DNA of 64,000 nucleotides, from positions 1,025,001 to 1,089,000 of the forward strand of contig NZ_CP027806.1 of the NCBI RefSeq assembly GCF_003353065.1, written 5' to 3'. The first letter of the stretch is position 1; every line of letters begins with the position of its first letter. Both the position numbers and the translations under genes were made by a program. Under the pieces are notes generated by a model. The model ran no database searches. It was not told where the DNA came from and was given only the letters and a program-made list of their open reading frames with translations. This DNA comes from Cyclonatronum proteinivorum (GTDB lineage Bacteria > Bacteroidota > Rhodothermia > Balneolales > Cyclonatronaceae). Below are positions 1 through 64,000 of the stretch, piece by piece.

Positions 1-1
1 C

Positions 2-595
2 CCTGAGGAATATTCAAGTCGGGTCATAGATATTCTTCTTATGCGGAAAGGTATCATGGAGTCTATGTCGCAGGAGCTTGAGAATGTACGACTGGCATTT
101 AAGGTGCCTTCCAGAGGATTGATCGGTTTCAGAAATGACGTGCTTACCGAAACCAAAGGCATGGCTCTGATACATCAGCAATTTTATGATTATGAGCCTC
201 ACCGTGGAGAAATGCCGGGCCGTAAAAACGGGTCAATTGTATCCATGGAAAAAGGACAGGTGACCTCCTATGCCCTGGAGGGGCTTCAGGATCGCGGACA
301 GTTTTTTGTAGAAATTGGTGTTGATGTCTATGCCGGTCAGGTGGTAGGTATCAACAACAGATCAGATGATTTGCTTGTGAATGTGGTCAAAAGAAAAAAC
401 CTGACCAATCACCGGGCCTCACAAACAGCTGATACTGTACGGATTAATACTCCCCTCAAACTTTCGCTCGAACAGTGTCTTGAATACATCGAGGATGATG
501 AGCTGCTGGAAGTGACGCCTAAAAGTTTGCGCGTTCGCAAAAAATATCTGGATCACAACGAGCGTAAGCGGCAGAAATCCGCTGCAAATGTGTGA
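2..595 (+). CDS. typA: Ribosome-associated GTPase TypA/BipA, C-terminal part (5' end cut by window)
   Basis: Translational GTPase related to EF-G that binds the ribosome and acts in 50S assembly and stress adaptation. Only the last ~198 codons are present. The frame is open from base 2, so the ATG at 41 is internal. Visible are the end of the EF-G-like domain and the BipA-specific C-terminal domain, with the family motifs SRGLIGFR, MPGRKNGSIVS, KRKNLTNHRAS and the closing TPKSLRVRKKYL. The GTPase domain lies outside the window. It converges on recG, 26 bases stop to stop. The identification is firm from these motifs. Confidence 0.95.
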   Translation, partial: PEEYSSRVIDILLMRKGIMESMSQELENVRLAFKVPSRGLIGFRNDVLTETKGMALIHQQFYDYEPHRGEMPGRKNGSIVSMEKGQVTSYALEGLQDRGQFFVEIGVDVYAGQVVGINNRSDDLLVNVVKRKNLTNHRASQTADTVRINTPLKLSLEQCLEYIEDDELLEVTPKSLRVRKKYLDHNERKRQKSAANV

Positions 596-621
596 TGAAG
601 CCATAGAAAATTTTTTGAACC

Positions 622-2673
622 TCACATCATTTCAAAAAACTTTCTTCTTTCATTAAGGTATTTTTCAAAATAAAGCCGGAGCGGCTGATGCTCCGGCTTT
701 TCTAATTTAGGATCATCCTCAAGTAGCAGACTTACTTGCGCAGCGGCTTCAGCAAGGAGCGCTTCATCCTCTACTAAATCAGCAAATTTAAATTCAGGGA
801 CGCCGCTCTGGCGTGTGCCGAGGAAATCTCCGGGCCCTCTCAACCGCAAGTCGGCTTCACTAATTAGAAACCCGTCGTTGGTTTCGGTCATTGCACGGAG
901 CCGTTCTTTGCCTGTTTTAGATTGTTTCGGACTCGTAATCAGGATGCAGTAGCTTTGCTTGCTTCCTCTGCCAATGCGTCCCCGGAGCTGATGCAGCTGT
1001 GACAAGCCGAAGCGTTCGGCATGTTCTATGACCATAACCGAGGCGTTGGGCACATTGATACCTACTTCAATAACGGTGGTCGAGACAAGGAGGGAAGTTT
1101 CTCCCGATTCAAAGCTGCTCATGACGGCTTCCTTTTCATCAGCTTTCATGCGTCCGTGCAGCAAGCCTACAGAGTAGTCGGGAAATCTTTTTCGAATGAC
1201 TTCGAAACCATCCATTGCATTCTCAAGGTCAAGTGCTTCTGATTCCTCAACCAGAGGATAGACGATGTAAACCTGTCCGCCTTCTTTTAATACGGTGTCA
1301 AGAAAGCGATAGACGTCTTCGCGTTTACTGTCTGGTCGTATACCGGTTTTGATGGGCTTTCTTCCTGCAGGAAGTCCCTTAATGACGGAAATATCAAGTT
1401 TACCGAAAACGGAAAGGGCCAGGCTTCTCGGAATCGGCGTAGCGGACATGGCAAGGGTGTGGGGTGAGATGGGGTTGTTTGCAAAGCGCGCACGTTGTTC
1501 AACGCCAAAGCGATGCTGCTCGTCAACAACGATTAAACCCAGTCGCGGGAGTTCAACGCCCTGCTGAATTAGTGCATGGGTACCTGCAACAATCATAGGA
1601 TTCCCCTGTGCAGCGGCATCGAGGATATCCCGCTTTTGCCGGCTGGTACGTTTACCCGTAAGCAGGCGAATGTCGACATCGAGCTGGCTTAGGTACTGAC
1701 AGAGTGTGCGGTAATGCTGTTCGGCAAGAATTTCCGTAGGTGCCATGAACGCCGCCTGATAACCGTTGTCCAGCATCATCAGAATTGCGCCAATAGCTAC
1801 CACAGTTTTGCCGGATCCGACATCACCCTGAATAAGCCGGTTCATAAGTCTGCCGCTTTCAAAATCCGACCGAATATCTTTAAGTGCTTTGACCTGACCA
1901 TCGGTTAAATTAAACGGAAGGGCGTCTCTGAAAAAAAGCTTAGTGAGTTCTCCAGGGCCATTAAAACGAAGGAGTGTTTGCTGGCTTTCGGCACGCAATT
2001 TTAGCGTATGAACAGCAAGTTCAAACAGGAAGAGCTCTTCAAATTTGAGGTACGTTTTGCCGTTTTGGGCATCTTTGAGATTCTCAGGATTGTGAACGGA
2101 GATGTACGCCTGATGCCTGTTTTTCAGTTTGAGGCGCAGCCGTACACTTTCCGGCAAAATGTCAGGTAAGGCTGTAGTCCTGAGCAATTCTGACGCCCAC
2201 TGCTGGAAAACCTGACTGGTAAGCCAAACTTTTTTGAAAAAGCTGTTGGAGGCATAAACAGGGATGGTTCCGACGGTTTTGGTCGGGTTCGTATTATCCT
2301 TAATCTTCTCGAGGTCAGGATGGGCTATGCTGAGCCAGCGTCCGAATCGCTGCACCTTGCCATAAACCGATACTTCGTCACCTGGCTTAAGAAGTTTTTT
2401 GAAATAGTTTATGCCCCTAAACCAAACACATTTTAATTCACCGCTGCTGTCTGATATAAAAACTTCAAGCCGTTTATTGTCAGTTCTGATATCCTTCACA
2501 GTCCCGATAACGGTAACTTCTTCACCAGCACCACGCAGCAAACCGATAGACGAGACTGCGTTGCGGTCAAGATAACGCCTGGGGACAAAATCAAGCAGGT
2601 CCTGATCGGTGTGAAGACCATGCGAATGAAGCGCCTTCAGACGTGGAGCGCTGATGGATAAGGAAAAACTCAT
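622..2673 (-). CDS. recG: ATP-dependent DNA helicase RecG
   Basis: Superfamily 2 helicase that remodels stalled replication forks and branched recombination intermediates. The 683 aa match the usual ~690. An N-terminal wedge/OB region (about residues 50-110, VTVIGTVKDI) precedes the motor: Walker A GDVGSGKT near residue 285, DEQH box (VVDEQHRFGVEQ), SATPIPRSLAL, and the motif VI segment QLRGRIGRGSKQSYC. The ATG at 2673 fits the family start. It is transcribed away from the ribosomal operon. The last ~25 codons contain a terminator-like hairpin, noted separately. Confidence 0.96.
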   Translation of the reverse strand: MSFSLSISAPRLKALHSHGLHTDQDLLDFVPRRYLDRNAVSSIGLLRGAGEEVTVIGTVKDIRTDNKRLEVFISDSSGELKCVWFRGINYFKKLLKPGDEVSVYGKVQRFGRWLSIAHPDLEKIKDNTNPTKTVGTIPVYASNSFFKKVWLTSQVFQQWASELLRTTALPDILPESVRLRLKLKNRHQAYISVHNPENLKDAQNGKTYLKFEELFLFELAVHTLKLRAESQQTLLRFNGPGELTKLFFRDALPFNLTDGQVKALKDIRSDFESGRLMNRLIQGDVGSGKTVVAIGAILMMLDNGYQAAFMAPTEILAEQHYRTLCQYLSQLDVDIRLLTGKRTSRQKRDILDAAAQGNPMIVAGTHALIQQGVELPRLGLIVVDEQHRFGVEQRARFANNPISPHTLAMSATPIPRSLALSVFGKLDISVIKGLPAGRKPIKTGIRPDSKREDVYRFLDTVLKEGGQVYIVYPLVEESEALDLENAMDGFEVIRKRFPDYSVGLLHGRMKADEKEAVMSSFESGETSLLVSTTVIEVGINVPNASVMVIEHAERFGLSQLHQLRGRIGRGSKQSYCILITSPKQSKTGKERLRAMTETNDGFLISEADLRLRGPGDFLGTRQSGVPEFKFADLVEDEALLAEAAAQVSLLLEDDPKLEKPEHQPLRLYFEKYLNERRKFFEMM
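675..703 (+). terminator. Perfect hairpin with T tract, probable typA terminator inside the recG 3' end
   Basis: An 8-bp perfect stem (675-682 / 690-697, GCCGGAGC with GCTCCGGC) with a 7-base loop is followed by TTTTCT and preceded by AAAATAAA, so it could work on either strand. It lies 80 bases after the typA stop but inside the last codons of the convergent recG gene. Termination of typA transcripts there is inferred from the structure. Confidence 0.6.
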
Positions 2674-2870
2674 TTGATATAATGTAATGTATCAGAGTAT
2701 CTAATAAATGTGTTTTGAACCGTTGAATTTGAGCCGTATTCGAAGATTAAGGGGGTAAGAGGTATCAAACAGACAAATGAACAGATATTTCATTAGCATG
2801 CTATTGCTCAAAGGTTTATATTAGTAGTCTTTGGAATTTTAAAAAAGTTACTCACTAAAATCATTACAGA
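2674..2870 (+). promoter_or_regulatory. Promoter region of the ribosomal operon
   Basis: This 197-bp AT-rich gap separates divergent recG and rpsL and is the only sizeable non-coding stretch in front of the ~19-kb translation operon, so the main promoter should lie here. TAGTCTTTG near 2825-2833 is one base longer than the Bacteroidota -7 consensus TAnnTTTG and is only a weak candidate. No exact promoter or attenuator could be fixed. Confidence 0.35.
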
Positions 2871-3257
2871 GTGCCTACAATTCAGCAATTAATTCGTAAG
2901 GGTCGCAAGAGCAAGAAGGTAAAGACTACTGCTCCGGCTCTTCAGGCATGTCCGCAGCGCCGCGGAGTTTGTACCCGTGTTTATACCACAACACCCAAGA
3001 AGCCAAACTCTGCTTTGCGCAAAGTAGCGCGTGTTCGCTTAACGAACAAAATGGAAGTCACAGCTTACATACCGGGCGAAGGTCATAACCTTCAGGAACA
3101 CAGTATTGTTCTCATTCGCGGCGGTCGTGTAAAGGATCTTCCTGGTGTTCGCTACCACATTATTCGCGGTGCTCTTGATACGGCAGGTGTAAATGCCCGT
3201 AAGCAAGGAAGAAGCCTTTATGGTACAAAGCGTCCGAAAGAAGCCAAAAAAGGTTAA
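2871..3257 (+). CDS. rpsL: 30S ribosomal protein S12
   Basis: Decoding-centre protein of the small subunit and first gene of the operon. 128 aa from a GTG start at 2871, which gives the conserved N-terminus [11 protein letters not shown]. The two loops touching the A site are intact: [13 protein letters not shown] and [14 protein letters not shown], with lysines at the positions (K43, K88 in E. coli) where streptomycin-resistance changes occur, so the protein looks streptomycin-sensitive by sequence. Followed 32 bases later by rpsG. Confidence 0.98.
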
Positions 3258-3289
3258 TCATTCAGTATTTATAAGACCAAAGCTTAACT

Positions 3290-3757
3290 ATGCGCAGAAA
3301 AACAGCAGAGCGGCGTCAGGTTGTAGCTGACCCTCAGTTTAAAGATCAAACGGTAACCCGTTTTGTTAACTGCCTCATGAAAGACGGCAAAAAAAGTGTA
3401 GCACGCAGGATTTTGTATCAGGCGTTCGAAATCATTGAAGAAAAAACAGGTAAACCGGGCATCGAAATATTCCGCTCCGCACTGACCAACGCTTCACCTA
3501 TGATCGAAGTCAAGAGCAGAAGAGTTGGCGGTTCTACTTATCAGGTTCCTGTTGAAGTCCGTCAGGAAAGAAGCACAGCCCTTAGCATGAGATGGATTAT
3601 TCGTTCGGCGAAAAACCGCAATGACAAGTCCATGGCAGGCAGACTTTCCCGCGAACTTATGGATGCTGCAAACAATGAAGGCGGAGCCGTAAGAAAGCGT
3701 GATGAAACACACCGAATGGCCGAAGCAAACAAAGCATTTGCTCATTTCAGATTCTAA
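3290..3757 (+). CDS. rpsG: 30S ribosomal protein S7
   Basis: Primary 16S rRNA-binding protein that nucleates the 30S head. 155 aa, normal length, with the conserved start MRRKTAERR, the core [22 protein letters not shown] and the closing [15 protein letters not shown]. Lies between rpsL and fusA in the standard str-operon order. In other bacteria S7 represses its own operon; no S7 target was identified here. Confidence 0.98.
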
Positions 3758-3780
3758 TTCAATACCACTCTCTATTTACA

Positions 3781-5862
3781 ATGGCACCAAAAGCAATAGA
3801 CGCCCTTAAAAAGACAAGAAATATTGGCATCATGGCCCACATCGATGCTGGTAAAACTACGACTACGGAGCGTATTCTTTTCTACACAGGTATCTCTCAC
3901 AAAATTGGTGAGGTACACGAAGGTGATGCTACCATGGACTGGATGGAGCAGGAGCGTGAGCGGGGTATTACCATTACTTCTGCTGCCACAACCTGTTTCT
4001 GGAAAGACCACCGGATCAACATTATTGATACGCCCGGACACGTTGACTTCACCATCGAAGTTGAGCGTTCACTTAGGGTACTTGACGGCGCTGTTGCTGT
4101 ATTTTGTGCTGTAGGTGCTGTTCAGCCACAATCCGAAACAGTATGGCGTCAGGCTAACAAATACAAAGTGCCACGTATGGCATTTGTAAACAAGATGGAC
4201 CGTACAGGCGCAGACTTCTATAATGTGATTGAGCAAATGAAGAAGCGACTCAAAGCTGTACCGGTACCCCTTCAGATTCCTATTGGTAATGAAAGTGATT
4301 TCAAAGGGGTCGTTGACCTTATTGAAATGAAAGGTGTGCTTTGGAATGACGAAACCATGGGTGCTGCCTATGATGTCGTTGATATCCCTGCCGACCTTCA
4401 GGCAAAAGCAGAAGAGTACCGCAAAATCATGATCGAATCTATTGCTGATCATGACGAAGAGCTGATGGAAAAATACCTCATGGAAGAGGAAATCAGTGTT
4501 GAGGAAATTGAAGCTGCGATCAGAAAAGCAACGCTTTCACTCGATATCAATCCGGTACTCTGCGGAACAGCTTTCAAAAACAAAGGTGTTCAGACGCTTC
4601 TCGATGCTGTTGTGAAGTTTATGCCATCACCAATTGACATTGATGCCATCGACGGTGTTGATCCTGCTGATGAATCAGTCAAAATGAAGCGGAAGCCTGA
4701 CTATGAAGAGCCATTCTCTGCCCTGGCTTTCAAAATTGCAACCGATCCATATGTTGGTAAACTGACCTTCATCCGTGTTTACTCGGGTACACTTGAAGCC
4801 GGCTCTTATGTTGTAAATACTTCTACGGGTAAAAAAGAGCGTATTGGTCGTCTGCTAAAAATGCACGCCAACAGTAAAGAAGATATCAAGCAGGTTCGCG
4901 CCGGCGATATCTGTGCCGCTGTAGGTATTAAAGAAGTTCGCACAGGTGATACACTTTCCTCAGATGATTCTCCGATTCTTCTGGAGAAGATGATCTTCCC
5001 TGAGCCTGTAATTAAGCTAGCTGTTGAACCTAAAACCAAGGCTGACAACGATAAGCTGACCATGGGACTGTCGAAGCTTGCTGAAGAAGATCCGACATTC
5101 AAAACAAATGTTGATGATGAAACCGGTCAGACCACTATTGCCGGTATGGGTGAACTTCACCTGGAAATTATTGTTGACCGCCTGAAGCGCGAATTCAAGG
5201 TTGAGGCCAACGTTGGTAAGCCTCAGGTATCATACCGTGAAACCATTACCAAGAGCGTTACCCATCGCGAGATCTACAAGAAGCAAACCGGTGGACGCGG
5301 TAAATTTGCGGATGTTCAGTTCGAAATCATGCCGCTTGAAGGCAATACCGGCTTCGAGTTTCTAAATGAGGTGACTGGCGGTAACATCCCCCGTGAATAC
5401 ATCAACCCATGTGAAAACGGGTTCAAAGCTGCACTTACCAACGGTATTCAGGCCAACTATCCGGTCGAAGGCGTCAAAGTGAGATTGTTTGACGGCTCCT
5501 ACCACGATGTGGATTCTGACGCGCTTTCATTCGAAGTGTGTTCAAAACTTGGCTTCCGTGAAGCAGCCCGTAAAGCCGGTCCGATCCTCCTGGAACCGAT
5601 CATGGCGGTAGAAATCATCACACCTGAAGATTACATGGGTGATATCATGGGTGACCTCAACGGTCGTCGTGGGATGATTGGTGGTATGGAGAACAAAATT
5701 GAAGGAACGGTTATCACTGCAGAAGTGCCGCTTTCAGAAATGTTCGGTTACTCTACACACCTGCGCTCTATGTCTCAGGGCCGCGCGGTTTATTCGATGG
5801 AATTCAAAAAGTTCGCTCCGGTACCCGATTCCATTGCGAAAACTATACTTGAAGATAAATAA
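3781..5862 (+). CDS. fusA: Elongation factor G
   Basis: GTPase that drives ribosomal translocation and, with RRF, recycling. 693 aa, standard length. G motifs: [12 protein letters not shown] (G1), RGITITSAA (G2), DTPGHVDF (G3), NKMDR (G4). Domain IV is present (about residues 480-600, with GNIPREYI). The ATG at 3781 is 23 bases after rpsG. Only one EF-G gene is in the window. Confidence 0.98.
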
Positions 5863-5885
5863 GCACAAATAAATTCATTCAGATC

Positions 5886-7073
5886 ATGGCAAAAGAAACG
5901 TTTTCACGCAATAAGCCACACGTTAATATTGGTACGATTGGTCACGTTGACCACGGCAAGACTACGCTTACCGCAGCGATTACCAAAGTGATGTCAGCTA
6001 CCTACGGCGGTAGCGCCAAAGCTTTCGACGAAATTGACAACGCTCCCGAAGAGCGCGAGCGAGGTATCACCATCGCAACCGCTCACGTAGAGTATGAAAC
6101 AGGAAACCGTCACTACGCACACGTTGACTGTCCCGGTCACGCTGACTATGTGAAGAACATGGTTACCGGTGCGGCTCAGATGGACGGCGCGATTATCGTA
6201 GTTGCTGCCACCGACGGCCCCATGCCACAGACCCGCGAGCACATCCTACTTGCCCGTCAGGTTGGCGTACCTTACCTCGTAGTATTCATGAACAAGGTTG
6301 ACCTTGTTGATGATGAAGAACTTCTCGAGCTCGTTGAGCTTGAAGTTCGTGAGCTGCTCTCCAGCTACGAATTCCCCGGCGATGACATTCCTGTTATTCA
6401 GGGTTCTGCCCTGGGCGCGCTGAACGGCGATGCACAGTGGGAAGCCAAAGTAGTTGAGCTGATGGAAGCTGTTGACACTTACATCCCTGCTCCAGAGCGT
6501 GATGTAGACAAGCCGTTCCTGATGCCCGTTGAGGACGTATTCTCTATCACCGGTCGTGGTACTGTAGCTACCGGTCGTATTGAGCGCGGTGTAATCAAAC
6601 TCAACGAAGAGATTGACATCGTAGGGATCAACGAAGACAAAATGAAGTCAGTCGTTACCGGTATCGAGATGTTCCGCAAGCTTCTGCCCGAAGGACAGGC
6701 CGGTGACAATGCAGGTCTTCTGCTGCGTGGTATCAACAAAGATCAGATCGTTCGCGGGATGGTACTTTGTAAGCCCAACAGCGTGAAGCCGCACAAGAAA
6801 TTCACCTGTGAGGTGTACATCCTGAGCAAAGAGGAAGGCGGTCGTCATACCCCGTTCTTCAAAGGCTACCGTCCGCAGTTCTATTTCCGTACGACCGACG
6901 TAACCGGTATCTGCGAGCTTCCTGAAGGCGTAGAGATGGTAATGCCGGGCGACAACGTGAACCTGACTGTTGACCTGATTCAGCCCATTGCTATGGAAGA
7001 CGGACTTCGTTTCGCGATCCGCGAAGGCGGCCGTACCGTTGGTGCTGGCGTCGTAGCTAAAATTCTTGACTAA
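5886..7073 (+). CDS. tuf: Elongation factor Tu
   Basis: GTPase carrying aminoacyl-tRNA to the ribosomal A site. 395 aa with [38 protein letters not shown] and the C-terminal GRTVGAGVV. It sits between fusA and rpsJ, bridging the str and S10 operons with gaps of 23 and 14 bases; Bacteroides-type genomes usually carry tuf elsewhere, while Chlorobi-type genomes keep this order. Visibly richer in C-ending preferred codons than its neighbours, as expected for a very highly expressed gene. Confidence 0.98.
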
Positions 7074-7087
7074 AAAGAGGCAGATAC

Positions 7088-7399
7088 GTGGCTACACAAC
7101 AGAAAATCAGAATAAAGCTGAAATCATACGATCACAATCTGATTGATAAATCAGCTGAGAAGATTATCAAAACCGTGAAGTCAACAGGAGCAGTGGTATC
7201 AGGACCGATACCACTGCCAACTGACAAAACGATCTACACGGTAAACCGGTCCGTTTTTGTGGACAAAAAATCGCGTGAGCAGTTTGAATCAAGATCACAC
7301 AAGCGTCTGATAGATATCCTTTCAACAGGTACACAGACTGTTGACGCTTTGATGAAGCTTGAGCTGCCATCCGGTGTAGATGTAGAAATTAAAGTTTGA
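7088..7399 (+). CDS. rpsJ: 30S ribosomal protein S10
   Basis: 30S head protein that also acts as NusE in antitermination. 103 aa, normal length, from a GTG start at 7088, 14 bases after tuf. Conserved segments are [21 protein letters not shown] and the closing [11 protein letters not shown]. First gene of the S10 block, but no new promoter gap precedes it, so it is probably cotranscribed with the str genes. Confidence 0.98.
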
Positions 7400-7420
7400 T
7401 AACCTCATAAGATTCAAATC

Positions 7421-8047
7421 ATGAGCGGAATTTTAGGCATAAAGCTGGGGATGACCAGCGTTTTTGACGAAGGCGGAAATCATCTCCCTGTTACAGTTAT
7501 CGAAGCCGGACCCTGTACCATAACCCAGATTTTCCGGAAGGAAAAAGACGGATACGATGGCGTACAGCTTGCAATGGGTGAGAAAAAAGCTAAAAATGTT
7601 TCCAAGGCAATGCAGGGACATTTTGAAAAAGCGAATACTACACCTAAGCGCTATGTACGCGAAATCCGGGATTACATTCCTGAAGGACTTGACTTAGGCG
7701 ACACCATTAAAGCTGAAGATATTTTCGAAGCCGGAAGCAGAGTCCACGTCGTTGGCACAAGCAAAGGAAAAGGCTTCATGGGTGTTGTTAAGCGTCATGG
7801 CTTTAGCGGTGTTGGCGGCAGAACACACGGTCAGCACAACCGGGAAAGAGCACCGGGATCTATTGGTCAGGCCTCAACGCCATCTAAGGTTTTCAAAGGT
7901 CTCAAAATGGCGGGTCGTATGGGTAACGAGAGAGTTACCATTAAGGATCTACAAATCGTAAAAGTACTTCCTGAATCAAATCTGATCCTCATTAAAGGCG
8001 CAGTACCGGGACCCAAAGGCCGGCTCGTAGAAATTCACAATCCTTGA
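7421..8047 (+). CDS. rplC: 50S ribosomal protein L3
   Basis: Early-assembly 23S rRNA-binding protein whose loop reaches the peptidyl-transferase centre. 208 aa with the start [15 protein letters not shown] and the loop [15 protein letters not shown], which contains the glutamine methylated by PrmB in enterobacteria. Twenty-one bases after rpsJ and 20 before rplD. Confidence 0.98.
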
Positions 8048-8067
8048 ACGGAAAAGGGTAAACAGAA

Positions 8068-8715
8068 ATGAAATTGAACATTCTCAAAACGGACGGTACT
8101 GAAACCGGCCGTTCAGTAGAGCTGCCCGAATCGGTGTTCGCAATTGAGCCCCGTGACACGCTTGTTTACGAAGATGTAAGAGCATACCTCGCACATCAGC
8201 GTCAGGGTACAGCTAAAACCAAAGGACGTACAGAAGTGCGTGGCGGTGGTAAGAAAGCGTTCCGTCAGAAAGGTACCGGCGGCGCCCGTCGCGGAACCCT
8301 GCGTTCCCCGCTTCTCAAAGGCGGTGGTACAGTTTTCGGTCCACGTCCGCGTACCTACACCATTCGTCTCACCAAAAAGATGAAGGAACTCGCCCGCAAA
8401 TCAGCGTTCACATACAAAGCTAACGACAATGCCATCATGGTAGTCGAAGACTTCAGCTTTGATACCCCTAAGACATCATCATTGGCAGCAGTGCTGCGTA
8501 ATCTCAAAGCTGAAGGCCGCAAAGTGCTTCTCCTGACCGGTTCAACAGATGTTAATCTGTACAAGTCAGGCCGTAATATTCCGGGCGTAAATGTTTTGGA
8601 AGCTTACAAGCCATCTACCTATGAAATTCTGCATGCAGACTTCGTGCTGTTTACAGAGTCAGGGCTGAACACGCTAACCAATGGCTTTAGCAAGAATGAG
8701 GAGGCAGCGGCATGA
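8068..8715 (+). CDS. rplD: 50S ribosomal protein L4
   Basis: Exit-tunnel protein of the large subunit. 215 aa with the tunnel loop intact (GTGGARRGTLRSPLLKGG, FGPRPRTY). In E. coli, L4 represses the S10 operon; no matching leader is visible here. The stop overlaps the rplW start by four bases (ATGA at 8712), indicating translational coupling. Confidence 0.98.
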   Translation: MKLNILKTDGTETGRSVELPESVFAIEPRDTLVYEDVRAYLAHQRQGTAKTKGRTEVRGGGKKAFRQKGTGGARRGTLRSPLLKGGGTVFGPRPRTYTIRLTKKMKELARKSAFTYKANDNAIMVVEDFSFDTPKTSSLAAVLRNLKAEGRKVLLLTGSTDVNLYKSGRNIPGVNVLEAYKPSTYEILHADFVLFTESGLNTLTNGFSKNEEAAA

Positions 8716-9008
8716 GTAAAGTATTAATTAAACCTCTGCTCACAGAGAAAATCAACCGCATTCAGGAAACGCAGGGAAAGTACTGTTTCCTCGTGGCCAC
8801 TGACGCTACCAAGACAGAGATTAAAGCTGAAATCGAAAGGCTTTATCCCGAAGTACAGGTTGCCAAAGTCAGAACGCTGATTACTGCAACCAAGCCTAAA
8901 GGTCGTTTTACGAAAAGCGGTTATCTCTCCGGAAGAACTCCGAAACAGAAAAAAGCTTTCATTACCCTGAAAGAAGGCCAGGAAATAGACCTCTTCAGTG
9001 AAATTTAA
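8712..9008 (+). CDS. rplW: 50S ribosomal protein L23
   Basis: Tunnel-exit protein that docks trigger factor and SRP. 98 aa with the usual start VLIKPLLTEKINR and a C-terminal basic region (TKPKGRFTKSGYLSGRTPKQ). Overlaps rplD by four bases, so its translation is probably coupled to it. Confidence 0.97.
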   Translation: MSKVLIKPLLTEKINRIQETQGKYCFLVATDATKTEIKAEIERLYPEVQVAKVRTLITATKPKGRFTKSGYLSGRTPKQKKAFITLKEGQEIDLFSEI

Positions 9009-9021
9009 TCAGCATTGAATC

Positions 9022-9852
9022 ATGCCTACTAAGAAACTAAAACCAGTAACTCCGGGCACACGACACAGAATCGCGCCTGATTTTAGTGAGATTACTACAA
9101 ATCAGCCGGAGAAATCTCTTCTTTCGAAGCTGCATTCCAAAGGTGGTCGTAACAATCACGGACGTATCACAACCCGTCATCAGGGTGGTGGTCACAAGCG
9201 CCGCTATCGGATTATCGACTTTAAGCGTAATAAGTTTGACGTTCCTGCCAAAGTTGCAACGATAGAGTACGATCCAAACCGTACCGCACGCATTGCATTG
9301 CTGCACTATGCTGATGGAGAAAAGCGCTACATCCTTGCCCCGAATAAACTTAAGGTTGGAGATACGGTTATCAGCAGCACTACCACAGTAGTTCCTGAAA
9401 TCGGTAATGCATACCCCCTTATGAATATGCCGCTGGGTACAACGATTCATAATATCGAAATGCAGCCCGGCAAAGGCGGACAAATTGTTCGCAGCGCAGG
9501 TACATCGGCGCAGCTTATTGCGAAATCAGACCGCTATGTCACCATCAAACTTCCTTCAGGTGAAGTAAGAATGATACTCGGCAAGTGCCTTGCAACCGTT
9601 GGCACGGTCAGCAACCTTGACCACATGAACGTTACGCTTGGTAAAGCAGGTCGCAGCCGCTGGCTGGGAATCAGACCAACGACACGTGGTGTGGTAATGA
9701 ACCCTGTTGATCACCCGATGGGTGGTGGTGAAGGCCGTGCATCCGGCGGACACCCGCGTTCACCATGGGGACAAATTGCGAAAGGCTTGAAGACGCGTAA
9801 TCGTCGTAAGCTTTCATCCAAATTCATTGTAAGAAGACGGAATCAAAAGTAA
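9022..9852 (+). CDS. rplB: 50S ribosomal protein L2
   Basis: Peptidyl-transferase-region protein needed for subunit joining. 276 aa with [17 protein letters not shown] near residue 50 and the C-terminal [21 protein letters not shown], which holds the conserved histidine near the catalytic centre. Standard position between rplW and rpsS. Confidence 0.98.
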
Positions 9853-9858
9853 CAGGAT

Positions 9859-10137
9859 ATGCCAAGATCATTAAAAAAAGGACCTTTCGTCCACTTTAAA
9901 CTTCAGAAAAAGGTAGATCAGAGCCTTGAAACAAAGTCCAAAAAGGTTATCAAAACCTGGTCAAGAGGCTCAATGATTACTCCGGATTTCGTAGGAATTA
10001 CATTCGCGGTTCATAATGGTAAGCAGTTTATTCCGGTTTATGTTACTGAGAATATGGTAGGCCATAAACTGGGTGAGTTTGCTCCTACAAGAACTTTCAA
10101 GGGTCACCCGGTTAAGAAAGGTGACAAAAAACGATAA
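9859..10137 (+). CDS. rpsS: 30S ribosomal protein S19
   Basis: 30S head protein contacting the A-site finger and S13. 92 aa, starting [15 protein letters not shown], with the conserved core [19 protein letters not shown]. Begins 6 bases after rplB and is followed 5 bases later by rplV. Confidence 0.98.
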
Positions 10138-10142
10138 ACTCT

Positions 10143-10526
10143 ATGGAACCAACCATTAAATACGAAGCCAAAGCCGTGCAGCGCTACCTGCGCAGAGCAC
10201 CCCGTAAACTCCGCCTCGTGGCTGACCTGGTAAGGGGGATGAATGTTGAGACAGCTATTAACAAGCTCAAGCATTTGAACAAAGCCGGGGCGATTGAAGT
10301 CTCCAAAGTTATTCGTTCTGCCTCTGCCAACCTGCAGGACAGGTTTGAAGATGAGGTTATTGAAATGAGTGACCTCCGGATTAAAACGATTATGGTTGAT
10401 GAAGGCCCAACCCTAAAGCGGATACAGCCCGCACCTCAGGGGCGTGCGCATCCGATCCGGAAGCGGATGAGCCACATTACAGTGATTGTTGAAAAGAAAG
10501 ATGAATCAGAAACCACAGAGGAATAA
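10143..10526 (+). CDS. rplV: 50S ribosomal protein L22
   Basis: Tunnel-lining protein with the macrolide-relevant beta hairpin (about residues 80-105, GPTLKRIQPAPQGRAHPIRK), unmutated in its PAPQGRA segment. 127 aa, slightly longer than E. coli L22 (110) through an acidic tail (KKDESETTEE). Three bases separate its stop from the rpsC start. Confidence 0.98.
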   Translation: MEPTIKYEAKAVQRYLRRAPRKLRLVADLVRGMNVETAINKLKHLNKAGAIEVSKVIRSASANLQDRFEDEVIEMSDLRIKTIMVDEGPTLKRIQPAPQGRAHPIRKRMSHITVIVEKKDESETTEE

Positions 10527-10529
10527 ACA

Positions 10530-11303
10530 TTGGGTCAGAAAACACATCCGATAGGTTTAAGACTTGGAATTATTCGTGGCTGGAATTCCAACTGGTACAC
10601 TGAAAACAGTACAGCAGATAACGTTAAGGAAGATTTCGCACTCCGCACGTATCTCCGCAAACGTCTCTCCAATGCTGGACTTTCCCGTATTATCATCGAG
10701 CGTACGCCAAAGCGTGTACTTCTGACACTTCTTACAAGCCGCCCAGGTGTTATTATCGGTAAAGGTGGTGAAGAAGTAGAAAAAATCCGCACGGAGCTCA
10801 AGAAGTTTACAGACAAAGATGTGCAGATCAACATCAGCGAGATTAAACGCCCTGAAGTTGATGCCAGCCTTGTAGCACAGAATATTGCACAGCAGCTGGA
10901 AGCACGTATCTCATTCCGTCGCGCTATGAAAACAGCTATTGCGTCGGCCATGCGCATGGGTGCCAAAGGCATCAAAGTTAAGTGCAGCGGTCGTCTTGGT
11001 GGTGCTGAAATGGCACGTACCGAACAGTATAAAGAAGGCCGTGTGCCGCTCCATACCCTGCGTGCCGAAATCGATTACTACAACCATACTGCGCAGACCA
11101 TTTACGGCAGTATCGGCGTATCAGTCTGGATTTTCAAAGGGGAGGTGATTGGTGAAGTAGATCTTTCTCCATCCACCATTACGGCCAAGCAGGAAAAATC
11201 AGGTCCTGGTTCGAATCGCAGAAACCGCAGAAGCGGAGGCGGAGACCGCCGCAAGCGCGGTGGTGGCGGTGGAGGCAGAGGTCAGCGCCGTACTAAACAA
11301 TAG
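10530..11303 (+). CDS. rpsC: 30S ribosomal protein S3
   Basis: mRNA-entry protein with ribosomal helicase activity. 257 aa from a TTG start at 10530, the only start that gives the conserved [12 protein letters not shown]. The KH domain motif [14 protein letters not shown] lies around residue 75, followed by the S3 C-terminal domain. The last ~35 residues are a Gly/Arg-rich, probably disordered tail ([23 protein letters not shown]), longer than in E. coli S3 (233 aa). Confidence 0.98.
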
Positions 11304-11333
11304 TCGCTTTAATCGCATAAACGGATTATTCCA

Positions 11334-11756
11334 ATGTTAGAACCAAAACGAGTTAAAAGAAGACGCGTCCACAAAGGCCGGATTAAAGGAAACACAAGCC
11401 GCGGACATCAGATTGCATTTGGTGATTTCGCCATTAAAGCACTTGAGCCAAAGTATATCACAGCCCGTCAGATTGAAGCTTGCCGTGTTGCCATTTCCCG
11501 TAAAATGTCCCGGGAAGGTCAGATCTGGATTCGCATATTTCCGGATAAGCCTGTGACAAGCAAGCCGGCTGAAACACGGATGGGTAAAGGTAAAGGTGCT
11601 CTTGATCACTTTGTAGCCGTAGTTCATCCCGGAAGAATATTGTTTGAGGTAACTGGTGTGAGCCAAAAGCTGGCCTATGAAGCGCTTCGCCTTGCTCAGT
11701 TCAAGCTACCAATTAAAACAAAACTCATCACCCGTAGAGACTACAAAGGTAGTTGA
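11334..11756 (+). CDS. rplP: 50S ribosomal protein L16
   Basis: Central-protuberance protein near the A site. 140 aa, normal length, starting [16 protein letters not shown]. The loop [20 protein letters not shown] is intact, containing the arginine hydroxylated in some bacteria. Standard order rpsC-rplP-rpmC. Confidence 0.98.
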
Positions 11757-11777
11757 TAAAATTCAGGAATTAGACAG

Positions 11778-11975
11778 ATGAAACCACACGAATTACGTGA
11801 ACTTTCTTTGGATGAACTGCAGGTTAGGGTGAAAGAAAACGAAAGTGCCCTTCAGAAAATGCGTTTTAATAAAGCTGTAGCCGGTCAGGTTGAAAACCCG
11901 GCCCGCTTTAAGATGCTTCGCAGGGATACTGCGCGTCTGCTTACCATCATAGCAGAAAAAGAAAATCAAGCCTAA
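11778..11975 (+). CDS. rpmC: 50S ribosomal protein L29
   Basis: Small helical-hairpin protein beside the tunnel exit. 65 aa beginning KPHELRELSLDELQ, with FKMLRRDTARLLTII near the end, as in the family. Lies between rplP and rpsQ. Confidence 0.97.
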   Translation: MKPHELRELSLDELQVRVKENESALQKMRFNKAVAGQVENPARFKMLRRDTARLLTIIAEKENQA

Positions 11976-12002
11976 GTATCAGTCCTACATCTTATTTGAA
12001 TT

Positions 12003-12269
12003 ATGTCAGACAAATTAGAACGCAAAGATAGAAAGCAGCGCATCGGCCGTGTTGTAAGCAACAGTATGAACAAAAGCATTACTGTTGCGGTCGACCGCCA
12101 GATTAAGCACCCGATTTACAGCAAGTTCATTACGAAGACCAAAAAGTACATGACGCATGATGAGGAAAATGCGGCGAATCCAGGCGACATTGTTCGCATT
12201 ATGGAAACACGCCCGCTTTCCAAAAACAAGCGTTGGAGACTTGTTGAAATTATTGAACGAGCCAAATAA
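12003..12269 (+). CDS. rpsQ: 30S ribosomal protein S17
   Basis: OB-fold 16S rRNA-binding protein required for early 30S assembly. 88 aa with the conserved [17 protein letters not shown], the basic segment [19 protein letters not shown] and [14 protein letters not shown]. Gaps of about 27-29 bases to each neighbour. Confidence 0.98.
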
Positions 12270-12298
12270 CTCACATTACTTAGCAAGGACAATAAATC

Positions 12299-12667
12299 AT
12301 GGTACAAACGCAAACAATACTTTCGGTTGCTGATAACAGTGGTGCCAAAAAAGTGATGTGCATTAAAGTGCTTGGCGACTCCAAAAGACGCTATGCACGT
12401 GTAGGCGACCTCATTACCTGTTCTGTTAAGGCTGCACTGCCTGGCGGAAACGTGAAAAAAGGTGATGTTGTGAAAGCAGTGGTTGTCAGAACCAAAAAAG
12501 AATACAGAAGACCGGACGGCAGTTACATCCGGTTCGATGAGAACGCTGCAGTCGTTATCAACAAAGATAATGAACCCGTTGGCACCCGTATTTTCGGCCC
12601 GGTAGCACGTGAACTGCGTGAAAATAATTTCATGCGTATCGTATCACTTGCACCCGAAGTACTTTAA
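12299..12667 (+). CDS. rplN: 50S ribosomal protein L14
   Basis: Subunit-interface protein and binding site of the silencing factor RsfS. 122 aa, exact family length, with [31 protein letters not shown] and [13 protein letters not shown]. First gene of the spc block in the classical order. Confidence 0.98.
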
Positions 12668-12685
12668 AAACACTGGTAAAGAATT

Positions 12686-13036
12686 ATGCCACGCAAATTT
12701 AACAAGCAGAAAAAGCTCCATATCAAAAAAGGTGATATGGTTCAGGTCATTTCCGGCGCATCCCGTGGTACCGGAAAAGTGCTGATGGTTAACCCCGATA
12801 CTGAGCGTGTTGTTGTTGAAGGCATCAACATCAAGGTTAAACACCAAAAGCCTAATCAGCAGTATCAGCAGGGCGGTCGAATCGAGCAGGAAATGCCGAT
12901 TCACGTGTCAAACGTGCTCCCGCTTGATCCTGTCAGCAATGAGCCTACCCGTATAGGCCGCAAGAAACTTGACGAAAACGGAAAAACGCGCTGGGTAAGG
13001 TACTCCAAGCTCAGCGGTGAAGTCCTCGACAAATAG
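12686..13036 (+). CDS. rplX: 50S ribosomal protein L24
   Basis: Assembly-initiator protein of the large subunit with an N-terminal KOW motif ([19 protein letters not shown]). 116 aa, a little longer than E. coli L24 (104). Between rplN and rplE, 14 bases before the latter. Confidence 0.97.
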
Positions 13037-13050
13037 GAATTTCTTATACT

Positions 13051-13608
13051 ATGGCTGAAGCACGACTCTATACCGTTTACAAAAACGAGATTGTTCCCCA
13101 ACTCATTAAAGAATTCTCACTGCGAAGCATTATGGCAGTTCCTAAAATTGAGAAGATTGTTATTAATGTTGGTGTGGGTGAAGCAATCACTGACCGCAAA
13201 AGACTCGACGACGTTGCGGCAAATATTGGCCTTATTACCGGTCAGAAACCGGTACTTACGAAAGCCAGAAAATCCATCTCTAACTTCAAGCTGCGTGAGG
13301 AAATGCCCATCGGGTGCAAGGTTACCCTGCGCAGGTCTAAGATGTATGAATTTATTGATCGATTGATTAACTTGGCGCTCCCAAGAACCCGGGACTTTCA
13401 GGGTGTGAGCGACAAAGGTTTTGATGGAAGGGGGAACTATACCATGGGTGTGAAAGAGCACGCTATTTTCCCTGAAATTGATACAGATAAGCTTGATCAG
13501 ATTCACGGTATGAACATCACTTTTGTGACTACCGCTGAGAATGATGAACAAGCTATCAAGCTGCTCAAAGCTTTCGGAATGCCCTTCGTAAAACGCAACA
13601 AAAACTGA
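13051..13608 (+). CDS. rplE: 50S ribosomal protein L5
   Basis: 5S rRNA-binding protein of the central protuberance. 185 aa, normal length, with [36 protein letters not shown] and the closing [11 protein letters not shown]. Confidence 0.98.
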
Positions 13609-13621
13609 TTTAAACCACGAT

Positions 13622-13891
13622 ATGGCTAAAAAATCCTGGATTGCACGTAATGCAAAAAGAATGAAAACGGTAGAAAAGTATGCCGAAAAGCGCAAGGCTC
13701 TCAAAGAAGCCGGCGACTACGAAGGCCTGCAAAAACTGCCGCGCAATGCAAGTCCTACACGCGTGCGTAACCGGTGCAGTATTACTGGCCGTGGCCGCGG
13801 TTTAATAGGCAAGTACGGTATCTCCCGTATTAAATTCAGAGAAATGGCGCTTAAGGGAGACCTCCCCGGCGTCAAAAAAGCAAGCTGGTAA
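13622..13891 (+). CDS. rpsN: 30S ribosomal protein S14, zinc-free long type
   Basis: 30S head protein. 89 aa, the long form without a zinc ribbon: the family CxxC pairs are absent and the region reads [18 protein letters not shown]. Starts [14 protein letters not shown] and ends [11 protein letters not shown]. Part of a set (with S4 and L36) lacking zinc ligands. Confidence 0.98.
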
Positions 13892-13924
13892 CAGCACCAT
13901 TTATTCAATATTTAATCACAAATC

Positions 13925-14317
13925 ATGACTGATCCAATAGCAGATTATCTGACGAGAATCAGAAATGCTCAGCGTGCCGGTCACCGTCGCGTTGATATTC
14001 CTGCTTCAAAAATGAAGCGGGCCCTTACACAGATTCTCCACGATAAAGGTTACATTCAGAATTATCTGGATATCGATGATAATAAGCAGGGACTCATCCG
14101 GGTATTCCTCAAATATGATCATTACGGCACACCCGTAATCAAAAAGATTCAGAGAGTATCAAAACCTGGACTTAGAAAATACTGCTCATCTCAAGATGTG
14201 CCGCGTGTACTCAATGGTTTCGGTATAGCTATACTCACAACCTCGCAAGGCGTAATGACCGATAAGGAAGCCCGCAAGCTTGGTGTCGGTGGTGAAATTA
14301 TCTGCGAAGTTTACTAA
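13925..14317 (+). CDS. rpsH: 30S ribosomal protein S8
   Basis: 16S central-domain protein; in E. coli it represses the spc operon. 130 aa with the start MTDPIADYLTRIRNAQRAGH, VSKPGLRKYC, and the C-terminal GIAILTTSQGVMTDKEAR. Confidence 0.98.
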   Translation: MTDPIADYLTRIRNAQRAGHRRVDIPASKMKRALTQILHDKGYIQNYLDIDDNKQGLIRVFLKYDHYGTPVIKKIQRVSKPGLRKYCSSQDVPRVLNGFGIAILTTSQGVMTDKEARKLGVGGEIICEVY

Positions 14318-14332
14318 AAACAGGATTTTCAA

Positions 14333-14884
14333 ATGTCACGTATAGGAATTTTACCCATACCTGTACCTGAAAAAGTTGAAGTAAAGCTTTCAGGTAACAG
14401 CGTCTCCGTTAAAGGAACAAACGGCGAGTTATCAATTGATGTAGATCCCTGCCTTACAATTAAGTTTGAGGATAACACCCTGTCATTGGAGCGTATCAAT
14501 GACGACAGAACAAGCCGCGCCCGTCATGGATTGTACCGCTCCCTGGTGAACAACATGGTGACCGGTGTGTCTGAGGGATTCAAAAAAATGCTTGAGATTC
14601 AGGGCGTTGGTTACCGTGCTTCTTTCAACAACGGTATTCTTGAACTGGCTCTGGGCTACTCGCACTCGTTTTATTTTGTACCTCCCGAAGGTATAAACAT
14701 CGAAGTTGATACCAAGACCACTAAAAACCCGCGCATCATTGTATCCGGTCCGGATAAAGCGCTTGTGGGTCAGGTATCCGCCAAAATCCGCTCTCTCCGT
14801 AAGCCTGAGCCTTACAAAGGCAAAGGTATCCGCTATGTAGGGGAGTTTGTTCGTAAGAAGGCAGGTAAATCGTCAGGTAGATAA
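14333..14884 (+). CDS. rplF: 50S ribosomal protein L6
   Basis: Factor-binding-site protein of the large subunit made of two similar folds. 183 aa starting MSRIGILPIPVPEKV and ending with EPYKGKGIRYVGEFVRKKAGK. Between rpsH and rplR. Confidence 0.98.
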   Translation: MSRIGILPIPVPEKVEVKLSGNSVSVKGTNGELSIDVDPCLTIKFEDNTLSLERINDDRTSRARHGLYRSLVNNMVTGVSEGFKKMLEIQGVGYRASFNNGILELALGYSHSFYFVPPEGINIEVDTKTTKNPRIIVSGPDKALVGQVSAKIRSLRKPEPYKGKGIRYVGEFVRKKAGKSSGR

Positions 14885-14896
14885 TAAATCACGATT

Positions 14897-15259
14897 ATGT
14901 TTAACAGAAATATCACGAAAAGAGATAGAATTCGCAGACGTGTACGGAGTAAAATTTCCGGCACTGCTGAGCGGCCGCGCCTGTCTGTATTCAAAAGCTC
15001 CAAGCATATTTATGCACAACTCATTGATGACAAAGGCGGCGTAACACTTGCCCATTCATCAACCCTGAGTCCGGATCTTAAGGACGCCTTAAACGGTAAG
15101 TCTCGTATGGAAAAGGCAAAATTAGTCGGTGAAAAAATAGCCGAGTATGCTAAGAATGAAAATATTGAAACCTGTGTGTACGACAGAAGCGGTTATGCTT
15201 ATCACGGTATCGTGAAAGCAATTGCTGAAGGTGCACGCGAAGGCGGACTCAAATTTTAA
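14897..15259 (+). CDS. rplR: 50S ribosomal protein L18
   Basis: 5S rRNA-binding protein. 120 aa; basic N-terminus [38 protein letters not shown], and the closing [19 protein letters not shown]. Twelve bases after rplF and 12 before rpsE. Confidence 0.98.
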
Positions 15260-15271
15260 AGTACAGGACTA

Positions 15272-15799
15272 ATGCCAAGATTCAGACGTCGTAATTATAA
15301 CATTAAAGCCAGTGAGCTTAATCTTGAAGACCGCCTGGTGCACATCAACCGTGTTGCCAAAGTAGTAAAGGGCGGACGCCGTTTCAGCTTCAACTCAATT
15401 GTTGTTGTTGGCAACAAAGAAGGGATTGTAGGCAGCGGTATGGGTAAAGCAAACGAAGTATCAGATGCCATTCAAAAAGGTGTTGATGATGCCCGTAAAA
15501 ACCTTATTCGCGTCCCCATGACCTCAACCGGAACCATTCCGTTCAAAGTTGTTGGTAAATGCGGAGCGGGTGAAGTATTGCTCATCCCGGCTTCCGAAGG
15601 TACCGGTGTAATTGCCGGTGGTCCGGTAAAAGCCGTACTTGAGAGTGCAGGTATTACCAATATTCTGAGTAAATCGCTGGGATCTTCCAATCCTCACAAC
15701 ATGGTTAAGGCAACGATTGATGCGCTGCGTCAGCTTGTCGAGCCTTCAGAAATCGCACAGCGTCGCGGAATCCCCCTTTCAAGGGTTTTCGAAGGCTGA
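15272..15799 (+). CDS. rpsE: 30S ribosomal protein S5
   Basis: Decoding-fidelity protein. 175 aa with [36 protein letters not shown] and [13 protein letters not shown]. Normally followed by rpmD (L30); here rplO starts only 28 bases later, so rpmD is absent at its usual place. Confidence 0.98.
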
Positions 15800-15827
15800 T
15801 AACCTCATTCATAAGGATATCTAACTG

Positions 15828-16346
15828 ATGAAATTACATAGTTTAAAAGCACCGAAACCCAATCTCAAAACCGGCAAGCGTGTCGGTCGTGGGGAAGGTT
15901 CCGGTTTAGGACAGCAGTCAGGTCGCGGACACAAAGGTCAGAAGTCGCGCAGCGGTTATTCGTACAAGAGCGGTTTTGAAGGCGGTCAGATGCCCCTTCA
16001 GCGCCGTATTCCTAAGTTCGGATTCCACAGCCCGTTCAGAACCGAGTACAAAGCGGTTAATCTTGATACCATTCAGAAGCTTATCGACGAAGGCAAACTG
16101 TCTTCACCGATCAGCATTACCGATTTCTATAAAGTCGGTCTGGTAGGAAAGAAAGATCTCGTGAAAGTACTGAGCCGTGGTGAGCTGAAAGCTGCCGTTT
16201 CTGTTCAGGCACATGCATTTAGTAAGCCGGCCGCCGCAGCTATTGAAAAAGCAGGTGGTTCTACCGAAATCATTGGTCAAAACGCCGGTAAAGCAGCTGT
16301 TGTAAACAGCGAAGAAGCAGGCAGTTCAACCAGCACTGAATCATAA
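15828..16346 (+). CDS. rplO: 50S ribosomal protein L15
   Basis: Large-subunit protein assembled late. 172 aa, about 25 more than E. coli L15, because of a Ser/Glu/Thr-rich tail (SEEAGSSTSTES). The basic Gly-rich start (GKRVGRGEGSGLGQQSGRG) and GGQMPLQRRIPKFGF are typical. Nineteen bases before secY. Confidence 0.98.
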   Translation: MKLHSLKAPKPNLKTGKRVGRGEGSGLGQQSGRGHKGQKSRSGYSYKSGFEGGQMPLQRRIPKFGFHSPFRTEYKAVNLDTIQKLIDEGKLSSPISITDFYKVGLVGKKDLVKVLSRGELKAAVSVQAHAFSKPAAAAIEKAGGSTEIIGQNAGKAAVVNSEEAGSSTSTES

Positions 16347-16364
16347 AAACGGCTTCACTATCTG

Positions 16365-17675
16365 ATGAGCTTGATTGAAAACTTTCAAAACATCTTCAAA
16401 ATTGAAGAACTCAAAAACAGAATCCTGTACACCATAGGTATTCTGTTGATTTTCCGGGTTGGTACCTTCATTACCATGCCGGGTGTTGACGCTGCAACGC
16501 TTGCACAGTCTGGTGCAGGTCCGGCAACAGATTTTCTAGGGCTTATTAACCTGTTCGTGGGTGGAGCTTTCGCCCGGGCCGGGGTATTCGCACTGGGAAT
16601 CATGCCGTACATTACCGCAGCGATTATCATCCAGCTGATGGGAGCTGTTGTACCTTACTTTCAGAAACTTCAGCGCGAAGGGGAAGAAGGCCGCAGGAAA
16701 ATCAATCAGCTGACCCGTTATGGTACCGTTCTCATCACGCTTATTCAGTCGATCGGTTTCGGGATCAACCTGCTCGCAACCCAGCCTGATGCCATTGTTG
16801 TAAGCAGTACGGCATTCATCATCAACTGTATGATTGTACTTACTGCCGGTACTGTATTTGTGATGTGGCTTGGTGAGCGTATCACGGAACGGGGTATCGG
16901 TAACGGTATTTCGCTACTTATCATGATTGGTATTATCGCGGCTCTGCCAACCAACTTCATGAACGAGTGGAATACACAGGCCAACGCGATCATCGTATTT
17001 GTTGAAGTTGCAGCGCTTGTACTTGTAACCGCTTCTGTTGTACTCCTTACTCAGGGACAGAGAAGAATTCCCGTACAGTATGCCCGCCGCGTTGTGGGCC
17101 GTAAAGTGTACGGCGGAACGACACAGTACCTTCCGCTGCGTGTAAATGCTGCCGGTGTAATGCCGATCATCTTTGCACAGTCCATTATGTTCATCCCCAG
17201 TACGTTCGGGATGTTCTTTCCGACAAACGAAACGGTTCAGAACCTGACCCGATGGTCAGGTGACTTTACAGGACTAACCTACTCCATTGTATTCTTCCTG
17301 ATCTGCGTGTTCTTCACCTTCTTCTATACTGCGATTGTGATTAACCCGAAAGAAATGGCGGATACCATGAAACGTCAGGGGGGCTTTATTCCCGGCGTGC
17401 GGCCTGGTAAGCAGACTGTTGAGTTTATCGACAATATTCTTACCAAGATCACCTTCCCCGGAGCACTGTTTCTTTCAACCGTTGCGATTCTGCCGGCTAT
17501 CGTTGCCAACTTCGGCGTAACGCCCGGATTCGCGATGTTCTTCGGCGGTACAAGCCTTCTCATTATCGTAGGGGTAGGACTTGATACGCTGCAGCAGGTT
17601 GAAAGCCATCTCATGATGCGTCATTACGACGGATTCATGAAGACGGGCAGGATCAAGGGCAGACGAAGGATGTAA
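16365..17675 (+). CDS. secY: Protein translocase subunit SecY
   Basis: Channel-forming subunit of the SecYEG translocon in the inner membrane. 436 aa with ten expected membrane helices; recognisable segments are LGIMPYITAAIIIQL (TM2), GERITERGIGNGISLLI, and the cytoplasmic loops VVGRKVYGG and ADTMKRQGGFIPG, which contact the ribosome or SecA. Its stop overlaps the map start by one base (TAATG at 17673). Confidence 0.98.
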   Translation: MSLIENFQNIFKIEELKNRILYTIGILLIFRVGTFITMPGVDAATLAQSGAGPATDFLGLINLFVGGAFARAGVFALGIMPYITAAIIIQLMGAVVPYFQKLQREGEEGRRKINQLTRYGTVLITLIQSIGFGINLLATQPDAIVVSSTAFIINCMIVLTAGTVFVMWLGERITERGIGNGISLLIMIGIIAALPTNFMNEWNTQANAIIVFVEVAALVLVTASVVLLTQGQRRIPVQYARRVVGRKVYGGTTQYLPLRVNAAGVMPIIFAQSIMFIPSTFGMFFPTNETVQNLTRWSGDFTGLTYSIVFFLICVFFTFFYTAIVINPKEMADTMKRQGGFIPGVRPGKQTVEFIDNILTKITFPGALFLSTVAILPAIVANFGVTPGFAMFFGGTSLLIIVGVGLDTLQQVESHLMMRHYDGFMKTGRIKGRRRM

Positions 17676-18481
17676 TGGTATATCTGAAGAGTGAGTATGA
17701 AATAGAGCTGATGCGCAAAAGCGCTCAGCTCGTTTCTAAAACTCATGCGGAAGTAGCAAAGCATATCAAGCCGGGTGTAACAACTGCAAAACTCGACGCA
17801 GTAGCAGAAGACTACATTCGGAAAAACAATGGCAGACCGGCGTTTAAAGGATACGGCCCAAGAAAAAACCCGTTTCCGGCAACGCTTTGTATTTCAGTGA
17901 ACGAGCAGGTTGTACATGGTTTCCCCGGAGACTATGCGCTGCAGGAAGGCGATCTGATATCTGTTGATTGTGGTGTTGAGCTCGACGGGTATTTTGGTGA
18001 CGTTGCCTATACCTACATTGTGGGCGATTGCACTGATGAAGAAAAAAAACTTCTGATCACCACCGTTGAGTCGCTCTATCTCGGTATAGAGAAAGCGGTT
18101 CACGGCAACAAGATCGGAGACATATCCGCAGCAGTTCAGTCACATTGTGAGCAAAGAGGTTACGGTGTCGTTCGTGACCTTGTAGGTCACGGCCTTGGCA
18201 AGTCGTTACATGAAGAACCGTCGGTTCCGAATTTTGGCAAGCCGGGCACCGGAAAACGCCTGCGCAGCGGCATGACGCTGGCCATTGAACCCATGATTAA
18301 CATGGGCACCTGGAAAGTGAAAACACTCCGGGACGGCTGGACAATCGTTACTGCAGACGGCAGCAAATCGGCACACTTTGAGCACGACGTGGTTGTACGG
18401 GAAGGCGTTGCTGAAATTCTGTCAACTTTTCAGTATATTGAAGAGATAACCAAAATTCAATTAGACCAACACAATTCCTAA
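17675..18481 (+). CDS. map: Methionine aminopeptidase, type I
   Basis: Removes the initiator methionine from nascent proteins. 268 aa, pita-bread fold, with the five metal ligands in context: [14 protein letters not shown] (two Asp), [12 protein letters not shown] (His), LAIEPMIN (Glu) and FEHDVVV (Glu). Overlaps secY by one base and precedes infA by 2 bases, so translational coupling is likely. Confidence 0.97.
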
Positions 18482-18483
18482 GT

Positions 18484-18702
18484 ATGGCCAAGCAAGAGCC
18501 CATTAAGCAGGAAGGCACCATCGTTGAAGCATTGCCGAATGCGCAGTTTAAAGTGAAGCTTGATAACGGTCATGAGATCCTTGCACATGTTTCGGGTAAG
18601 ATGAGAATGTTCTACATCAAAATACTGCCCGGCGACAAGGTAACTGTTGAAATGTCTCCGTACGATTTAACTAAAGGCAGAATCACCTATCGGTACAAAT
18701 AA
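18484..18702 (+). CDS. infA: Translation initiation factor IF-1
   Basis: S1/OB-fold factor that occupies the A site during initiation. 72 aa, exact family length: [34 protein letters not shown] and [15 protein letters not shown]. Two bases after map and 5 before rpmJ. Confidence 0.98.
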
Positions 18703-18707
18703 ACATT

Positions 18708-18824
18708 ATGAAAACGAAATCTTCAGTCCGCAAAAGATCTTCCAGCGATAAAATTGTACGCCGGAAAGGACGCATTTTCATCATCAATAAGAAAAATCCG
18801 CGCCATAAACAGCGTCAGGGTTAA
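18708..18824 (+). CDS. rpmJ: 50S ribosomal protein L36, cysteine-free form
   Basis: 38-codon gene between infA and rpsM, the conserved position of L36. It begins [20 protein letters not shown] and ends with the family signature PRHKQRQG. The residues that bind zinc in L36 (three Cys and one His) are Ser, Ser/Asp and Asn here except the final His, so this is the zinc-independent form. Length is exactly that of E. coli L36. Confidence 0.95.
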
Positions 18825-18845
18825 TACAGTAATCAGTATCAAATT

Positions 18846-19226
18846 ATGGCAAGATTAGCAGGTATCGACTTACCAAAGCAAAAGCGCGGCGTTATTGGTC
18901 TAACCTATATTTTCGGTATCGGAAATACCCGTGCTCAAAACATCCTCACCGAACTTGGTATATCACCGGATACCAAAGTGGGGGACTGGACAGAGGATCA
19001 GGTTATTGAAATCCGTAAGTATCTTGACGAGAATTTCAAACTTGAGGGTGCATTGCGTTCTGAAGTGAACAGCAACATCAAGCGACTCATGGATGTTGGA
19101 TGCTACCGTGGCCTTCGCCACAGAAGAGGTCTCCCGGTAAGAGGTCAGCGTACCAAAACCAACGCGAGAACCCGCAAGGGCCGCAGGAGAACAGTAGCTG
19201 GTAAGAAAGCAGCTCCCCGTAAGTAA
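18846..19226 (+). CDS. rpsM: 30S ribosomal protein S13
   Basis: Head protein contacting P-site tRNA and the 50S subunit. 126 aa, starting [20 protein letters not shown], with the tRNA-contacting basic tail [20 protein letters not shown]. First gene of the alpha block. Confidence 0.98.
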
Positions 19227-19248
19227 TTTCTAAACGTGAAAGCATAAA

Positions 19249-19653
19249 ATGGCAAAAAGACAAGCTAAAACGGCAGCTGCCGCAAAAAAGAAAAAAAAGC
19301 AGCTCTCAGATCCTAACGGCCTCGTATTTATTAAGGCGACCTTCAATAACGTGATTGTTACCATTACGGACACAAGCGGCAACACGATTTCATGGTCTTC
19401 TGCAGGTAATCAGGGCTTCCGGGGTTCGCGTAAAAATACCCCATATGCTGCACAGCTAAGTGCTGAAACCGCAGGTCGGGTGGCATACGACATGGGCCTG
19501 AGAAAGGTAAACGTTTTTGTGAAAGGCCCGGGTACCGGTAGAGAAGCGGCTGTTCGTGCCCTCGGTGCTTTAGGCTTTGAAGTTGATTCCATTAAGGATA
19601 CAACACCCATCCCGCACAACGGCTGCCGCCCTCCCAAAAGAAGAAGAGTCTAA
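19249..19653 (+). CDS. rpsK: 30S ribosomal protein S11
   Basis: Platform protein close to the E site. 134 aa; a Lys/Ala-rich start, [20 protein letters not shown], and the closing [18 protein letters not shown] characteristic of S11. An Asn-Gly that could form isoaspartate in this family is present (HNG). Confidence 0.98.
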
Positions 19654-19673
19654 TTCAATATATTTAATTCAAC

Positions 19674-20279
19674 ATGGCAAGATATACAGGTCCCAAGCAA
19701 AAAAAGGCCCGTCGCTTTAAAGAGCCAATCTTTGGTCCGAGCAAGGCGGTAGAAAGAAAACCCTACGGTCCGGGGCAGCATGGCAGATCCCGCTTCCAGA
19801 AGAAATCAGAATACGCCATTCAGCTTGAGCAAAAGCAGAAGGCCAAGTACACCTACGGTCTCCTCGAGAAGCAATTCCGTAATCTCTTCAAAAAAGCGAG
19901 CGCCAAAGAAGGTGTTACCGGTGATAACCTGATGAAATACCTTGAAGCCCGTCTCGACAATACCGTATTCCGTCTCGGCTTCGCACGTACACGCCGTCAG
20001 GCCCGTCAGCTTGTTACGCACCGTCACATCATCGTGAATGGCATAGTCGTAAACATTCCGTCGTACACCCTGCGCCCGGGCGATATTATCAGCGTGCGTC
20101 CTAAGTCCAAAGATCTCGAAGTCATTAACGACTCCCTCGCTCCAAGCCCGAAAAGCCGTTACAACTGGCTCGAAGTGGACAAAAAGCTGATGAGCGGACG
20201 CTTCCTGCACTATCCTGAAATGGAAGATATTCCTGAGAATATCAACGTGCAGCTTATCGTTGAGCTCTATTCTAAGTAA
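19674..20279 (+). CDS. rpsD: 30S ribosomal protein S4, zinc-free form
   Basis: Primary assembly protein and, in many bacteria, repressor of the alpha operon. 201 aa with an S4 RNA-binding domain ([30 protein letters not shown]). The N-terminal CxxC zinc motif found in some S4 proteins is absent. Confidence 0.98.
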
Positions 20280-20306
20280 TCTGAATTAACCGTACGAGAA
20301 GTTTTT

Positions 20307-21296
20307 ATGAGCAATACAAATCTCCAAATGCCAAACAGCTTGATGGTTGATGAATCCTCCGATACATTTGGTAGATTCGTTTTACAGCCATTAGAACGCG
20401 GTTACGGTGTTACAATCGGTAACTCTTTTCGCCGGGTGCTTCTTTCATCCCTGCCCGGTGTTGCGATCACAGCCATCAAAATTGATGGCGTAAAGCACGA
20501 GTACTCGAGCATTAACGGTGTTTCTGAAGATGTTTATGATATCATCCTGAACCTCAAAGGCGTACGCTTTAAGCAGGTCGAGCAGAGCACCGGAGTCATT
20601 AACGTACACATCAAAGGCCCGGGTAATTTTACCGCAGCCGATATTAATGACAACAGCGCAGAGTACACCGTACTCAACACCTCTCATCACATCGCAACCC
20701 TGGCTGAAGACGGCGAAATCCGTATTGAGCTTCACATGGGGCGTGGCCGCGGCTATGTGACCTCAGAAGAGAACATCATCGAAGAAGAAACCGATATCGG
20801 CGTTCTTCCCATCGATACCATCTTTACGCCCATCAAGTCCGTGAAATACAACGTTGAGAACGTACGCGTTGGACAGCGCACCGACTACGAAAAACTCGTG
20901 ATGGAAGTCACAACCGATGGTTCCGTAAATCCCAAGGAAGCCCTTACGATTGCTGGAAAGATTCTCAAGGATCATATCGAGAAGTTCATCACCGAAGAAA
21001 TCGAAGAGCCCTTCACACAGGAAGAAGAGGAAGTTGATGCAGAATCCATCCGCATAGCAAACCTCCTGAGAACGAGTATCGAAGATCTCAACCTCTCCGT
21101 GAGAGCTTACAACTGCCTGAAATCAGCGAACATCAACTCCATCGCTGAACTCGTTTCAAAGGATGAGACAGAGCTGTTGCGTTTCCGGAATTTCGGTAAA
21201 AAATCGCTCAACGAGCTGCAGGAAGTCATCGAAGAGAAAAACCTGCACTTCGGCATGGATATCGCCAAGTATTTAGACAAAACCAAAAATTTATAA
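20307..21296 (+). CDS. rpoA: RNA polymerase alpha subunit
   Basis: Assembles the polymerase core and contacts regulators and UP elements. 329 aa: N-terminal dimerisation domain (GRFVLQPLERGYGVTIGNSF, RRVLLSSLPG) and a C-terminal domain from about residue 250 (LRTSIEDLNLSVRAYNCLKS, LLRFRNFGKKSLNEL). An acidic linker (TQEEEEVDAE) joins them. Confidence 0.98.
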   Translation: MSNTNLQMPNSLMVDESSDTFGRFVLQPLERGYGVTIGNSFRRVLLSSLPGVAITAIKIDGVKHEYSSINGVSEDVYDIILNLKGVRFKQVEQSTGVINVHIKGPGNFTAADINDNSAEYTVLNTSHHIATLAEDGEIRIELHMGRGRGYVTSEENIIEEETDIGVLPIDTIFTPIKSVKYNVENVRVGQRTDYEKLVMEVTTDGSVNPKEALTIAGKILKDHIEKFITEEIEEPFTQEEEEVDAESIRIANLLRTSIEDLNLSVRAYNCLKSANINSIAELVSKDETELLRFRNFGKKSLNELQEVIEEKNLHFGMDIAKYLDKTKNL

Positions 21297-21308
21297 GGAA
21301 CGTACGTA

Positions 21309-21773
21309 ATGCGCCATCAGGTAAGAGGCAGAAAATTAGGGCGTACCAGTTCACACCGCAACGCAACTATGCGTGCGCTGAGCAATGCCCTCATCAAAAA
21401 CCACAGAATCGTTACGACCCTTGCCAAAGCCAAAGAGCTGCGCCGCTATGTAGAGCCGCTCATCACCCGCGCTTTGAAGGAAGATAACCCGCACAATCGC
21501 CGTCTTGTTTTTTCATTCCTGCACGACAAGTACGCCGTAACCCATCTCTTCGATGAGGTTGTACCCACGATTGGCGAACGAAACGGGGGCTACACCCGCG
21601 TCATAAAACTCGGTAACCGCTCCGGAGACGGTGCACCAACCGCAATTATCGAACTCGTTGACTACAACGAATCAACTGTAGAGTCAACCGGTTCCAAGCG
21701 CAAAAGAACCCGTCGTGGCGGCAAAAAGAAAGCCGACAACGAGCAGGATACAGAGGAAAAAGCAGAAGAGTAA
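21309..21773 (+). CDS. rplQ: 50S ribosomal protein L17
   Basis: Last gene of the operon, large-subunit tunnel-exit protein. 154 aa, longer than E. coli L17 (127), with a Lys/Glu-rich tail (RRGGKKKADNEQDTEEKAEE). Starts MRHQVRGRKLGRTSSHR. A purine-rich AAGGAA precedes the ATG by about 9 bases. A strong terminator lies 49 bases downstream. Confidence 0.97.
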   Translation: MRHQVRGRKLGRTSSHRNATMRALSNALIKNHRIVTTLAKAKELRRYVEPLITRALKEDNPHNRRLVFSFLHDKYAVTHLFDEVVPTIGERNGGYTRVIKLGNRSGDGAPTAIIELVDYNESTVESTGSKRKRTRRGGKKKADNEQDTEEKAEE

Positions 21774-21821
21774 CCCCTCCAAAACTGCGAAATGCCGGTT
21801 TCAGCGCTTCATCAAAATAAG

Positions 21822-21850
21822 GCAGTCAACTTCGGTTGGCTGCTTTTTTT
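21822..21850 (+). terminator. Rho-independent terminator of the ribosomal operon
   Basis: A 9-bp stem (21822-21830 with 21835-21843, one G-T wobble) closed by a TTCG tetraloop is followed by seven T. It lies 49 bases after rplQ and is the only strong terminator in the ~19-kb operon. Confidence 0.9.
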
Positions 21851-21894
21851 GTGTTTAAAACAAGGACAATCAGAACCGGCCAAGAGTGCTGAAA

Positions 21895-22012
21895 AAACGG
21901 CGTCCCGGGCAGTTCCGGCTTTTTTGTTTTTTGGGAAAACTCCGGGAGCATCAGGAGTTTGGCGGGCAGGCTCCGGGCCTCCAAAACGAAGATGGGGTCC
22001 TTGCTTTTTAGT
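21895..22012. repeat. Possible dispersed non-coding repeat, copy 1
   Basis: Most of the rest of the 377-bp gap between rplQ and the next gene. The stretch with GTTTTTTGGGAAAAC followed ~75 bases later by CCTTGCTTTTT resembles 27281-27375 in order and spacing of short matches (CCGG, GGGAAAAC, CATCA, GGGC, CCTTGCTTTTT). No coding potential recognised. Confidence 0.35.
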
Positions 22013-22150
22013 GTGTGTAACCAGGCTGCGGAGATCAGCAAAGACGTGGTATCATAAAAAAAATCAGCGCCGATAGAAGAAAGCGTACACGTTCCGAAAT
22101 TTGAATCAGCACGCCAAAACCTGATAGGAATCTGTACCCATCAGACCTCA

Positions 22151-23281
22151 TCACCCATGTGAAGAAAACCAGGCTGCGGCAGCTTCGGCGGCATGTTCCG
22201 CGCTTGCGACCGCGCCCTCCATGTAGCCGGGATGCACGGAAGCCGTTTCCGTGCCCGATAGGATAAGCCGCCCGCCCAGCAGCGGCTGACGAAATACCGG
22301 ATGTCCGTTGTGCTGATGCGGCGGGATAAAGCCGGAATGCGGACTGTGTGTGAAGGCTTCCTGTTTCCAGTTGCACTCATAGTAGGTGCCATGATCACCC
22401 GCTTGCGTGCCGAGCAGCCGGTTGAGCTGTTTGGTCGCGGCGGCTTCACGGTCTTCAGGCGTAAGCTCCGAAAGACCCGGGTGCAGAAAACCGATGAGGG
22501 CATGATCCCGCTCTGAGGAATGATCATAAAGTTCGGTAAACGGGCCTGCATTACTGAACAGGGTGGTGACTGCCCCATCCTCCTGCCGGAACAACCGCGG
22601 ATGCGTGCTGGAAAATCCCGCTTTGATTGATTCAGACATCCAGGTGTGGGTTTGGGAAGCAATGCGGTGCAGGGTACCCGGCAGAGGGGGATCAAAAATA
22701 ATGCTGTGCGTAAGCAGACGCGGCGGAAGGGTGCTGATAATCACCGAAGCAGCATAACCTTCATCCGGGGTTTCAACCAGCATTTTTGTAGTTGCACCGG
22801 AATTGGCGGAAGCAGCCTCCGTGGAACCTTCCTGTTCATCACGTACCGCCCGCACAGCAAGAGGCGGCGCATTGCATACAAGTTCGCCCTCACCAAGGGA
22901 GGAAATCAAAGCCGTTATAATCCGGTCTGTGCCCCCCTTAATCCGAAAGCTTTGCGGCTCGCCGGATGGCAGCTGAACCCGTTGCGGGGGCTGCGCGGGT
23001 GAAAATTCATAAACCGCTTCGCTGCCCATGCGCTGCGGAATGGTCTCAATGCCGAGGCGCGTCAGCAGTTTTTGCAGACGCCGGTGATCGGGTGAGAGCC
23101 AGGTTGCACCCATCTCGAGTGGTGCCGCAGCTTCCGGACGCAGCGTGCGGATACGCCCGCCGGGTTCAGGCCGTGCTTCAAGAATTCGCAGTCGCAAATC
23201 AGGCCGTTGCTGCCGCAGCAGATGGGCCGTGAGCAGGCCGGAAAGACCGGCACCAAGAATCAGAATGTCAGATGTTTTCAT
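22151..23281 (-). CDS. FAD-dependent amine oxidase family protein
   Basis: Flavoprotein of the monoamine-oxidase/protoporphyrinogen-oxidase superfamily; the substrate cannot be told. The ATG at 23281 gives 376 aa starting directly before the Rossmann FAD motif ILGAGLSGLLTAHLL and EARPEPGGRIRT. The upstream extension to 23413 has no family features and is not used. Near the C-terminus GTETASVHPGYMEGAV is the second FAD-binding signature. Stands alone, convergent with the ribosomal operon and divergent from the next gene. Confidence 0.85.
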   Translation of the reverse strand: MKTSDILILGAGLSGLLTAHLLRQQRPDLRLRILEARPEPGGRIRTLRPEAAAPLEMGATWLSPDHRRLQKLLTRLGIETIPQRMGSEAVYEFSPAQPPQRVQLPSGEPQSFRIKGGTDRIITALISSLGEGELVCNAPPLAVRAVRDEQEGSTEAASANSGATTKMLVETPDEGYAASVIISTLPPRLLTHSIIFDPPLPGTLHRIASQTHTWMSESIKAGFSSTHPRLFRQEDGAVTTLFSNAGPFTELYDHSSERDHALIGFLHPGLSELTPEDREAAATKQLNRLLGTQAGDHGTYYECNWKQEAFTHSPHSGFIPPHQHNGHPVFRQPLLGGRLILSGTETASVHPGYMEGAVASAEHAAEAAAAWFSSHG

Positions 23282-23471
23282 GCGGGGAAGAACAAAGCCG
23301 GTTGCTGCAGGATTCACCATAAAATGGAATTCAGCCCTGCCCTGCAATGTTATCTCATCTATAACCATAAGGGCAGCATTAACTTGACGGCTAAACTCAA
23401 AAAAGCTTCCCATACGCCAAAGTAAAATAAGAAAGAAGCAAACTATTCAACCCATCACAGAGAGACGACTT

Positions 23472-24347
23472 ATGAATATACGCAGCACACATTCCCCCAA
23501 AGCACGCACAGCCAACAGGAAGAAGCATAGCAAGAAACGATGGCTGAAGCTGCAGGTACTCTTATTGGTCATGCTGTTAATGGCAGGCACCCATACTGTT
23601 TACGGACAGAGCCCGGACGATCCGGTCATTCCGGAAGGAATCGGCGTACAGCAGGAATCACTGACCGGGCTGCAGATCGGCCTCGATATCGAAACCGGCG
23701 GATTCTGGTTTTCCCGCAACGACGCCCGTATTCCCGGAGATACCGGGACCAAATTCGACCTCCGCGACCTCACCGGAACAAGTCCGGAGCCCTTCATCCG
23801 GCTCAACCTGAAACTGGGCTTCGGCGATCGGCACAATGTCCGGCTGTTGTTTGCTCCCCTTGCCAAAACCGGCACCGGACAGCTTTCGGAGCTCGTACGC
23901 TTTGAAGATTCCGAATTTGCGCCCAGCCTGCCAACCGAAGGCACCTTCAGATTCAACACCTACCGCGCAACCTACCGCTACGACTTTTTCCGCAACGACC
24001 GCTGGGAAATCGGTGCAGGGGCGGCGGTGCTGATCCGTGATGCGAAAATTGAACTCACGCAGGGAGAACTGAACGAGCGGAATACCGACCTCGGCTTTGT
24101 GCCGCTCCTGCACTTTCGCACCTCCGCTTTCCTGACGGACCGCTTCACGGCCGTGCTCGATGCCGAAGGGCTGATCGCACCGCAGGGACGTGCCTTCGAC
24201 GTAAGCCTGCACGCAGATTACCGCCTCAGTGATGCCTTCAGCGTTTTCGCCGGCTACCGCTTTCTTGATGGCGGCGCGGATAATGATGAAGTGTACAGCT
24301 TCGCCTGGATCAACTACCTCAAAGCGGGACTCAGTTTTCGTATTTGA
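23472..24347 (+). CDS. Predicted outer-membrane beta-barrel protein
   Basis: 291 aa of unknown function. A basic start (KKRWLKLQ) and hydrophobic stretch (VLLLVMLLMAG) ending in VYGQ form a signal peptide with a cut near residue 46. The rest alternates short amphipathic strands rich in aromatic residues and Arg/Asp turns (RFNTYRATYRYDFFRNDRWEIGAGAAV), ending in SFRI, a C-terminal aromatic/hydrophobic strand typical of Gram-negative barrels. No specific family recognised. Confidence 0.7.
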   Translation: MNIRSTHSPKARTANRKKHSKKRWLKLQVLLLVMLLMAGTHTVYGQSPDDPVIPEGIGVQQESLTGLQIGLDIETGGFWFSRNDARIPGDTGTKFDLRDLTGTSPEPFIRLNLKLGFGDRHNVRLLFAPLAKTGTGQLSELVRFEDSEFAPSLPTEGTFRFNTYRATYRYDFFRNDRWEIGAGAAVLIRDAKIELTQGELNERNTDLGFVPLLHFRTSAFLTDRFTAVLDAEGLIAPQGRAFDVSLHADYRLSDAFSVFAGYRFLDGGADNDEVYSFAWINYLKAGLSFRI

Positions 24348-24419
24348 AGCAAGCTCATAAGCTGGACAAACCTACGTTTTCCGGCTTGCTCAGGAGTTAC
24401 ACTTTCTGCATAAAGAGAA

Positions 24420-24450
24420 GGCAGACCCGAAAACCGGAGCTGCCTTTTTT
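24420..24450 (+). terminator. Probable terminator after the barrel protein
   Basis: Stem GGCAG/CTGCC (24420-24424 with 24440-24444), with an inner CCG/CGG pairing across a mismatch, is followed by six T. Seventy-two bases after the stop at 24347. Confidence 0.5.
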
Positions 24451-24619
24451 ACGATCCAAACATGCACCTGCGGTGCTTTAATTGGGGGGGGAATCTTTTG
24501 TCTACAAAGATTTAGCGCCTGCCGGAGTTATTTGGAAATAAACATCCCAAAACGCTTCATTTCAACAACGGCGTAAATCGTATTCGGGAATCAGCAAAGC
24601 ACATCAAAGGTCAGCATCC

Positions 24620-25999
24620 CTACACATAGCCGTTAATCATCACATTGCGGTAGAGCTGTTTGAGAATGTGCACCTTGAAATTCCACCAGAGACGGGTTTC
24701 CCGGGTTGATTGATAAATCCACTCGTTGACCAGTTCGCCGTTGAAGTCGAACTCGAACATCATGCAGCGTCCGTGACGGGTGAGCAGCGGACAGCCTGAG
24801 GTGCCGTCGTACAGATTGCTGAGGGAGCGGCCCATGGCGACATCCACAATATTGCCGGCAACCGCAGGTGCCTGTTTGCGGATAGTCGCTGCCGTTTTCG
24901 GCGCTCCGGTCGCGGCACAATCGCCCACCGCGAAAACGTTCGGGAAGCGTTTGTGCTGCAGGGTTTCCCGGTCGACTTCCACCTGACCGCCAATACCCTC
25001 CGCGGTGAGTGGCCCTTCCCGCAGGGGCTTCGGGGTCTGAAACCGCGGCATGGGATGCAGTAAATCATAGGGCTGACGCACCTCACGGGTGTTGCCATCC
25101 GGCAGACGTTTCTCAAAATACGCCACGCGGTCGGCTGTGCTGATCGCCTTCAGCTCGGTATGATAATGGTTGTGCATACCCCGGTCTTCCATCATCGGCA
25201 TGATGATTTTATCAATCTTGGGCACAACAGGGAAGAGGGAAGCCTGAGGCGAGTAAAAATGAACGTCAATTTCTTCCCGCCGGCCCTTGCGGCGGAACAT
25301 ATCCTCTGTGAGCCAGGTGATTTTCTGAGGCGCACCTCCGCACTTCACGTAGCCGCTGGGATAGGTTGTTACAAATTTGCCGCGCTCAAAACGATCGGCG
25401 AGCGCCTTAAACTTGATGCCCGATTGCACATCATAAATATTGGCGGCATGATCGGTCTGCAGGGCGTCGCGCAGGCCTTCAACTGAGTCAAGGTTGGTCT
25501 GCACGCCCATGGCAACGACGAGATAATCATAAGAAATGACCTCGCCTTTTTCGGTAATCACGCGGTTCTCATCCGGCTCGAAAGCCTTCACATAGTCCTT
25601 CACCCACTTCATGTTGGGCATCATAAGGGAAGCCTGATCATAAATCACTTCGTCGGGCCGGTAGACCCCAGCGGCCACAAGCGTGTAGCCGGGCTGATAG
25701 TGATGCTCCGATCTGGGTTCAATGACGGTGATTTCCATATCCGGCACCGCCCGAAGCAGGCGCGCAGCAACCGTGAGTCCCGCGATACTACCTCCGGCAA
25801 CCACAATTTTCAGTTTACGCAGCGCTTTTGACTCGCGCCGGTTGACCTCCAGACTCTTCCGGTAACCTACAACGCCGGCACCGCCCCCAACGAGCAGCGC
25901 GCCACCGCCGAAACCAATATACTTAAGCGCATCGCGGCGGCTGATACCACCGCTTTCGTTTTCCTGTTGCCCGTCGGGCGAATTGCGTTCATCCATCAT
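24620..25999 (-). CDS. sqr: Sulfide:quinone oxidoreductase, type II-like, with Tat signal
   Basis: Predicted to oxidise sulfide to polysulfide/sulfane sulfur and pass electrons to quinone. 459 aa. Residues 20-50 form a twin-arginine signal (SRRDALKYIGFGGGALLVGG). FAD motif VVAGGSIAGLT near 67, then HYQPGYTLVAAG near 100, as in SQR. Both redox cysteines of type II enzymes are in context: C220 in YVKCGGAPQKITW and C403 in YDGTSGCPLL; the second FAD motif is FAVGDCAATGAPKTA. It stands alone and diverges from the next gene. A related flavocytochrome-type reductase is less likely because of the two cysteine contexts. Confidence 0.85.
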   Translation of the reverse strand: MMDERNSPDGQQENESGGISRRDALKYIGFGGGALLVGGGAGVVGYRKSLEVNRRESKALRKLKIVVAGGSIAGLTVAARLLRAVPDMEITVIEPRSEHHYQPGYTLVAAGVYRPDEVIYDQASLMMPNMKWVKDYVKAFEPDENRVITEKGEVISYDYLVVAMGVQTNLDSVEGLRDALQTDHAANIYDVQSGIKFKALADRFERGKFVTTYPSGYVKCGGAPQKITWLTEDMFRRKGRREEIDVHFYSPQASLFPVVPKIDKIIMPMMEDRGMHNHYHTELKAISTADRVAYFEKRLPDGNTREVRQPYDLLHPMPRFQTPKPLREGPLTAEGIGGQVEVDRETLQHKRFPNVFAVGDCAATGAPKTAATIRKQAPAVAGNIVDVAMGRSLSNLYDGTSGCPLLTRHGRCMMFEFDFNGELVNEWIYQSTRETRLWWNFKVHILKQLYRNVMINGYV

Positions 26000-26331
26000 A
26001 ATACAGCTGTTAAAAATCTATGATTAACTGCATGCGATGTACGGACTGTCATAAACGCACTGCAGCACGACCTCAGGAATTTTCCGGCAAAAACCTTAAT
26101 AACCTGATAGCTATATAATAATATAAGGGTTATTAATTTGCAAGTTCCAAGAAGTAACCCGTTTGCAGTACAGTTTTCGCCCTTTTAACTTCTCACAGCG
26201 ATATCCCGTCAGGACTTGGACATCCGTCTTTTGGAAAAGCCTGCGTAAACCAATAGTTTACCTAAAATGCATCATGAACGTGACACCTGCGGTTTGCTTC
26301 CCCAAACTATTCCTTCAAAAACCCAAAAACC
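26000..26331. other. Intergenic region between divergent sqr and an exported protein
   Basis: 332 bp without a gene. The middle (about 26095-26145) is very AT-rich, with short direct TAATA repeats, and is the likely promoter zone for one or both genes. No clear TAnnTTTG element, operator palindrome or RNA structure was found. Confidence 0.4.
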
Positions 26332-27171
26332 ATGAAAAAAATATCTTTTTCAGCCAGGCTGTTCAGCCTGATGCTTGCCATACTTTTCATGCCCGTACTC
26401 CTCAGCGCACAGCCCTCTGCCACGCAGCTCCTCAACGACATCAAGCGGACCAATGCCGGCTACCTTTCCGGTGTTGAAACCGTGTCGCTTGTTAATGCGA
26501 TGGAAGGCTTCGGTTTTACCATGCAGGAGCGCGAGCACTATCGCAAAATCACGGAAGCCGGACACACGCGTCTTGTCGGGGAAGAGGAAGGCGACGATAT
26601 CAGTATGGTCGGCCTGCTCAACCTCAGTGCCGATGACCTTGCTGCACTTGTGAACGGTGCCTCCCGCATCGGGACCGAGCGCCGCGACGGGCAGCGGATG
26701 ATTACCCTTTTTGTGGATGATCCCGATGTAATTGAATCCTTCGGCGACCCCTTGCCTGAGGCAGATGATGAAGACGATTTCGAAGACTTCAGCTTCGTTA
26801 GCATGAAGCTGTGGATAGGCGCCGCTGATTACCTTCTCTATCATGTTGAAAGCACACTTGAAAACGATCAGGGTGCACAAATGGAGGTCATCTTTACCCT
26901 GTCTGACTACGAGCGGCACAGCGGTCTGCCCCTGCCCGGTCAGGTTGAGGTTACTATGAAAGGCCTTGGTGCCCTTATGGACGATTCCGAGCTTGCGGAA
27001 ACCCGCCGGGAATTGGAAGAAATGATGGCAGAGCTTGAAAACATGCCCGAAGCACAGCGCAATATGATTCTCTCCCAAATGGGCCCGCAGCTCGAACAGT
27101 TCGAGCAAATGATGGAGGGAGGCGACACCTCCTTCGCCATTAAAATTCAGGACGTCAGAATCAACGAATAA
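26332..27171 (+). CDS. Exported protein of unknown function
   Basis: 279 aa with a classical signal peptide (MKKISFSARLFSLMLAILF...LLSAQ, cut after about residue 27). The mature part is acidic, with a DEDDFEDF run near residue 150 and alternating strand segments, and ends in a Met-rich helical region (EEMMAELENMPEAQRNMI). The size and layout loosely recall periplasmic LolA/LppX-type carriers (inference only, no motif). Followed by a hairpin terminator. Confidence 0.7.
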   Translation: MKKISFSARLFSLMLAILFMPVLLSAQPSATQLLNDIKRTNAGYLSGVETVSLVNAMEGFGFTMQEREHYRKITEAGHTRLVGEEEGDDISMVGLLNLSADDLAALVNGASRIGTERRDGQRMITLFVDDPDVIESFGDPLPEADDEDDFEDFSFVSMKLWIGAADYLLYHVESTLENDQGAQMEVIFTLSDYERHSGLPLPGQVEVTMKGLGALMDDSELAETRRELEEMMAELENMPEAQRNMILSQMGPQLEQFEQMMEGGDTSFAIKIQDVRINE

Positions 27172-27180
27172 GCAAAAATA

Positions 27181-27228
27181 ACAGGCTTTTAGTGCCGGAA
27201 CCAAAGCCCGCGCTGAAAGCCTGTTTAC
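27181..27228 (+). terminator. Probable terminator after the exported protein
   Basis: A 9-bp perfect outer stem (ACAGGCTTT 27181-27189 with AAAGCCTGT 27216-27224) with a further inner 4-bp pairing is followed by only three T. Ten bases after the stop codon. Confidence 0.5.
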
Positions 27229-27280
27229 ATTTAAAGAGGCGGTACCACACCTCCTGCCCCGAAGTTCAGGCGCACTACCT

Positions 27281-27375
27281 GTACCGGTTCTGTTTTTTTG
27301 GGGAAAACGCCGTGAACATCACTGGCTGCGGTGAAAGCTCAGGGCACCCCAAATCGGTGTTGTGCGCCTTGCTTT
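27281..27375. repeat. Possible dispersed non-coding repeat, copy 2
   Basis: Resembles 21895-22012: CCGG, a T run, GGGGAAAAC, CATCAC, GGGCACCCCAAA and CCTTGCTTTTTT come in the same order and at similar distances. Identity is moderate and was judged by eye. Confidence 0.35.
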
Positions 27376-27470
27376 TTTGTTATGGCGGTAGAATCGCAAA
27401 TTTTTCTGTCAAAACAGCTACGGATGACGGGCTAAATCCCATTTTTGGGGGCAATCAGCCCGCCCTCGTT

Positions 27471-29502
27471 TTTGAACAGGATTTTTAGGATTGCAGGATG
27501 AACAGGATGATTGTGGGACCGTGGAAGGCTCTCTTCTTTAATGCGGACAAAACCATTCGGTTATTCATGGATTCGCGCCATTGATTATTGAACCCTGACC
27601 AGAAGTAAAATGAGGAATTGCGCACTACGCCCGTCCATCCAAAAATGAATGTACCGAGATCCCAACCTGGTCCGACACCGAATCAACCCTGAAGGGGTTG
27701 CATGTTTATAGAAAAATGCGTTGCCCCCACCATTCCCCCGCGCGCGCCGAAGGCGCGCATGCGGGGCCGGGCGTACAGCCCGTAACAAACCCGCAACAGC
27801 CGTGGCGTAGAGACGCAGTGCATTGCGTCTCTACCGTGCCGGGACACGACCTCAATTTTCAATATCTGAATCCCCAATCACGTCCGCTCCTTTTTTTGAA
27901 CAGGATTTATAGGATTACAGGATGAACAGGATGATTTTAGGTTTGTGAAAAGCTCCTCAATTCATGCGGACAAAATCTATCGGTTGCTCAATGATTCCCA
28001 CCATTGTTTCTTTAACCGCAACAGCCATGCAATAAAAAAATGCGCACTACGCCCGTCCATCCAAAAAATGAATGTACCGAGATCCCAACCTGGTCCGGCA
28101 CCGGATCAACCCTGAAGGGGTTGCATGTTTATAGAAAAATGCAACGCCCCCCACCATTTTCCGCGCACGCCGAAGGCGCGCCCGCGGGGCCGCGGGGCCG
28201 GGCTGTACAGCCCGAAACAAACCCGCAACAGCCGCGGCGTAGAGACGCAATGCATTGCGTCTCTACCGTGCAGGCACACGACCCCAAATCCCGTCCGTCC
28301 CTGTTTTGAACAGGATTTTTATGATTTACAGGATGGACAGGATGATTTTGGGACGTCAGAAGGCTCTCCTCTTTAATGCGGACAAAATCTTTCGGTTGTT
28401 CAATGATTCCCACCATTGTTTCTTTAATCGCAACCAGGCATTGAACGAAAAAATGCCCACAATGCCCGTCCATTCAAAAATGAATGTTCCGAGATCCCAA
28501 CCTGGTCCGACACCGGATCAACCCTGAAGGGGTTGCATGTTTATAGAAAAATGCAACGCCCCCCACCATTTTCCGCGCACGCCGAAGGCGCGCCCGCGGG
28601 GCCGCGGGGCCGGGCTGTACAGCCCGAAACAAACCCGCAACAGCCGCGGCGTAGAGACGCAATGCATTGCGTCTCTACCGTGCAGGCACACGACCCCAAA
28701 TCCCGTCCGTCCCTGTTTTGAACAGGATTTTTATGATTTACAGGATGGACAGGATGATTTTGGGACGTCAGAAGGCTCTCCTCTTTAATGCGGACAAAAT
28801 CTTTCGGTTGTTCAATGATTCCCACCATTGTTTCTTTAATCGCAACCAGGCATTGAACGAAAAAATGCCCACAATGCCCGTCCATTCAAAAATGAATGTT
28901 CCGAGATCCCAACCTGGTCCGGCACCGGATCAACCCTGAAGGGGTTGCATGTTTATAGAAACCGCACCGCCTCCCACCATTCCCCCGCGCGCGCCGAAGG
29001 CGCGCATGCGGGGCCGGGCGTACAGCCCGTAACAAACCCGCAACAGCCGTGGCGTAGAGACGCAGTGCATTGCGTCTCTACCGTGCCGGGACACGACCTC
29101 AATTTTCAATATCTGAATCCCCAATCACGTCCGCTCCTTTTTTTGAACAGGATTTATAGGATTACAGGATGAACAGGATGATTTTAGGTTTGTGAAAAGC
29201 TCCTCAATTCATGCGGACAAAATCTATCGGTTGCTCAATGATTCCCACCATTGTTTCTTTAACCGCAACAGCCATGCAATAAAAAAATGCCCACAATGCC
29301 CGTCCATTCAAAAATGAATGTTCCGAGATCCCAACCTGGTCCGGCACCGGATCAACCCTGAAGGGGTTGTATGTTTATAGAAAATGCGTTGCCCCACCAT
29401 TCCCCCGCGCGCGCCGAAGGCGCGCATGCGGGGCCGGGCGTACAGCCCGAAACAAACCCGAGACAAATCTGGCGTAGAGACGCAATGCATTGCGTCTCTA
29501 CG
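27471..29502. repeat. Tandem array of ~412-422-bp palindrome-rich repeats (half unit plus five units)
   Basis: Unit starts (GCCCGTCCAT) fall at 27629, 28051, 28464, 28876 and 29298, giving periods of 422, 413, 412 and 422; a half unit precedes the first and the last is cut at 29502. Each unit holds, in order: CAACCCTGAAGGGGTTG (27684-27700 in unit 1), a GC-rich hairpin GCGCGCC/GGCGCGC (27742-27758), GGGC/GCCC (27769-27781), a 28-bp palindrome beginning GTAGAGACGC (27807-27834), and a block with several ACAGGAT copies (27896-27936). No unit codes for a recognisable protein; open frames in them are by-products of the GC-rich hairpins. Confidence 0.9.
28125..28948. repeat. Near-identical 412-bp tandem duplication inside the array
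   Basis: 28125-28536 and 28537-28948 are almost identical (the same 114-codon antisense frame is repeated exactly), while the outer units match each other better than these. This points to a recent duplication of one unit. Confidence 0.85.
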
Positions 29503-29532
29503 ACGTGCTCTGCCCGCCTCAGCCGCTGACCT

Positions 29533-30720
29533 TTACCCCCGCTCAATCCGGATCAGCCGCCCGTTGCTTTCATCGGTGAGCACATACAAATGTCCGTCCG
29601 GACCAACCCGTACATCACGGACGCGATCACCAATCGTGAGCTTTTCTTCTCCGACAACGGTTTCCCCTTCCAGCATAATCCGGCGGATTTCCCCGCTCAC
29701 GAGACCGCCGCTGAACAGGTTGCCCTGCCATTCGGGGAACACCTCCCCGTGATACACCGCAAGCCCGCTCGGCGCCTGCGCGGGGGTCCAGACCACCAGC
29801 GGATCAACCTTGCCCGGCTTCTTCGTTTTCCGGCTGATGCGGGTGAAATGATACTCGCGGCTGTAAGTCACCAGCGGCCATCCGAAATTGCTGCCTTCGG
29901 TGAGGAGATTCAGCTCATCGCCCCCGCGCGCGCCGTGTTCATTCGCCCACACGCGACCGCTCACCGGATCGTACGCCAGCCCCTGAATATTGCGGTGTCC
30001 CCAGGTCCAGATTTCGGGCAGGACGTCCTCCCCGGCTTCAGCCTCCGTAAACGGCGCGCCCTGCGCGGCGCGGCCCGCATCGGTCAGCCTCACCACCGTA
30101 CCGAGGTGATTCCTCCGGTTCTGTGCCTGCTCCCGTATCCAGCCGCCGTCGAAGCGGATGTAGTTGCCGCCATCAGCAATGCTCACGAGCAGCTCATTGC
30201 CGGGCAGCCAGGCCATGCGCGAGCCAAAATGCTGATTCCCGGTTTTGGCGACATTGGTCTCGAAGATGACTTCAACCGCGGTGAGGCTGCTGCCGTCAAA
30301 AACGCCCCGCGCGACCGTCGTACGGTTGGCATCGCGGTCGCCCGCAGCGTAGGTGAGGTACACCAGCCGGTTTTCCTCAAAATCCGGATGCAGCGTAAGG
30401 TCAAGCAGTCCGCCCTGACCATCAGCAAACACGGGCGGCACGCCGGCAACCGGATCCGGCAACAGCACGCCATCGCGCACAATCCGAAGCCGCCCCGGAC
30501 GCTCGGTAATCAGCAGCTCATCCTCGCTGATCCACGCCACCGCCCAGGGGTGCTCCAGCCCTTCGAGCACGGTTACGGCCTGCCAGCCTAAGGCCTCGGG
30601 CACATCCCCCGAAAGCCGCACGGGTCCCTCGGGCATGCGGCAACCGGCCAAAACCACAAAAAGCAGGAGGAAAATCAAAACCGGCCGGAAAGAAAAGCGG
30701 AAAAAGAAATCAGGTTTCAT
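29533..30720 (-). CDS. PQQ-dependent sugar dehydrogenase family lipoprotein
   Basis: Soluble aldose sugar dehydrogenase/sorbosone-dehydrogenase type six-bladed beta propeller. 395 aa: a lipoprotein signal with lipobox LAGC at about residues 24-27, then LEHPWAVAWISEDELLITER, GGLLDLTLHPDFEENRLVYL, HLGTVVRL, and WGHRNIQGLAYDP followed by NEHGARGGDELN, the classic signatures of the YliI/Gdh-B group. Whether it binds PQQ is inferred. Its stop lies 31 bases from the end of the repeat array. Confidence 0.88.
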   Translation of the reverse strand: MKPDFFFRFSFRPVLIFLLLFVVLAGCRMPEGPVRLSGDVPEALGWQAVTVLEGLEHPWAVAWISEDELLITERPGRLRIVRDGVLLPDPVAGVPPVFADGQGGLLDLTLHPDFEENRLVYLTYAAGDRDANRTTVARGVFDGSSLTAVEVIFETNVAKTGNQHFGSRMAWLPGNELLVSIADGGNYIRFDGGWIREQAQNRRNHLGTVVRLTDAGRAAQGAPFTEAEAGEDVLPEIWTWGHRNIQGLAYDPVSGRVWANEHGARGGDELNLLTEGSNFGWPLVTYSREYHFTRISRKTKKPGKVDPLVVWTPAQAPSGLAVYHGEVFPEWQGNLFSGGLVSGEIRRIMLEGETVVGEEKLTIGDRVRDVRVGPDGHLYVLTDESNGRLIRIERG

Positions 30721-30777
30721 GAGGGGAAATATTAGGAGGTGGAAAGATGGGGTTCAGAAGGGCAGGGGAGCTGCATA

Positions 30778-31671
30778 TCAGCCGTCTGTCTGCTTCTGCT
30801 CGAGCTTGCTCAGATACACATAAATCAGCTGCGACAGGATTCCGGTGAGCAGGGCTACGGCTGCAATCCAGCCCCCGTAAATGGGATCGGCCGACAAAGA
30901 AATGCGCAAAATTACGGTCGAAGATACAAAACCGGCATTCCTGAATAAGCGCGCATAGGTTTGGCTGAACATAAAAGAAGCAATGAAAATAAACACATCA
31001 GCAAAAATCATGACGGTGTAGAATTCGACAAAAAATATAACATTCAGATCAAGGCTGAAGGGCACTTCATAAAAAATAAGGCGATAGGCCGCTGTACTAA
31101 ATTCATACGCAGCATAAAATGTAAGACTGGTGAACACAACGACCAAAAAAAGAGATACCTGTTTTTTCAGCGTAATGAACTTGGTGATTTCCTTATCCGA
31201 AATTGCTGCAAGCCCTTTACGTTTCAAACTGACATGATAGAAAACCCCAACCAGCAGAAAAAGCAGCAATCCGCTGCCGAGATCCGTGGCAATCTGGAGA
31301 ATAGCTTCCTTTTGTTCCGCAATCTGATCAAAGCTCTCAAAATTGGAAATATCCTTAAAAACCCGCCTGATGATAATAAGGGAAATGATTTCGTACTGTT
31401 TGCGAATCGACTCAGAAAAAGAAAGCGGCAGGGCCAGAATCAGCAGATACACCTCATAAACCAAAATGATGCTGAAGGGCGTGTACAGCGCAGCCAGATA
31501 ATTGGGGTTGAGGCCGCTGAGCAGGATGTTATCAGGAAAACTGTTTCGCAGGAAAATCAGAATCAGGTGCCCGAAAAACAGGAAAAAAGAAAAATAAACC
31601 GTCCACTGTTCCGCTTTATGTTTAACGGAAGCGCTGCTGAGGATGTCATATAAGCGGTTAATTTTTAGCAT
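30778..31671 (-). CDS. Integral membrane protein of unknown function
   Basis: 297 aa with about seven or eight hydrophobic stretches (for example FFLFFGHLILIFL, LLLFLLVGVFYHV, LFLVVVFTSLTFYAAYEF) and short charged loops, ending in a Gln/Lys-rich tail. No family signature recognised. Same direction as the sugar dehydrogenase, about 57 bases upstream of it, so the two may be cotranscribed. Confidence 0.6.
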   Translation of the reverse strand: MLKINRLYDILSSASVKHKAEQWTVYFSFFLFFGHLILIFLRNSFPDNILLSGLNPNYLAALYTPFSIILVYEVYLLILALPLSFSESIRKQYEIISLIIIRRVFKDISNFESFDQIAEQKEAILQIATDLGSGLLLFLLVGVFYHVSLKRKGLAAISDKEITKFITLKKQVSLFLVVVFTSLTFYAAYEFSTAAYRLIFYEVPFSLDLNVIFFVEFYTVMIFADVFIFIASFMFSQTYARLFRNAGFVSSTVILRISLSADPIYGGWIAAVALLTGILSQLIYVYLSKLEQKQTDG

Positions 31672-32081
31672 GATGGGCTAACGGTGCCGCCTCCTGATTC
31701 ATTCCGGTGGTTTGGTTTCAAAGAAAGGCAGGAGCGGTGGCACACCCGCACAAATAAGGGCGCGCGCATTTTGGCGGACTTTTTCTGCGGGGCCCGTCAC
31801 CGGTTTACCTGCCCGCCCCAACATCTCATCATCTAATCCTCTGCACCTGCACCCGCACCCGCAGAACTCCCGGGCCGGATGCACCCCGTAACAAAAAGGG
31901 ACCGGCACCCGCCCCCCGCTGACCTCAAAGCCGCCTCACCTTCGGGCACGCTTTGGAAAACAGGCCAACCCCCCGCCCAAACCCGCAACCCCAACCCGAC
32001 CATGACCCGAACATGACCCGAATGTGACCCGAACGTGAAGCACACCGGAAATGAGTAGAGATGCGAGAAATAGGGGGGGGC
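31672..32081. other. C-rich, strand-asymmetric non-coding stretch
   Basis: 410 bp with no convincing gene. The plus strand is strikingly C-rich and G-poor, with short iterations (GCACCTGCACCCGCACCCGC near 31850) and a run of TGACCCGAA-type 10-11-mers at 31998-32036. Overlapping frames here look like compositional artefacts. It ends in a run of eight G at about 32073-32080. Confidence 0.5.
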
Positions 32082-32363
32082 TTACACGCATGAACCGGCT
32101 GAAGCCGAATCCACCCCCGGCTGCACACAGCGCTGCATCTTCCCGCACCAATACCGATCCAGCTCAGGCTCCATCATCATACTTTCAACCAGTGCCAAAT
32201 CGGCAACGAGCATGTGGCTCAGGTAGGATTGCTGCTGATATTGGAGGGCGTCGGCCTCAGAGGCGAAGGCCAGGTAAATTTCGCCTTCATCAACGAGGAA
32301 AAAGGGGAAGGCGGGGGACCAGAAGTCTTCGGTGATAGTAAATCGAATGGGTGTGGATTTCAT
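32082..32363 (-). CDS. Small hypothetical protein
   Basis: 93 aa from the second of two adjacent ATG codons. N-terminal half is rich in aromatic residues (FTITEDFWSPAFPFFLVDEG); the middle reads EADALQYQQQSYLSHMLVADL. No signal peptide or membrane segment. No family recognised. It may be real because its composition is balanced, unlike the adjacent C-rich region, but its C-terminus runs into that region and may be decayed. Confidence 0.4.
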   Translation of the reverse strand: MKSTPIRFTITEDFWSPAFPFFLVDEGEIYLAFASEADALQYQQQSYLSHMLVADLALVESMMMEPELDRYWCGKMQRCVQPGVDSASAGSCV

Positions 32364-32415
32364 CAACTGATAAATGGGAGGTGTATTGATTAAAGATGTA
32401 GTCAGAAAAAATGGC

Positions 32416-32446
32416 TTGTAGCTTTCTTGTAAATAAAGTATGTTTG
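32416..32446 (+). promoter_or_regulatory. Candidate Bacteroidota-type promoter of the restriction gene
   Basis: TATGTTTG at 32439-32446 matches the -7 consensus TAnnTTTG, and TTG at 32416-32418 lies 20 bases upstream as the -33 element. The start codon follows 51 bases later across an AT-rich leader. Prediction by consensus only. Confidence 0.45.
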
Positions 32447-32497
32447 ATTTTCCGACTAGATTAGAGCAAATATCTATTTAAATATAAAAATAATAAT

Positions 32498-33217
32498 ATG
32501 ACAAACGAAGACGAACTTATTGAAAAGGTTGTAGACTTTGTTGAACAAAGTATTTTTCAGCCACACATTAAGGCCTCATTGGAAAAGCATACTAAATTAC
32601 GGTCATATAAAATAAACCCAATAATAGTAAAATATTTGTCTAAAGTTTTGGAGGATGAATACACCCCAATAGGTGTTGCGAAAGCTTTATATTTTCCAAG
32701 GGTATTAGGAACTTCAATAAATACTTCTTTTGGTACTCAAGTGCAAAATATGTTTGTTGAATTAGGGATCGCCCAGGGTTCGATGATTAAGGGGATGGAT
32801 ATTGAGTTTATAGATAGACATGATAATCGAAAAAAATGGTGTCAGCTAAAAGCGGGGCCAAACACTATTAACTCTGAAGACGTAAAACCGATATTGTCAA
32901 AATTTGAAGGTACAATTAGACTTGCTAAAACAAACAACGCGATGCGTGGCATAAGAAACTCAGATTTTATTGTCGGTGTATTATATGGTACATCAAACGA
33001 GCTCAGTCAGCACTATCGTAAAATTAATGATGTTTATCCGGTTTATATTGGTAATGAATTTTGGAGTAGGATAACTGGGTATGAGAATATTTACAGTAAA
33101 CTGGAAGATGAAATGCAAGCAATGATTGAATCTTTAAATACGCACGATTTTATAAACCAAGGTTGTAATACACTAGCTGAGGAAATTAGCCGGTCATCGA
33201 TTTTTGACTTTCGTTAA
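32498..33217 (+). CDS. Type II restriction endonuclease, PmeII-like
   Basis: 239 aa. The core MDIEFID...KKWCQLKAGPNTINSEDV fits a PD-(D/E)XK-type active site with Q-x-K and strongly resembles PmeII-family endonucleases (family recognition from memory). Partner of the convergent cytosine methyltransferase, whose 3' end it overlaps by 32 bases. Visibly more AT-rich than the surrounding genes, consistent with acquisition by transfer. The recognition sequence cannot be read from the gene. Confidence 0.72.
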   Translation: MTNEDELIEKVVDFVEQSIFQPHIKASLEKHTKLRSYKINPIIVKYLSKVLEDEYTPIGVAKALYFPRVLGTSINTSFGTQVQNMFVELGIAQGSMIKGMDIEFIDRHDNRKKWCQLKAGPNTINSEDVKPILSKFEGTIRLAKTNNAMRGIRNSDFIVGVLYGTSNELSQHYRKINDVYPVYIGNEFWSRITGYENIYSKLEDEMQAMIESLNTHDFINQGCNTLAEEISRSSIFDFR

Positions 33218-34460
33218 TAATACTGCTATACCTGTTTAAAAAGTCAATTAACGAATAACCAATCTCTTCTCCAAGGTTTACAGGTACCGCGTTACCGATC
33301 TGTTTGTACTGCTGAGCTATGGAACCCGCAAACTGCCAATCGTCGGGAAACGTCTGAATTCTAGCGTATTCCCGAACTGTAAAGGGTCTGGTTTCGTCTG
33401 GATGGCATCTTTCAGTTTGTTTTTGAGCGGGACTGCAAGTTAATGTGAGGCATGGCTCATCCCATCCAATCCTTCTTGCCATTCCCGTTTTACCTCCATC
33501 AAGGTGGTAACTCCCTCCCATATACTCTTTTTGAATGTCAATTGGCAAGTCTCTCCAATAACCTTTAGGCGGTACCATCTCCATTACCTTCTTTTTGTAT
33601 TTAGGGTATTTTGCACCATCAGATTCGGGAACATCTGAATCAAAAAGTTCGCCTTTCTTTAGCGCATCAGATAGATTATAGATGCGATTATATTTTGCTG
33701 GATAGTTATATTCGACTTCTACATCTTTACGGATTGCTACAAGAAAAACTCGTTCACGTTTTTGTGGAACTCTATAATGTATAGCTTTTAGTATTTGTAC
33801 TGGTACTACATTATACCCTATTTCATCTAAAATAGATATCATACCTTGTATAGTTCTGCCGTTGTCATGGCTTAATAACCCTCTTACATTTTCACCAACA
33901 CACACAATGGGCTGTACTTCGTCAACAACTCTTGCAAATTCATAGAAAAGAGTTCCACGGGCATCCGAAAGACCAAGTTTTTTACCAGCATAGCTAAAAG
34001 CCTGACATGGAAAACCTCCGGTAACGATGTCCGTTTTACCTTTAAAGGACGAGAAATCAAAATCTTTTATATCCCCTTCTAAAATATTCCAATGCGGTCT
34101 GTTCATACGAAGTGTTTCGCATGCCCATTTGTCAATTTCGTTAAGAGCTATACAGTTCAAACCTGATTTTTCTAAGCCAATCGCAAGCCCCCCCGCGCCT
34201 GCGAAAAGCTCAAGAACAGAGTAAGGTTTATTCGATGGAACATAGTTTGTTTCATTGTCCTGTACACTTCGGTCAAATAGATCCCCAACAAATTGATTTA
34301 GCATTTCTTTTTTATAGATACGGTAATTAGAAACGGGTTCACGGCTTGCGATTAATAGACCTTCTCGATCCCAACGTCTAAGGGTTTGTTTACTTTTGCC
34401 TAGGTAATCAGCAGCTTCACTTAGTGTATAAAATTCTTTCATAACCTTGTTGTTAAACAT
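33186..34460 (-). CDS. DNA (cytosine-5) methyltransferase with N-terminal helix-turn-helix
   Basis: Protects host DNA from the neighbouring endonuclease. 424 aa. Residues ~8-60 are a MerR/excisionase-type HTH (YTLSEAADYLGKSKQTLRRW). The C5-MTase motifs follow: I LELFAGAGGLAIG, IV GGFPCQAFS (catalytic Cys), VI ENVRG, VIII PQKRERVFLV and X QIGNAVPVN. The HTH could let the enzyme regulate its own operon, as known for M.SsoII-type enzymes (inference). A start at 34442 is an alternative. AT-rich, like the endonuclease gene. Confidence 0.93.
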   Translation of the reverse strand: MFNNKVMKEFYTLSEAADYLGKSKQTLRRWDREGLLIASREPVSNYRIYKKEMLNQFVGDLFDRSVQDNETNYVPSNKPYSVLELFAGAGGLAIGLEKSGLNCIALNEIDKWACETLRMNRPHWNILEGDIKDFDFSSFKGKTDIVTGGFPCQAFSYAGKKLGLSDARGTLFYEFARVVDEVQPIVCVGENVRGLLSHDNGRTIQGMISILDEIGYNVVPVQILKAIHYRVPQKRERVFLVAIRKDVEVEYNYPAKYNRIYNLSDALKKGELFDSDVPESDGAKYPKYKKKVMEMVPPKGYWRDLPIDIQKEYMGGSYHLDGGKTGMARRIGWDEPCLTLTCSPAQKQTERCHPDETRPFTVREYARIQTFPDDWQFAGSIAQQYKQIGNAVPVNLGEEIGYSLIDFLNRYSSIINESQKSMTG

Positions 34461-34779
34461 TGCTCATTGGTTATTAATATAAACAGGTTCATTATTTGTT
34501 CCTAAATTAATCACTTTAAAAAAATGACTCTTAAATTAAATATTATCAGCACCATACTTCTTTGATAGGTCTGTTGTGATAGAAATAAATTTGTTGAAAC
34601 CGATAGATTGAGTAGGTTAAAATTAAGGAAACAAGGTTCTTCATTTGATAAAAATGAATTTTGTGCGATTAGCTTATAGGTGTGTTTGTTGGCTGTCAAT
34701 TTTCTTGACAACTAAATGATAGCTCGCTATTTATCAGTAAAAAAAATTAGAACAATAAGATTTTAGCTGAATACCATTT
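34461..34779. other. AT-rich divergent promoter region
   Basis: 319 bp between the divergent methyltransferase and McrB-like genes, with no gene recognised. Composition is strongly AT-rich. It must hold promoters for both directions; no clear consensus or operator was identified. Confidence 0.4.
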
Positions 34780-36240
34780 ATGTCTACTGAATTAGAACAC
34801 GAATTTAAAAACTGGTTGGAAAGAAACCACCCCAAACCTTCCAATGCTTCCAGTTCATATCTGAGAGCGCTCGAAATTTTCTCGGCTTATATGGCGGATA
34901 GCGGGCTCGCAGGAAAAAGTTCAATTTTTGAGGTAACTGACGAAAACATGCTCCAAGTCTTGTATGATGAGGCCAGAGCGCAACAAAAAGATCCTGATTC
35001 CAGGTTGCATCAATCTGGCCCAACCAGTTACGGTGAAAAGGGATTTTATTCTGCTGCAATAAACAGGTATATGGCATTCTTACAAAAAGAGAAGACCAAA
35101 GAAAGATTATCAAACCAATCTGACTTAACTAAACATTTTTATAGTAAACTGGTAGTGAGCGGTCTTCTGTTCTCAGACCAAACAATCCTCCGCTTCATCG
35201 CCTCTCTCCTTACCAAACCCTTCGTAATCCTCACAGGCCTTTCGGGTTCCGGAAAAACCAAGCTTGCACAGGCTTTTGCGATGTGGATTTCTGAGAGCGA
35301 AGAGCAGTACTGTTTGGTCCCGGTAGGTGCTGACTGGACGAACCGGGAGCCGCTTTTGGGCTACCCCAACGCGCTAAAGGATCAGGAGTATGTGAAACCG
35401 GAAAACCGGGTTCTGGATTTAATCCTCGGGGCAAATCAAAACAGTCATCTGCCGTATTTCCTAATTCTTGACGAAATGAACCTCAGCCATGTGGAGCGTT
35501 ATTTTGCTGATTTCCTGAGTGCCATGGAGTCCGGAGAAAAAATAGCGCTGCATAGCGGGTCGGAAGCCTGGAACGGAGTGCCGTCTTCGCTTAAACTGCC
35601 GGATAACCTGTTTATCATTGGTACAGTCAACATTGACGAAACGACCAATATGTTCAGTCCCAAAGTGCTCGACCGCGCCAGCACCATTGAGTTCAGGGTC
35701 AGTAAATCCGATATCCACAGTTTCCTCGACGAAATGCAGTCCTTAAATATGAAAGCCCTTGAAGGCAAAGGAGCCGGTACGGGTGCTTCTTTTCTTGAAA
35801 TGGCGCGCACTAAAACGCATGGCGCAATGCCTGATAAAGGTCTTCGTGAAAGCCTGCTGCTCTTTTTCGAAGAGCTCAGTAAGACCGGTGCCGAATTCGG
35901 GTACCGGTCAGCTTCAGAAATTGTCCGGCTGATTCGTAACCTTGAAGCGCTTGACCCTCAAGGAGCGCTTACGGCAGATCAGAGGCTTGATATTGCGGTG
36001 ATGCAGAAACTGCTTCCCAAACTGCACGGCTCAAGACGAAAACTTGTGCCGGTACTGAAAACCCTGGCCGGGCTGTGCCTGAAGGAAGTCCGTGAAGATA
36101 TCGTCAGAGATGTTTTGGGCAATACCGCCTATACCGCAAGCGATCCGGATAACGTGAAGTACCCGCTTTCGCTGGAAAAGATTACCCGCATGTATCAGGG
36201 CGCGATTGATAACGGATACGCAAGCTATGCAGAAGCCTGA
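34780..36240 (+). CDS. McrB-like AAA+ (GTPase-type) restriction subunit
   Basis: Motor subunit of a type IV (modification-dependent) restriction system. 486 aa. Residues 1-130 are a separate N-terminal region, probably DNA-specificity. The motor follows: Walker A LTGLSGSGKTKLA (~150), Walker B FLILDEMNLSHVERYFADFL and the sensor-like TVNIDETTNMFSPKVLDRAS, typical of McrB. The ATG at 36227 of the next gene overlaps its end by 14 bases, indicating a two-gene operon. The first ~380 bases are much more AT-rich than the rest, suggesting a swapped N-terminal domain. Confidence 0.85.
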   Translation: MSTELEHEFKNWLERNHPKPSNASSSYLRALEIFSAYMADSGLAGKSSIFEVTDENMLQVLYDEARAQQKDPDSRLHQSGPTSYGEKGFYSAAINRYMAFLQKEKTKERLSNQSDLTKHFYSKLVVSGLLFSDQTILRFIASLLTKPFVILTGLSGSGKTKLAQAFAMWISESEEQYCLVPVGADWTNREPLLGYPNALKDQEYVKPENRVLDLILGANQNSHLPYFLILDEMNLSHVERYFADFLSAMESGEKIALHSGSEAWNGVPSSLKLPDNLFIIGTVNIDETTNMFSPKVLDRASTIEFRVSKSDIHSFLDEMQSLNMKALEGKGAGTGASFLEMARTKTHGAMPDKGLRESLLLFFEELSKTGAEFGYRSASEIVRLIRNLEALDPQGALTADQRLDIAVMQKLLPKLHGSRRKLVPVLKTLAGLCLKEVREDIVRDVLGNTAYTASDPDNVKYPLSLEKITRMYQGAIDNGYASYAEA

Positions 36241-38599
36241 TCCTGTTTCTCGTCCCGTTTCTGATGGGGTTCTGAAAATCCCGCTGGATACGGTTGAAAA
36301 GGGACTCAAGCTCATTATTGAAGAGCGCAGGAAAGGTACGCTGTTTGAACTTGATGCCGTGGCTGAAGGATTTCATGAAGCGCGGCATCAGCTCCTTGAG
36401 GGGCAGTCGTATGATTTTGAATTCAGCAGCAACGATTTTTGCTTCGGTGAGCCGAAAGTACGTGCCGGTCGTATAGTGCAGGCCCGAAAGAGCAGACCGC
36501 ACATGGGTACCCTTGAGCCGAATATTTTTGTAGGTACGCTGCAGCTGGATGTTTGCCGCAAGTCTCAGCCGGAGGTCAGCTGCGGTGCCGTTCAGCTGGA
36601 AGTGCAGTCCGTTAAAACCGGCTACCGTGACGATTACCGGAATATGCTCGAATATATCACGGACCGCTGCACGGCCCTGCTTATGCAGTCGGATTCGCCC
36701 GTGCGTCAGATGGTTGAAGTCGATTATGAAGCAGACTATGAAAGCCTGTATCAGCGCTTTGCGTTTGTACGGTCTGTGATCGGGTCAGATGATTTTGCGG
36801 CTGCGGTACACCGGGTTGTTACCGCACCTGTCACAGGCTGGCGTGAAATCAGTGAGAAGCAGGATGTGCGCAGAATTCGCCGGTTTTCGGCTTCCGGTAT
36901 TCGGGAAATTACGCAGGGCCGCAACCGTCAGCAGCTTTCCGCCTTGCACCCCCTCGCACAACAGGGCATTCCGAGCATGCCTGCCCGCGTACACAGCAGC
37001 ATAAAAACAGACTCCGTCGATACGCCTGAGAACCGTTTCATAAAATATGCACTCGAAAGTTTTGCTTTTTTCTGTGCAGGTATTCATGAAAGCGTATCTG
37101 TGCAGCCGGGCTCAGCCCTGCATACGGAATCGGCTGATTTGGTGAACAGGCTGGAATCATGGCTGCAGCACAGCATGTTCCGCGAGGTCTCGCGTCCGGC
37201 AACGCTTCGCATCAACAGCCCGGTGCTGCAGCGGAAAACGGGATACAGGGCAGTGCTCCGAGCATGGCTAATGTTTGACCTTGCGGCCAAACTGGTCTGG
37301 CGCGGCGGTGATGATGTGTATCAGGCCGGAAAAAAAGACATCGCGACCCTGTATGAATACTGGCTGTTTTTCCAGCTGACCGATCTCTTTAGCGGGATGT
37401 TCCGCCTCGAACAGCAGGCACTGGAAAAGCTGATAGTGCCGGACACTTCGCAGCTGAATCTCACCCTGAAGCAGGGCAAAGAAACCATCCTTCACGGTGT
37501 ATTCAGGACGGAAAGCCGTGCACTGCAGGTTCGGTTCAGCTATAACCGCACGTACAGCGGCACATCGTTCGAAAAAAGCTATCCTGGTCCGGGCAGCTGG
37601 ACCACCGCAATGCGGCCTGATTACAGCCTGACGGTATGGCCTGCCGGAATTAGTGAGGCGATTGCTGAACAGGAAGAGCTGATTGTTCACATACACTTCG
37701 ACGCCAAGTATAAGGTAGAAAACCTTGCCGACTATCTTCGGGAAAGGGCTGAAGCTGCTCCGGAAATGATAGATTCTGAAAAGCAGCGTGAGCGGGAGGG
37801 GCGTTATAAAAATGCGGATCTGCTTAAAATGCACGCCTACAAGGATGCCATCCGGCGCACGGGCGGCGCGTATGTGCTTTATCCCGGCGACATTCCCGTG
37901 AGGCGGCAGGGCTTTCACGAAATCATCCCCGGACTTGGTGCTTTCCCCGTGAAGCCTTCACGGGATGAAACCGGCATACAGGAACTTCGGCAGTTTATTG
38001 AAGAGGTCATCCGGCACTTCATCAACCGTTCGAGTCAGCGGGAAAAAGCGGCACTAAAACTGTGGCAGGTGCACCGAGAAGAACCAAAGGTCAATCACTC
38101 GGTTGCCCGCTCTGTCCCCGAAGCTTACGGCGTGAACCGGGATCATATTCCCGACGAAACGCAGGTGCTGGTGGGTTACTGCAACAGGCAGGAACAGTTT
38201 GACTGGATTCGGGCGAAGAAACGCTATAATTTCAGAACAGACGGCAGTCAGGGTTCTCTTGTGCTTGACAGCAAAACGGTAACTGCAAAATACTTGCTGA
38301 TCCACAGAGCGGGGAAGGATGAAACGGCTGAACTATGGGAGATCATTTCGGATGGTCCGGAAGTTTTTTCAAAAGAAAAGCTGCTCCAAATGGACTATCC
38401 CGGTCCGTCGCAGCCCTATTATCTGGTAATCAAAATCAAAAAGGCTTCAGCCGGGGAATTCAGGGGTTTGGTATGGGAGCATGGTAAACTTGCCGGTTAT
38501 AAAGAAGGCTTAAGGAAAGGGCTGCCTTTCACGGTCACACTTTCAGAGCTGATGGCCGTATCCCGTAAAGTACCGGTACTGACCGGGGAGCCCGATTAA
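36227..38599 (+). CDS. DUF2357/DUF524 McrC-like nuclease subunit
   Basis: Likely nuclease partner of the McrB-like protein. 790 aa from the ATG at 36227 (a TTG at 36206 is possible). The N-terminal half matches DUF2357-type McrC homologues; the C-terminal half holds a PD-(D/E)XK active site: RPDYSLTV near residue 465 and HFDAKYKV ~25 residues later, then KMHAYKDAIRR and GAFPVKPS. Overlaps the upstream gene by 14 bases and the convergent vsr by 4. A fragment of a related gene survives at 39173-39355. Confidence 0.82.
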   Translation: MQKPDPVSRPVSDGVLKIPLDTVEKGLKLIIEERRKGTLFELDAVAEGFHEARHQLLEGQSYDFEFSSNDFCFGEPKVRAGRIVQARKSRPHMGTLEPNIFVGTLQLDVCRKSQPEVSCGAVQLEVQSVKTGYRDDYRNMLEYITDRCTALLMQSDSPVRQMVEVDYEADYESLYQRFAFVRSVIGSDDFAAAVHRVVTAPVTGWREISEKQDVRRIRRFSASGIREITQGRNRQQLSALHPLAQQGIPSMPARVHSSIKTDSVDTPENRFIKYALESFAFFCAGIHESVSVQPGSALHTESADLVNRLESWLQHSMFREVSRPATLRINSPVLQRKTGYRAVLRAWLMFDLAAKLVWRGGDDVYQAGKKDIATLYEYWLFFQLTDLFSGMFRLEQQALEKLIVPDTSQLNLTLKQGKETILHGVFRTESRALQVRFSYNRTYSGTSFEKSYPGPGSWTTAMRPDYSLTVWPAGISEAIAEQEELIVHIHFDAKYKVENLADYLRERAEAAPEMIDSEKQREREGRYKNADLLKMHAYKDAIRRTGGAYVLYPGDIPVRRQGFHEIIPGLGAFPVKPSRDETGIQELRQFIEEVIRHFINRSSQREKAALKLWQVHREEPKVNHSVARSVPEAYGVNRDHIPDETQVLVGYCNRQEQFDWIRAKKRYNFRTDGSQGSLVLDSKTVTAKYLLIHRAGKDETAELWEIISDGPEVFSKEKLLQMDYPGPSQPYYLVIKIKKASAGEFRGLVWEHGKLAGYKEGLRKGLPFTVTLSELMAVSRKVPVLTGEPD

Positions 38600-39024
38600 G
38601 CAGGGTTATTGTCGGTAATTTCCGCAAATACCCGGTTCAGGGCTAGTTCCCCCTCATCCCCCCTCAGCTCACATTCCCAAACGACAATCACTTTCCAGCC
38701 TGAAGCCCGGAGTTTAGCGTATGCGGCGGCGTCACGCTCACGGGTGCGGCTGATTTTGTTTTCCCACCATTCGGTGCGCGTTTTGGGCATCACAAATTTG
38801 GGGCAGCCCTGATGACCGTGCCAAAAGCAACCGTTAACAAATACAGCGGTCCGGTATTTACGGAAAGATAAATCCGGCTTACCGGGCAGTTTTTTACTGT
38901 GCAGCCGGTACCGGAGTCCGCGCCGGTGCAGTCCCGAACGCAGCCGCATCTCCGGCTTCGTATCCTTCGACCGGATGCGGCTCATGTTAAAACTACGGGT
39001 TTCGGGAGTGTGGACGTCGGCCAT
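38596..39024 (-). CDS. vsr: Very short patch repair endonuclease Vsr
   Basis: Nicks DNA at T:G mismatches that arise when 5-methylcytosine deaminates. 142 aa from the ATG at 39024: RSFNMSRIRSKDTKPEMRLR, LPGKPDLSFRKYRTAVFVNG (catalytic Asp), CFWHGHQGC (His and zinc-site residues) and VVWECEL. The open frame extends upstream to 39261, but that part is antisense to an echA fragment and is not coding. Presence beside a C5 methyltransferase fits its role. Overlaps the DUF2357 gene by 4 bases. Confidence 0.92.
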   Translation of the reverse strand: MADVHTPETRSFNMSRIRSKDTKPEMRLRSGLHRRGLRYRLHSKKLPGKPDLSFRKYRTAVFVNGCFWHGHQGCPKFVMPKTRTEWWENKISRTRERDAAAYAKLRASGWKVIVVWECELRGDEGELALNRVFAEITDNNPA

Positions 39025-39061
39025 GAAAAGTGAAAGTTTGAAATGATGGAAGCCTCCCCCC

Positions 39062-39172
39062 CTAATCCATCCACCCCGGTTTGCGCTTTTCCAGAAATGC
39101 CTGGAAGCCTTCGAAGCCCCAGGGCCCGTCGAAGATCCGGCGCTGATAGCCGGCTTCGCGGGTGAGGGCGTC
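39062..39172 (-). pseudogene. Orphan 3' end of the enoyl-CoA hydratase gene (left direct repeat)
   Basis: 111 bp identical at 107 positions to 47922-48032, the last 36 codons and stop of the intact enoyl-CoA hydratase gene, in the same orientation. A C run precedes both copies. The match ends abruptly at 39172, where the DUF2357 remnant begins. It looks like the displaced gene end left by an insertion. Confidence 0.9.
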
Positions 39173-39355
39173 CCGGATCTGCTGAAAATGCACTTCTGCA
39201 AGGATGCCATCCGGCGCACATATAGTAAGAATGTGCTTGATTCCGGGGACTTCGCCGCCAAGCGGCAGCACTGTCATGAAAGCAATCCCAAACTTGTCGC
39301 TTTTCCGGTGAAGCCCTCTCGCAAAGGGAAAATTTCGGCCGGCGAACAAGCTTAG
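39173..39355 (+). pseudogene. C-terminal remnant of a second DUF2357/DUF524 nuclease gene
   Basis: 60 codons beginning right at the repeat junction and ending in TAG at 39353. They align without gaps to codons of the intact nuclease gene around 37825-37970: DLLKMHFCKDAIRR versus DLLKMHAYKDAIRR, and AFPVKPSR in both. The rest of the gene is missing. The first ~45 bases are almost identical and the remainder diverged, so it is a fragment of a homologue rather than a fresh copy. Confidence 0.8.
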
Positions 39356-39455
39356 GTAATTTTTTCTCCCTGACTTCTCTGAATATTTGGTTCAGGGTTA
39401 CTTTCACATTATTATTCCTCATCCGTTCACATTCCCAAACGAGAATTACCTTTTT
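39353..39455 (-). pseudogene. C-terminal remnant of a second vsr gene
   Basis: Read leftward it gives KVILVWECERMRNNN...NQIFREV, matching the end of the intact Vsr (KVIVVWECELRGDEG...NRVFAEI). The N-terminal part is gone, the upstream frame is broken, and the reading frame runs on past the normal stop. It is convergent with the DUF2357 remnant exactly as in the intact pair. Confidence 0.7.
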
Positions 39456-39472
39456 TCAGGGCCTTCAAATAC

Positions 39473-39586
39473 CTAATCACACCCATCCGTAAAAAGCAAT
39501 ATAATAAAGACCAATATTCCGATGGGTGTTAAAAAAAACTTGATCAATCCTTCAAAAAATTCTGTGATTATATCAAACAGGCTCAT
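39473..39586 (-). CDS. 37-aa single-membrane-segment peptide
   Basis: Short gene not previously called. MSLFDIITEFFEGLIKFF, then TPIGILVFIILLF and TDGCD: an amphipathic N-terminal stretch followed by one membrane-spanning segment. A good Shine-Dalgarno (CGGAG, 8 bases before the ATG) precedes it, unusual here. It begins 54 bases after the stop of the AAA+ gene on the same strand, so it is the last gene of that operon. Size and make-up recall small membrane toxins or effectors (inference). A perfect 9-bp inverted repeat (39479-39487 with 39521-39529) lies within it. Confidence 0.55.
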   Translation of the reverse strand: MSLFDIITEFFEGLIKFFLTPIGILVFIILLFTDGCD

Positions 39587-39640
39587 TTTTATCTCCGTTT
39601 AGTATTTATCATTTTAGTTATTTCAGGTGTTTCCAATACT

Positions 39641-40633
39641 TCAAAATCCGATCTCGCCGCTGCGGGCAAACTGCCGGCTGATCATTTCCTGCCTGATTTT
39701 GATTTTCCGGTAAGATTCACTCAAACTCAGGTCTTCCATATAGGATTTGAGGAAGACTTCCTGCAGGTAGGCGAGGGTTAGTTTTCCGCTGACATCTTTC
39801 AGGAAGCCAGAGTTAAGTTCTTTTTCCGGAAAGTCCTGTTCCATTACATGCTCGAACCACTTTATGATGAATTCCGACTGAAAATCTTCCTTATACACCG
39901 GGATGATTTCATCAATCCGGGAAGGCCGGTCTATCAGATTGTAGGGGATGCGATCCGGGTGATTCGTGGTGATCATGAACAGCACATTTTCCTTCAGCTT
40001 GGGTGAATCCAGCAGGTTCAAAACTTCAGCCAGCGACTTGTCTTTTATCAGTTCATAAAGCTCTTCAATGATGATGATCTTCATCCGGTCGCTCAGAAAA
40101 GATGCAAGCGTATCCACGCCCTTCAAAAGTTCTTCGAAGCTGTTCCGGGAGTGTACCCTGATCACAACGGCTTCCTGCTCTTTAATGGCCCGCTCGGCCA
40201 TTTGGGCAATGAATCTGCTTTTGCCGGTTCCAGGATCTCCGCATAGCAGAAAAGACCTTTTATAATCGAGTTTTTTCTCGTTGTAGAATGCCTTTGAGGC
40301 CAGAAATTTATCAACCGATTTTCTCAGGTAAGCAAACGGCTTTACGTACGCTTCCACTTCGAAGTAGTTTTGGGAAATGTACTGCGTCTGCGCTTCTGTG
40401 CTGTTTCCGAAGGCGGTTCGGTTGAGGCAAAATTTCCGCGCCTCAGTATCAAAAGCGGGCTCATAAAACCCGGGTGGCAAATAGCGCACAAGTTCGTGAT
40501 AGTCAAATCCATAGCCGCGGGCTGTTTTTACGATGCCCATCTGTTCGTTTATTCCGGGGTTTTGCATGCGTTCAAAGTAAGCGTTTTTGTTTCGGACCTC
40601 GCGGGCCCACCTCTGTTTCCAGTCTGCTTGCAT
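39641..40633 (-). CDS. AAA+ ATPase A (island operon)
   Basis: 330 aa. N-terminal ~100 residues are unrecognised (with a PPGFYEP segment), followed by an AAA+ core: Walker A CGDPGTGKSRF (132-140), Walker B IIIIEELYEL with Glu-Glu (E190, E191) in place of the usual Asp-Glu, sensor 1 TTNHPDR (~224) and an arginine-finger-like IDRPSRIDEI. A paralogue of the AAA+ protein at 41707-42906. Fifty-five bases after the ADP-ribosylglycohydrolase gene on the same strand. Function unknown; probably a remodelling or switch ATPase. Confidence 0.85.
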   Translation of the reverse strand: MQADWKQRWAREVRNKNAYFERMQNPGINEQMGIVKTARGYGFDYHELVRYLPPGFYEPAFDTEARKFCLNRTAFGNSTEAQTQYISQNYFEVEAYVKPFAYLRKSVDKFLASKAFYNEKKLDYKRSFLLCGDPGTGKSRFIAQMAERAIKEQEAVVIRVHSRNSFEELLKGVDTLASFLSDRMKIIIIEELYELIKDKSLAEVLNLLDSPKLKENVLFMITTNHPDRIPYNLIDRPSRIDEIIPVYKEDFQSEFIIKWFEHVMEQDFPEKELNSGFLKDVSGKLTLAYLQEVFLKSYMEDLSLSESYRKIKIRQEMISRQFARSGEIGF

Positions 40634-40688
40634 TGATTATTTCCTCCGTTTTCTGTTGCAGGTTGATAGGAGGCCCGCTCTCACAGGC

Positions 40689-41633
40689 TTACTCAGGTCT
40701 TTCCGAGCCACCCTGTACAAGGCCGGTTGCAATGCTATCAAGGGTTTGCGGAAGGGCAAGTTTTGCGAGCCAGGAGCCCGGAATGGCGCTCTTGCCGTAG
40801 AAAGCGCCGGCAAGCTGACCGCATACAGCCGCGGTTGTGTCGGCATCATCGCCCAGATTGGCTGCCATCAGCACGGCATCTTTGAAGGAATCCGTGGTAA
40901 ACAGACACCAAAGGGCAGCTTCGAGGGAATCGACGACATACCCGCTGCCTTTAATTTCTGCCCTGCTTTTCTGCGTGAATCCTCCCTGCTGCAAGTCGGT
41001 GAGTCGTCCTGTTGATCTGAGGCTGATTTTGCCGAGCGTAACGAGCATCTTTTCCCTGCTGCTGCCGGAAGCAAGGTGCCACAAGGCGGATGCCATCAGT
41101 TCACAGCCATCGAGGCACTCGGGTGCGCCGTGTGTCGTGCGGGAGCTTTCGGCAGCGTATCTGCGACAGACTTCCTCCCCCTGCCCGTGGAAGTACATCA
41201 CAACCGGTGCAAGCCGCATGATGCTGCCGTTTCCGGCACTGTACGGATCGGTTGAACCAGCATAAGGCTCGTTAAGCGCCTCAAATTTCTGCAGGCTCCG
41301 GAGGGTGGTGATGCCGATATCGAAACAGCGCCCGGTACTGCTGAGGTGACCTTCACTATGCCAGCGCAGATAGCGCCTCATTTGGTCAGCCGGGTCAAAG
41401 CCCTTACATGCAATCAGGCTTTCCCCCAGGCATAGCGCCATCGAGGTATCGTCGGTCCATGCACCGGGCGGAAGCCCGAAAGGGCCGCCCCCAACAATAT
41501 CGGTTAGCGGGGGATTGCTGTCCCGCGCGGTAAATTCAAGGGTTGTTCCCAGCGCATCTCCGGCAGCAAGGCCAAAGAGCATTCCGGTGAGTTTGTCGTG
41601 AAATGGTGTGGTGTTTTGAGAGCGGGTATTCAT
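40689..41633 (-). CDS. ADP-ribosylglycohydrolase (DraG/ARH family)
   Basis: Predicted to remove ADP-ribose from proteins or nucleic acids, or to cleave related ADP-ribose compounds. 314 aa from the ATG at 41633; upstream residues of the open frame overlap the neighbouring gene and are not used. All dinuclear metal-site motifs are present: FGLAAGDALG (~20), GAWTDDTSMAL (T/D/D at 59-62), GNGSIMRLAP and GDDADTTAAVCGQLAGA (261-). So it should be active. It lies between two paralogous AAA+ genes with gaps of 73 and 55 bases. Confidence 0.92.
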   Translation of the reverse strand: MNTRSQNTTPFHDKLTGMLFGLAAGDALGTTLEFTARDSNPPLTDIVGGGPFGLPPGAWTDDTSMALCLGESLIACKGFDPADQMRRYLRWHSEGHLSSTGRCFDIGITTLRSLQKFEALNEPYAGSTDPYSAGNGSIMRLAPVVMYFHGQGEEVCRRYAAESSRTTHGAPECLDGCELMASALWHLASGSSREKMLVTLGKISLRSTGRLTDLQQGGFTQKSRAEIKGSGYVVDSLEAALWCLFTTDSFKDAVLMAANLGDDADTTAAVCGQLAGAFYGKSAIPGSWLAKLALPQTLDSIATGLVQGGSERPE

Positions 41634-41706
41634 GATGGTTTTCTGGTTTTGATGCAGGTTAGTGTTGAAACTTGTGGTGCCGGAGAGATGCGTTTGGTAC
41701 TGGGGT

Positions 41707-42906
41707 TCAGCCGAAGCCGAGTTCACGCTTTTCTGCAAAGTTGTTTTTCACGAGCTTGATGCGGTGTTCGAGGTACCCGTAGGCTTCATGCGGCTGTATT
41801 CCTTTCATCCGGGAGAGCAGGAAGAGCTCTTTGAGGTAGGCGGGGGTCATTTTAGCCGAATACCACGCGTGATGCTTTTCGCTTTCCGGCAATTCCTGAC
41901 CGGTTACGTGTTTATACCAGGCTTCCTGAAAGCCCGGGAGGTTTTCGCGGCCAGCTTCTTCGAGTACATCGATGCGGCTTGGCCGGTCGGTAAGGTTCTT
42001 GGGCACCCGATCGGGGTTGTTGGTTGTCATCAGGTAAATGACGTTGTTTCGAAGAATGGCATTGTCGAGGAAATTGAGCAGGCTACTGTTGCCACGATAG
42101 GAGCTCATTTCTGCCAGCTCCTCAATAATGAAGATTTTCAGGCGGTCGGCCAGATGCGTTTCAAGGAGAACCAGTCCTTTATCGACAACCAGTTCCAACT
42201 GAAAACGGGAGTCAATGCGAATTACAACTGCTTTATGCATCTGAATAAGCTGCTTGCAGAGGTTATCTATGAATCTGGACTTTCCTGTGCCCGGTTCTCC
42301 GAACAGCAGTACGGACCTGCGGTAGCCGAGCCTGTTCTCGACAAATATGCGGCGGTTTTGGAGAAATTCGCTGATGGCTTCAGATACCCGTTTCAGGCCG
42401 GGATTGTATTTTTCGAGCGGGAAATACCCCTCGCTGAGGTAATCACCCCTTTCAAGCCGGTTCAGACTGCTCAGCGCAGTTGCGGTCACCGAATGTTTGT
42501 CGCTCATTCTGCTATGAACCGGGTTAGCAGGCGTACGACTACTTTGCTGCGTTATGCGCTCCATCTCTTCCATAAAAGCAAGATCCTCGAGCTCAATTTG
42601 CTCGATAAATGAGTCGAACTCTGCATTTCCCGCTGCCTGAGCGTCCTGTTCGGCCTCATCCCTAATGCGGTTGTTCCGGTGCATTTCAAGCAAGGCCTGC
42701 CGCCTGAACGGATCTATGCGTGTGAGGACAAAGTTGCCTTCATCGGACCGGTCGGGCAGGTAAAGGCCTGCCGGAAACTCACTGTAAGCCAGCTCTTTGG
42801 GGAAGGCAATATGTGAGCCGTAGTCGATATAGTAGCGTGCAATGTGCTGCGGCATGCGGTCAATTGTATTGGGCACAGAAGGATTGGAAATAGTATTTGC
42901 TGACAT
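41707..42906 (-). CDS. AAA+ ATPase B (island operon)
   Basis: 399 aa from the ATG at 42906 (the frame is open to 42987). The first ~170 residues are unrecognised; PAGLYLPDR there parallels PPGFYEP in the sister protein. AAA+ core: Walker A FGEPGTGKSRF near residue 210, Walker B KIFIIEELAEM again with Glu-Glu, sensor TTNNPDR and LTDRPSRIDVL. C-terminus TPAYLKELFLLSRMKG matches LAYLQEVFLKSYMED of the sister. First gene of the compact operon with the ADP-ribosylglycohydrolase and AAA+ A. Confidence 0.85.
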   Translation of the reverse strand: MSANTISNPSVPNTIDRMPQHIARYYIDYGSHIAFPKELAYSEFPAGLYLPDRSDEGNFVLTRIDPFRRQALLEMHRNNRIRDEAEQDAQAAGNAEFDSFIEQIELEDLAFMEEMERITQQSSRTPANPVHSRMSDKHSVTATALSSLNRLERGDYLSEGYFPLEKYNPGLKRVSEAISEFLQNRRIFVENRLGYRRSVLLFGEPGTGKSRFIDNLCKQLIQMHKAVVIRIDSRFQLELVVDKGLVLLETHLADRLKIFIIEELAEMSSYRGNSSLLNFLDNAILRNNVIYLMTTNNPDRVPKNLTDRPSRIDVLEEAGRENLPGFQEAWYKHVTGQELPESEKHHAWYSAKMTPAYLKELFLLSRMKGIQPHEAYGYLEHRIKLVKNNFAEKRELGFG

Positions 42907-43355
42907 AGTTCTCCGGATTAAGAATGAAAGGGTGAGGTGAAATGCAGGTCTGAAAAGCTCTGCTCGTTGTCCGGATAAGTTCAGCACCTTATTTTACTCT
43001 GTTGGTAATTGTCTTGCGCTACTATGCTTGTTTGCAGAAGTGGCGTAAGATTAAACTGAAGATGTCTTAGGCCTGCTTATCCATTTCGCTCACAGAAGGT
43101 AGAACCAGAAGATTCCTGAAACGGTAATTATTTGGCAGTCGTCTAAAGCCCTTTTGTATGCAGCATCTTATACCCCTCAAAATTAAAGCGGGGGACTTAG
43201 GGCTTCGCGTACTCCACCCGCTGCTACTGCCCCCCCCCGATTTTCATACCCCGCGTACGGGAAAAAGTAATTTCGCGCAGGAATAGAATAAGCTGGCGGT
43301 TGGCCGATGTTTATCCGGCCAGCGACAGCATCAATCCTTTAAAACAAGCCGTCCG
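42907..43355. other. Gap upstream of the AAA+ operon
   Basis: 449 bp between two leftward genes. It should hold the promoter of the AAA+ operon. A hairpin TGGCCG/CGGCCA near 43300-43320 lacks a T tract. A nine-C run lies at about 43229-43237. Short frames here have no support. Confidence 0.35.
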
Positions 43356-44672
43356 TTATTTTCCTCTAATCCATGAGCGCAGCAATGCGGATGTCTTCTC
43401 ATCTTTCGGATATTCTGCAACTGTGGGATCAGCGCCACATGCAGTTGCTGCTTTTTGAATATGATCAGAAACCTGCTGACCACTAACAACCCCCCGCCTT
43501 ACGAGCCATGTTCCGATAGTAGTGGTGAGTTTTTCAGTGCTGCCTGTCTCTGTGAGCAGTAATGGCCCTGAACCTTCTTTGTGCTTTCGGTCAATCTCAT
43601 CAAGAAGGGCTTGCAAGCCAGGTTCATCTAATGGAGTTTGTTCCGTATTAATTTCCTGGACCCTCGGCGGAGCCATAGCGGGACTCTCTTTTTCAGCTGA
43701 GCAGTCGCGGGCGGCGAAAAGTCCTGGTACAAGCCAGAAAGCCCCCCGTACTGGTACTGGTATTCCTCCGAATTCATCTTTATGTAAATAAATTGCAGCC
43801 CCAAGCCCTGCTGTATAGCTGCGGTCCTGCCGGCCAAGATAAGATAACCTAACCGGCAGCGGCAGGAAATCAGGAAAGTGCCGTGGCGGCAGGTCTGCAA
43901 CCACAAAACGTGCCTTCTTTAAAAGCTTTGGCCGGAGAAACTCCTGCCCATTGGGCATTCCAATTAAGAAAAAGCCGGAAATCGTTGAATTTATAATATG
44001 TGTCTGCCGCGGTGAACCGGCTTCAAACCATGCTGCAAGATCATTAAAATCACAATTAACATAAATCGCCTTCGCGTAGCCTGCCATGCCCTGCTGTTCA
44101 ACCTTTAGCACCATTTTCACAACATCCGTTTCTTTCCCTGCAAGAAGCTGCTGTTTCTCCCTGAGCACCTCCATCACGATCACACGGTCAAATCCGGACT
44201 CAATCCAGCCTTGCTTGTAAGCGGGCTCGCTGCAATAAATCCCGGTATTTTTATCATAGAGCACATAACCCGGCTTCAGTTTATAAAAAAAAGCAGCTAC
44301 CTGTTCACTATTGTCACACATCAGCAATTCTGACCTCGTCCAGTAAGTATAGAGGCTTTGGAGGAGCGCAGGCGCTTCTTTGGCCAAAGTGAGTTCAGAT
44401 AATAAGGGGGAAAAATCAGTTCCGCTTCCCGGATAAACAATATAGTTGTCTGTGGTTGGTAGTTGCAGCATGGAGCTTTGAAGGTGTGCGGTATGTGTGT
44501 CCAAATTTTGTTGAATTTTAAATATACGTGTTTTATGCGTGCCATAGCGACAGTTATCAGGGGAGGGGCGAGCTCCGGTCGTATTGGGTTCACCATTGAC
44601 CGCATCGGTGCTTTGGCTGAGTAGCGGTGTTGTGGGTTTTAGGATTTTCAGACGGTCTTTTTCTTTTTCCAT
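43356..44672 (-). CDS. Orphan 439-aa protein upstream of the AAA+ operon
   Basis: No family recognised. The ATG at 44672 (MEKEKDRLKILKPTTPLL) gives 438 residues; the frame is open to 44756 with a hydrophobic stretch there that is less likely coding. Visible parts: a low-complexity N-terminus; a central domain opening with NYIVYPGSGTDFSPLL, which looks like a nucleotide- or SAM-type glycine loop (inference); a Pro/Glu-rich linker; and a C-terminal helical domain (LDEIDRKHKEG, TWLVRRGVVSGQQV). Divergent from the next gene across a region with two palindromes. Confidence 0.6.
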   Translation of the reverse strand: MEKEKDRLKILKPTTPLLSQSTDAVNGEPNTTGARPSPDNCRYGTHKTRIFKIQQNLDTHTAHLQSSMLQLPTTDNYIVYPGSGTDFSPLLSELTLAKEAPALLQSLYTYWTRSELLMCDNSEQVAAFFYKLKPGYVLYDKNTGIYCSEPAYKQGWIESGFDRVIVMEVLREKQQLLAGKETDVVKMVLKVEQQGMAGYAKAIYVNCDFNDLAAWFEAGSPRQTHIINSTISGFFLIGMPNGQEFLRPKLLKKARFVVADLPPRHFPDFLPLPVRLSYLGRQDRSYTAGLGAAIYLHKDEFGGIPVPVRGAFWLVPGLFAARDCSAEKESPAMAPPRVQEINTEQTPLDEPGLQALLDEIDRKHKEGSGPLLLTETGSTEKLTTTIGTWLVRRGVVSGQQVSDHIQKAATACGADPTVAEYPKDEKTSALLRSWIRGK

Positions 44673-44847
44673 ATTTCCGGTAGTAAGATTTATTAAAACG
44701 AACAGTATCAACAAAGCCCTGCAGGGCGTACCTGCGGGCACTGCAGCTTGTTGCATGAGCTGAGCTAATCTACATCAGTGAAAATCCGCTTTGCGACAAG
44801 ATGGGGCAGACCAGAAAAAAGTGCGCTTTTCACGATATAAACGCATG

Positions 44848-44864
44848 TTTACTAATTTGGTAAA
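44848..44864. promoter_or_regulatory. Operator-like palindrome 1
   Basis: TTTACTAATTTGGTAAA is a 17-bp palindrome with one mismatched pair. Its half site GGTAAA recurs inverted (TTTACC) in the second site 74 bases away. A WYL-type regulator is encoded 1 kb away and is a natural candidate to bind it (inference). Confidence 0.4.
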
Positions 44865-44921
44865 TAAATAAAATGCCTTTTTGGGTATTTGGAAGGGTCT
44901 TTGGTTGGAATTGATTTTATA

Positions 44922-44940
44922 TTTACCAAAATAGTTTGTA
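44922..44940. promoter_or_regulatory. Operator-like palindrome 2 overlapping the rightward promoter
   Basis: TTTACCAAAATAGTTTGTA contains an imperfect dyad (TAC...GTA, AAA...TTT) and shares TTTACCAAA with the inverse of site 1. It ends inside the candidate -7 element at 44939-44946, the usual place for a repressor site. Confidence 0.35.
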
Positions 44941-45102
44941 TATTTGTTTGGTTTGAATGAGCAGCTGAAAGAAACAGTTTTATTTTGCTGTTTTGCTCAC
45001 GTGATGGCATCCCGCCGAGATTTTTCGGTGTTTTCTGATTTGGTAATTATACCCGCCCGCCTTCCTTTTTTATTCAAAAGTTCCAAACCTCAGGCAAGTA
45101 TT

Positions 45103-45726
45103 ATGACTATTGATACATACTTCAAAACTACTTTCAACGCTGATTTTCAAAAGCTGACCTTCCGTCGTGTTGCTTTGCGCAGCCGAAACAACTCCGGTGC
45201 ACTCCAGCCTGGTCTTATCTTCGGAGGCCGTCATTGGCGCAACATGCGTCAGGACCTGAGCGCAGTACCCAAAGAAAACCGGGAGTTGTTTCTCTGGTGT
45301 CTGTTCCTGCTCAGTCTGACCGACCAAACCATCTTTGCCCATTTCGGGCACATCTACCCGCAATGGTCGCGTGTTACCAACCTGCCCAAGTTTGCCTGTT
45401 TCGGATGTTGTAACCGTATACAAAACCCGTTTCACATCCTTGAGAGACCCGTACATGATCCCGCCGGCGGCAGACTGCTCCGGCTGCCGATTGCACGTTC
45501 CCGCATACCCGAAGCCGTGAGCACCTACCTCCGTATGCTTGAAAGCTCCTCTCCTGCCCACCTTGAAAACCTTGCAATAAACGACTTCGCAAACGCAACG
45601 ATAGCCGATCCGGATTTTCATTTCGGGCATGGCATGCTTGCAAGAGCCTTTCGTGAGGAATTCGCCGTACAGCTGGGGTTTGCAAGTCGCTGCGAACCCG
45701 CTGCGGCCCCGGAAGCTGCTGCCTGA
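45103..45726 (+). CDS. Orphan 207-aa protein
   Basis: No family recognised. Starts MTIDTYFKTTFNADFQKLTF; an Arg-rich strand region, then an aromatic hydrophobic stretch (LFLWCLFLLSL) and a cysteine cluster FACFGCC near residue 100, ending in an Ala-rich tail (EPAAAPEAAA). No signal peptide. Start choice is uncertain (45004 is possible). A terminator follows, so it is probably a single-gene transcript. Confidence 0.55.
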   Translation: MTIDTYFKTTFNADFQKLTFRRVALRSRNNSGALQPGLIFGGRHWRNMRQDLSAVPKENRELFLWCLFLLSLTDQTIFAHFGHIYPQWSRVTNLPKFACFGCCNRIQNPFHILERPVHDPAGGRLLRLPIARSRIPEAVSTYLRMLESSSPAHLENLAINDFANATIADPDFHFGHGMLARAFREEFAVQLGFASRCEPAAAPEAAA

Positions 45727-45738
45727 TCCGGATCGAAG

Positions 45739-45771
45739 CAGCGGACTTTCCCCTCAGGTCCGCTGTTTCTT
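45739..45771 (+). terminator. Probable terminator after the orphan 207-aa gene
   Basis: Seven-bp perfect stem AGCGGAC/GTCCGCT (45740-45746 with 45758-45764), 11-base loop, followed by GTTTCTTT. Fourteen bases after the stop. Confidence 0.6.
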
Positions 45772-45821
45772 TATCAGCTCTCCGGTCAATTAAATCCCCT
45801 CAAACGTTAAAACCCAATACC

Positions 45822-46838
45822 ATGGATCTTCACGCGCTACGTTTTTATATCATTGAAAGAATTCTGAAAGATGAGCCTAAGAATGGTTTTACACACGAGC
45901 AGCTCCACAATGAAATGGAAACTATTTTTGACGAAGTTTCTGATAAATCCGTGCGCACCATTCTGAATGGTCTGGAGGAATCAGGTATTCTGCGCACACA
46001 CAAAGAGGGTAAGGTTAAACACTATTTTTTGGATCGCAGTAGCATGATGTCGATTGATCCCGAGCATGCTTGCGAAATCTACAACAACGAGTATATCGTT
46101 ATAGCCTCCGTTTTTAGCGCAATGCTAAACGAACTCTACGCCACAGATCTCAACCATGCAGCCAATGCCTTCCAAAAACAGCTTGGCTATGTCATCAATA
46201 TCCCGGATGCACGTATCAAAATTGACAGCATCAGCCAGAATATAATGTTTGATGTGCTTGGACTTCGAAAACTCACAAGGGGGCACACCTCTGCTTTGGT
46301 GCAGCTGCTTCAGAAAACAGGACACAAAACTGAAATCGAGCTTTCTGATGGCAGTACGCGCAGCTTTGTGCCCTATGTACTTGTACTGCGTAATACCGTA
46401 CCTGTTCTGTGCGGTTACGATGCGGAAAGCCACACCTACAGTGAGCTTTTTCCGGATGAAATTGTTCGGGTCAAAAAAATCGGACGGCTTTATGAGGCTA
46501 CACTGCCTGATGCAAGCGAAAGGGCCAGGCTCGATATCGCCCATCTTGCGGTCGGGCGCCCATCCGCCAGTCAGACTGAAGATATTGTCCTCGAGCTCGA
46601 TGATGAAGCTATTGCCCGCCTTCAGGCCAAACCAATGACAATTGATTTTGAACTTGTACCGAAGGAAAATAAACTCTTCATCTGTCACGCCATCACTACG
46701 GATTTGGCAGATTGGATCATTGGTCTGGGTAGTGGGGTAAAGGTCATAGAGCCCTTTGAAATGCGTGAACGGGTAAAACAACGCCTTCTTGAACTGCTTA
46801 CAGCGTACGAAAGCAGCGATATTCAGGTGGCCTCCTGA
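45822..46838 (+). CDS. WYL-domain transcriptional regulator
   Basis: 338 aa. Residues 1-80 are a winged helix (IIERILKDEPKNGFTHEQLH, VRTILNGLEESGILR). The middle is a WYL ligand-sensing domain (SDGSTRSFVPYVLVLRNTVP, VLCGYD; the name-giving W-Y-L reads P-V-L here) and the C-terminus a WCX-type extension (IIGLGSGVKVIEPFEMRERV). Such proteins sense nucleotides or nucleic acids and control defence loci (BrxR/CapW type). First gene of an operon with the next two, and the likely regulator of the island. Confidence 0.85.
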   Translation: MDLHALRFYIIERILKDEPKNGFTHEQLHNEMETIFDEVSDKSVRTILNGLEESGILRTHKEGKVKHYFLDRSSMMSIDPEHACEIYNNEYIVIASVFSAMLNELYATDLNHAANAFQKQLGYVINIPDARIKIDSISQNIMFDVLGLRKLTRGHTSALVQLLQKTGHKTEIELSDGSTRSFVPYVLVLRNTVPVLCGYDAESHTYSELFPDEIVRVKKIGRLYEATLPDASERARLDIAHLAVGRPSASQTEDIVLELDDEAIARLQAKPMTIDFELVPKENKLFICHAITTDLADWIIGLGSGVKVIEPFEMRERVKQRLLELLTAYESSDIQVAS

Positions 46839-46889
46839 TTTTACCAGGCTAAAAACAAGAACTAGACCCTTAAACAAGATCCAAATTTT

Positions 46890-47423
46890 ATGAGCGCCCT
46901 CCGATTCCAGCTTACCATTGATACCGATACCGTCCTCATATCCCAATCCCCAGCCGGAAAGAAAAGCCGGGTGAGCCTTACAAACCTTGACCAAAGCAGT
47001 GTGGAACAGCTTGTAAGGGGTATCGAAGATGCCGGCCTCACTGAAACCATACTCGCTCAGCTGGCAACAAACAGCAACAGCAATGCAGTAAATGCATCAT
47101 CTGAAACAGAGACAAGGCTTCTGAATTATACCGTTTATCTGGGGCTCAGCGGTGAAGATTCGAAAAGCACCCCCGAACAATCAGAAAAAACGACCGAAAA
47201 GATTTCATCAATCCTGAATGACATTCCGGAAATAGACGGGTTCACTATCTCCCGCGCAACCGGCAACTATCGCGGTGACACAGAAGACGTATGGCTCATT
47301 CATCTTGCCGTTGAACACCCTGATATCTCCCGTAAATGTGCCCGCGCAATAAAGAAATCTTTTGGTCAGCGTGCCGTAGGGCTGACGCTTAACGGCCTTT
47401 ATGCCCGCCTCCAAGATTTGTAA
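46890..47423 (+). CDS. Orphan 177-aa protein downstream of the WYL regulator
   Basis: No sure family. Residues 1-55 form a charged strand-rich part; a Ser/Asn/Thr-rich linker (TNSNSNAVNASSETE) follows; then a compact domain LLNYTVYLGLSGED...FTISRATGNYRGDTEDVWLIHL...IKKSFGQRAVGLTLNG, whose order of strands resembles DUF3574-type proteins (weak). Fifty-one bases after the regulator, same strand. Confidence 0.6.
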   Translation: MSALRFQLTIDTDTVLISQSPAGKKSRVSLTNLDQSSVEQLVRGIEDAGLTETILAQLATNSNSNAVNASSETETRLLNYTVYLGLSGEDSKSTPEQSEKTTEKISSILNDIPEIDGFTISRATGNYRGDTEDVWLIHLAVEHPDISRKCARAIKKSFGQRAVGLTLNGLYARLQDL

Positions 47424-47526
47424 TTCAGTCGGCCCCGAAAACACTTCGATTCCCTAAAAAGTAAACAGCCCGGGCTATTCTTCTTACCGTTCATTTATAT
47501 AATTCACACTAACATAAGGTACCCGT

Positions 47527-47754
47527 ATGACACTGAAAGAAAAGCAGGAAATTTATTTCAAAAAATTTGGTCAGGATGCGCCTGTACCACCAGAGCACAT
47601 TCTTGATGTCGTAATCAGAGATGACTATGAGGAACGCCGTAAGGCCATAATCGAAAACAACCCAGGCCTTGTAGAGCGCTTAACACAACAACTCCTGAAC
47701 AGCAGGGAAAATCCGCTTGACCCAAACGATCCTTTCTGGAAGAAATACGACTGA
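47527..47754 (+). CDS. Small acidic orphan protein, 75 aa
   Basis: MTLKEKQEIYFKKFGQDAPV, then DYEERRKAIIENNPGLVERL and a Pro/Asp-rich end (NPLDPNDPFWKKYD). Soluble and mostly helical by composition; no family recognised. Third gene after the WYL regulator, 103 bases from its neighbour; antitoxin-sized but without recognisable DNA-binding features. Confidence 0.5.
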   Translation: MTLKEKQEIYFKKFGQDAPVPPEHILDVVIRDDYEERRKAIIENNPGLVERLTQQLLNSRENPLDPNDPFWKKYD

Positions 47755-47921
47755 GCTGTGCCTGCATCCGTGCGTAATCATTGTAATTCCTGACCAAAAA
47801 ACCTTGCCGACTGATAGCGCAGTAATTAAGGGGACATAGAAAATTCAACTGAACAAACGGACGTAAATGTCAAAGCACGGGCAGCGTTACTCACGGATGC
47901 AGGATTAAAATTGCCCCCCCT

Positions 47922-48032
47922 CTAATCCATCCACCCAGGCTTGCGTTTTTCCAGAAATGCCTGGAAGCCTTCGAAGCCCCAGGGGCCGTCGAAGATCCGG
48001 CGCTGATAGCCGGCTTCGCGGGTGAGGGCGTC
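47922..48032 (-). repeat. Right direct repeat (3' end of the intact enoyl-CoA hydratase gene)
   Basis: Partner of the 39062-39172 copy, 8,860 bp apart, with four mismatches. The pair brackets a nine-gene island. Probable attachment-site duplication (inference). Confidence 0.8.
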
Positions 48033-48776
48033 TTCGTAGGTGCCGCCCGCGCCTTCGTGAATGGCGCGCTTGCCGAAGCGGAGGGCGTCCGGGTTTTGCT
48101 GCGAGAGTTTCGCCGCAAACGCGAGTGCCTGTGTGAGGAATTCGCTTTGCCGGCTGACTTCCTCACTGCCGGAGGACTCCTCTCCGGATGATACCCCGCT
48201 GCCGAGCACGCGGTTCACCAGACCCCAATGCAGGGCGGTCGGGGCATCGACCGTTTCGCCGGTGAAAATCATCTCCTTGGCGCGGGCTTCGCCGATCAGG
48301 CGCGGCAGCATCCACGTGCCGCCGCCGTCGGGGATGAGCCCCACCCGGATGAACAATTCCGCGAACCCGGCCTGAGGCGAAGCGAGCCGGAGGTCGCAGG
48401 CGAGCGCGAGGTCGAGACCGATGCCCGCCGCCATGCCATCCACCGCGGCAATGACAGGCAGCTTCAGGTTGCGGATGGTGCGCAGGGCCGGACCGTAGCT
48501 TTCTAGCAGAATCTGCATGGCTTTTTCCGGGGTGAGGCGGGCCTGAAGCGCACTTTTGATGTCGGCCCCGCTGCAAAAGGCGCCCCCGGTGCCGGTCAGC
48601 AGCACGACCCGAATTTCGGGATGGGCTTCCGCCGTGAGCAGCGCCTCGCGGAGCTGATTCATGGTATCGGCATCGACCGCGTTCCGGATTTCGGGCCGGT
48701 TGAGCGTAAGCAGCGCCACGCGCCCGCGGGTTTCGGAGATCAGTTTGGGCGTCGTTTCGGATGTTGAAGCAGACAT
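47922..48776 (-). CDS. Enoyl-CoA hydratase/isomerase family protein
   Basis: Crotonase-fold enzyme acting on acyl-CoA in beta-oxidation or aromatic breakdown. 284 aa: GTGGAFCSGADI (oxyanion hole), AVDGMAAGIGLDLALACDLR and VGLIPDGGGTWMLPRLIGEA, the last closest to PaaG/PaaB-type isomerases. The third ~110 bases of its 3' end are duplicated at 39062-39172. It is transcribed toward the island, so the insertion point is its 3' end, and the coding sequence remains intact. Confidence 0.9.
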   Translation of the reverse strand: MSASTSETTPKLISETRGRVALLTLNRPEIRNAVDADTMNQLREALLTAEAHPEIRVVLLTGTGGAFCSGADIKSALQARLTPEKAMQILLESYGPALRTIRNLKLPVIAAVDGMAAGIGLDLALACDLRLASPQAGFAELFIRVGLIPDGGGTWMLPRLIGEARAKEMIFTGETVDAPTALHWGLVNRVLGSGVSSGEESSGSEEVSRQSEFLTQALAFAAKLSQQNPDALRFGKRAIHEGAGGTYEDALTREAGYQRRIFDGPWGFEGFQAFLEKRKPGWMD

Positions 48777-49104
48777 AAGCAGGATATTTTTGAGGGATGA
48801 AGGATAAAGAGGTTATCCTGCATTTTACTAAAAATCCGGCAGATTAATGGTGTTAAGCAGAGACGCAATGCCTTGCGTCTCTACGCCGGAATACGACCCC
48901 AATTTTTCAATTGCCAAATCCCAAATCACGTCCGCCCCTTTTTTTGAACAGGATTTTTATGATTGATCAGATGTTCAAGATGGCTTCCAATTTTCACCAT
49001 GCCATTCGCAAGAACCTATGCCAAACACCGGCCCCGGGATGGTTAAATCTTCGTGGCAATTTTGTCCGGCCTGAGCCGGGATTGTGCTTTGCGCGTTGCG
49101 CAAA
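48777..49104. repeat. Isolated fragment of the palindromic repeat family
   Basis: 328 bp without a gene. 48857-48884 is a near copy of the 28-bp palindrome (GCAGAGACGC...GCGTCTCTAC) and about 48940-48985 carries the TTGAACAGGATTTTTATGA block of the array unit, in the same order as in the array. The right part (to 49104) shows nothing recognisable. Confidence 0.75.
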
Positions 49105-50802
49105 TCAGGGACGACCGCTGCCGGTGATGTCACGCCAGCCACGGAAATAAGCCCGCAGGGCGTCGGTTTCTGCCGTTGTACGACCTGCGCTGCCGGTGAG
49201 CGCGAGCCAGGAATCGAAATAATGATCGGCGGCGTATTGGTGTCCGAAGCCGCGGGGTGCCGTGCCCGCTGCCATATCGGCGAGCAGCTGCAACATGGTC
49301 ACAACCGGATACCAGCGCAGGCTTTCGCTAACATCCGGACCGCGGGGCGCCTGTAGCCAGGCAGGTTCCCGGAAAAGGAAGCCGGGCGCGAAAAATACTA
49401 CCGGGTCGCTCGCATACTGCAGCATGGCTATGCGGAAAGGGCCCCAATCTGAATCGAAATGCTCATTCCCGAGTCCGCCGTCCTGATTGGCGAAGCGCAC
49501 GACCGTACCGTCACGAAAACGCGGTTTCCAGTAGGGCGAGCCGGATTCCCGCTGTTGCGTTACCGAGAGCCAGGTCTGCGAGCGGAAGGGCGGACCGCTC
49601 CAGAACACCCCGTGGAAGGGATCGTGAATGATGTCGAAGAGGTCGAAGGAGCGGTCGGAATTGAGGGCGCCCAGGCTGAGACCGTGCAGGTAAAGACGCG
49701 GCCGGCTGTCCGGGTCAAGGGTCGTCCAGTATCCGTAAATTTTACGGAACAGCGTGCGGGCGACTTCTTCTCCCGGTTCGCTGTCCACAAGCAGGGAGAG
49801 GAAGCTCGGCAGGTAGGAATATTGCAGCGAAACGGAGGCAACATCGCCGTGGTGCAGGTACTCAAGCGGGGCGACCGAGTGCGGATCTACCCAGCCGGTG
49901 CCGGTGGGCGTCACAATCACGAGCAGCTTCCGCGAAAAGGCGTCGAGACGGATGAGCTCCTGAAGGGCAAGGCGGGCCCGCTTTTCTACGTCGTCAGAGG
50001 CATTCATGCCCACATACACCCGAACGGGCGCGCGAACAGGCTGTTCGGATAGCGCGGCAATGGCAGCGGAATCAGGGGTTTCGTGCAGGAAGCGGCGGCC
50101 CTGAAAGCCCATGTCTTCCCAATTAAGCAGCGAAGCGCTACTGCCGGTGCGCATGGGATCGGTGGGCTGTTCGAACTCGGCGTCCATGTAGGCGTCAACC
50201 CGCTGATACACCGAATCGGCAGAGCGCAGGATGATGGTGAGCATGATGCCGTCAATGAGGGCCCAAAACACGAGAAAAGCACCAAGGAGACCCGCGGCTA
50301 CGGAAACCCTGCGCGGCATAAAGCGCTGAAAGCGGTGTTTGAACTTTTGGTTGACCCAGTGAAACAGCCGGAAGATGAACAGGCTCAGCAAAAAAGTAAA
50401 CAGCGCTACGGCAACGCTAAGCAGCGGACGCAGCTGATGTTCAGCTTCCAGTTCCATCAAAGCACGGATGTCTTGCTGCCAGTCGCCGGAGTACCAGAAG
50501 GAAATGCCCGCAACCGTGAGAAATGCGGTGCCGGTGATGGCCTGAAAAATGATGAGCGGTCTTCCGGTAAAGCGGGGCAGCTCGAGGTAGCGCCAAAAGC
50601 GCGCACCGCCTACACCGATACCGTAGCCGGCAGCAAACGAAAAACCCGAAACGAGACCCTGAAAAAAGGCGGGGCGGGGCAGCAGACTGGGCGTGAGCGA
50701 AAGCGCCAGGAAAAAGGTGCCGACAAGTATGCCGGTAGTGGAAAGGGAGCGGATGAGATAGCCGGCTGCCCGCTGTGGTGCGGTCGTATCGGGGGAGGTC
50801 AT
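49105..50802 (-). CDS. Membrane-anchored alpha/beta hydrolase (Abhydrolase_9 family)
   Basis: 565 aa from the ATG at 50802 (MTSPDTTAPQRAAGYL). The N-terminal ~200 residues hold four or five membrane helices with LALSLTPSLLPRP, the signature of the Abhydrolase_9 N-terminal domain; the C-terminal catalytic domain has the nucleophile elbow LHGLSLGALNS and acidic/His regions near the end. Substrate unknown. The start upstream at 50853 is not needed for any domain. Confidence 0.82.
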   Translation of the reverse strand: MTSPDTTAPQRAAGYLIRSLSTTGILVGTFFLALSLTPSLLPRPAFFQGLVSGFSFAAGYGIGVGGARFWRYLELPRFTGRPLIIFQAITGTAFLTVAGISFWYSGDWQQDIRALMELEAEHQLRPLLSVAVALFTFLLSLFIFRLFHWVNQKFKHRFQRFMPRRVSVAAGLLGAFLVFWALIDGIMLTIILRSADSVYQRVDAYMDAEFEQPTDPMRTGSSASLLNWEDMGFQGRRFLHETPDSAAIAALSEQPVRAPVRVYVGMNASDDVEKRARLALQELIRLDAFSRKLLVIVTPTGTGWVDPHSVAPLEYLHHGDVASVSLQYSYLPSFLSLLVDSEPGEEVARTLFRKIYGYWTTLDPDSRPRLYLHGLSLGALNSDRSFDLFDIIHDPFHGVFWSGPPFRSQTWLSVTQQRESGSPYWKPRFRDGTVVRFANQDGGLGNEHFDSDWGPFRIAMLQYASDPVVFFAPGFLFREPAWLQAPRGPDVSESLRWYPVVTMLQLLADMAAGTAPRGFGHQYAADHYFDSWLALTGSAGRTTAETDALRAYFRGWRDITGSGRP

Positions 50803-51076
50803 GAAGGAAACTTGGAAGAGATCAGGGATCTGAAGCCCATGGGGCCACTTCACAAGATAGGACTATTCAGGCACAATTACGGGGCGCTTCAGGTGCGGCA
50901 GTGGTTTTTGTCCGCTTTTTTGCCGTTTCCAACGCAGGATATAAGATGTGCTACAGGTTACAGCTTCACCGGTGACTGGTCTGAAACAGCGGCACCGTAA
51001 ATCGGGGAATGCTTAAAAGTCTGCGTTTCTTTCCGCTGTAACGGTACACATCTTCGGGTGAACCTAATGATTTGTT

Positions 51077-51463
51077 TTACACGGAGAGTCCCGCACGCGC
51101 TCGTTGCTTAGACTTCTGCGGTCGGGCCTTTTGCCGTGATGGGGTTTCCGTTTCCAGCATGACCGGGTGCGGACTGTGGATGGGATGCTGTTCATCGGTG
51201 ATTACAAAATCGGTTTTACCTAAAACATTACGGTACAGATACAGAATGGCCGACTCGCACTGATTGAGCTTATAGCGTTTCAGGCCATGGTAATGACGCA
51301 GGGCGTGCAGATAGAGCCGGATTTCAGCGTCGCTCAGGCTTAGCGGATGGCGCTTGTAGTGGAAATGAATGAGGTCTGAAATCCAGCCTTTGTACTGCCG
51401 GATGGTACGCTCGGAGTAGTGCTCGGACTCCATCAGAAGTCTCAGGTGGGTAAGCAATTTCAT
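51077..51463 (-). pseudogene. N-terminal fragment of an integron-type tyrosine integrase
   Basis: 128 aa matching only the SAM-like core-binding domain of tyrosine recombinases (HYSERTIRQYKGWISDLIHF, KRHPLSLSDAEIRLYLHALR, LNQCESAILYLYRNVLG), closest in style to IntI. The catalytic domain with Arg-His-Arg-Tyr is absent; the frame instead ends in a Lys/Arg/Gln-rich tail unlike an integrase. Either a decayed integrase or an N-terminal domain captured as a small DNA-binding protein. Confidence 0.75.
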
Positions 51464-51693
51464 AAGAGGAAATGACGCATTAGCTGCGAAAGCGCGAAAG
51501 TATGATTGGGAATCTCAGCCGATTTCGGTATCAATAGCGGCCTGATAAAAGCCTGATCCGTGACCGGGACATCTCTTATGAGTGTTAAGCGCGCAAAACC
51601 TTACAGTTTTTTTGAAATCTTTTTCGTGCAGCGGTCGGAAAACCCTATTTTTTGGGGACTTGCATTTTCATGAAAACACAGGGAAATTCCGAA

Positions 51694-52425
51694 ATGAAAC
51701 AAAAGGTATTTCAGGGCATAGCGCTCCTTTTCACCTTGCTGATCTTTTCACAGTGCGATACGGTCAGCCCTTATACAGCCATGGAACCGGATGAAGCGCA
51801 GCTCAGAGAAGCTTCTGATTTTCTTCTCTGGCTCAGCCCCGAACTTGATGCCGAAGCCATTGCAGAACAGAAGCCTGAAGTTGCGCGGATGTTTCTGCAG
51901 ATGCGCGAGCGTTTTGGTCTGCGGGATGCGCGTGTCGAACAGCGTTTCCGGCTGCCCTGGAATCCGCGGGTCATTTTGGTACAGCTCAATATTGCGGATT
52001 TACACCTTTATAACGAAACCGGGGCCTTCCCCTGGGACGATCACCCGGAGCTCGAGCTGCCGCAGCGCGTTCAGAAGTTTAATGTGGGGATAGAGTTCTT
52101 CACGCTCTCCTTCAACAGAGATATCAACCCGTATGAGATGTGCAGGTCGTATTTGGCTGTGGAAGGCGTTGCCCGCTGCGACGTAAGCTTCACGGGGAGC
52201 CGGCATGGTGAATTTGCTCCTGTGCTCGTTCAGTCCGGCCCGCATGAGCGTCTCACGTTTTGGTTCGGCGCCGGAGAAGGCGAAAACAATACGGTTGCGC
52301 GGGTAGCGGTTCAGAATCAGGTGTACCGCTTTGATACAAGGAAAGCGGATTATGAAAAGCTGGACATGCTGCAGGAACAGTTCCGGCTGAAAGGAAGAAC
52401 CGGATCACCACGCGCGGAGCTTTAA
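51694..52425 (+). CDS. Predicted lipoprotein of unknown function
   Basis: 243 aa from the ATG at 51694 (MKQKVFQGIALLFTLLIFSQC); the ATG at 51670 adds eight residues. The hydrophobic leader ends in FSQC, read as a lipobox-like site. The mature part begins with an acidic helical region, then has strand-rich segments with NPRVILVQLNIADLHLYNET and a final QNQVYRFDTR. No family recognised. Isolated, with gaps of ~230 and 130 bases to its neighbours. Confidence 0.65.
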   Translation: MKQKVFQGIALLFTLLIFSQCDTVSPYTAMEPDEAQLREASDFLLWLSPELDAEAIAEQKPEVARMFLQMRERFGLRDARVEQRFRLPWNPRVILVQLNIADLHLYNETGAFPWDDHPELELPQRVQKFNVGIEFFTLSFNRDINPYEMCRSYLAVEGVARCDVSFTGSRHGEFAPVLVQSGPHERLTFWFGAGEGENNTVARVAVQNQVYRFDTRKADYEKLDMLQEQFRLKGRTGSPRAEL

Positions 52426-52557
52426 ACCGGATTCAGCTTTGTCTGTTTTGGGAAAGCGGTTGTATTTGTATTTCGCTAAAATTGAACCCTGTATCACATG
52501 CCTGATGCAGCTTCGCAGGCATGTATGAATAGTCTGTTGAAAAGATCTGAGCTGATT

Positions 52558-53439
52558 TCAGATCTGAAACAGCGGTGAACTAAGGTAGCGGTCGCCGCGG
52601 TCGCAGGTGATGCAGACAATCAGCCCTTCATCGAGCTCAATGGCGAGCTTCATGGCTGCCTGCAAGGCGCCACCACTACTCATCCCGGCAAGAATTCCTT
52701 CTTCTTTGGCAAGGCGGCGGGTCATGCGCGTTGCTTCGGCTTCGCTTACATCAATGATGCGGTCCACGCGGGCGGGTTCGTAGATGGCGGGCAGGAATTC
52801 GGGTGACCACCGCCGTATTCCCGGGATGGATGAGCCCGCTTTGGGCTGCGTGCCGATGATCTGAACGGCTTCACTTTGCTCCTTTAAGTATCGTGAGACG
52901 CCCATAATGGTGCCGGTAGTGCCCATGCTCGAAACAAAATGCGTGACCTTGCCGTCTGTATCCCGCCAGATTTCGGGACCTGTGGTGCGGTAGTGCATGA
53001 GGAAGTTGTCGGCATTGGCAAACTGATTGAGCTGTGTCCAGCCGTTTTCTTTTGCGAGCGCTTCCGCGTGGGTGCGCGAATACTCAATGGTGCCTTCAGC
53101 CGGCGTCAGAATAACTTTTGCGCCATAAGCTTTCATGGTTTGAACCCGCTCAGCCGTGGAGTTTTCGGGCATAACCAGAACCATGCTGAGTCCCTTCAGG
53201 CGGGCGATCATGGCAAGTGCGATACCCGTATTGCCGCTCGTAGCTTCAATCAGGGTATCGCCCGGCTTCACTTCACCCCGTTCCAAAGCCCCGGAAATCA
53301 TGCCGAGTGCTGCCCGATCCTTGACCGAGCCGCCCGGGTTCTGCCCTTCAAGCTTGCAGAAAATCCGGACGCTCTTTTTTACAGGTATGCGCTGAAGCTC
53401 AACGAGGGGGGTGTTGCCTATGAGGTTTTCGATGTGCAT
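52558..53439 (-). CDS. cysM: Cysteine synthase B (O-acetylserine sulfhydrylase)
   Basis: PLP enzyme making cysteine from O-acetylserine and sulfide or thiosulfate. 293 aa: IGNTPLVELQRI, NPGGSVKDRAAL (PLP lysine), EATSGNTGIALAM (substrate loop), GTTGTIMGVSRYL (phosphate cup) and the C-terminal CDRGDRYLSSPLF. GIRRWSPEFLP and RGDRYLS favour CysM over CysK. Together with cysE ~1 kb upstream it completes the pathway, but a repeat cluster separates the two. Confidence 0.92.
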   Translation of the reverse strand: MHIENLIGNTPLVELQRIPVKKSVRIFCKLEGQNPGGSVKDRAALGMISGALERGEVKPGDTLIEATSGNTGIALAMIARLKGLSMVLVMPENSTAERVQTMKAYGAKVILTPAEGTIEYSRTHAEALAKENGWTQLNQFANADNFLMHYRTTGPEIWRDTDGKVTHFVSSMGTTGTIMGVSRYLKEQSEAVQIIGTQPKAGSSIPGIRRWSPEFLPAIYEPARVDRIIDVSEAEATRMTRRLAKEEGILAGMSSGGALQAAMKLAIELDEGLIVCITCDRGDRYLSSPLFQI

Positions 53440-53454
53440 GGGTTGGAAATGAAA

Positions 53455-54096
53455 ATGGGTTTGTTACGGGCTGTACGCCCGGCCCCGCGTGCGCGCCTAC
53501 GGCGCTTGCGGGAGGTTGAATGGTGATCGTGCGGTGCGATTTCTACGAAGAATACACCGCTACGCGGCTGGTCGCTTGCATTTGCATTAGTGCGTATTGA
53601 AATCCGGATGCAATGCATATCATCCTGTACATTATACAAATCCTGTTTAAAAAAAAGGTGGAGGTGATTTGGGATTCGGCAATGTAAAATTGGGGTCGTG
53701 TCCCTGCATGGTAGAGACGAAATGCTTTGCGTCTCTGTGCCTCGGCTGTGGCGGGATTATTACGGGCTGTACGCCCGCCCCCGCATGCGCGCCTTAGGCG
53801 CTCGCGGGAGGTGGAATGGTGGGGTGTGATGCATTTTCTATAAACATGCAACCCCTTCAGGGTTGATCCGGTGCCGAACCAGGTTGTGATGTCGGAACAT
53901 TGATTTTTAGAATGGACGAGCTTTTTGCGGATTAATTCATTCTACGCTTGAACACGGTTCACTAAACAAGGTGGAAATAATCGGGGAACCCTAAAGGTTT
54001 TGCCCGCATGCGTTAAAGGAGTCAGTTACCTTCCCACAATCATCCTGTCTATCCTGCAAATCCTAAAAATCCTGTTCAAAAAAAGAGCGGCCATGA
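53455..54096. repeat. Diverged copies of the palindromic repeat, inverted orientation
   Basis: About one and a half units of the 412-bp repeat read on the minus strand: 53711-53738 is the GTAGAGACG palindrome, 53849-53865 is CAACCCCTTCAGGGTTG, and blocks with ATCCTGT copies lie near 53625-53645 and 54042-54080. GC-rich hairpins with GGGCTGTACGCCC occur at ~53466 and ~53766. More decayed than the 27-29-kb array. Confidence 0.8.
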
Positions 54097-54376
54097 TTTG
54101 GGATTAGGTAATTGAGAATTTCTGATAAAAACAACAAACTGATGCGTTTTGTTTTCGGATGAGGCTTCAAACGAGTTTTTCCAATGCCCGCGATGATACT
54201 TCATCTCAGCGGAAGGGGGGCTTGAAATGTGTTTTCGGCAGCTGATCAGGGTTTCTATAAAATCGTCGGAATATATCACAACAAAAATGTTAGCCGGCAG
54301 TGAACTCAGGTTGACTTATTATCTGAATTTTAATTCAAAGAATAAATATCTGTTCACACCTTCCCTGAAAATCCCC
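54097..54376. other. Intergenic tail before cysE
   Basis: 280 bp with no recognised gene, repeat or RNA structure. The part nearest cysE (from 54290) is AT-rich. Confidence 0.4.
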
Positions 54377-55180
54377 CTACCCGCTTACTTCTTCGCCGTG
54401 GCCCCGGTAGTAGATTTTGGAGTGCGGGGCTACGCTTTCTGTTATCCACACATTGCCGCCGATGACGCTGTGATCTCCTACGGCGGTTTGCCCCCCGAGA
54501 ATGGTTGCGCCGGCGTAAATCACAACATGATTGCCGATGTCAGGGTGTCGTTTTTTGGAGGCGTCTTCTTTGCGCACGCTCAGCGCGCCGAGGGTGACCC
54601 CCTGATAGATTTTGACGTGCTCACCTATGCGGGTCGTTTCGCCAATCACAATGCCGGTGCCGTGATCAATGCAGAAATGCCGGCCGATGCGCGCGGAAGG
54701 GTGAATGTCGATGCCGGTTTTGCTGTGTGCATTGGAGGCGATGATGCGCGCGATCAGGTGAAGCCCTTTTTCGGTGAGGCAGTGCGCGATGCGGTGGGAT
54801 GCAATGGCATAGAAACCGGGGTAGGTGCGTACTACTTCGGTCAGGCTTTTTGCTGCCGGATCGCCATCATACATGGCCTGAATGTCTTCAAGAAGCATGT
54901 CGCGGATTTCCGGCAAACTCCCGAAGAAATGCCGGAGTATGGCGTCATCTTCCGAGGCAATGCGGTTGAGCCGCCGGGAAAGAATGTAGCGGAAGTCCGT
55001 TTCCAGCTTGCTGTAGGCCGCGCGAAAGGCGTCTTCGTCGGAGTAGGTTTTCGTGCTGGTATCGGGGAAGAGGAAGCCGAGCAAGCGGTTGAAGAAATCG
55101 GCTACGAGGGCCGGTGAGGGACAGCGGGCCGCTTGCTGATGCTCGCGGAACAGGGTTTCGAGAAAGGCGTCGGAGGACAT
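54377..55180 (-). CDS. cysE: Serine O-acetyltransferase
   Basis: Makes O-acetylserine, the substrate of CysM. 267 aa from the ATG at 55180; an upstream ATG at 55249 would overlap the OsmC gene. N-terminal helical domain (LLEDIQAMYDGDPAAKS), then a left-handed beta-helix: IDIHPSARIGRHFCIDHGTG, VIGETTRIGEHVKIYQGVTLG, HPDIGNHVVIYAGATILG, with the catalytic His/Asp. EpsC-like long N-terminus. Same strand as the OsmC and punA genes upstream. Confidence 0.92.
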   Translation of the reverse strand: MSSDAFLETLFREHQQAARCPSPALVADFFNRLLGFLFPDTSTKTYSDEDAFRAAYSKLETDFRYILSRRLNRIASEDDAILRHFFGSLPEIRDMLLEDIQAMYDGDPAAKSLTEVVRTYPGFYAIASHRIAHCLTEKGLHLIARIIASNAHSKTGIDIHPSARIGRHFCIDHGTGIVIGETTRIGEHVKIYQGVTLGALSVRKEDASKKRHPDIGNHVVIYAGATILGGQTAVGDHSVIGGNVWITESVAPHSKIYYRGHGEEVSG

Positions 55181-55229
55181 CTTGTTATTGGAATAAAGAA
55201 AAAGCCGGATCGCCCGGCTGATGCGGGGT

Positions 55230-55646
55230 TTAGTCTTCAAAGATAACATCCCAGCCGACGGGGATGTTCGGATCCAGGCTTGCCCCGACAGAACAGTACT
55301 TTTCGACCGCGAGACTCACGGCCCGCCGCGCTTTTTCCTGGTTCAGCGCGCCTTTGAGGGTAAACACCAGCTGAATATCGGTGAAAGGCTTCACATCTTT
55401 GCCTTCACCGCGCCTGCCCCGCGCACTTACGCGCACGTCTTCCAGCGGCTCGCGCTGTTTTTTGAGGATGGCTACGATGTCGAACACACTGCAGGATGCG
55501 ACAGCGGTAAGCAACAGCTCCATCGGGCGCATGCCTTTGCCTTCGCCCCCAATAGCTGCAGAGCCGTCAATTTGTACGGTGTTGCCGTCTGCGTTCGAGG
55601 CTTCAAAATGGACGTTGTCGTTGCGTCTGTGTAGGGTGATTTCCAT
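55230..55646 (-). CDS. OsmC-family protein
   Basis: 138 aa. Predicted thiol-dependent peroxidase of the OsmC/Ohr family: GSAAIGGEGKGMRPMELLL, AVASCSVFDIVAIL and VEKYCSVGASL hold the two redox cysteines (about C52 and C117). YhfA-like OsmC proteins are equally possible. Forty bases after punA and followed by cysE on the same strand. Confidence 0.87.
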   Translation of the reverse strand: MEITLHRRNDNVHFEASNADGNTVQIDGSAAIGGEGKGMRPMELLLTAVASCSVFDIVAILKKQREPLEDVRVSARGRRGEGKDVKPFTDIQLVFTLKGALNQEKARRAVSLAVEKYCSVGASLDPNIPVGWDVIFED

Positions 55647-55685
55647 GATTCGTTTTTTTAAGATTGGGGAGGGGAACAGCCTGCA

Positions 55686-56480
55686 TTACAGCTCGGTCTG
55701 AATCAGCCGGCTGACGAGGCGGCCAAAGTCTTCCTTCCGGTTTTCGGCGGTTTCCTTGACTTCGCTGTGATCGAGTTTGCCGGTGCTTACGCCGGTCGCC
55801 ATATTGGTTACCAGGGTGATGCCGATGGTGAGTATGCCCAGGCGTGTGGCTTCAGCCAGCTCGGGAGCCGTGCTCATGCCGACGACATCGGCGCCCATGA
55901 TGCGGAAGGCGCGGATCTCGGCCTTGGTTTCGTAGGTCGGACCGCTTACGTACAGGTAGGTGCCGTGCTGCAGTACGATGCCTTCGTCGGTCGCAAGCTG
56001 GAGGATGCGGCTGCGCAGGGGGACATTGTCAAAGCGGCGCGTTGCTTTTGGCGTGCCGCGCAGTCCGTAGCTCAGGTTCGGTCCCATGCAGTCGGTAATC
56101 AGCAAGAGGTCTCCCACCTGCAAACGTCCGCTGATGCCGCCTGCCGCGTTGCTGATAATCAGTTTCGGAATGCCCAGCCGGTGCGTGATGTGCACGAGGG
56201 CGAGCGTCACTTCCATAGGGTAGCCTTCATAGCTGTGGAAGCGTCCGCCGAAGGCCAGCACTTTTTTGGTGCCGATGGTGCCGTAGTGAATGGTTCCGGC
56301 ATGACCTGCAACACTAACCGTCGGCATGCCGGGTAGTGTTGCATAAGGAATGTCCAGGCGGTTTTCCAAAAGTGTGGCAAAATCTCCCAGTCCCGATCCC
56401 AGAATTACGGCGGCGTCAGCGCCTTCAATCCCATGTTTTTTTAGTCCTTCGAGTATGGACTCAAGTTTAACCTGCTTCAT
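55686..56480 (-). CDS. punA: Purine-nucleoside phosphorylase
   Basis: Phosphorolysis of purine nucleosides in salvage. 264 aa from the ATG at 56480 (MKQVKLESILEGL); the open frame further upstream is antisense to the MBL gene. AVILGSGLGDFA, AGHAGTIHYG (phosphate site), GRFHSYEGYPM, ISNAAGGI and SGPTYETKAEIRAF with VGMSTAPELAEATRLGI. Overlaps the upstream MBL-fold gene by 14 bases, so translational coupling is likely. Confidence 0.93.
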   Translation of the reverse strand: MKQVKLESILEGLKKHGIEGADAAVILGSGLGDFATLLENRLDIPYATLPGMPTVSVAGHAGTIHYGTIGTKKVLAFGGRFHSYEGYPMEVTLALVHITHRLGIPKLIISNAAGGISGRLQVGDLLLITDCMGPNLSYGLRGTPKATRRFDNVPLRSRILQLATDEGIVLQHGTYLYVSGPTYETKAEIRAFRIMGADVVGMSTAPELAEATRLGILTIGITLVTNMATGVSTGKLDHSEVKETAENRKEDFGRLVSRLIQTEL

Positions 56481-57267
56481 AATGAGGCGCTGTATTCGTG
56501 ATTTGATACCCCTTCTCGTCATCATAGCCGGAAAGCCGGAACAGGGGGTGAACCGTATCGTGATAGGCCATGAGGATGGCGTTTTCCTTGTAAGCCCGTT
56601 TCTGAATTTCTTCCCGCAGCTGCATGCTGCGCTTGCCGTCGTAGTCGTATTTGGCCGCATAGCGCCGGTTTACGGCACCGCGCGTTCCGAGCACATCCCC
56701 GGCCATAAGCAAAAGCTGATCCTGAAGGCGGATTTCTGTCATGCGGCTGAATTCGGTATGTCCGCCAATGCAGTAGCTGCGCACGTACTCGTTGATCTGC
56801 ACATCGTCGTCCATCAGCTCGAGATCGGCGCGGGCTTCTATAAAATTGACAAACTCGGCATGCGGTACTTCTTCATCGGAGGTTTGCTGCATTTTCGCCC
56901 ACTCCTTTTCCGAGGCCCAGATGGTTGCGTCGGGAAAGGTCAGCTCCCAGTAGCCGTTGGTTTGGTGCGCAAGGCCGCCGATGTGATCGTAGTGCAGGTG
57001 ACTGCAAATGACATCGGTGATGTCGCGCTCGCTCAGGTCCAGCTGATCCAGGTTGTTGAGGAGGATGGCCGTGTGGTTTTCCAGCCCAAAGGTGCCGAGA
57101 CCGCAGTCGAGGAGCATGTTGCGGTCGGGCGTCTGAATCAAAAAGGGGTTGAGCGCAATTTTGAGGGAGGCTTTGCGCGGCGGATCACCCGGGGCGATAC
57201 GCCGGAATTCTTTGTCCCATCCGACCGAAAATACCCCTTCATGCAGCGGAATCACTTTATAACTCAT
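56467..57267 (-). CDS. MBL-fold metallo-hydrolase
   Basis: 266 aa. Metal-binding motif SHLHYDHIGGLAH near residue 108 (HxHxDH), with further His/Asp ligands (GGHTEFS, AGDVLG) and a final AYHDTVHPLFRL. Substrate unknown; similar to quorum-quenching lactonases and phosphodiesterase-type MBL proteins. Four-base overlap with the upstream PhoH gene (ATGA). Confidence 0.87.
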   Translation of the reverse strand: MSYKVIPLHEGVFSVGWDKEFRRIAPGDPPRKASLKIALNPFLIQTPDRNMLLDCGLGTFGLENHTAILLNNLDQLDLSERDITDVICSHLHYDHIGGLAHQTNGYWELTFPDATIWASEKEWAKMQQTSDEEVPHAEFVNFIEARADLELMDDDVQINEYVRSYCIGGHTEFSRMTEIRLQDQLLLMAGDVLGTRGAVNRRYAAKYDYDGKRSMQLREEIQKRAYKENAILMAYHDTVHPLFRLSGYDDEKGYQITNTAPHYEAG

Positions 57268-58301
57268 GTCAGTGGCTTGGTCTGTTCCTGCTTTTGGGAG
57301 GCCGCACGTTCCTGCTCCGCTTTTTTGAGGCGGGCTTCTTCCTTCTGTTCGTGCCGCTCGTAGGCCGAAATAATCTGCCGGATCAGCTTGTGCCGCACCA
57401 CATCGCGCTGATCGAGGTACACAAACTCGATCCCTTCAATGTTCTGGAGAATATGCTGAATGGAAATCAGGCCCGATTGCTTGAGCCGCGGCAGGTCGGT
57501 TTGGGTGATGTCCCCTGTGATAATGGCCCGCGAATTGAAGCCGAGGCGGGTCAGGAACATCTTCATCTGCATGTTGGTCGCGTTCTGCGCTTCATCCAGA
57601 ATCACGAAGGCGTTGTTGAGGGTGCGGCCGCGCATGTAGGCGAGCGGGGCGATTTCAATCACGTTTTTGGTCATGTTGAGATCGAGCCGGTCTTTATCGA
57701 TCATCTCTTCGAGCGCGTCGTAGAGCGGACGCAGGTAGGGATCGATTTTGTCTTTGAGGCCGCCCGGCAGAAATCCCAGGTTTTCGCCCGCTTCCACGGC
57801 GGGACGCACGAGCACAATTTTTTTGACTTTTTTCTCTTTCAGGGCCTTTACCGCAATGGCAACCGAGGTGTAGGTTTTTCCGGTACCGGCGGGGCCAATC
57901 GCAAAAACGATGTCGTTTTTGGCGGAAGCTTCCACTATGCGCTTTTGGTTCGGCGTTTTGGCGCGGACAACTTCGCCGGTGTGCGTGCGCACAATGGTTT
58001 CGCCGTCTTCGGGAGTGGGGGCGTTGTCATCGGCGAGGCGTTCCCCCAGCTTCATATTGAGGAGGGTGCTCACGTCCTGATCGGTTACGGCCTTGTTGCG
58101 GATGGCCAGCCGGATGAGCCGGTTCACCAGGTCGTTGATTTCGGCGAAGTCTTCGCTCGAGCCCGAAATTTTGATTTTATTCCCGCGCGCTGAAAGGGTT
58201 GCGCCGGGATAGGCTTGTTCGATTTTTCTGAGGATACGATCCTGAATGCCAAATACGAGCACAGGTTCCACATCCTTAATTTCAATGGTTTGTTCTATCA
58301 A
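57264..58301 (-). CDS. PhoH-like ATPase
   Basis: 345 aa. N-terminal KH-like part (ILRKIEQAYPGATLSARGNK), then the PhoH NTPase: FAIGPAGTGKTYTSVAIA (Walker A, ~137), VRPAVEAGENLGFLPG, FVILDEAQNAT (Walker B) and ITGDITQTDLP. PhoH2-like RNA helicase/nuclease activity is known in some members. Cotranscribed with the MBL gene downstream. The C-terminus is rich in Glu/Lys/Ala/Gln (REEARLKKAEQERAASQ-type). Confidence 0.92.
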   Translation of the reverse strand: MIEQTIEIKDVEPVLVFGIQDRILRKIEQAYPGATLSARGNKIKISGSSEDFAEINDLVNRLIRLAIRNKAVTDQDVSTLLNMKLGERLADDNAPTPEDGETIVRTHTGEVVRAKTPNQKRIVEASAKNDIVFAIGPAGTGKTYTSVAIAVKALKEKKVKKIVLVRPAVEAGENLGFLPGGLKDKIDPYLRPLYDALEEMIDKDRLDLNMTKNVIEIAPLAYMRGRTLNNAFVILDEAQNATNMQMKMFLTRLGFNSRAIITGDITQTDLPRLKQSGLISIQHILQNIEGIEFVYLDQRDVVRHKLIRQIISAYERHEQKEEARLKKAEQERAASQKQEQTKPLT

Positions 58302-58380
58302 TGGGCAGGGGAAAAGGGATTTATGAAGAGGGGTGAATCAGGATGAAATCAGCGCTTCGGGTGAATCATTCCAACCTACG

Positions 58381-59094
58381 CTATGCGAGGTCGGTGCTGC
58401 CGATAATGGTCTTCTGCGTGAGCCGCTGAATGCGCTCCTTCCGGTCCTGCGCGCCAAAAACGCTGCTGCCGCACACGATGATGTCGGTGCCCGCACGGGC
58501 AATTATCTCCGCATTGTCCACCCCCGCGCCGCCATCGATCTCGATGAGGAAGTTCAGCCCCATCTGCCGGCGCCAGGCTGCGAGCCGCTGTATTTTCGGA
58601 ATGCTTGCTTTGATGAAGGCCTGACCGCCAAAGCCGGGGTTCACGCTCATCACGCACACCAGGTCAACTTCGGGCAACAGCTCTTCGATTTGGGTGAGGG
58701 GCGTGCCGGGGTTGATGGCTACGCCGGCATACAGCCCCATAGCTTTGATGGCATTCAGGGTGCGGTGCGCGTGCGGATCGGCTTCCGCGTGAATGGTGAT
58801 AAGATCAGCGCCGGCTTTCTGAAAGGCTTCGAGGTAGAGCGCGGGCTTTTCAATCATCAGGTGTGTGTCGAGGAAGGCTTCCGGGGCACTGCGACGGGCG
58901 GCTTCCACGATCATCGGCCCGAAACTGATGTTGGGCACAAAGTGACCGTCCATCACATCGCAGTGTATCCATTTGATACCTGTTGCGGTGCAGCTTTCGA
59001 TTTCGGCGCCCAGTTGGGTGTAGTCAGCGGCCAGGATGGAGGGCGCGATGGTTGGGAATGCGTAGGTGTTATGCAGCGGGTGCCGAAGGTTCAC
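58381..59094 (-). CDS. rpe: Ribulose-phosphate 3-epimerase
   Basis: Interconverts ribulose- and xylulose-5-phosphate in the pentose-phosphate pathway. 237 aa TIM barrel: TIAPSILAADYTQLG, IHCDVMDGHFVPNISFGP (metal His/Asp), VMSVNPGFGGQAF and IEIDGGAGVDN. Between the PASTA gene and the phoH gene on the same strand. Confidence 0.95.
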   Translation of the reverse strand: MNLRHPLHNTYAFPTIAPSILAADYTQLGAEIESCTATGIKWIHCDVMDGHFVPNISFGPMIVEAARRSAPEAFLDTHLMIEKPALYLEAFQKAGADLITIHAEADPHAHRTLNAIKAMGLYAGVAINPGTPLTQIEELLPEVDLVCVMSVNPGFGGQAFIKASIPKIQRLAAWRRQMGLNFLIEIDGGAGVDNAEIIARAGTDIIVCGSSVFGAQDRKERIQRLTQKTIIGSTDLA

Positions 59095-59205
59095 GGGGTG
59101 TTTTTTTAGGGTGATGGTTGCTGAGCCCCGACGAGCGTCTGAGGCAGCTCAGGCCCGGGGCGGGAGGCGTTGAAGAGCGGGTGATTCAGCGCGTATCTGC
59201 GGCGC

Positions 59206-60063
59206 TTATTCATCGCGGTCGTTGTCGGTTTCGGGGATGATGAGGCTGTCCGGCACGGCGCGTCCGAGGTCGGTATCGTCATCGATTTGTACCCCGCGCT
59301 CTTCGGCTTCCTGCAGGTCTGCGAGCTCTGAAACGACCAGATCAATGCGCTCGCCTTCAAAAAGGGAATCCGCGTCTGCCGGGCTGAATGATATGACCAT
59401 GTTGGGATCCATGTCGGCTGCCGGCTGAAAGACGATCTGACCTACGCGAAGCCCGTTCTGCCGGATTTCCCGCTGCGCAATCGCAAGGCGCTTGCCGACG
59501 ATTTCAGGCACCGCGACTTTATTCATCCCCAGGCCGTCGCTTACCACGAGGTTTACCGGCGTGCCCCTGCGGACAGATTCGCCGGCTTCAATGCTTTGCC
59601 CCATTACAATATTGGGGAAGCGGGAGGAAACATATTCCACAAAACCGGCTTCCAGCCCCTGACTTTGCAGCTGAATCTGCGCATTCCGCAGGGAGATGTT
59701 CTGTACGTCCGGCACGGTAACCATGGGCGTCTCGGAGGCATTGACCGTGAGATAGATTTTCCGGCTTGGTTTTACGAGGCTGTTGCCGCGCGGGGCCTGA
59801 TCGAGAACAAAGTCCGGCGGGAAGGCTTCATTTGAGCGGCGGTCGATAATTTCGTAGCGCAGCCCGGCTTGTTGCAGCTTCAGGATGGCGTCATCATAGG
59901 CAACACGCGTCACATCCGGTACAGTAACGCCCTGATTGTATTTGGTATAGGCCGGCATGATGACCCGGTCCATGAGTAAAAGTAAAAGGACGCCGGACAG
60001 GATGAGGATTAAAAATCCGATGTACAGTCTTTTATCGGTGAGAAGGTCTTTAAAGGCGGACAT
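59206..60063 (-). CDS. Membrane-anchored PASTA-domain protein
   Basis: 285 aa. Short cytoplasmic start, one membrane helix (YIGFLILILSGVLLLLL, ~15-31), then three PASTA domains of ~70 residues, each opening with a P-D/E-x pattern: TVPDVTRVAYDDAILKLQQAG, TVPDVQNISLRNAQIQLQSQG, AVPEIVGKRLAIAQREIRQNG. The tail is acidic (DDDTD, TDNDRDE). No kinase domain, so it is not a StkP/PknB-type enzyme. Typically binds muropeptides and is cell-wall related. Lies 112 bases upstream of rpe. Confidence 0.9.
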   Translation of the reverse strand: MSAFKDLLTDKRLYIGFLILILSGVLLLLLMDRVIMPAYTKYNQGVTVPDVTRVAYDDAILKLQQAGLRYEIIDRRSNEAFPPDFVLDQAPRGNSLVKPSRKIYLTVNASETPMVTVPDVQNISLRNAQIQLQSQGLEAGFVEYVSSRFPNIVMGQSIEAGESVRRGTPVNLVVSDGLGMNKVAVPEIVGKRLAIAQREIRQNGLRVGQIVFQPAADMDPNMVISFSPADADSLFEGERIDLVVSELADLQEAEERGVQIDDDTDLGRAVPDSLIIPETDNDRDE

Positions 60064-60129
60064 GAATAGTGGTTTTGAAAAGGGGCTGAAGGGCTGCCGG
60101 ATACAGCCTTTCGGCGAACGTCAAAGATA

Positions 60130-61215
60130 CTAAAAATTGAAGGATAGTTGAACGGAGGGGTTGCCGCCTGCGGTGAGGGAAGCCGAAGTTTCGAGCTGCC
60201 GGCGGTGCATGCGCAGCTGAGAAACAAAAAAGGCGTCGAAAGCCGAGAAAACGTGGTTCGCAATCAGAAGCATGCCCATATTGCGGGAAAAGCGGAGCGC
60301 GTCATTGAATTCCTCTTCAAGGGCGGCATGGAAGCGCCAGCTCGGCGGCATATCGGCCACGCCCCCGTCCACGATATTGATGTCGCGGTTCCAGTCGCGC
60401 CAGCCGGGGGCAAACTGAAAGTATTTGCTCGGCAGCTCGTAGTACTGCTGCGAGCCGTATGGGTTGACTACGTGCGAAAGCGGGCGCCCCGTTACGCGGG
60501 AGAGGGTGCCGAACTCGAACTCATTGAGGCGTGCCAGGTCAATCATGGCCCAGTCAATATCGGTGTTGAAGGTCGCCCGAACGAAGCCGTTGTCGCGCAG
60601 CACCTGCATGCCTTCCGGGGTGAGGACATCTTCCAGGCGCATATCGAGCTGCGTGTACTGTACCAGGAATTGCGCGTACTGCACGACGCTCCAGTGCGCG
60701 TCGGCGAAGTCGTTATACTGCTGCTGTTTCCGGTCGCCAATGCGCCGCTGATCGACCATAAGGTAGAAGGCCCCGATTTCAATGCCTGCAAAAACGGCGG
60801 TTTTCCACCACTGCTGATTTGCGGCCTGCCCCAGACCGGGTACGAGGGCCGAGCTGAGGAAGGCAAGGCCGGGGGTTTCGGCTATGGTGCGCATGAAGCC
60901 GCGCGGACTTGCTGAGGCAAAGCCGGTTTCGGCGGCGGTGCGTTCACGCAGGTGCATGCCCAGTTCGTGCCAGGCCTGCTGCCCGGCGGCGTCGTAGCGC
61001 AGCCTGAGTTGCGGTTGCCCGGTCTCGCTGCCCTGAAGCCAGTGATCGAGCTCGTGCTGCGTCAGTTCGCTTGTCAGGCTGTGTGCTGTGGCCTGCAATT
61101 GTGCCGTGACCGGGCTGCCAAATTGTGCCTGCACTGCCGCAGGGAACAGGGCTGACCATGCGGCTGCTGTAAACAGCACTAGCAAGGCAGAAAAGGAAAA
61201 ACGGGCTTCTGACAT
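60130..61215 (-). CDS. DUF5683-like exported membrane protein
   Basis: 361 aa from the ATG at 61215 (MSEARFSFSALLVLF); longer starts to 61404 lack support. Signal peptide to about residue 32 (AAVQAQ). A conserved-looking region PGLGQAANQQWWKTAVFAGI and EIGAFYLMVDQRR resembles DUF5683, a Bacteroidota-type domain; HVVNPYGSQQYYELPSKYFQ follows. The C-terminus (TAGGNPSVQLSFNF) resembles an outer-membrane strand. Function unknown; the name is from resemblance. Confidence 0.65.
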   Translation of the reverse strand: MSEARFSFSALLVLFTAAAWSALFPAAVQAQFGSPVTAQLQATAHSLTSELTQHELDHWLQGSETGQPQLRLRYDAAGQQAWHELGMHLRERTAAETGFASASPRGFMRTIAETPGLAFLSSALVPGLGQAANQQWWKTAVFAGIEIGAFYLMVDQRRIGDRKQQQYNDFADAHWSVVQYAQFLVQYTQLDMRLEDVLTPEGMQVLRDNGFVRATFNTDIDWAMIDLARLNEFEFGTLSRVTGRPLSHVVNPYGSQQYYELPSKYFQFAPGWRDWNRDINIVDGGVADMPPSWRFHAALEEEFNDALRFSRNMGMLLIANHVFSAFDAFFVSQLRMHRRQLETSASLTAGGNPSVQLSFNF

Positions 61216-61446
61216 GATGTATCCGGTTTTGATGGGAAGTTGAAACAGGAATTTATGAATTGTGCAGGAGGCTGGCCTGCGTTTGGTTTGCTGCTGCTGC
61301 TGCGGGTTTCGAGAAAAGGCCCGGAACCAGCTTGTGCCCCAAAAAGCAAGGCGCCTGTGCCGCGCAACGCCCTGCCAATCTCGCTTTGCACCATTGATGT
61401 TCACGGAGTTTACCCAAATAAAAAAAGAGCGGGAAAACCCGGGACC

Positions 61447-64000
61447 TTAGAGTTCGAAATCGAACAACAGACCGAAGTTAATGAGTACTTCACCGCCGAA
61501 GCGGACGGTTTCGCGCTGATCGGCACTTACGAAGCCTTCGGGAACGCGCAGGTCGAACTGATTGAGGCCGTAGGCGCCGCTGATGAAGAAGCGGCTCGGG
61601 AACAGGTAAAAGGACTGAATGTTGACGCGCAGCTCGGCACCGATTCCGGTTTTGAGGTTGTCGCCGATGTCGAGGGGGCCGCCCCAGCCGTTGCCGGTTT
61701 CGGCGAAGAAGCGCGCGAAGACTTTGTCGAGGGTGAAGGCGCCGCGCTGCCGGTTGATGTTGGTGAACAGCGGCTGCATGACGGAGAATTGGGCGAAGGC
61801 CGTGCGGTTGCCGCCCAGGGCGAAGAAGGGGTAGCTGCGCATGCCGTCAAAGCCGCCGATGTAGTCGAGGAAGAAGTATTCGTCGGGGTCGTCGAAGTAG
61901 GAGAACAGGCGGGTGCGCAGCTGCATGACGCGGTTGAGCGGACCGAGGAAGCCGTAGCGGGCGTCGAGCTCGACGGAGTGATTGCGGTAGGTGTTGTACA
62001 CGGGGATGAGCGTGCCGTCGCGGATTTCGTAGCGATCGAGGAGGCGCCCCGGCTGATAGTTGTAGCGGATGTGCCCGCGGAAGCCGATCGGGGAGATGTC
62101 GCCGTGCCGCCAGGGCAGGTAGGCGTCCACCACGTAGGCGGCGGTGAGGGTGTTGCCGATGAAGTAGCGCGCCGTGGAGCCGGGCACAAAATCGTTGAAT
62201 TCGTTCGAGAAAAAGGACTGCGTTGAGACGCGGTAGGGCGTGTGGTGCCAGCCGACCTGCACCAGGCTGAAGCGGTTGAGCTTGCTGTACAGGTTGATTT
62301 CGGCCTGCCAGATGTCGTAGGCGATGTCGATGGCGGTCGTATCCGGCAGACAGGCGGTGCAGGGGAATTCTTCGATTTCGAGGCCGTTGCGGACGTTACG
62401 GCGCAGGTTGTAGAGGCCGATTTCGACGGTTGGCGACCAGTGCCGCTCGATGAAGGGCAGGCCGGTGTATTCGGCAATCAGGAAGAGGTCGCGGTCGAGA
62501 TCAACCAGGCGGCCGGGGCGGAAAAATTCGTTTACGGTGTCGGCGTCGCGGGAAGCCGGTCCCACAAGGAGTCCGCCGAAGAGGGAGATTCGGTCCAGCA
62601 TTTCCCGCGAGCTCATGTAGAACCCGACTTTGGCGTCCCGGAGGATGTTGCGGCCCAGGTCTCCGAAGTTTCCGGCCTTGACCAGCGAGCTGTTGCGGCC
62701 AAACTCCTGCGAGTAGTTGTCGAAGCGGATGGTTGGCAGGAAGCTGAAGGAGATGAAGGTGTCTTCGTAGGAGATGAACTCGCGGCGGTCTGATTGTCCG
62801 CGGGTTTCGAGTTCGAACACGTGCGGGTCGCGGCGGACCTGCGCGTAGGTTTCCGCAGAAAACGGCGTGATGTCGGTGTCGTCGAAGGTGTTGAGCGGGC
62901 TCAGGTCACGGGCGCGTGGACGGGGGCCGAAGGCAGGCCGCGCAGCAAGGTCGTGACGCTGATTGTGGGTCAACAGGGTCTCCACATCGGCACGGCGGAT
63001 TTTGTAGCCGGTTGACGTGAATTCCGAGTAGAGCAAGGCGCCCGCTTCATTGACGTGCGGCTGGAAGGCCCCGCCAATTACATCGGTGAGCTGCACCAGC
63101 GGTCCGCCCTGTTCGAGATCATAGCGGTAGATGTCGAATTTGTGGTTGAAGTCGGCGGCGAGGTAGAGGAAGCGGCCGTCCGGACTCACAAAGGGATCGC
63201 GGATGTCGGTATCCGGCACTTGCAGGATGACTTCGTGCGGGCCCGGCGTTTGGGCGTTGAAGCGTACGATGTAGCGGCCCCGGCTGTGATCGCCTTTGGC
63301 TGCGAAAAGCTGCGTGCCATCGGGTGACCATACGGGGTTGAAGAGCTGTTCGCTTTGGTCGAAGGCGCTCAGCTGTTGGGTGTCGCCGGTCTCAGGATCA
63401 ATAATGACAAGGTTGAGGGTGCCGTCGAAGAGCTGCAGGGCGGCAATGCGGCTGCCGTCGGGCGACCATGCGGGTTCGTGCAGCCGGGCGTCGCGGGTGA
63501 GCTGTTCGGTCCGGCGGGTTTCCGTATTGAAGAGGTAGAGGTCGCCGTAGGTTTCGCCGAAGCGATTTTGTTCGATGAAGCTGTATGCGACCTGCGCGCC
63601 GTCGGGCGAAAAGGTGTAGCCGCTACTGATCCGGCTGATGAGCGGGCGCGAGTACATGCCGCAGCTGTGCCGGAATGCGCCGCCCTGTGTTTCGCCCTGA
63701 AGCCGGGGGGCACCGACGAGCTCGCTTGCGTCTCCGTTTTCGTCCAGCACAATGAGAGCGGTTCGGGGGAAGTCAAAAAACTGATTGCTGAGAAAAGCTA
63801 CGTTTCCGTCGGGCGTGAACGCGGGCTGCAGGTTGATGAAGCCGAGGTCGTACACCGGTTCGGCGGGACTTTCGTGTATGTGCGCTGCGAAGTCGGTGTA
63901 GGCCGTGCGCAGGCTGTCAACCCATTGCTGATAGAGTTCTTCGCCGGGAATGCCGGTCGCGCGGCGCATGGCCCCGCGGATGTCGCGGCTGTTGGCCAGC
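61447..64000 (-). CDS. TolB-propeller/outer-membrane beta-barrel protein (N-terminal end cut by window)
   Basis: Very large protein, 840 aa from the ATG at 63969; the frame continues to the right window edge, so the true start is probably further upstream. First ~330 residues: a TolB-like propeller with repeats FSPDGAQVAY, WSPDGSRIAAL, WSPDGTQLFAA and SPDGRFLYLAAD. Then a ~500-residue C-terminal region of alternating strands (RYFIGNTLTAAYVVDAYLPW, ALGGNRTAFAQFSVMQPLF) ending in LINFGLLFDFEL, a C-terminal aromatic strand typical of barrels, resembling surface-antigen/Omp85-type families. Cell-surface localisation is inferred. Confidence 0.8.
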   Translation of the reverse strand, partial: LANSRDIRGAMRRATGIPGEELYQQWVDSLRTAYTDFAAHIHESPAEPVYDLGFINLQPAFTPDGNVAFLSNQFFDFPRTALIVLDENGDASELVGAPRLQGETQGGAFRHSCGMYSRPLISRISSGYTFSPDGAQVAYSFIEQNRFGETYGDLYLFNTETRRTEQLTRDARLHEPAWSPDGSRIAALQLFDGTLNLVIIDPETGDTQQLSAFDQSEQLFNPVWSPDGTQLFAAKGDHSRGRYIVRFNAQTPGPHEVILQVPDTDIRDPFVSPDGRFLYLAADFNHKFDIYRYDLEQGGPLVQLTDVIGGAFQPHVNEAGALLYSEFTSTGYKIRRADVETLLTHNQRHDLAARPAFGPRPRARDLSPLNTFDDTDITPFSAETYAQVRRDPHVFELETRGQSDRREFISYEDTFISFSFLPTIRFDNYSQEFGRNSSLVKAGNFGDLGRNILRDAKVGFYMSSREMLDRISLFGGLLVGPASRDADTVNEFFRPGRLVDLDRDLFLIAEYTGLPFIERHWSPTVEIGLYNLRRNVRNGLEIEEFPCTACLPDTTAIDIAYDIWQAEINLYSKLNRFSLVQVGWHHTPYRVSTQSFFSNEFNDFVPGSTARYFIGNTLTAAYVVDAYLPWRHGDISPIGFRGHIRYNYQPGRLLDRYEIRDGTLIPVYNTYRNHSVELDARYGFLGPLNRVMQLRTRLFSYFDDPDEYFFLDYIGGFDGMRSYPFFALGGNRTAFAQFSVMQPLFTNINRQRGAFTLDKVFARFFAETGNGWGGPLDIGDNLKTGIGAELRVNIQSFYLFPSRFFISGAYGLNQFDLRVPEGFVSADQRETVRFGGEVLINFGLLFDFEL

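Follow-up and report, generated by a model that had tools for sequence, protein, structure and literature searches.

Among the closest described counterparts of the locus reported here are the BrxR/CapW-type WYL loci. According to PMC9122601, BrxR binds inverted DNA repeats, and phage defence systems co-localise with 48% of the BrxR homologues. In the 64,000-nucleotide stretch of Cyclonatronum proteinivorum DNA that was analysed (the window), a WYL/WCX regulator likewise stands beside an operon, with restriction genes near and an inverted repeat upstream. No PADLOC match to BREX or CBASS was obtained among the 10 window proteins scanned, and a literature search found no paper joining ADP-ribosylglycohydrolase, AAA ATPase, WYL and defense.

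Individual genes of the locus resemble other known proteins. The profile of its AAA+ ATPase matches the classical AAA ATPase CDC48 best (6chs, E 1.3e-18), followed by BCS1 (6sh3) and YjoB (7w42), but unlike CDC48/p97, BCS1 and YjoB it possesses an N-terminal domain of its own with a PxGxYxP motif. This motif and the EE pair of Walker B are invariant in the 8 aligned sequences of the family. The DSP-PTPase phosphatases (PTP-SAK PF22784, Tc-R-P PF22785, DSPc) are relevant to an orphan protein of the locus, whose last 90 residues can be aligned with a family matching these models; in contrast to the phosphatases, the two known orphans have Thr or Asp in place of the catalytic Cys and a shortened central part. 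The likeness to Tri1/DraG ADP-ribosylglycohydrolases belongs to a neighbouring gene and not to the orphan itself. Thiopurine methyltransferase and other class-I methyltransferases provide the best structural alignment for the better of two models of the orphan, but with no profile support and without repetition by the second model.

Our favoured reading, held tentatively and with slightly less than even confidence, is that the orphan is a non-catalytic two-domain sensor or adaptor of the AAA+ ATPase in an inducible, WYL-controlled stress or anti-phage module. If true, a little-studied phylum would gain a WYL-controlled AAA+ module not listed so far, half of the orphan would be explained as a pseudophosphatase, and a DNA site would be available for a direct test of induction. 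The orphan would also be a case in which a signalling phosphatase, placed next to a motor ATPase, had become a non-catalytic sensor.

The orphan gene and its distribution

The orphan gene (P0001) occupies 43356..44672 on the minus strand and is read from 44672 to 43356. The plus strand of this interval contains many stops, and the minus strand gives a frame of 438 codons (438 aa). A preliminary description had claimed an open frame of 438 residues, and codon scores together with a homologue of 34% identity confirm it on the minus strand. Frame 0 scored higher than the other five frames in each of four segments (residues 1-67, 68-253, 254-340 and 341-438). The scores, -0.04 to 0.04, fall short of the 0.12-0.21 reached by other genes of the module nearby in their main parts, and the codon usage of P0001 is accordingly atypical; its retention at 34% identity in a second genome indicates that it is more than a chance ORF. 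An ATG further upstream, at 44756, would lengthen the protein to 466 aa, and the codon scores of this 28-codon extension are not coding-like. Since the homologue has a short N-terminus, beginning 11 residues ahead of the equivalent loop tyrosine (homologue Y12), M68 (44471) of P0001 may still be the true start.

Three parts are distinguished in P0001: an N-terminal extension (residues 1-67), a YPGSGTD domain (about 70-305) and a degenerate DSP-like C-terminus (aligned from about 346 to 438, with a start motif FWLVPGL at 312, identified by eye). The segment YPGSGTDFSPLL (residues 80-91) had been called glycine-loop-like, which is a fair description, with a caveat that it is not a P-loop. The helical C-terminus that had been proposed is identified by hhalign as the degenerate DSP-like domain.

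P0001 has no match at E<=1 in Pfam, NCBIfam or PADLOC, in line with the preliminary description of a multidomain protein for which no family came to mind. Nor did any housekeeping family unrelated to the island match it with confidence. The best matches elsewhere were one PHROGs family (E 0.38) and two PDB sequences (E 0.3). The PDB matches to NleB (E 0.3) and to a solute-binding protein (E 1.2) were taken as chance.

The gene is single-copy in the host genome and rare outside it. Matches were found in 2 of 97 relatives and, with the orphan profile, in 2 of 244 genomes of the class, the host being counted in both cases. The sole relative found (contig C199 of G001, a second genome of the genus) is 34% identical to P0001. 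Weak matches in the phylum and class searches (G166, E 0.0055; G391, E 0.0047) were set aside as chance. The orphan had no match in 50,697 phage records, 72,556 plasmid records and two viral-contig scans. A scan of 84,980 species with two peptide patterns returned 1 orphan locus, on a contig titled Balneolales bacterium isolate PBR18_bin03A, which judging by its length and ORFs is that of the relative already named. The orphan family as treated here has two known members.

A degenerate phosphatase domain at the C-terminus

Three weak matches from the phylum search (G306, G483 and G533, all of one genus; E 5.9e-4 to 0.0038) are DSP-type phosphatase genes. One of these phosphatases matches Pfam PTP-SAK (E 2.4e-15) and Tc-R-P (E 1.1e-14), and BLASTP aligned the orphan's relative with it at 36.6 bits (E 1e-7). 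A profile of the two orphans was then compared by hhalign with six DSPs, two belonging to that genus and four carried by plasmids of cyanobacteria and Sphaerotilus. The alignment extends over 90 columns to the C-terminal end (95%, E 3.6e-8, score 59.4); the reversed control scored 13.9, and none of 200 column shuffles reached the observed score (maximum 22.3). The first DSPs had been picked as weak matches among 394 genomes, a selection which the four plasmid DSPs remove partly, and these four alone gave 91% (E 9.8e-7, score 49.2, 0 of 100 shuffles).

The active site of the phosphatases was not retained. Their loop VHCWGGxGRTG aligns with LWDEGGQEDRL in the relative, so that the catalytic Cys became Asp. 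Through the pair alignment of the orphans, T374 of P0001 is found at the position of the catalytic Cys and K381 at that of the arginine, and the HCx5R catalytic loop is kept in neither orphan. The motif with which the DSP domain starts, YWVxPxxLLAGEYP, has a counterpart by eye in FWLVPGLFAA at residue 312 of P0001. No Pfam phosphatase model matches P0001 or its relative at E<=1. Given the DSP ancestry and the lost catalytic cysteine, the C-terminal ~90 residues of P0001 are, on sequence grounds, a degenerate DSP domain and a predicted pseudophosphatase. A sensor role, one of those suggested in the preliminary description, would fit such a domain.

The N-terminal YPGSGTD domain

Two alternatives concern the N-terminal domain, and the first was raised by structure prediction. 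AlphaFold model 1, built from a 2-row alignment, has a mean pLDDT of 55 and a pTM of 0.53; the first 230 residues are mostly at 50-87 pLDDT and the C-terminal part is under 50. For this model Foldseek found nothing in PDB or BFVD at E<=0.001; sugar methyltransferases and tyrosine phosphatases are mixed among its best rows. VIA-align, which was run on Foldseek's chains (999 aligned), placed SAM methyltransferases in 47 of the best 50 rows, judged by title or known name (6nd4_c, 3k6r and 7wzf have titles that leave this unsaid); such a list does not speak against families outside it. The best row was 2bzg (Z 7.5, rmsd 4.4, 148 residues aligned), with the tool's warning that a Z under 8 may reflect a common arrangement alone.

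The VIA-align list favours a divergent class-I methyltransferase, binding SAM and either active or not. Several observations argue against it: Foldseek also ranks tyrosine phosphatases high, and model 2, in which the relative was placed first (pLDDT 40), has no methyltransferase among its best 50 VIA rows (best Z 4.0). P0001 matches no methyltransferase profile in Pfam, NCBIfam or PADLOC, and its hhalign comparison with 21 TPMT sequences gave 0.2%, level with the reversed control. This set was chosen with a PxxGK motif filter and represents 21 of 24 loci, three being omitted as their full frame was not cut cleanly. The methyltransferase-type fold that the preliminary description had listed for checking is therefore a weak lead from model 1, opposed by model 2 and the TPMT profile, and we consider a methyltransferase rather unlikely.

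In the second alternative, the N-terminal domain is distantly related to DUF7663 (PF24699). The orphan would in that case be a fusion of a DUF7663-type and a DSP-type protein, which elsewhere are separate neighbours. Genome G533 encodes a DUF7663 protein (E 2.1e-63) with the loop YPSSASD, near its DSP and a glycohydrolase, and a hand alignment shows a common YPxxxxD and an FxxxNYNxLEQ-like stretch. Against this, global alignment with the one full DUF7663 sequence gave z values of 1.6 and 0.8 (reached by 22/300 and 63/300 shuffles), and hhalign gave 0.25%, which 56 of 200 shuffles reached. Searches of plasmids, phages and viral contigs yielded no further DUF7663 sequences. The DUF7663 relationship is possible, if on the doubtful side.

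A module shared by two genomes

In the second genome the gene order is AAA+, orphan, a divergent WYL/WCX regulator, a DUF5685 protein and a small protein. The order in the window is AAA+, glycohydrolase, AAA+, orphan, a plus-strand ORF, WYL/WCX regulator and small protein. It had been claimed that the orphan lies upstream of the AAA+ operon and on the same strand, and this is correct for the whole row of AAA+, ADP-ribosylglycohydrolase and AAA+. The link to an AAA+ gene is seen in both genomes.

The classical AAA+ ATPase next to the orphan (P0002; 41707..42987, minus strand, likely ATG start at 42906) is 51% identical over residues 169-425 to the related gene that adjoins the orphan in the second genome. 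The second AAA+ ATPase of the window (P0004; 39641..40633, minus strand) is a paralogue of P0002 with 34-39% identity. On the plus strand, the regulator (45822..46838) has WYL and WCX domains (PF25583, E 5.9e-7; PADLOC WYL, E 9.8e-13) and is 29% identical to the regulator beside the orphan's relative. It is followed by the small two-domain protein (46890..47423, plus strand, 177 aa), which is 34% identical to its second-genome counterpart and whose C-terminal half matches phrog_16022 (unknown function). Between orphan and regulator, an ORF of 207 aa from its ATG (45103..45726, plus strand, open from 44944) has no family match and is absent from the second-genome cluster as fetched. The orphan, AAA+ ATPase, WYL regulator and small protein were kept together though they are only 29-51% identical, which indicates a joint function. 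With these shared, diverged neighbours and a palindrome found in both upstream gaps, the orphan very probably belongs to a WYL-controlled module.

Elsewhere in the order, the two domains of the small protein also occur each in a small gene of its own (L039 8005-8739; L042 819-1115). In L039 one of these genes directly follows an McrBC gene with a 4-nt overlap, and in L042 one stands beside a partial ADP-ribosylglycohydrolase. The L039 gene at 8326-8739 encodes a ferredoxin-like domain with a weak, sub-threshold likeness to the S-adenosylmethionine lyase family (E 0.0039), and a sister member of this domain resembles DUF3574. An identification of the small protein as a SAM lyase was rejected: one of three members reaches PF23780, at E 0.0016 and under the cut-off, and DUF3574 and a 2'-5' RNA-ligase-type structure score like the SAM lyase model.

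The upstream palindrome

Exactly one palindrome with 5-bp arms, TTTAC-N7-GTAAA, is present both in the gap that precedes the orphan (44673-45102) and in the second-genome counterpart of this gap. In the window this putative operator is TTTACTAATTTGGTAAA at 44848..44864. Some identical 5-bp-arm palindrome with the same spacer was common to 23 of 2000 shuffled gap pairs. The window has two less perfect sites: one with 2 arm mismatches at 45031..45047, just upstream of the divergent ORF 45103-45726, and an operator-like site with 1 arm mismatch at 42993..43009, which precedes the likely start codon (ATG) of the AAA+ gene. In the second genome, another copy with one mismatch lies 34 bp from the palindrome, and one more is found in the small-protein gap.

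The relative's 6.2-kb contig is enriched for the site: 3 places in it match with no more than one arm mismatch, a number reached by 0 of 200 shuffles. The whole window has 3 arm matches where 1.85 are expected, and since 31 of 100 shuffles do as well the motif is not enriched there. When near-sites in the gaps alone were counted, the window count was reached by 97 of 1000 shuffles (not enriched) and that of the relative by 31 of 1000. A refined pattern has a single exact site in 4,294,247 bases, at 44848-44864, with a caveat that the pattern was drawn from the counted sites; with up to one mismatch it has 9 genome matches, as against 12 for the reversed control.

The glycohydrolase and a possible ADP-ribose link

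The ADP-ribosylglycohydrolase gene of the window is found at 40689..41738 on the minus strand (likely ATG start 41633). The nearest solved structure of its product by sequence is 6dre (E 1.3e-75), which we take to be Tri1, a protein that gives immunity to its partner, an ADP-ribosyltransferase toxin. The NCBIfam Tri1 model scores it at 323.7 bits, the cut-off being 490. Such a hydrolase in the same row would suit an orphan that is an ADP-ribosyltransferase or a similar toxin, with its mark removed by the neighbouring enzyme. We judge this very improbable: the orphan matches no transferase family, its C-terminus is derived from a phosphatase, and no glycohydrolase was found in the second genome. 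PF03747 has 0 matches at E<=1e-5 in that genome (98% complete), in which the orphan's contig ends 381 bp past the AAA+ gene. The glycohydrolase therefore lies outside the shared core and was ruled out as a core partner, and the earlier proposal that the orphan is the transferase partner of the hydrolase is not supported. Around four related glycohydrolase genes (L105-L108) no AAA+ gene of this family was seen by eye.

A looser tie of the orphan to ADP-ribose is possible, because intact phosphatases related to its C-terminus adjoin an ADP-ribosylglycohydrolase in 2 of the 3 genomes of the genus described above. The DUF7663 protein is near in both; in the third (G306) neither the glycohydrolase nor the DUF7663 protein is near the DSP.

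In the two genomes with the glycohydrolase, which represent a different genus of the host's phylum, the glycohydrolase, the intact DSP, a 180-aa protein and the DUF7663 protein occur together (L143 3778-7079; L025 392-3123), the DUF7663 protein being partial in the shorter of the two contigs. Restriction genes follow this group in L143. A Sphaerotilus plasmid (L146 1-10073) has an annotated row of WYL, ATP-binding protein, Sir2, DUF4804, DSP, MoxR and VWA, which looks like a related NAD/ADP-ribose conflict cassette. Around the three cyanobacterial plasmid DSPs, the annotation shows ordinary plasmid genes and no NAD enzymes.

Relatives of the module AAA+ gene are more widespread than the orphan. 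They are present in 7 of 97 relatives, and the 5 besides the two orphan-bearing genomes have no orphan match. The partner gene of the AAA+ gene encodes a macro-domain protein in L021 (6548-8462), related ~100-aa proteins with 33% identity in L017 (3745-5441) and L020 (6717-8334), and in L022 (2326-3263) a protein with no family match that looks SLOG-like by eye. These proteins, with the pseudophosphatase and glycohydrolase of the window, could be the exchangeable phosphate- or nucleotide-ligand binders of a new family of AAA+ defence modules, each with a dedicated ATPase. The dead DSP would then act as a decoy or sensor for an ADP-ribose-type or other phosphorylated signal, and its intact cousins beside glycohydrolases or Sir2 would process that signal. 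We regard this broader proposal as speculative and improbable.

Proposed mechanism and genomic setting

In the favoured reading of the orphan as a sensor or adaptor, the WYL/WCX regulator would hold the module off from TTTAC-N7-GTAAA upstream of the orphan until a signal is sensed. The pseudophosphatase domain would bind a phosphorylated ligand (a phosphoprotein, a nucleotide or an ADP-ribose derivative) without hydrolysing it, and the YPGSGTD domain, perhaps Rossmann-like, would be a second binding site. Ligand binding would then switch the classical AAA+ ATPase, the part that performs the mechanical work, when the cell responds to stress or phage. In the host genome, the ADP-ribosylglycohydrolase and the second AAA+ ATPase would be accessories.

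A defence role is suggested by the restriction genes at 32.5-39.2 kb, the WYL regulator and the patchy occurrence of the module. The module is bracketed by a 117-bp direct repeat (96%) at 39056-39172 and 47916-48032, which occurs nowhere else in the host genome and whose right copy forms the 3' end of a gene for enoyl-CoA hydratase (PF00378, E 3.7e-55). A lineage-specific stress regulon with no anti-phage role would agree with the lack of matches to any member in the phage, plasmid and viral-contig collections and with its presence in two of the 244 genomes of the class, the host included. However, the patchy occurrence, the regulator, the nearby restriction genes and the repeat on both sides give the impression of a mobile defence island, and we hold a stress regulon of this kind to be unlikely.

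An apparent third copy of the repeat at the 3' end of the orphan (27 nt) was taken as chance, since the homologue conserves similar C-terminal residues. No integrase was seen among the ORFs between the repeat copies. The restriction island (32498-39261) contains an EcoO109I-type endonuclease, a C5 methylase with a MerR-like N-terminus, a PDC-M26A-type ATPase, a DUF2357/PD-(D/E)XK protein and Vsr. About 3 kb to the right of the repeat, a 128-aa ORF (51077-51463) encodes the N-terminal SAM-like domain of a phage integrase (PF13495, E 4.3e-17) with no room for a catalytic domain and appears to be an integrase remnant.
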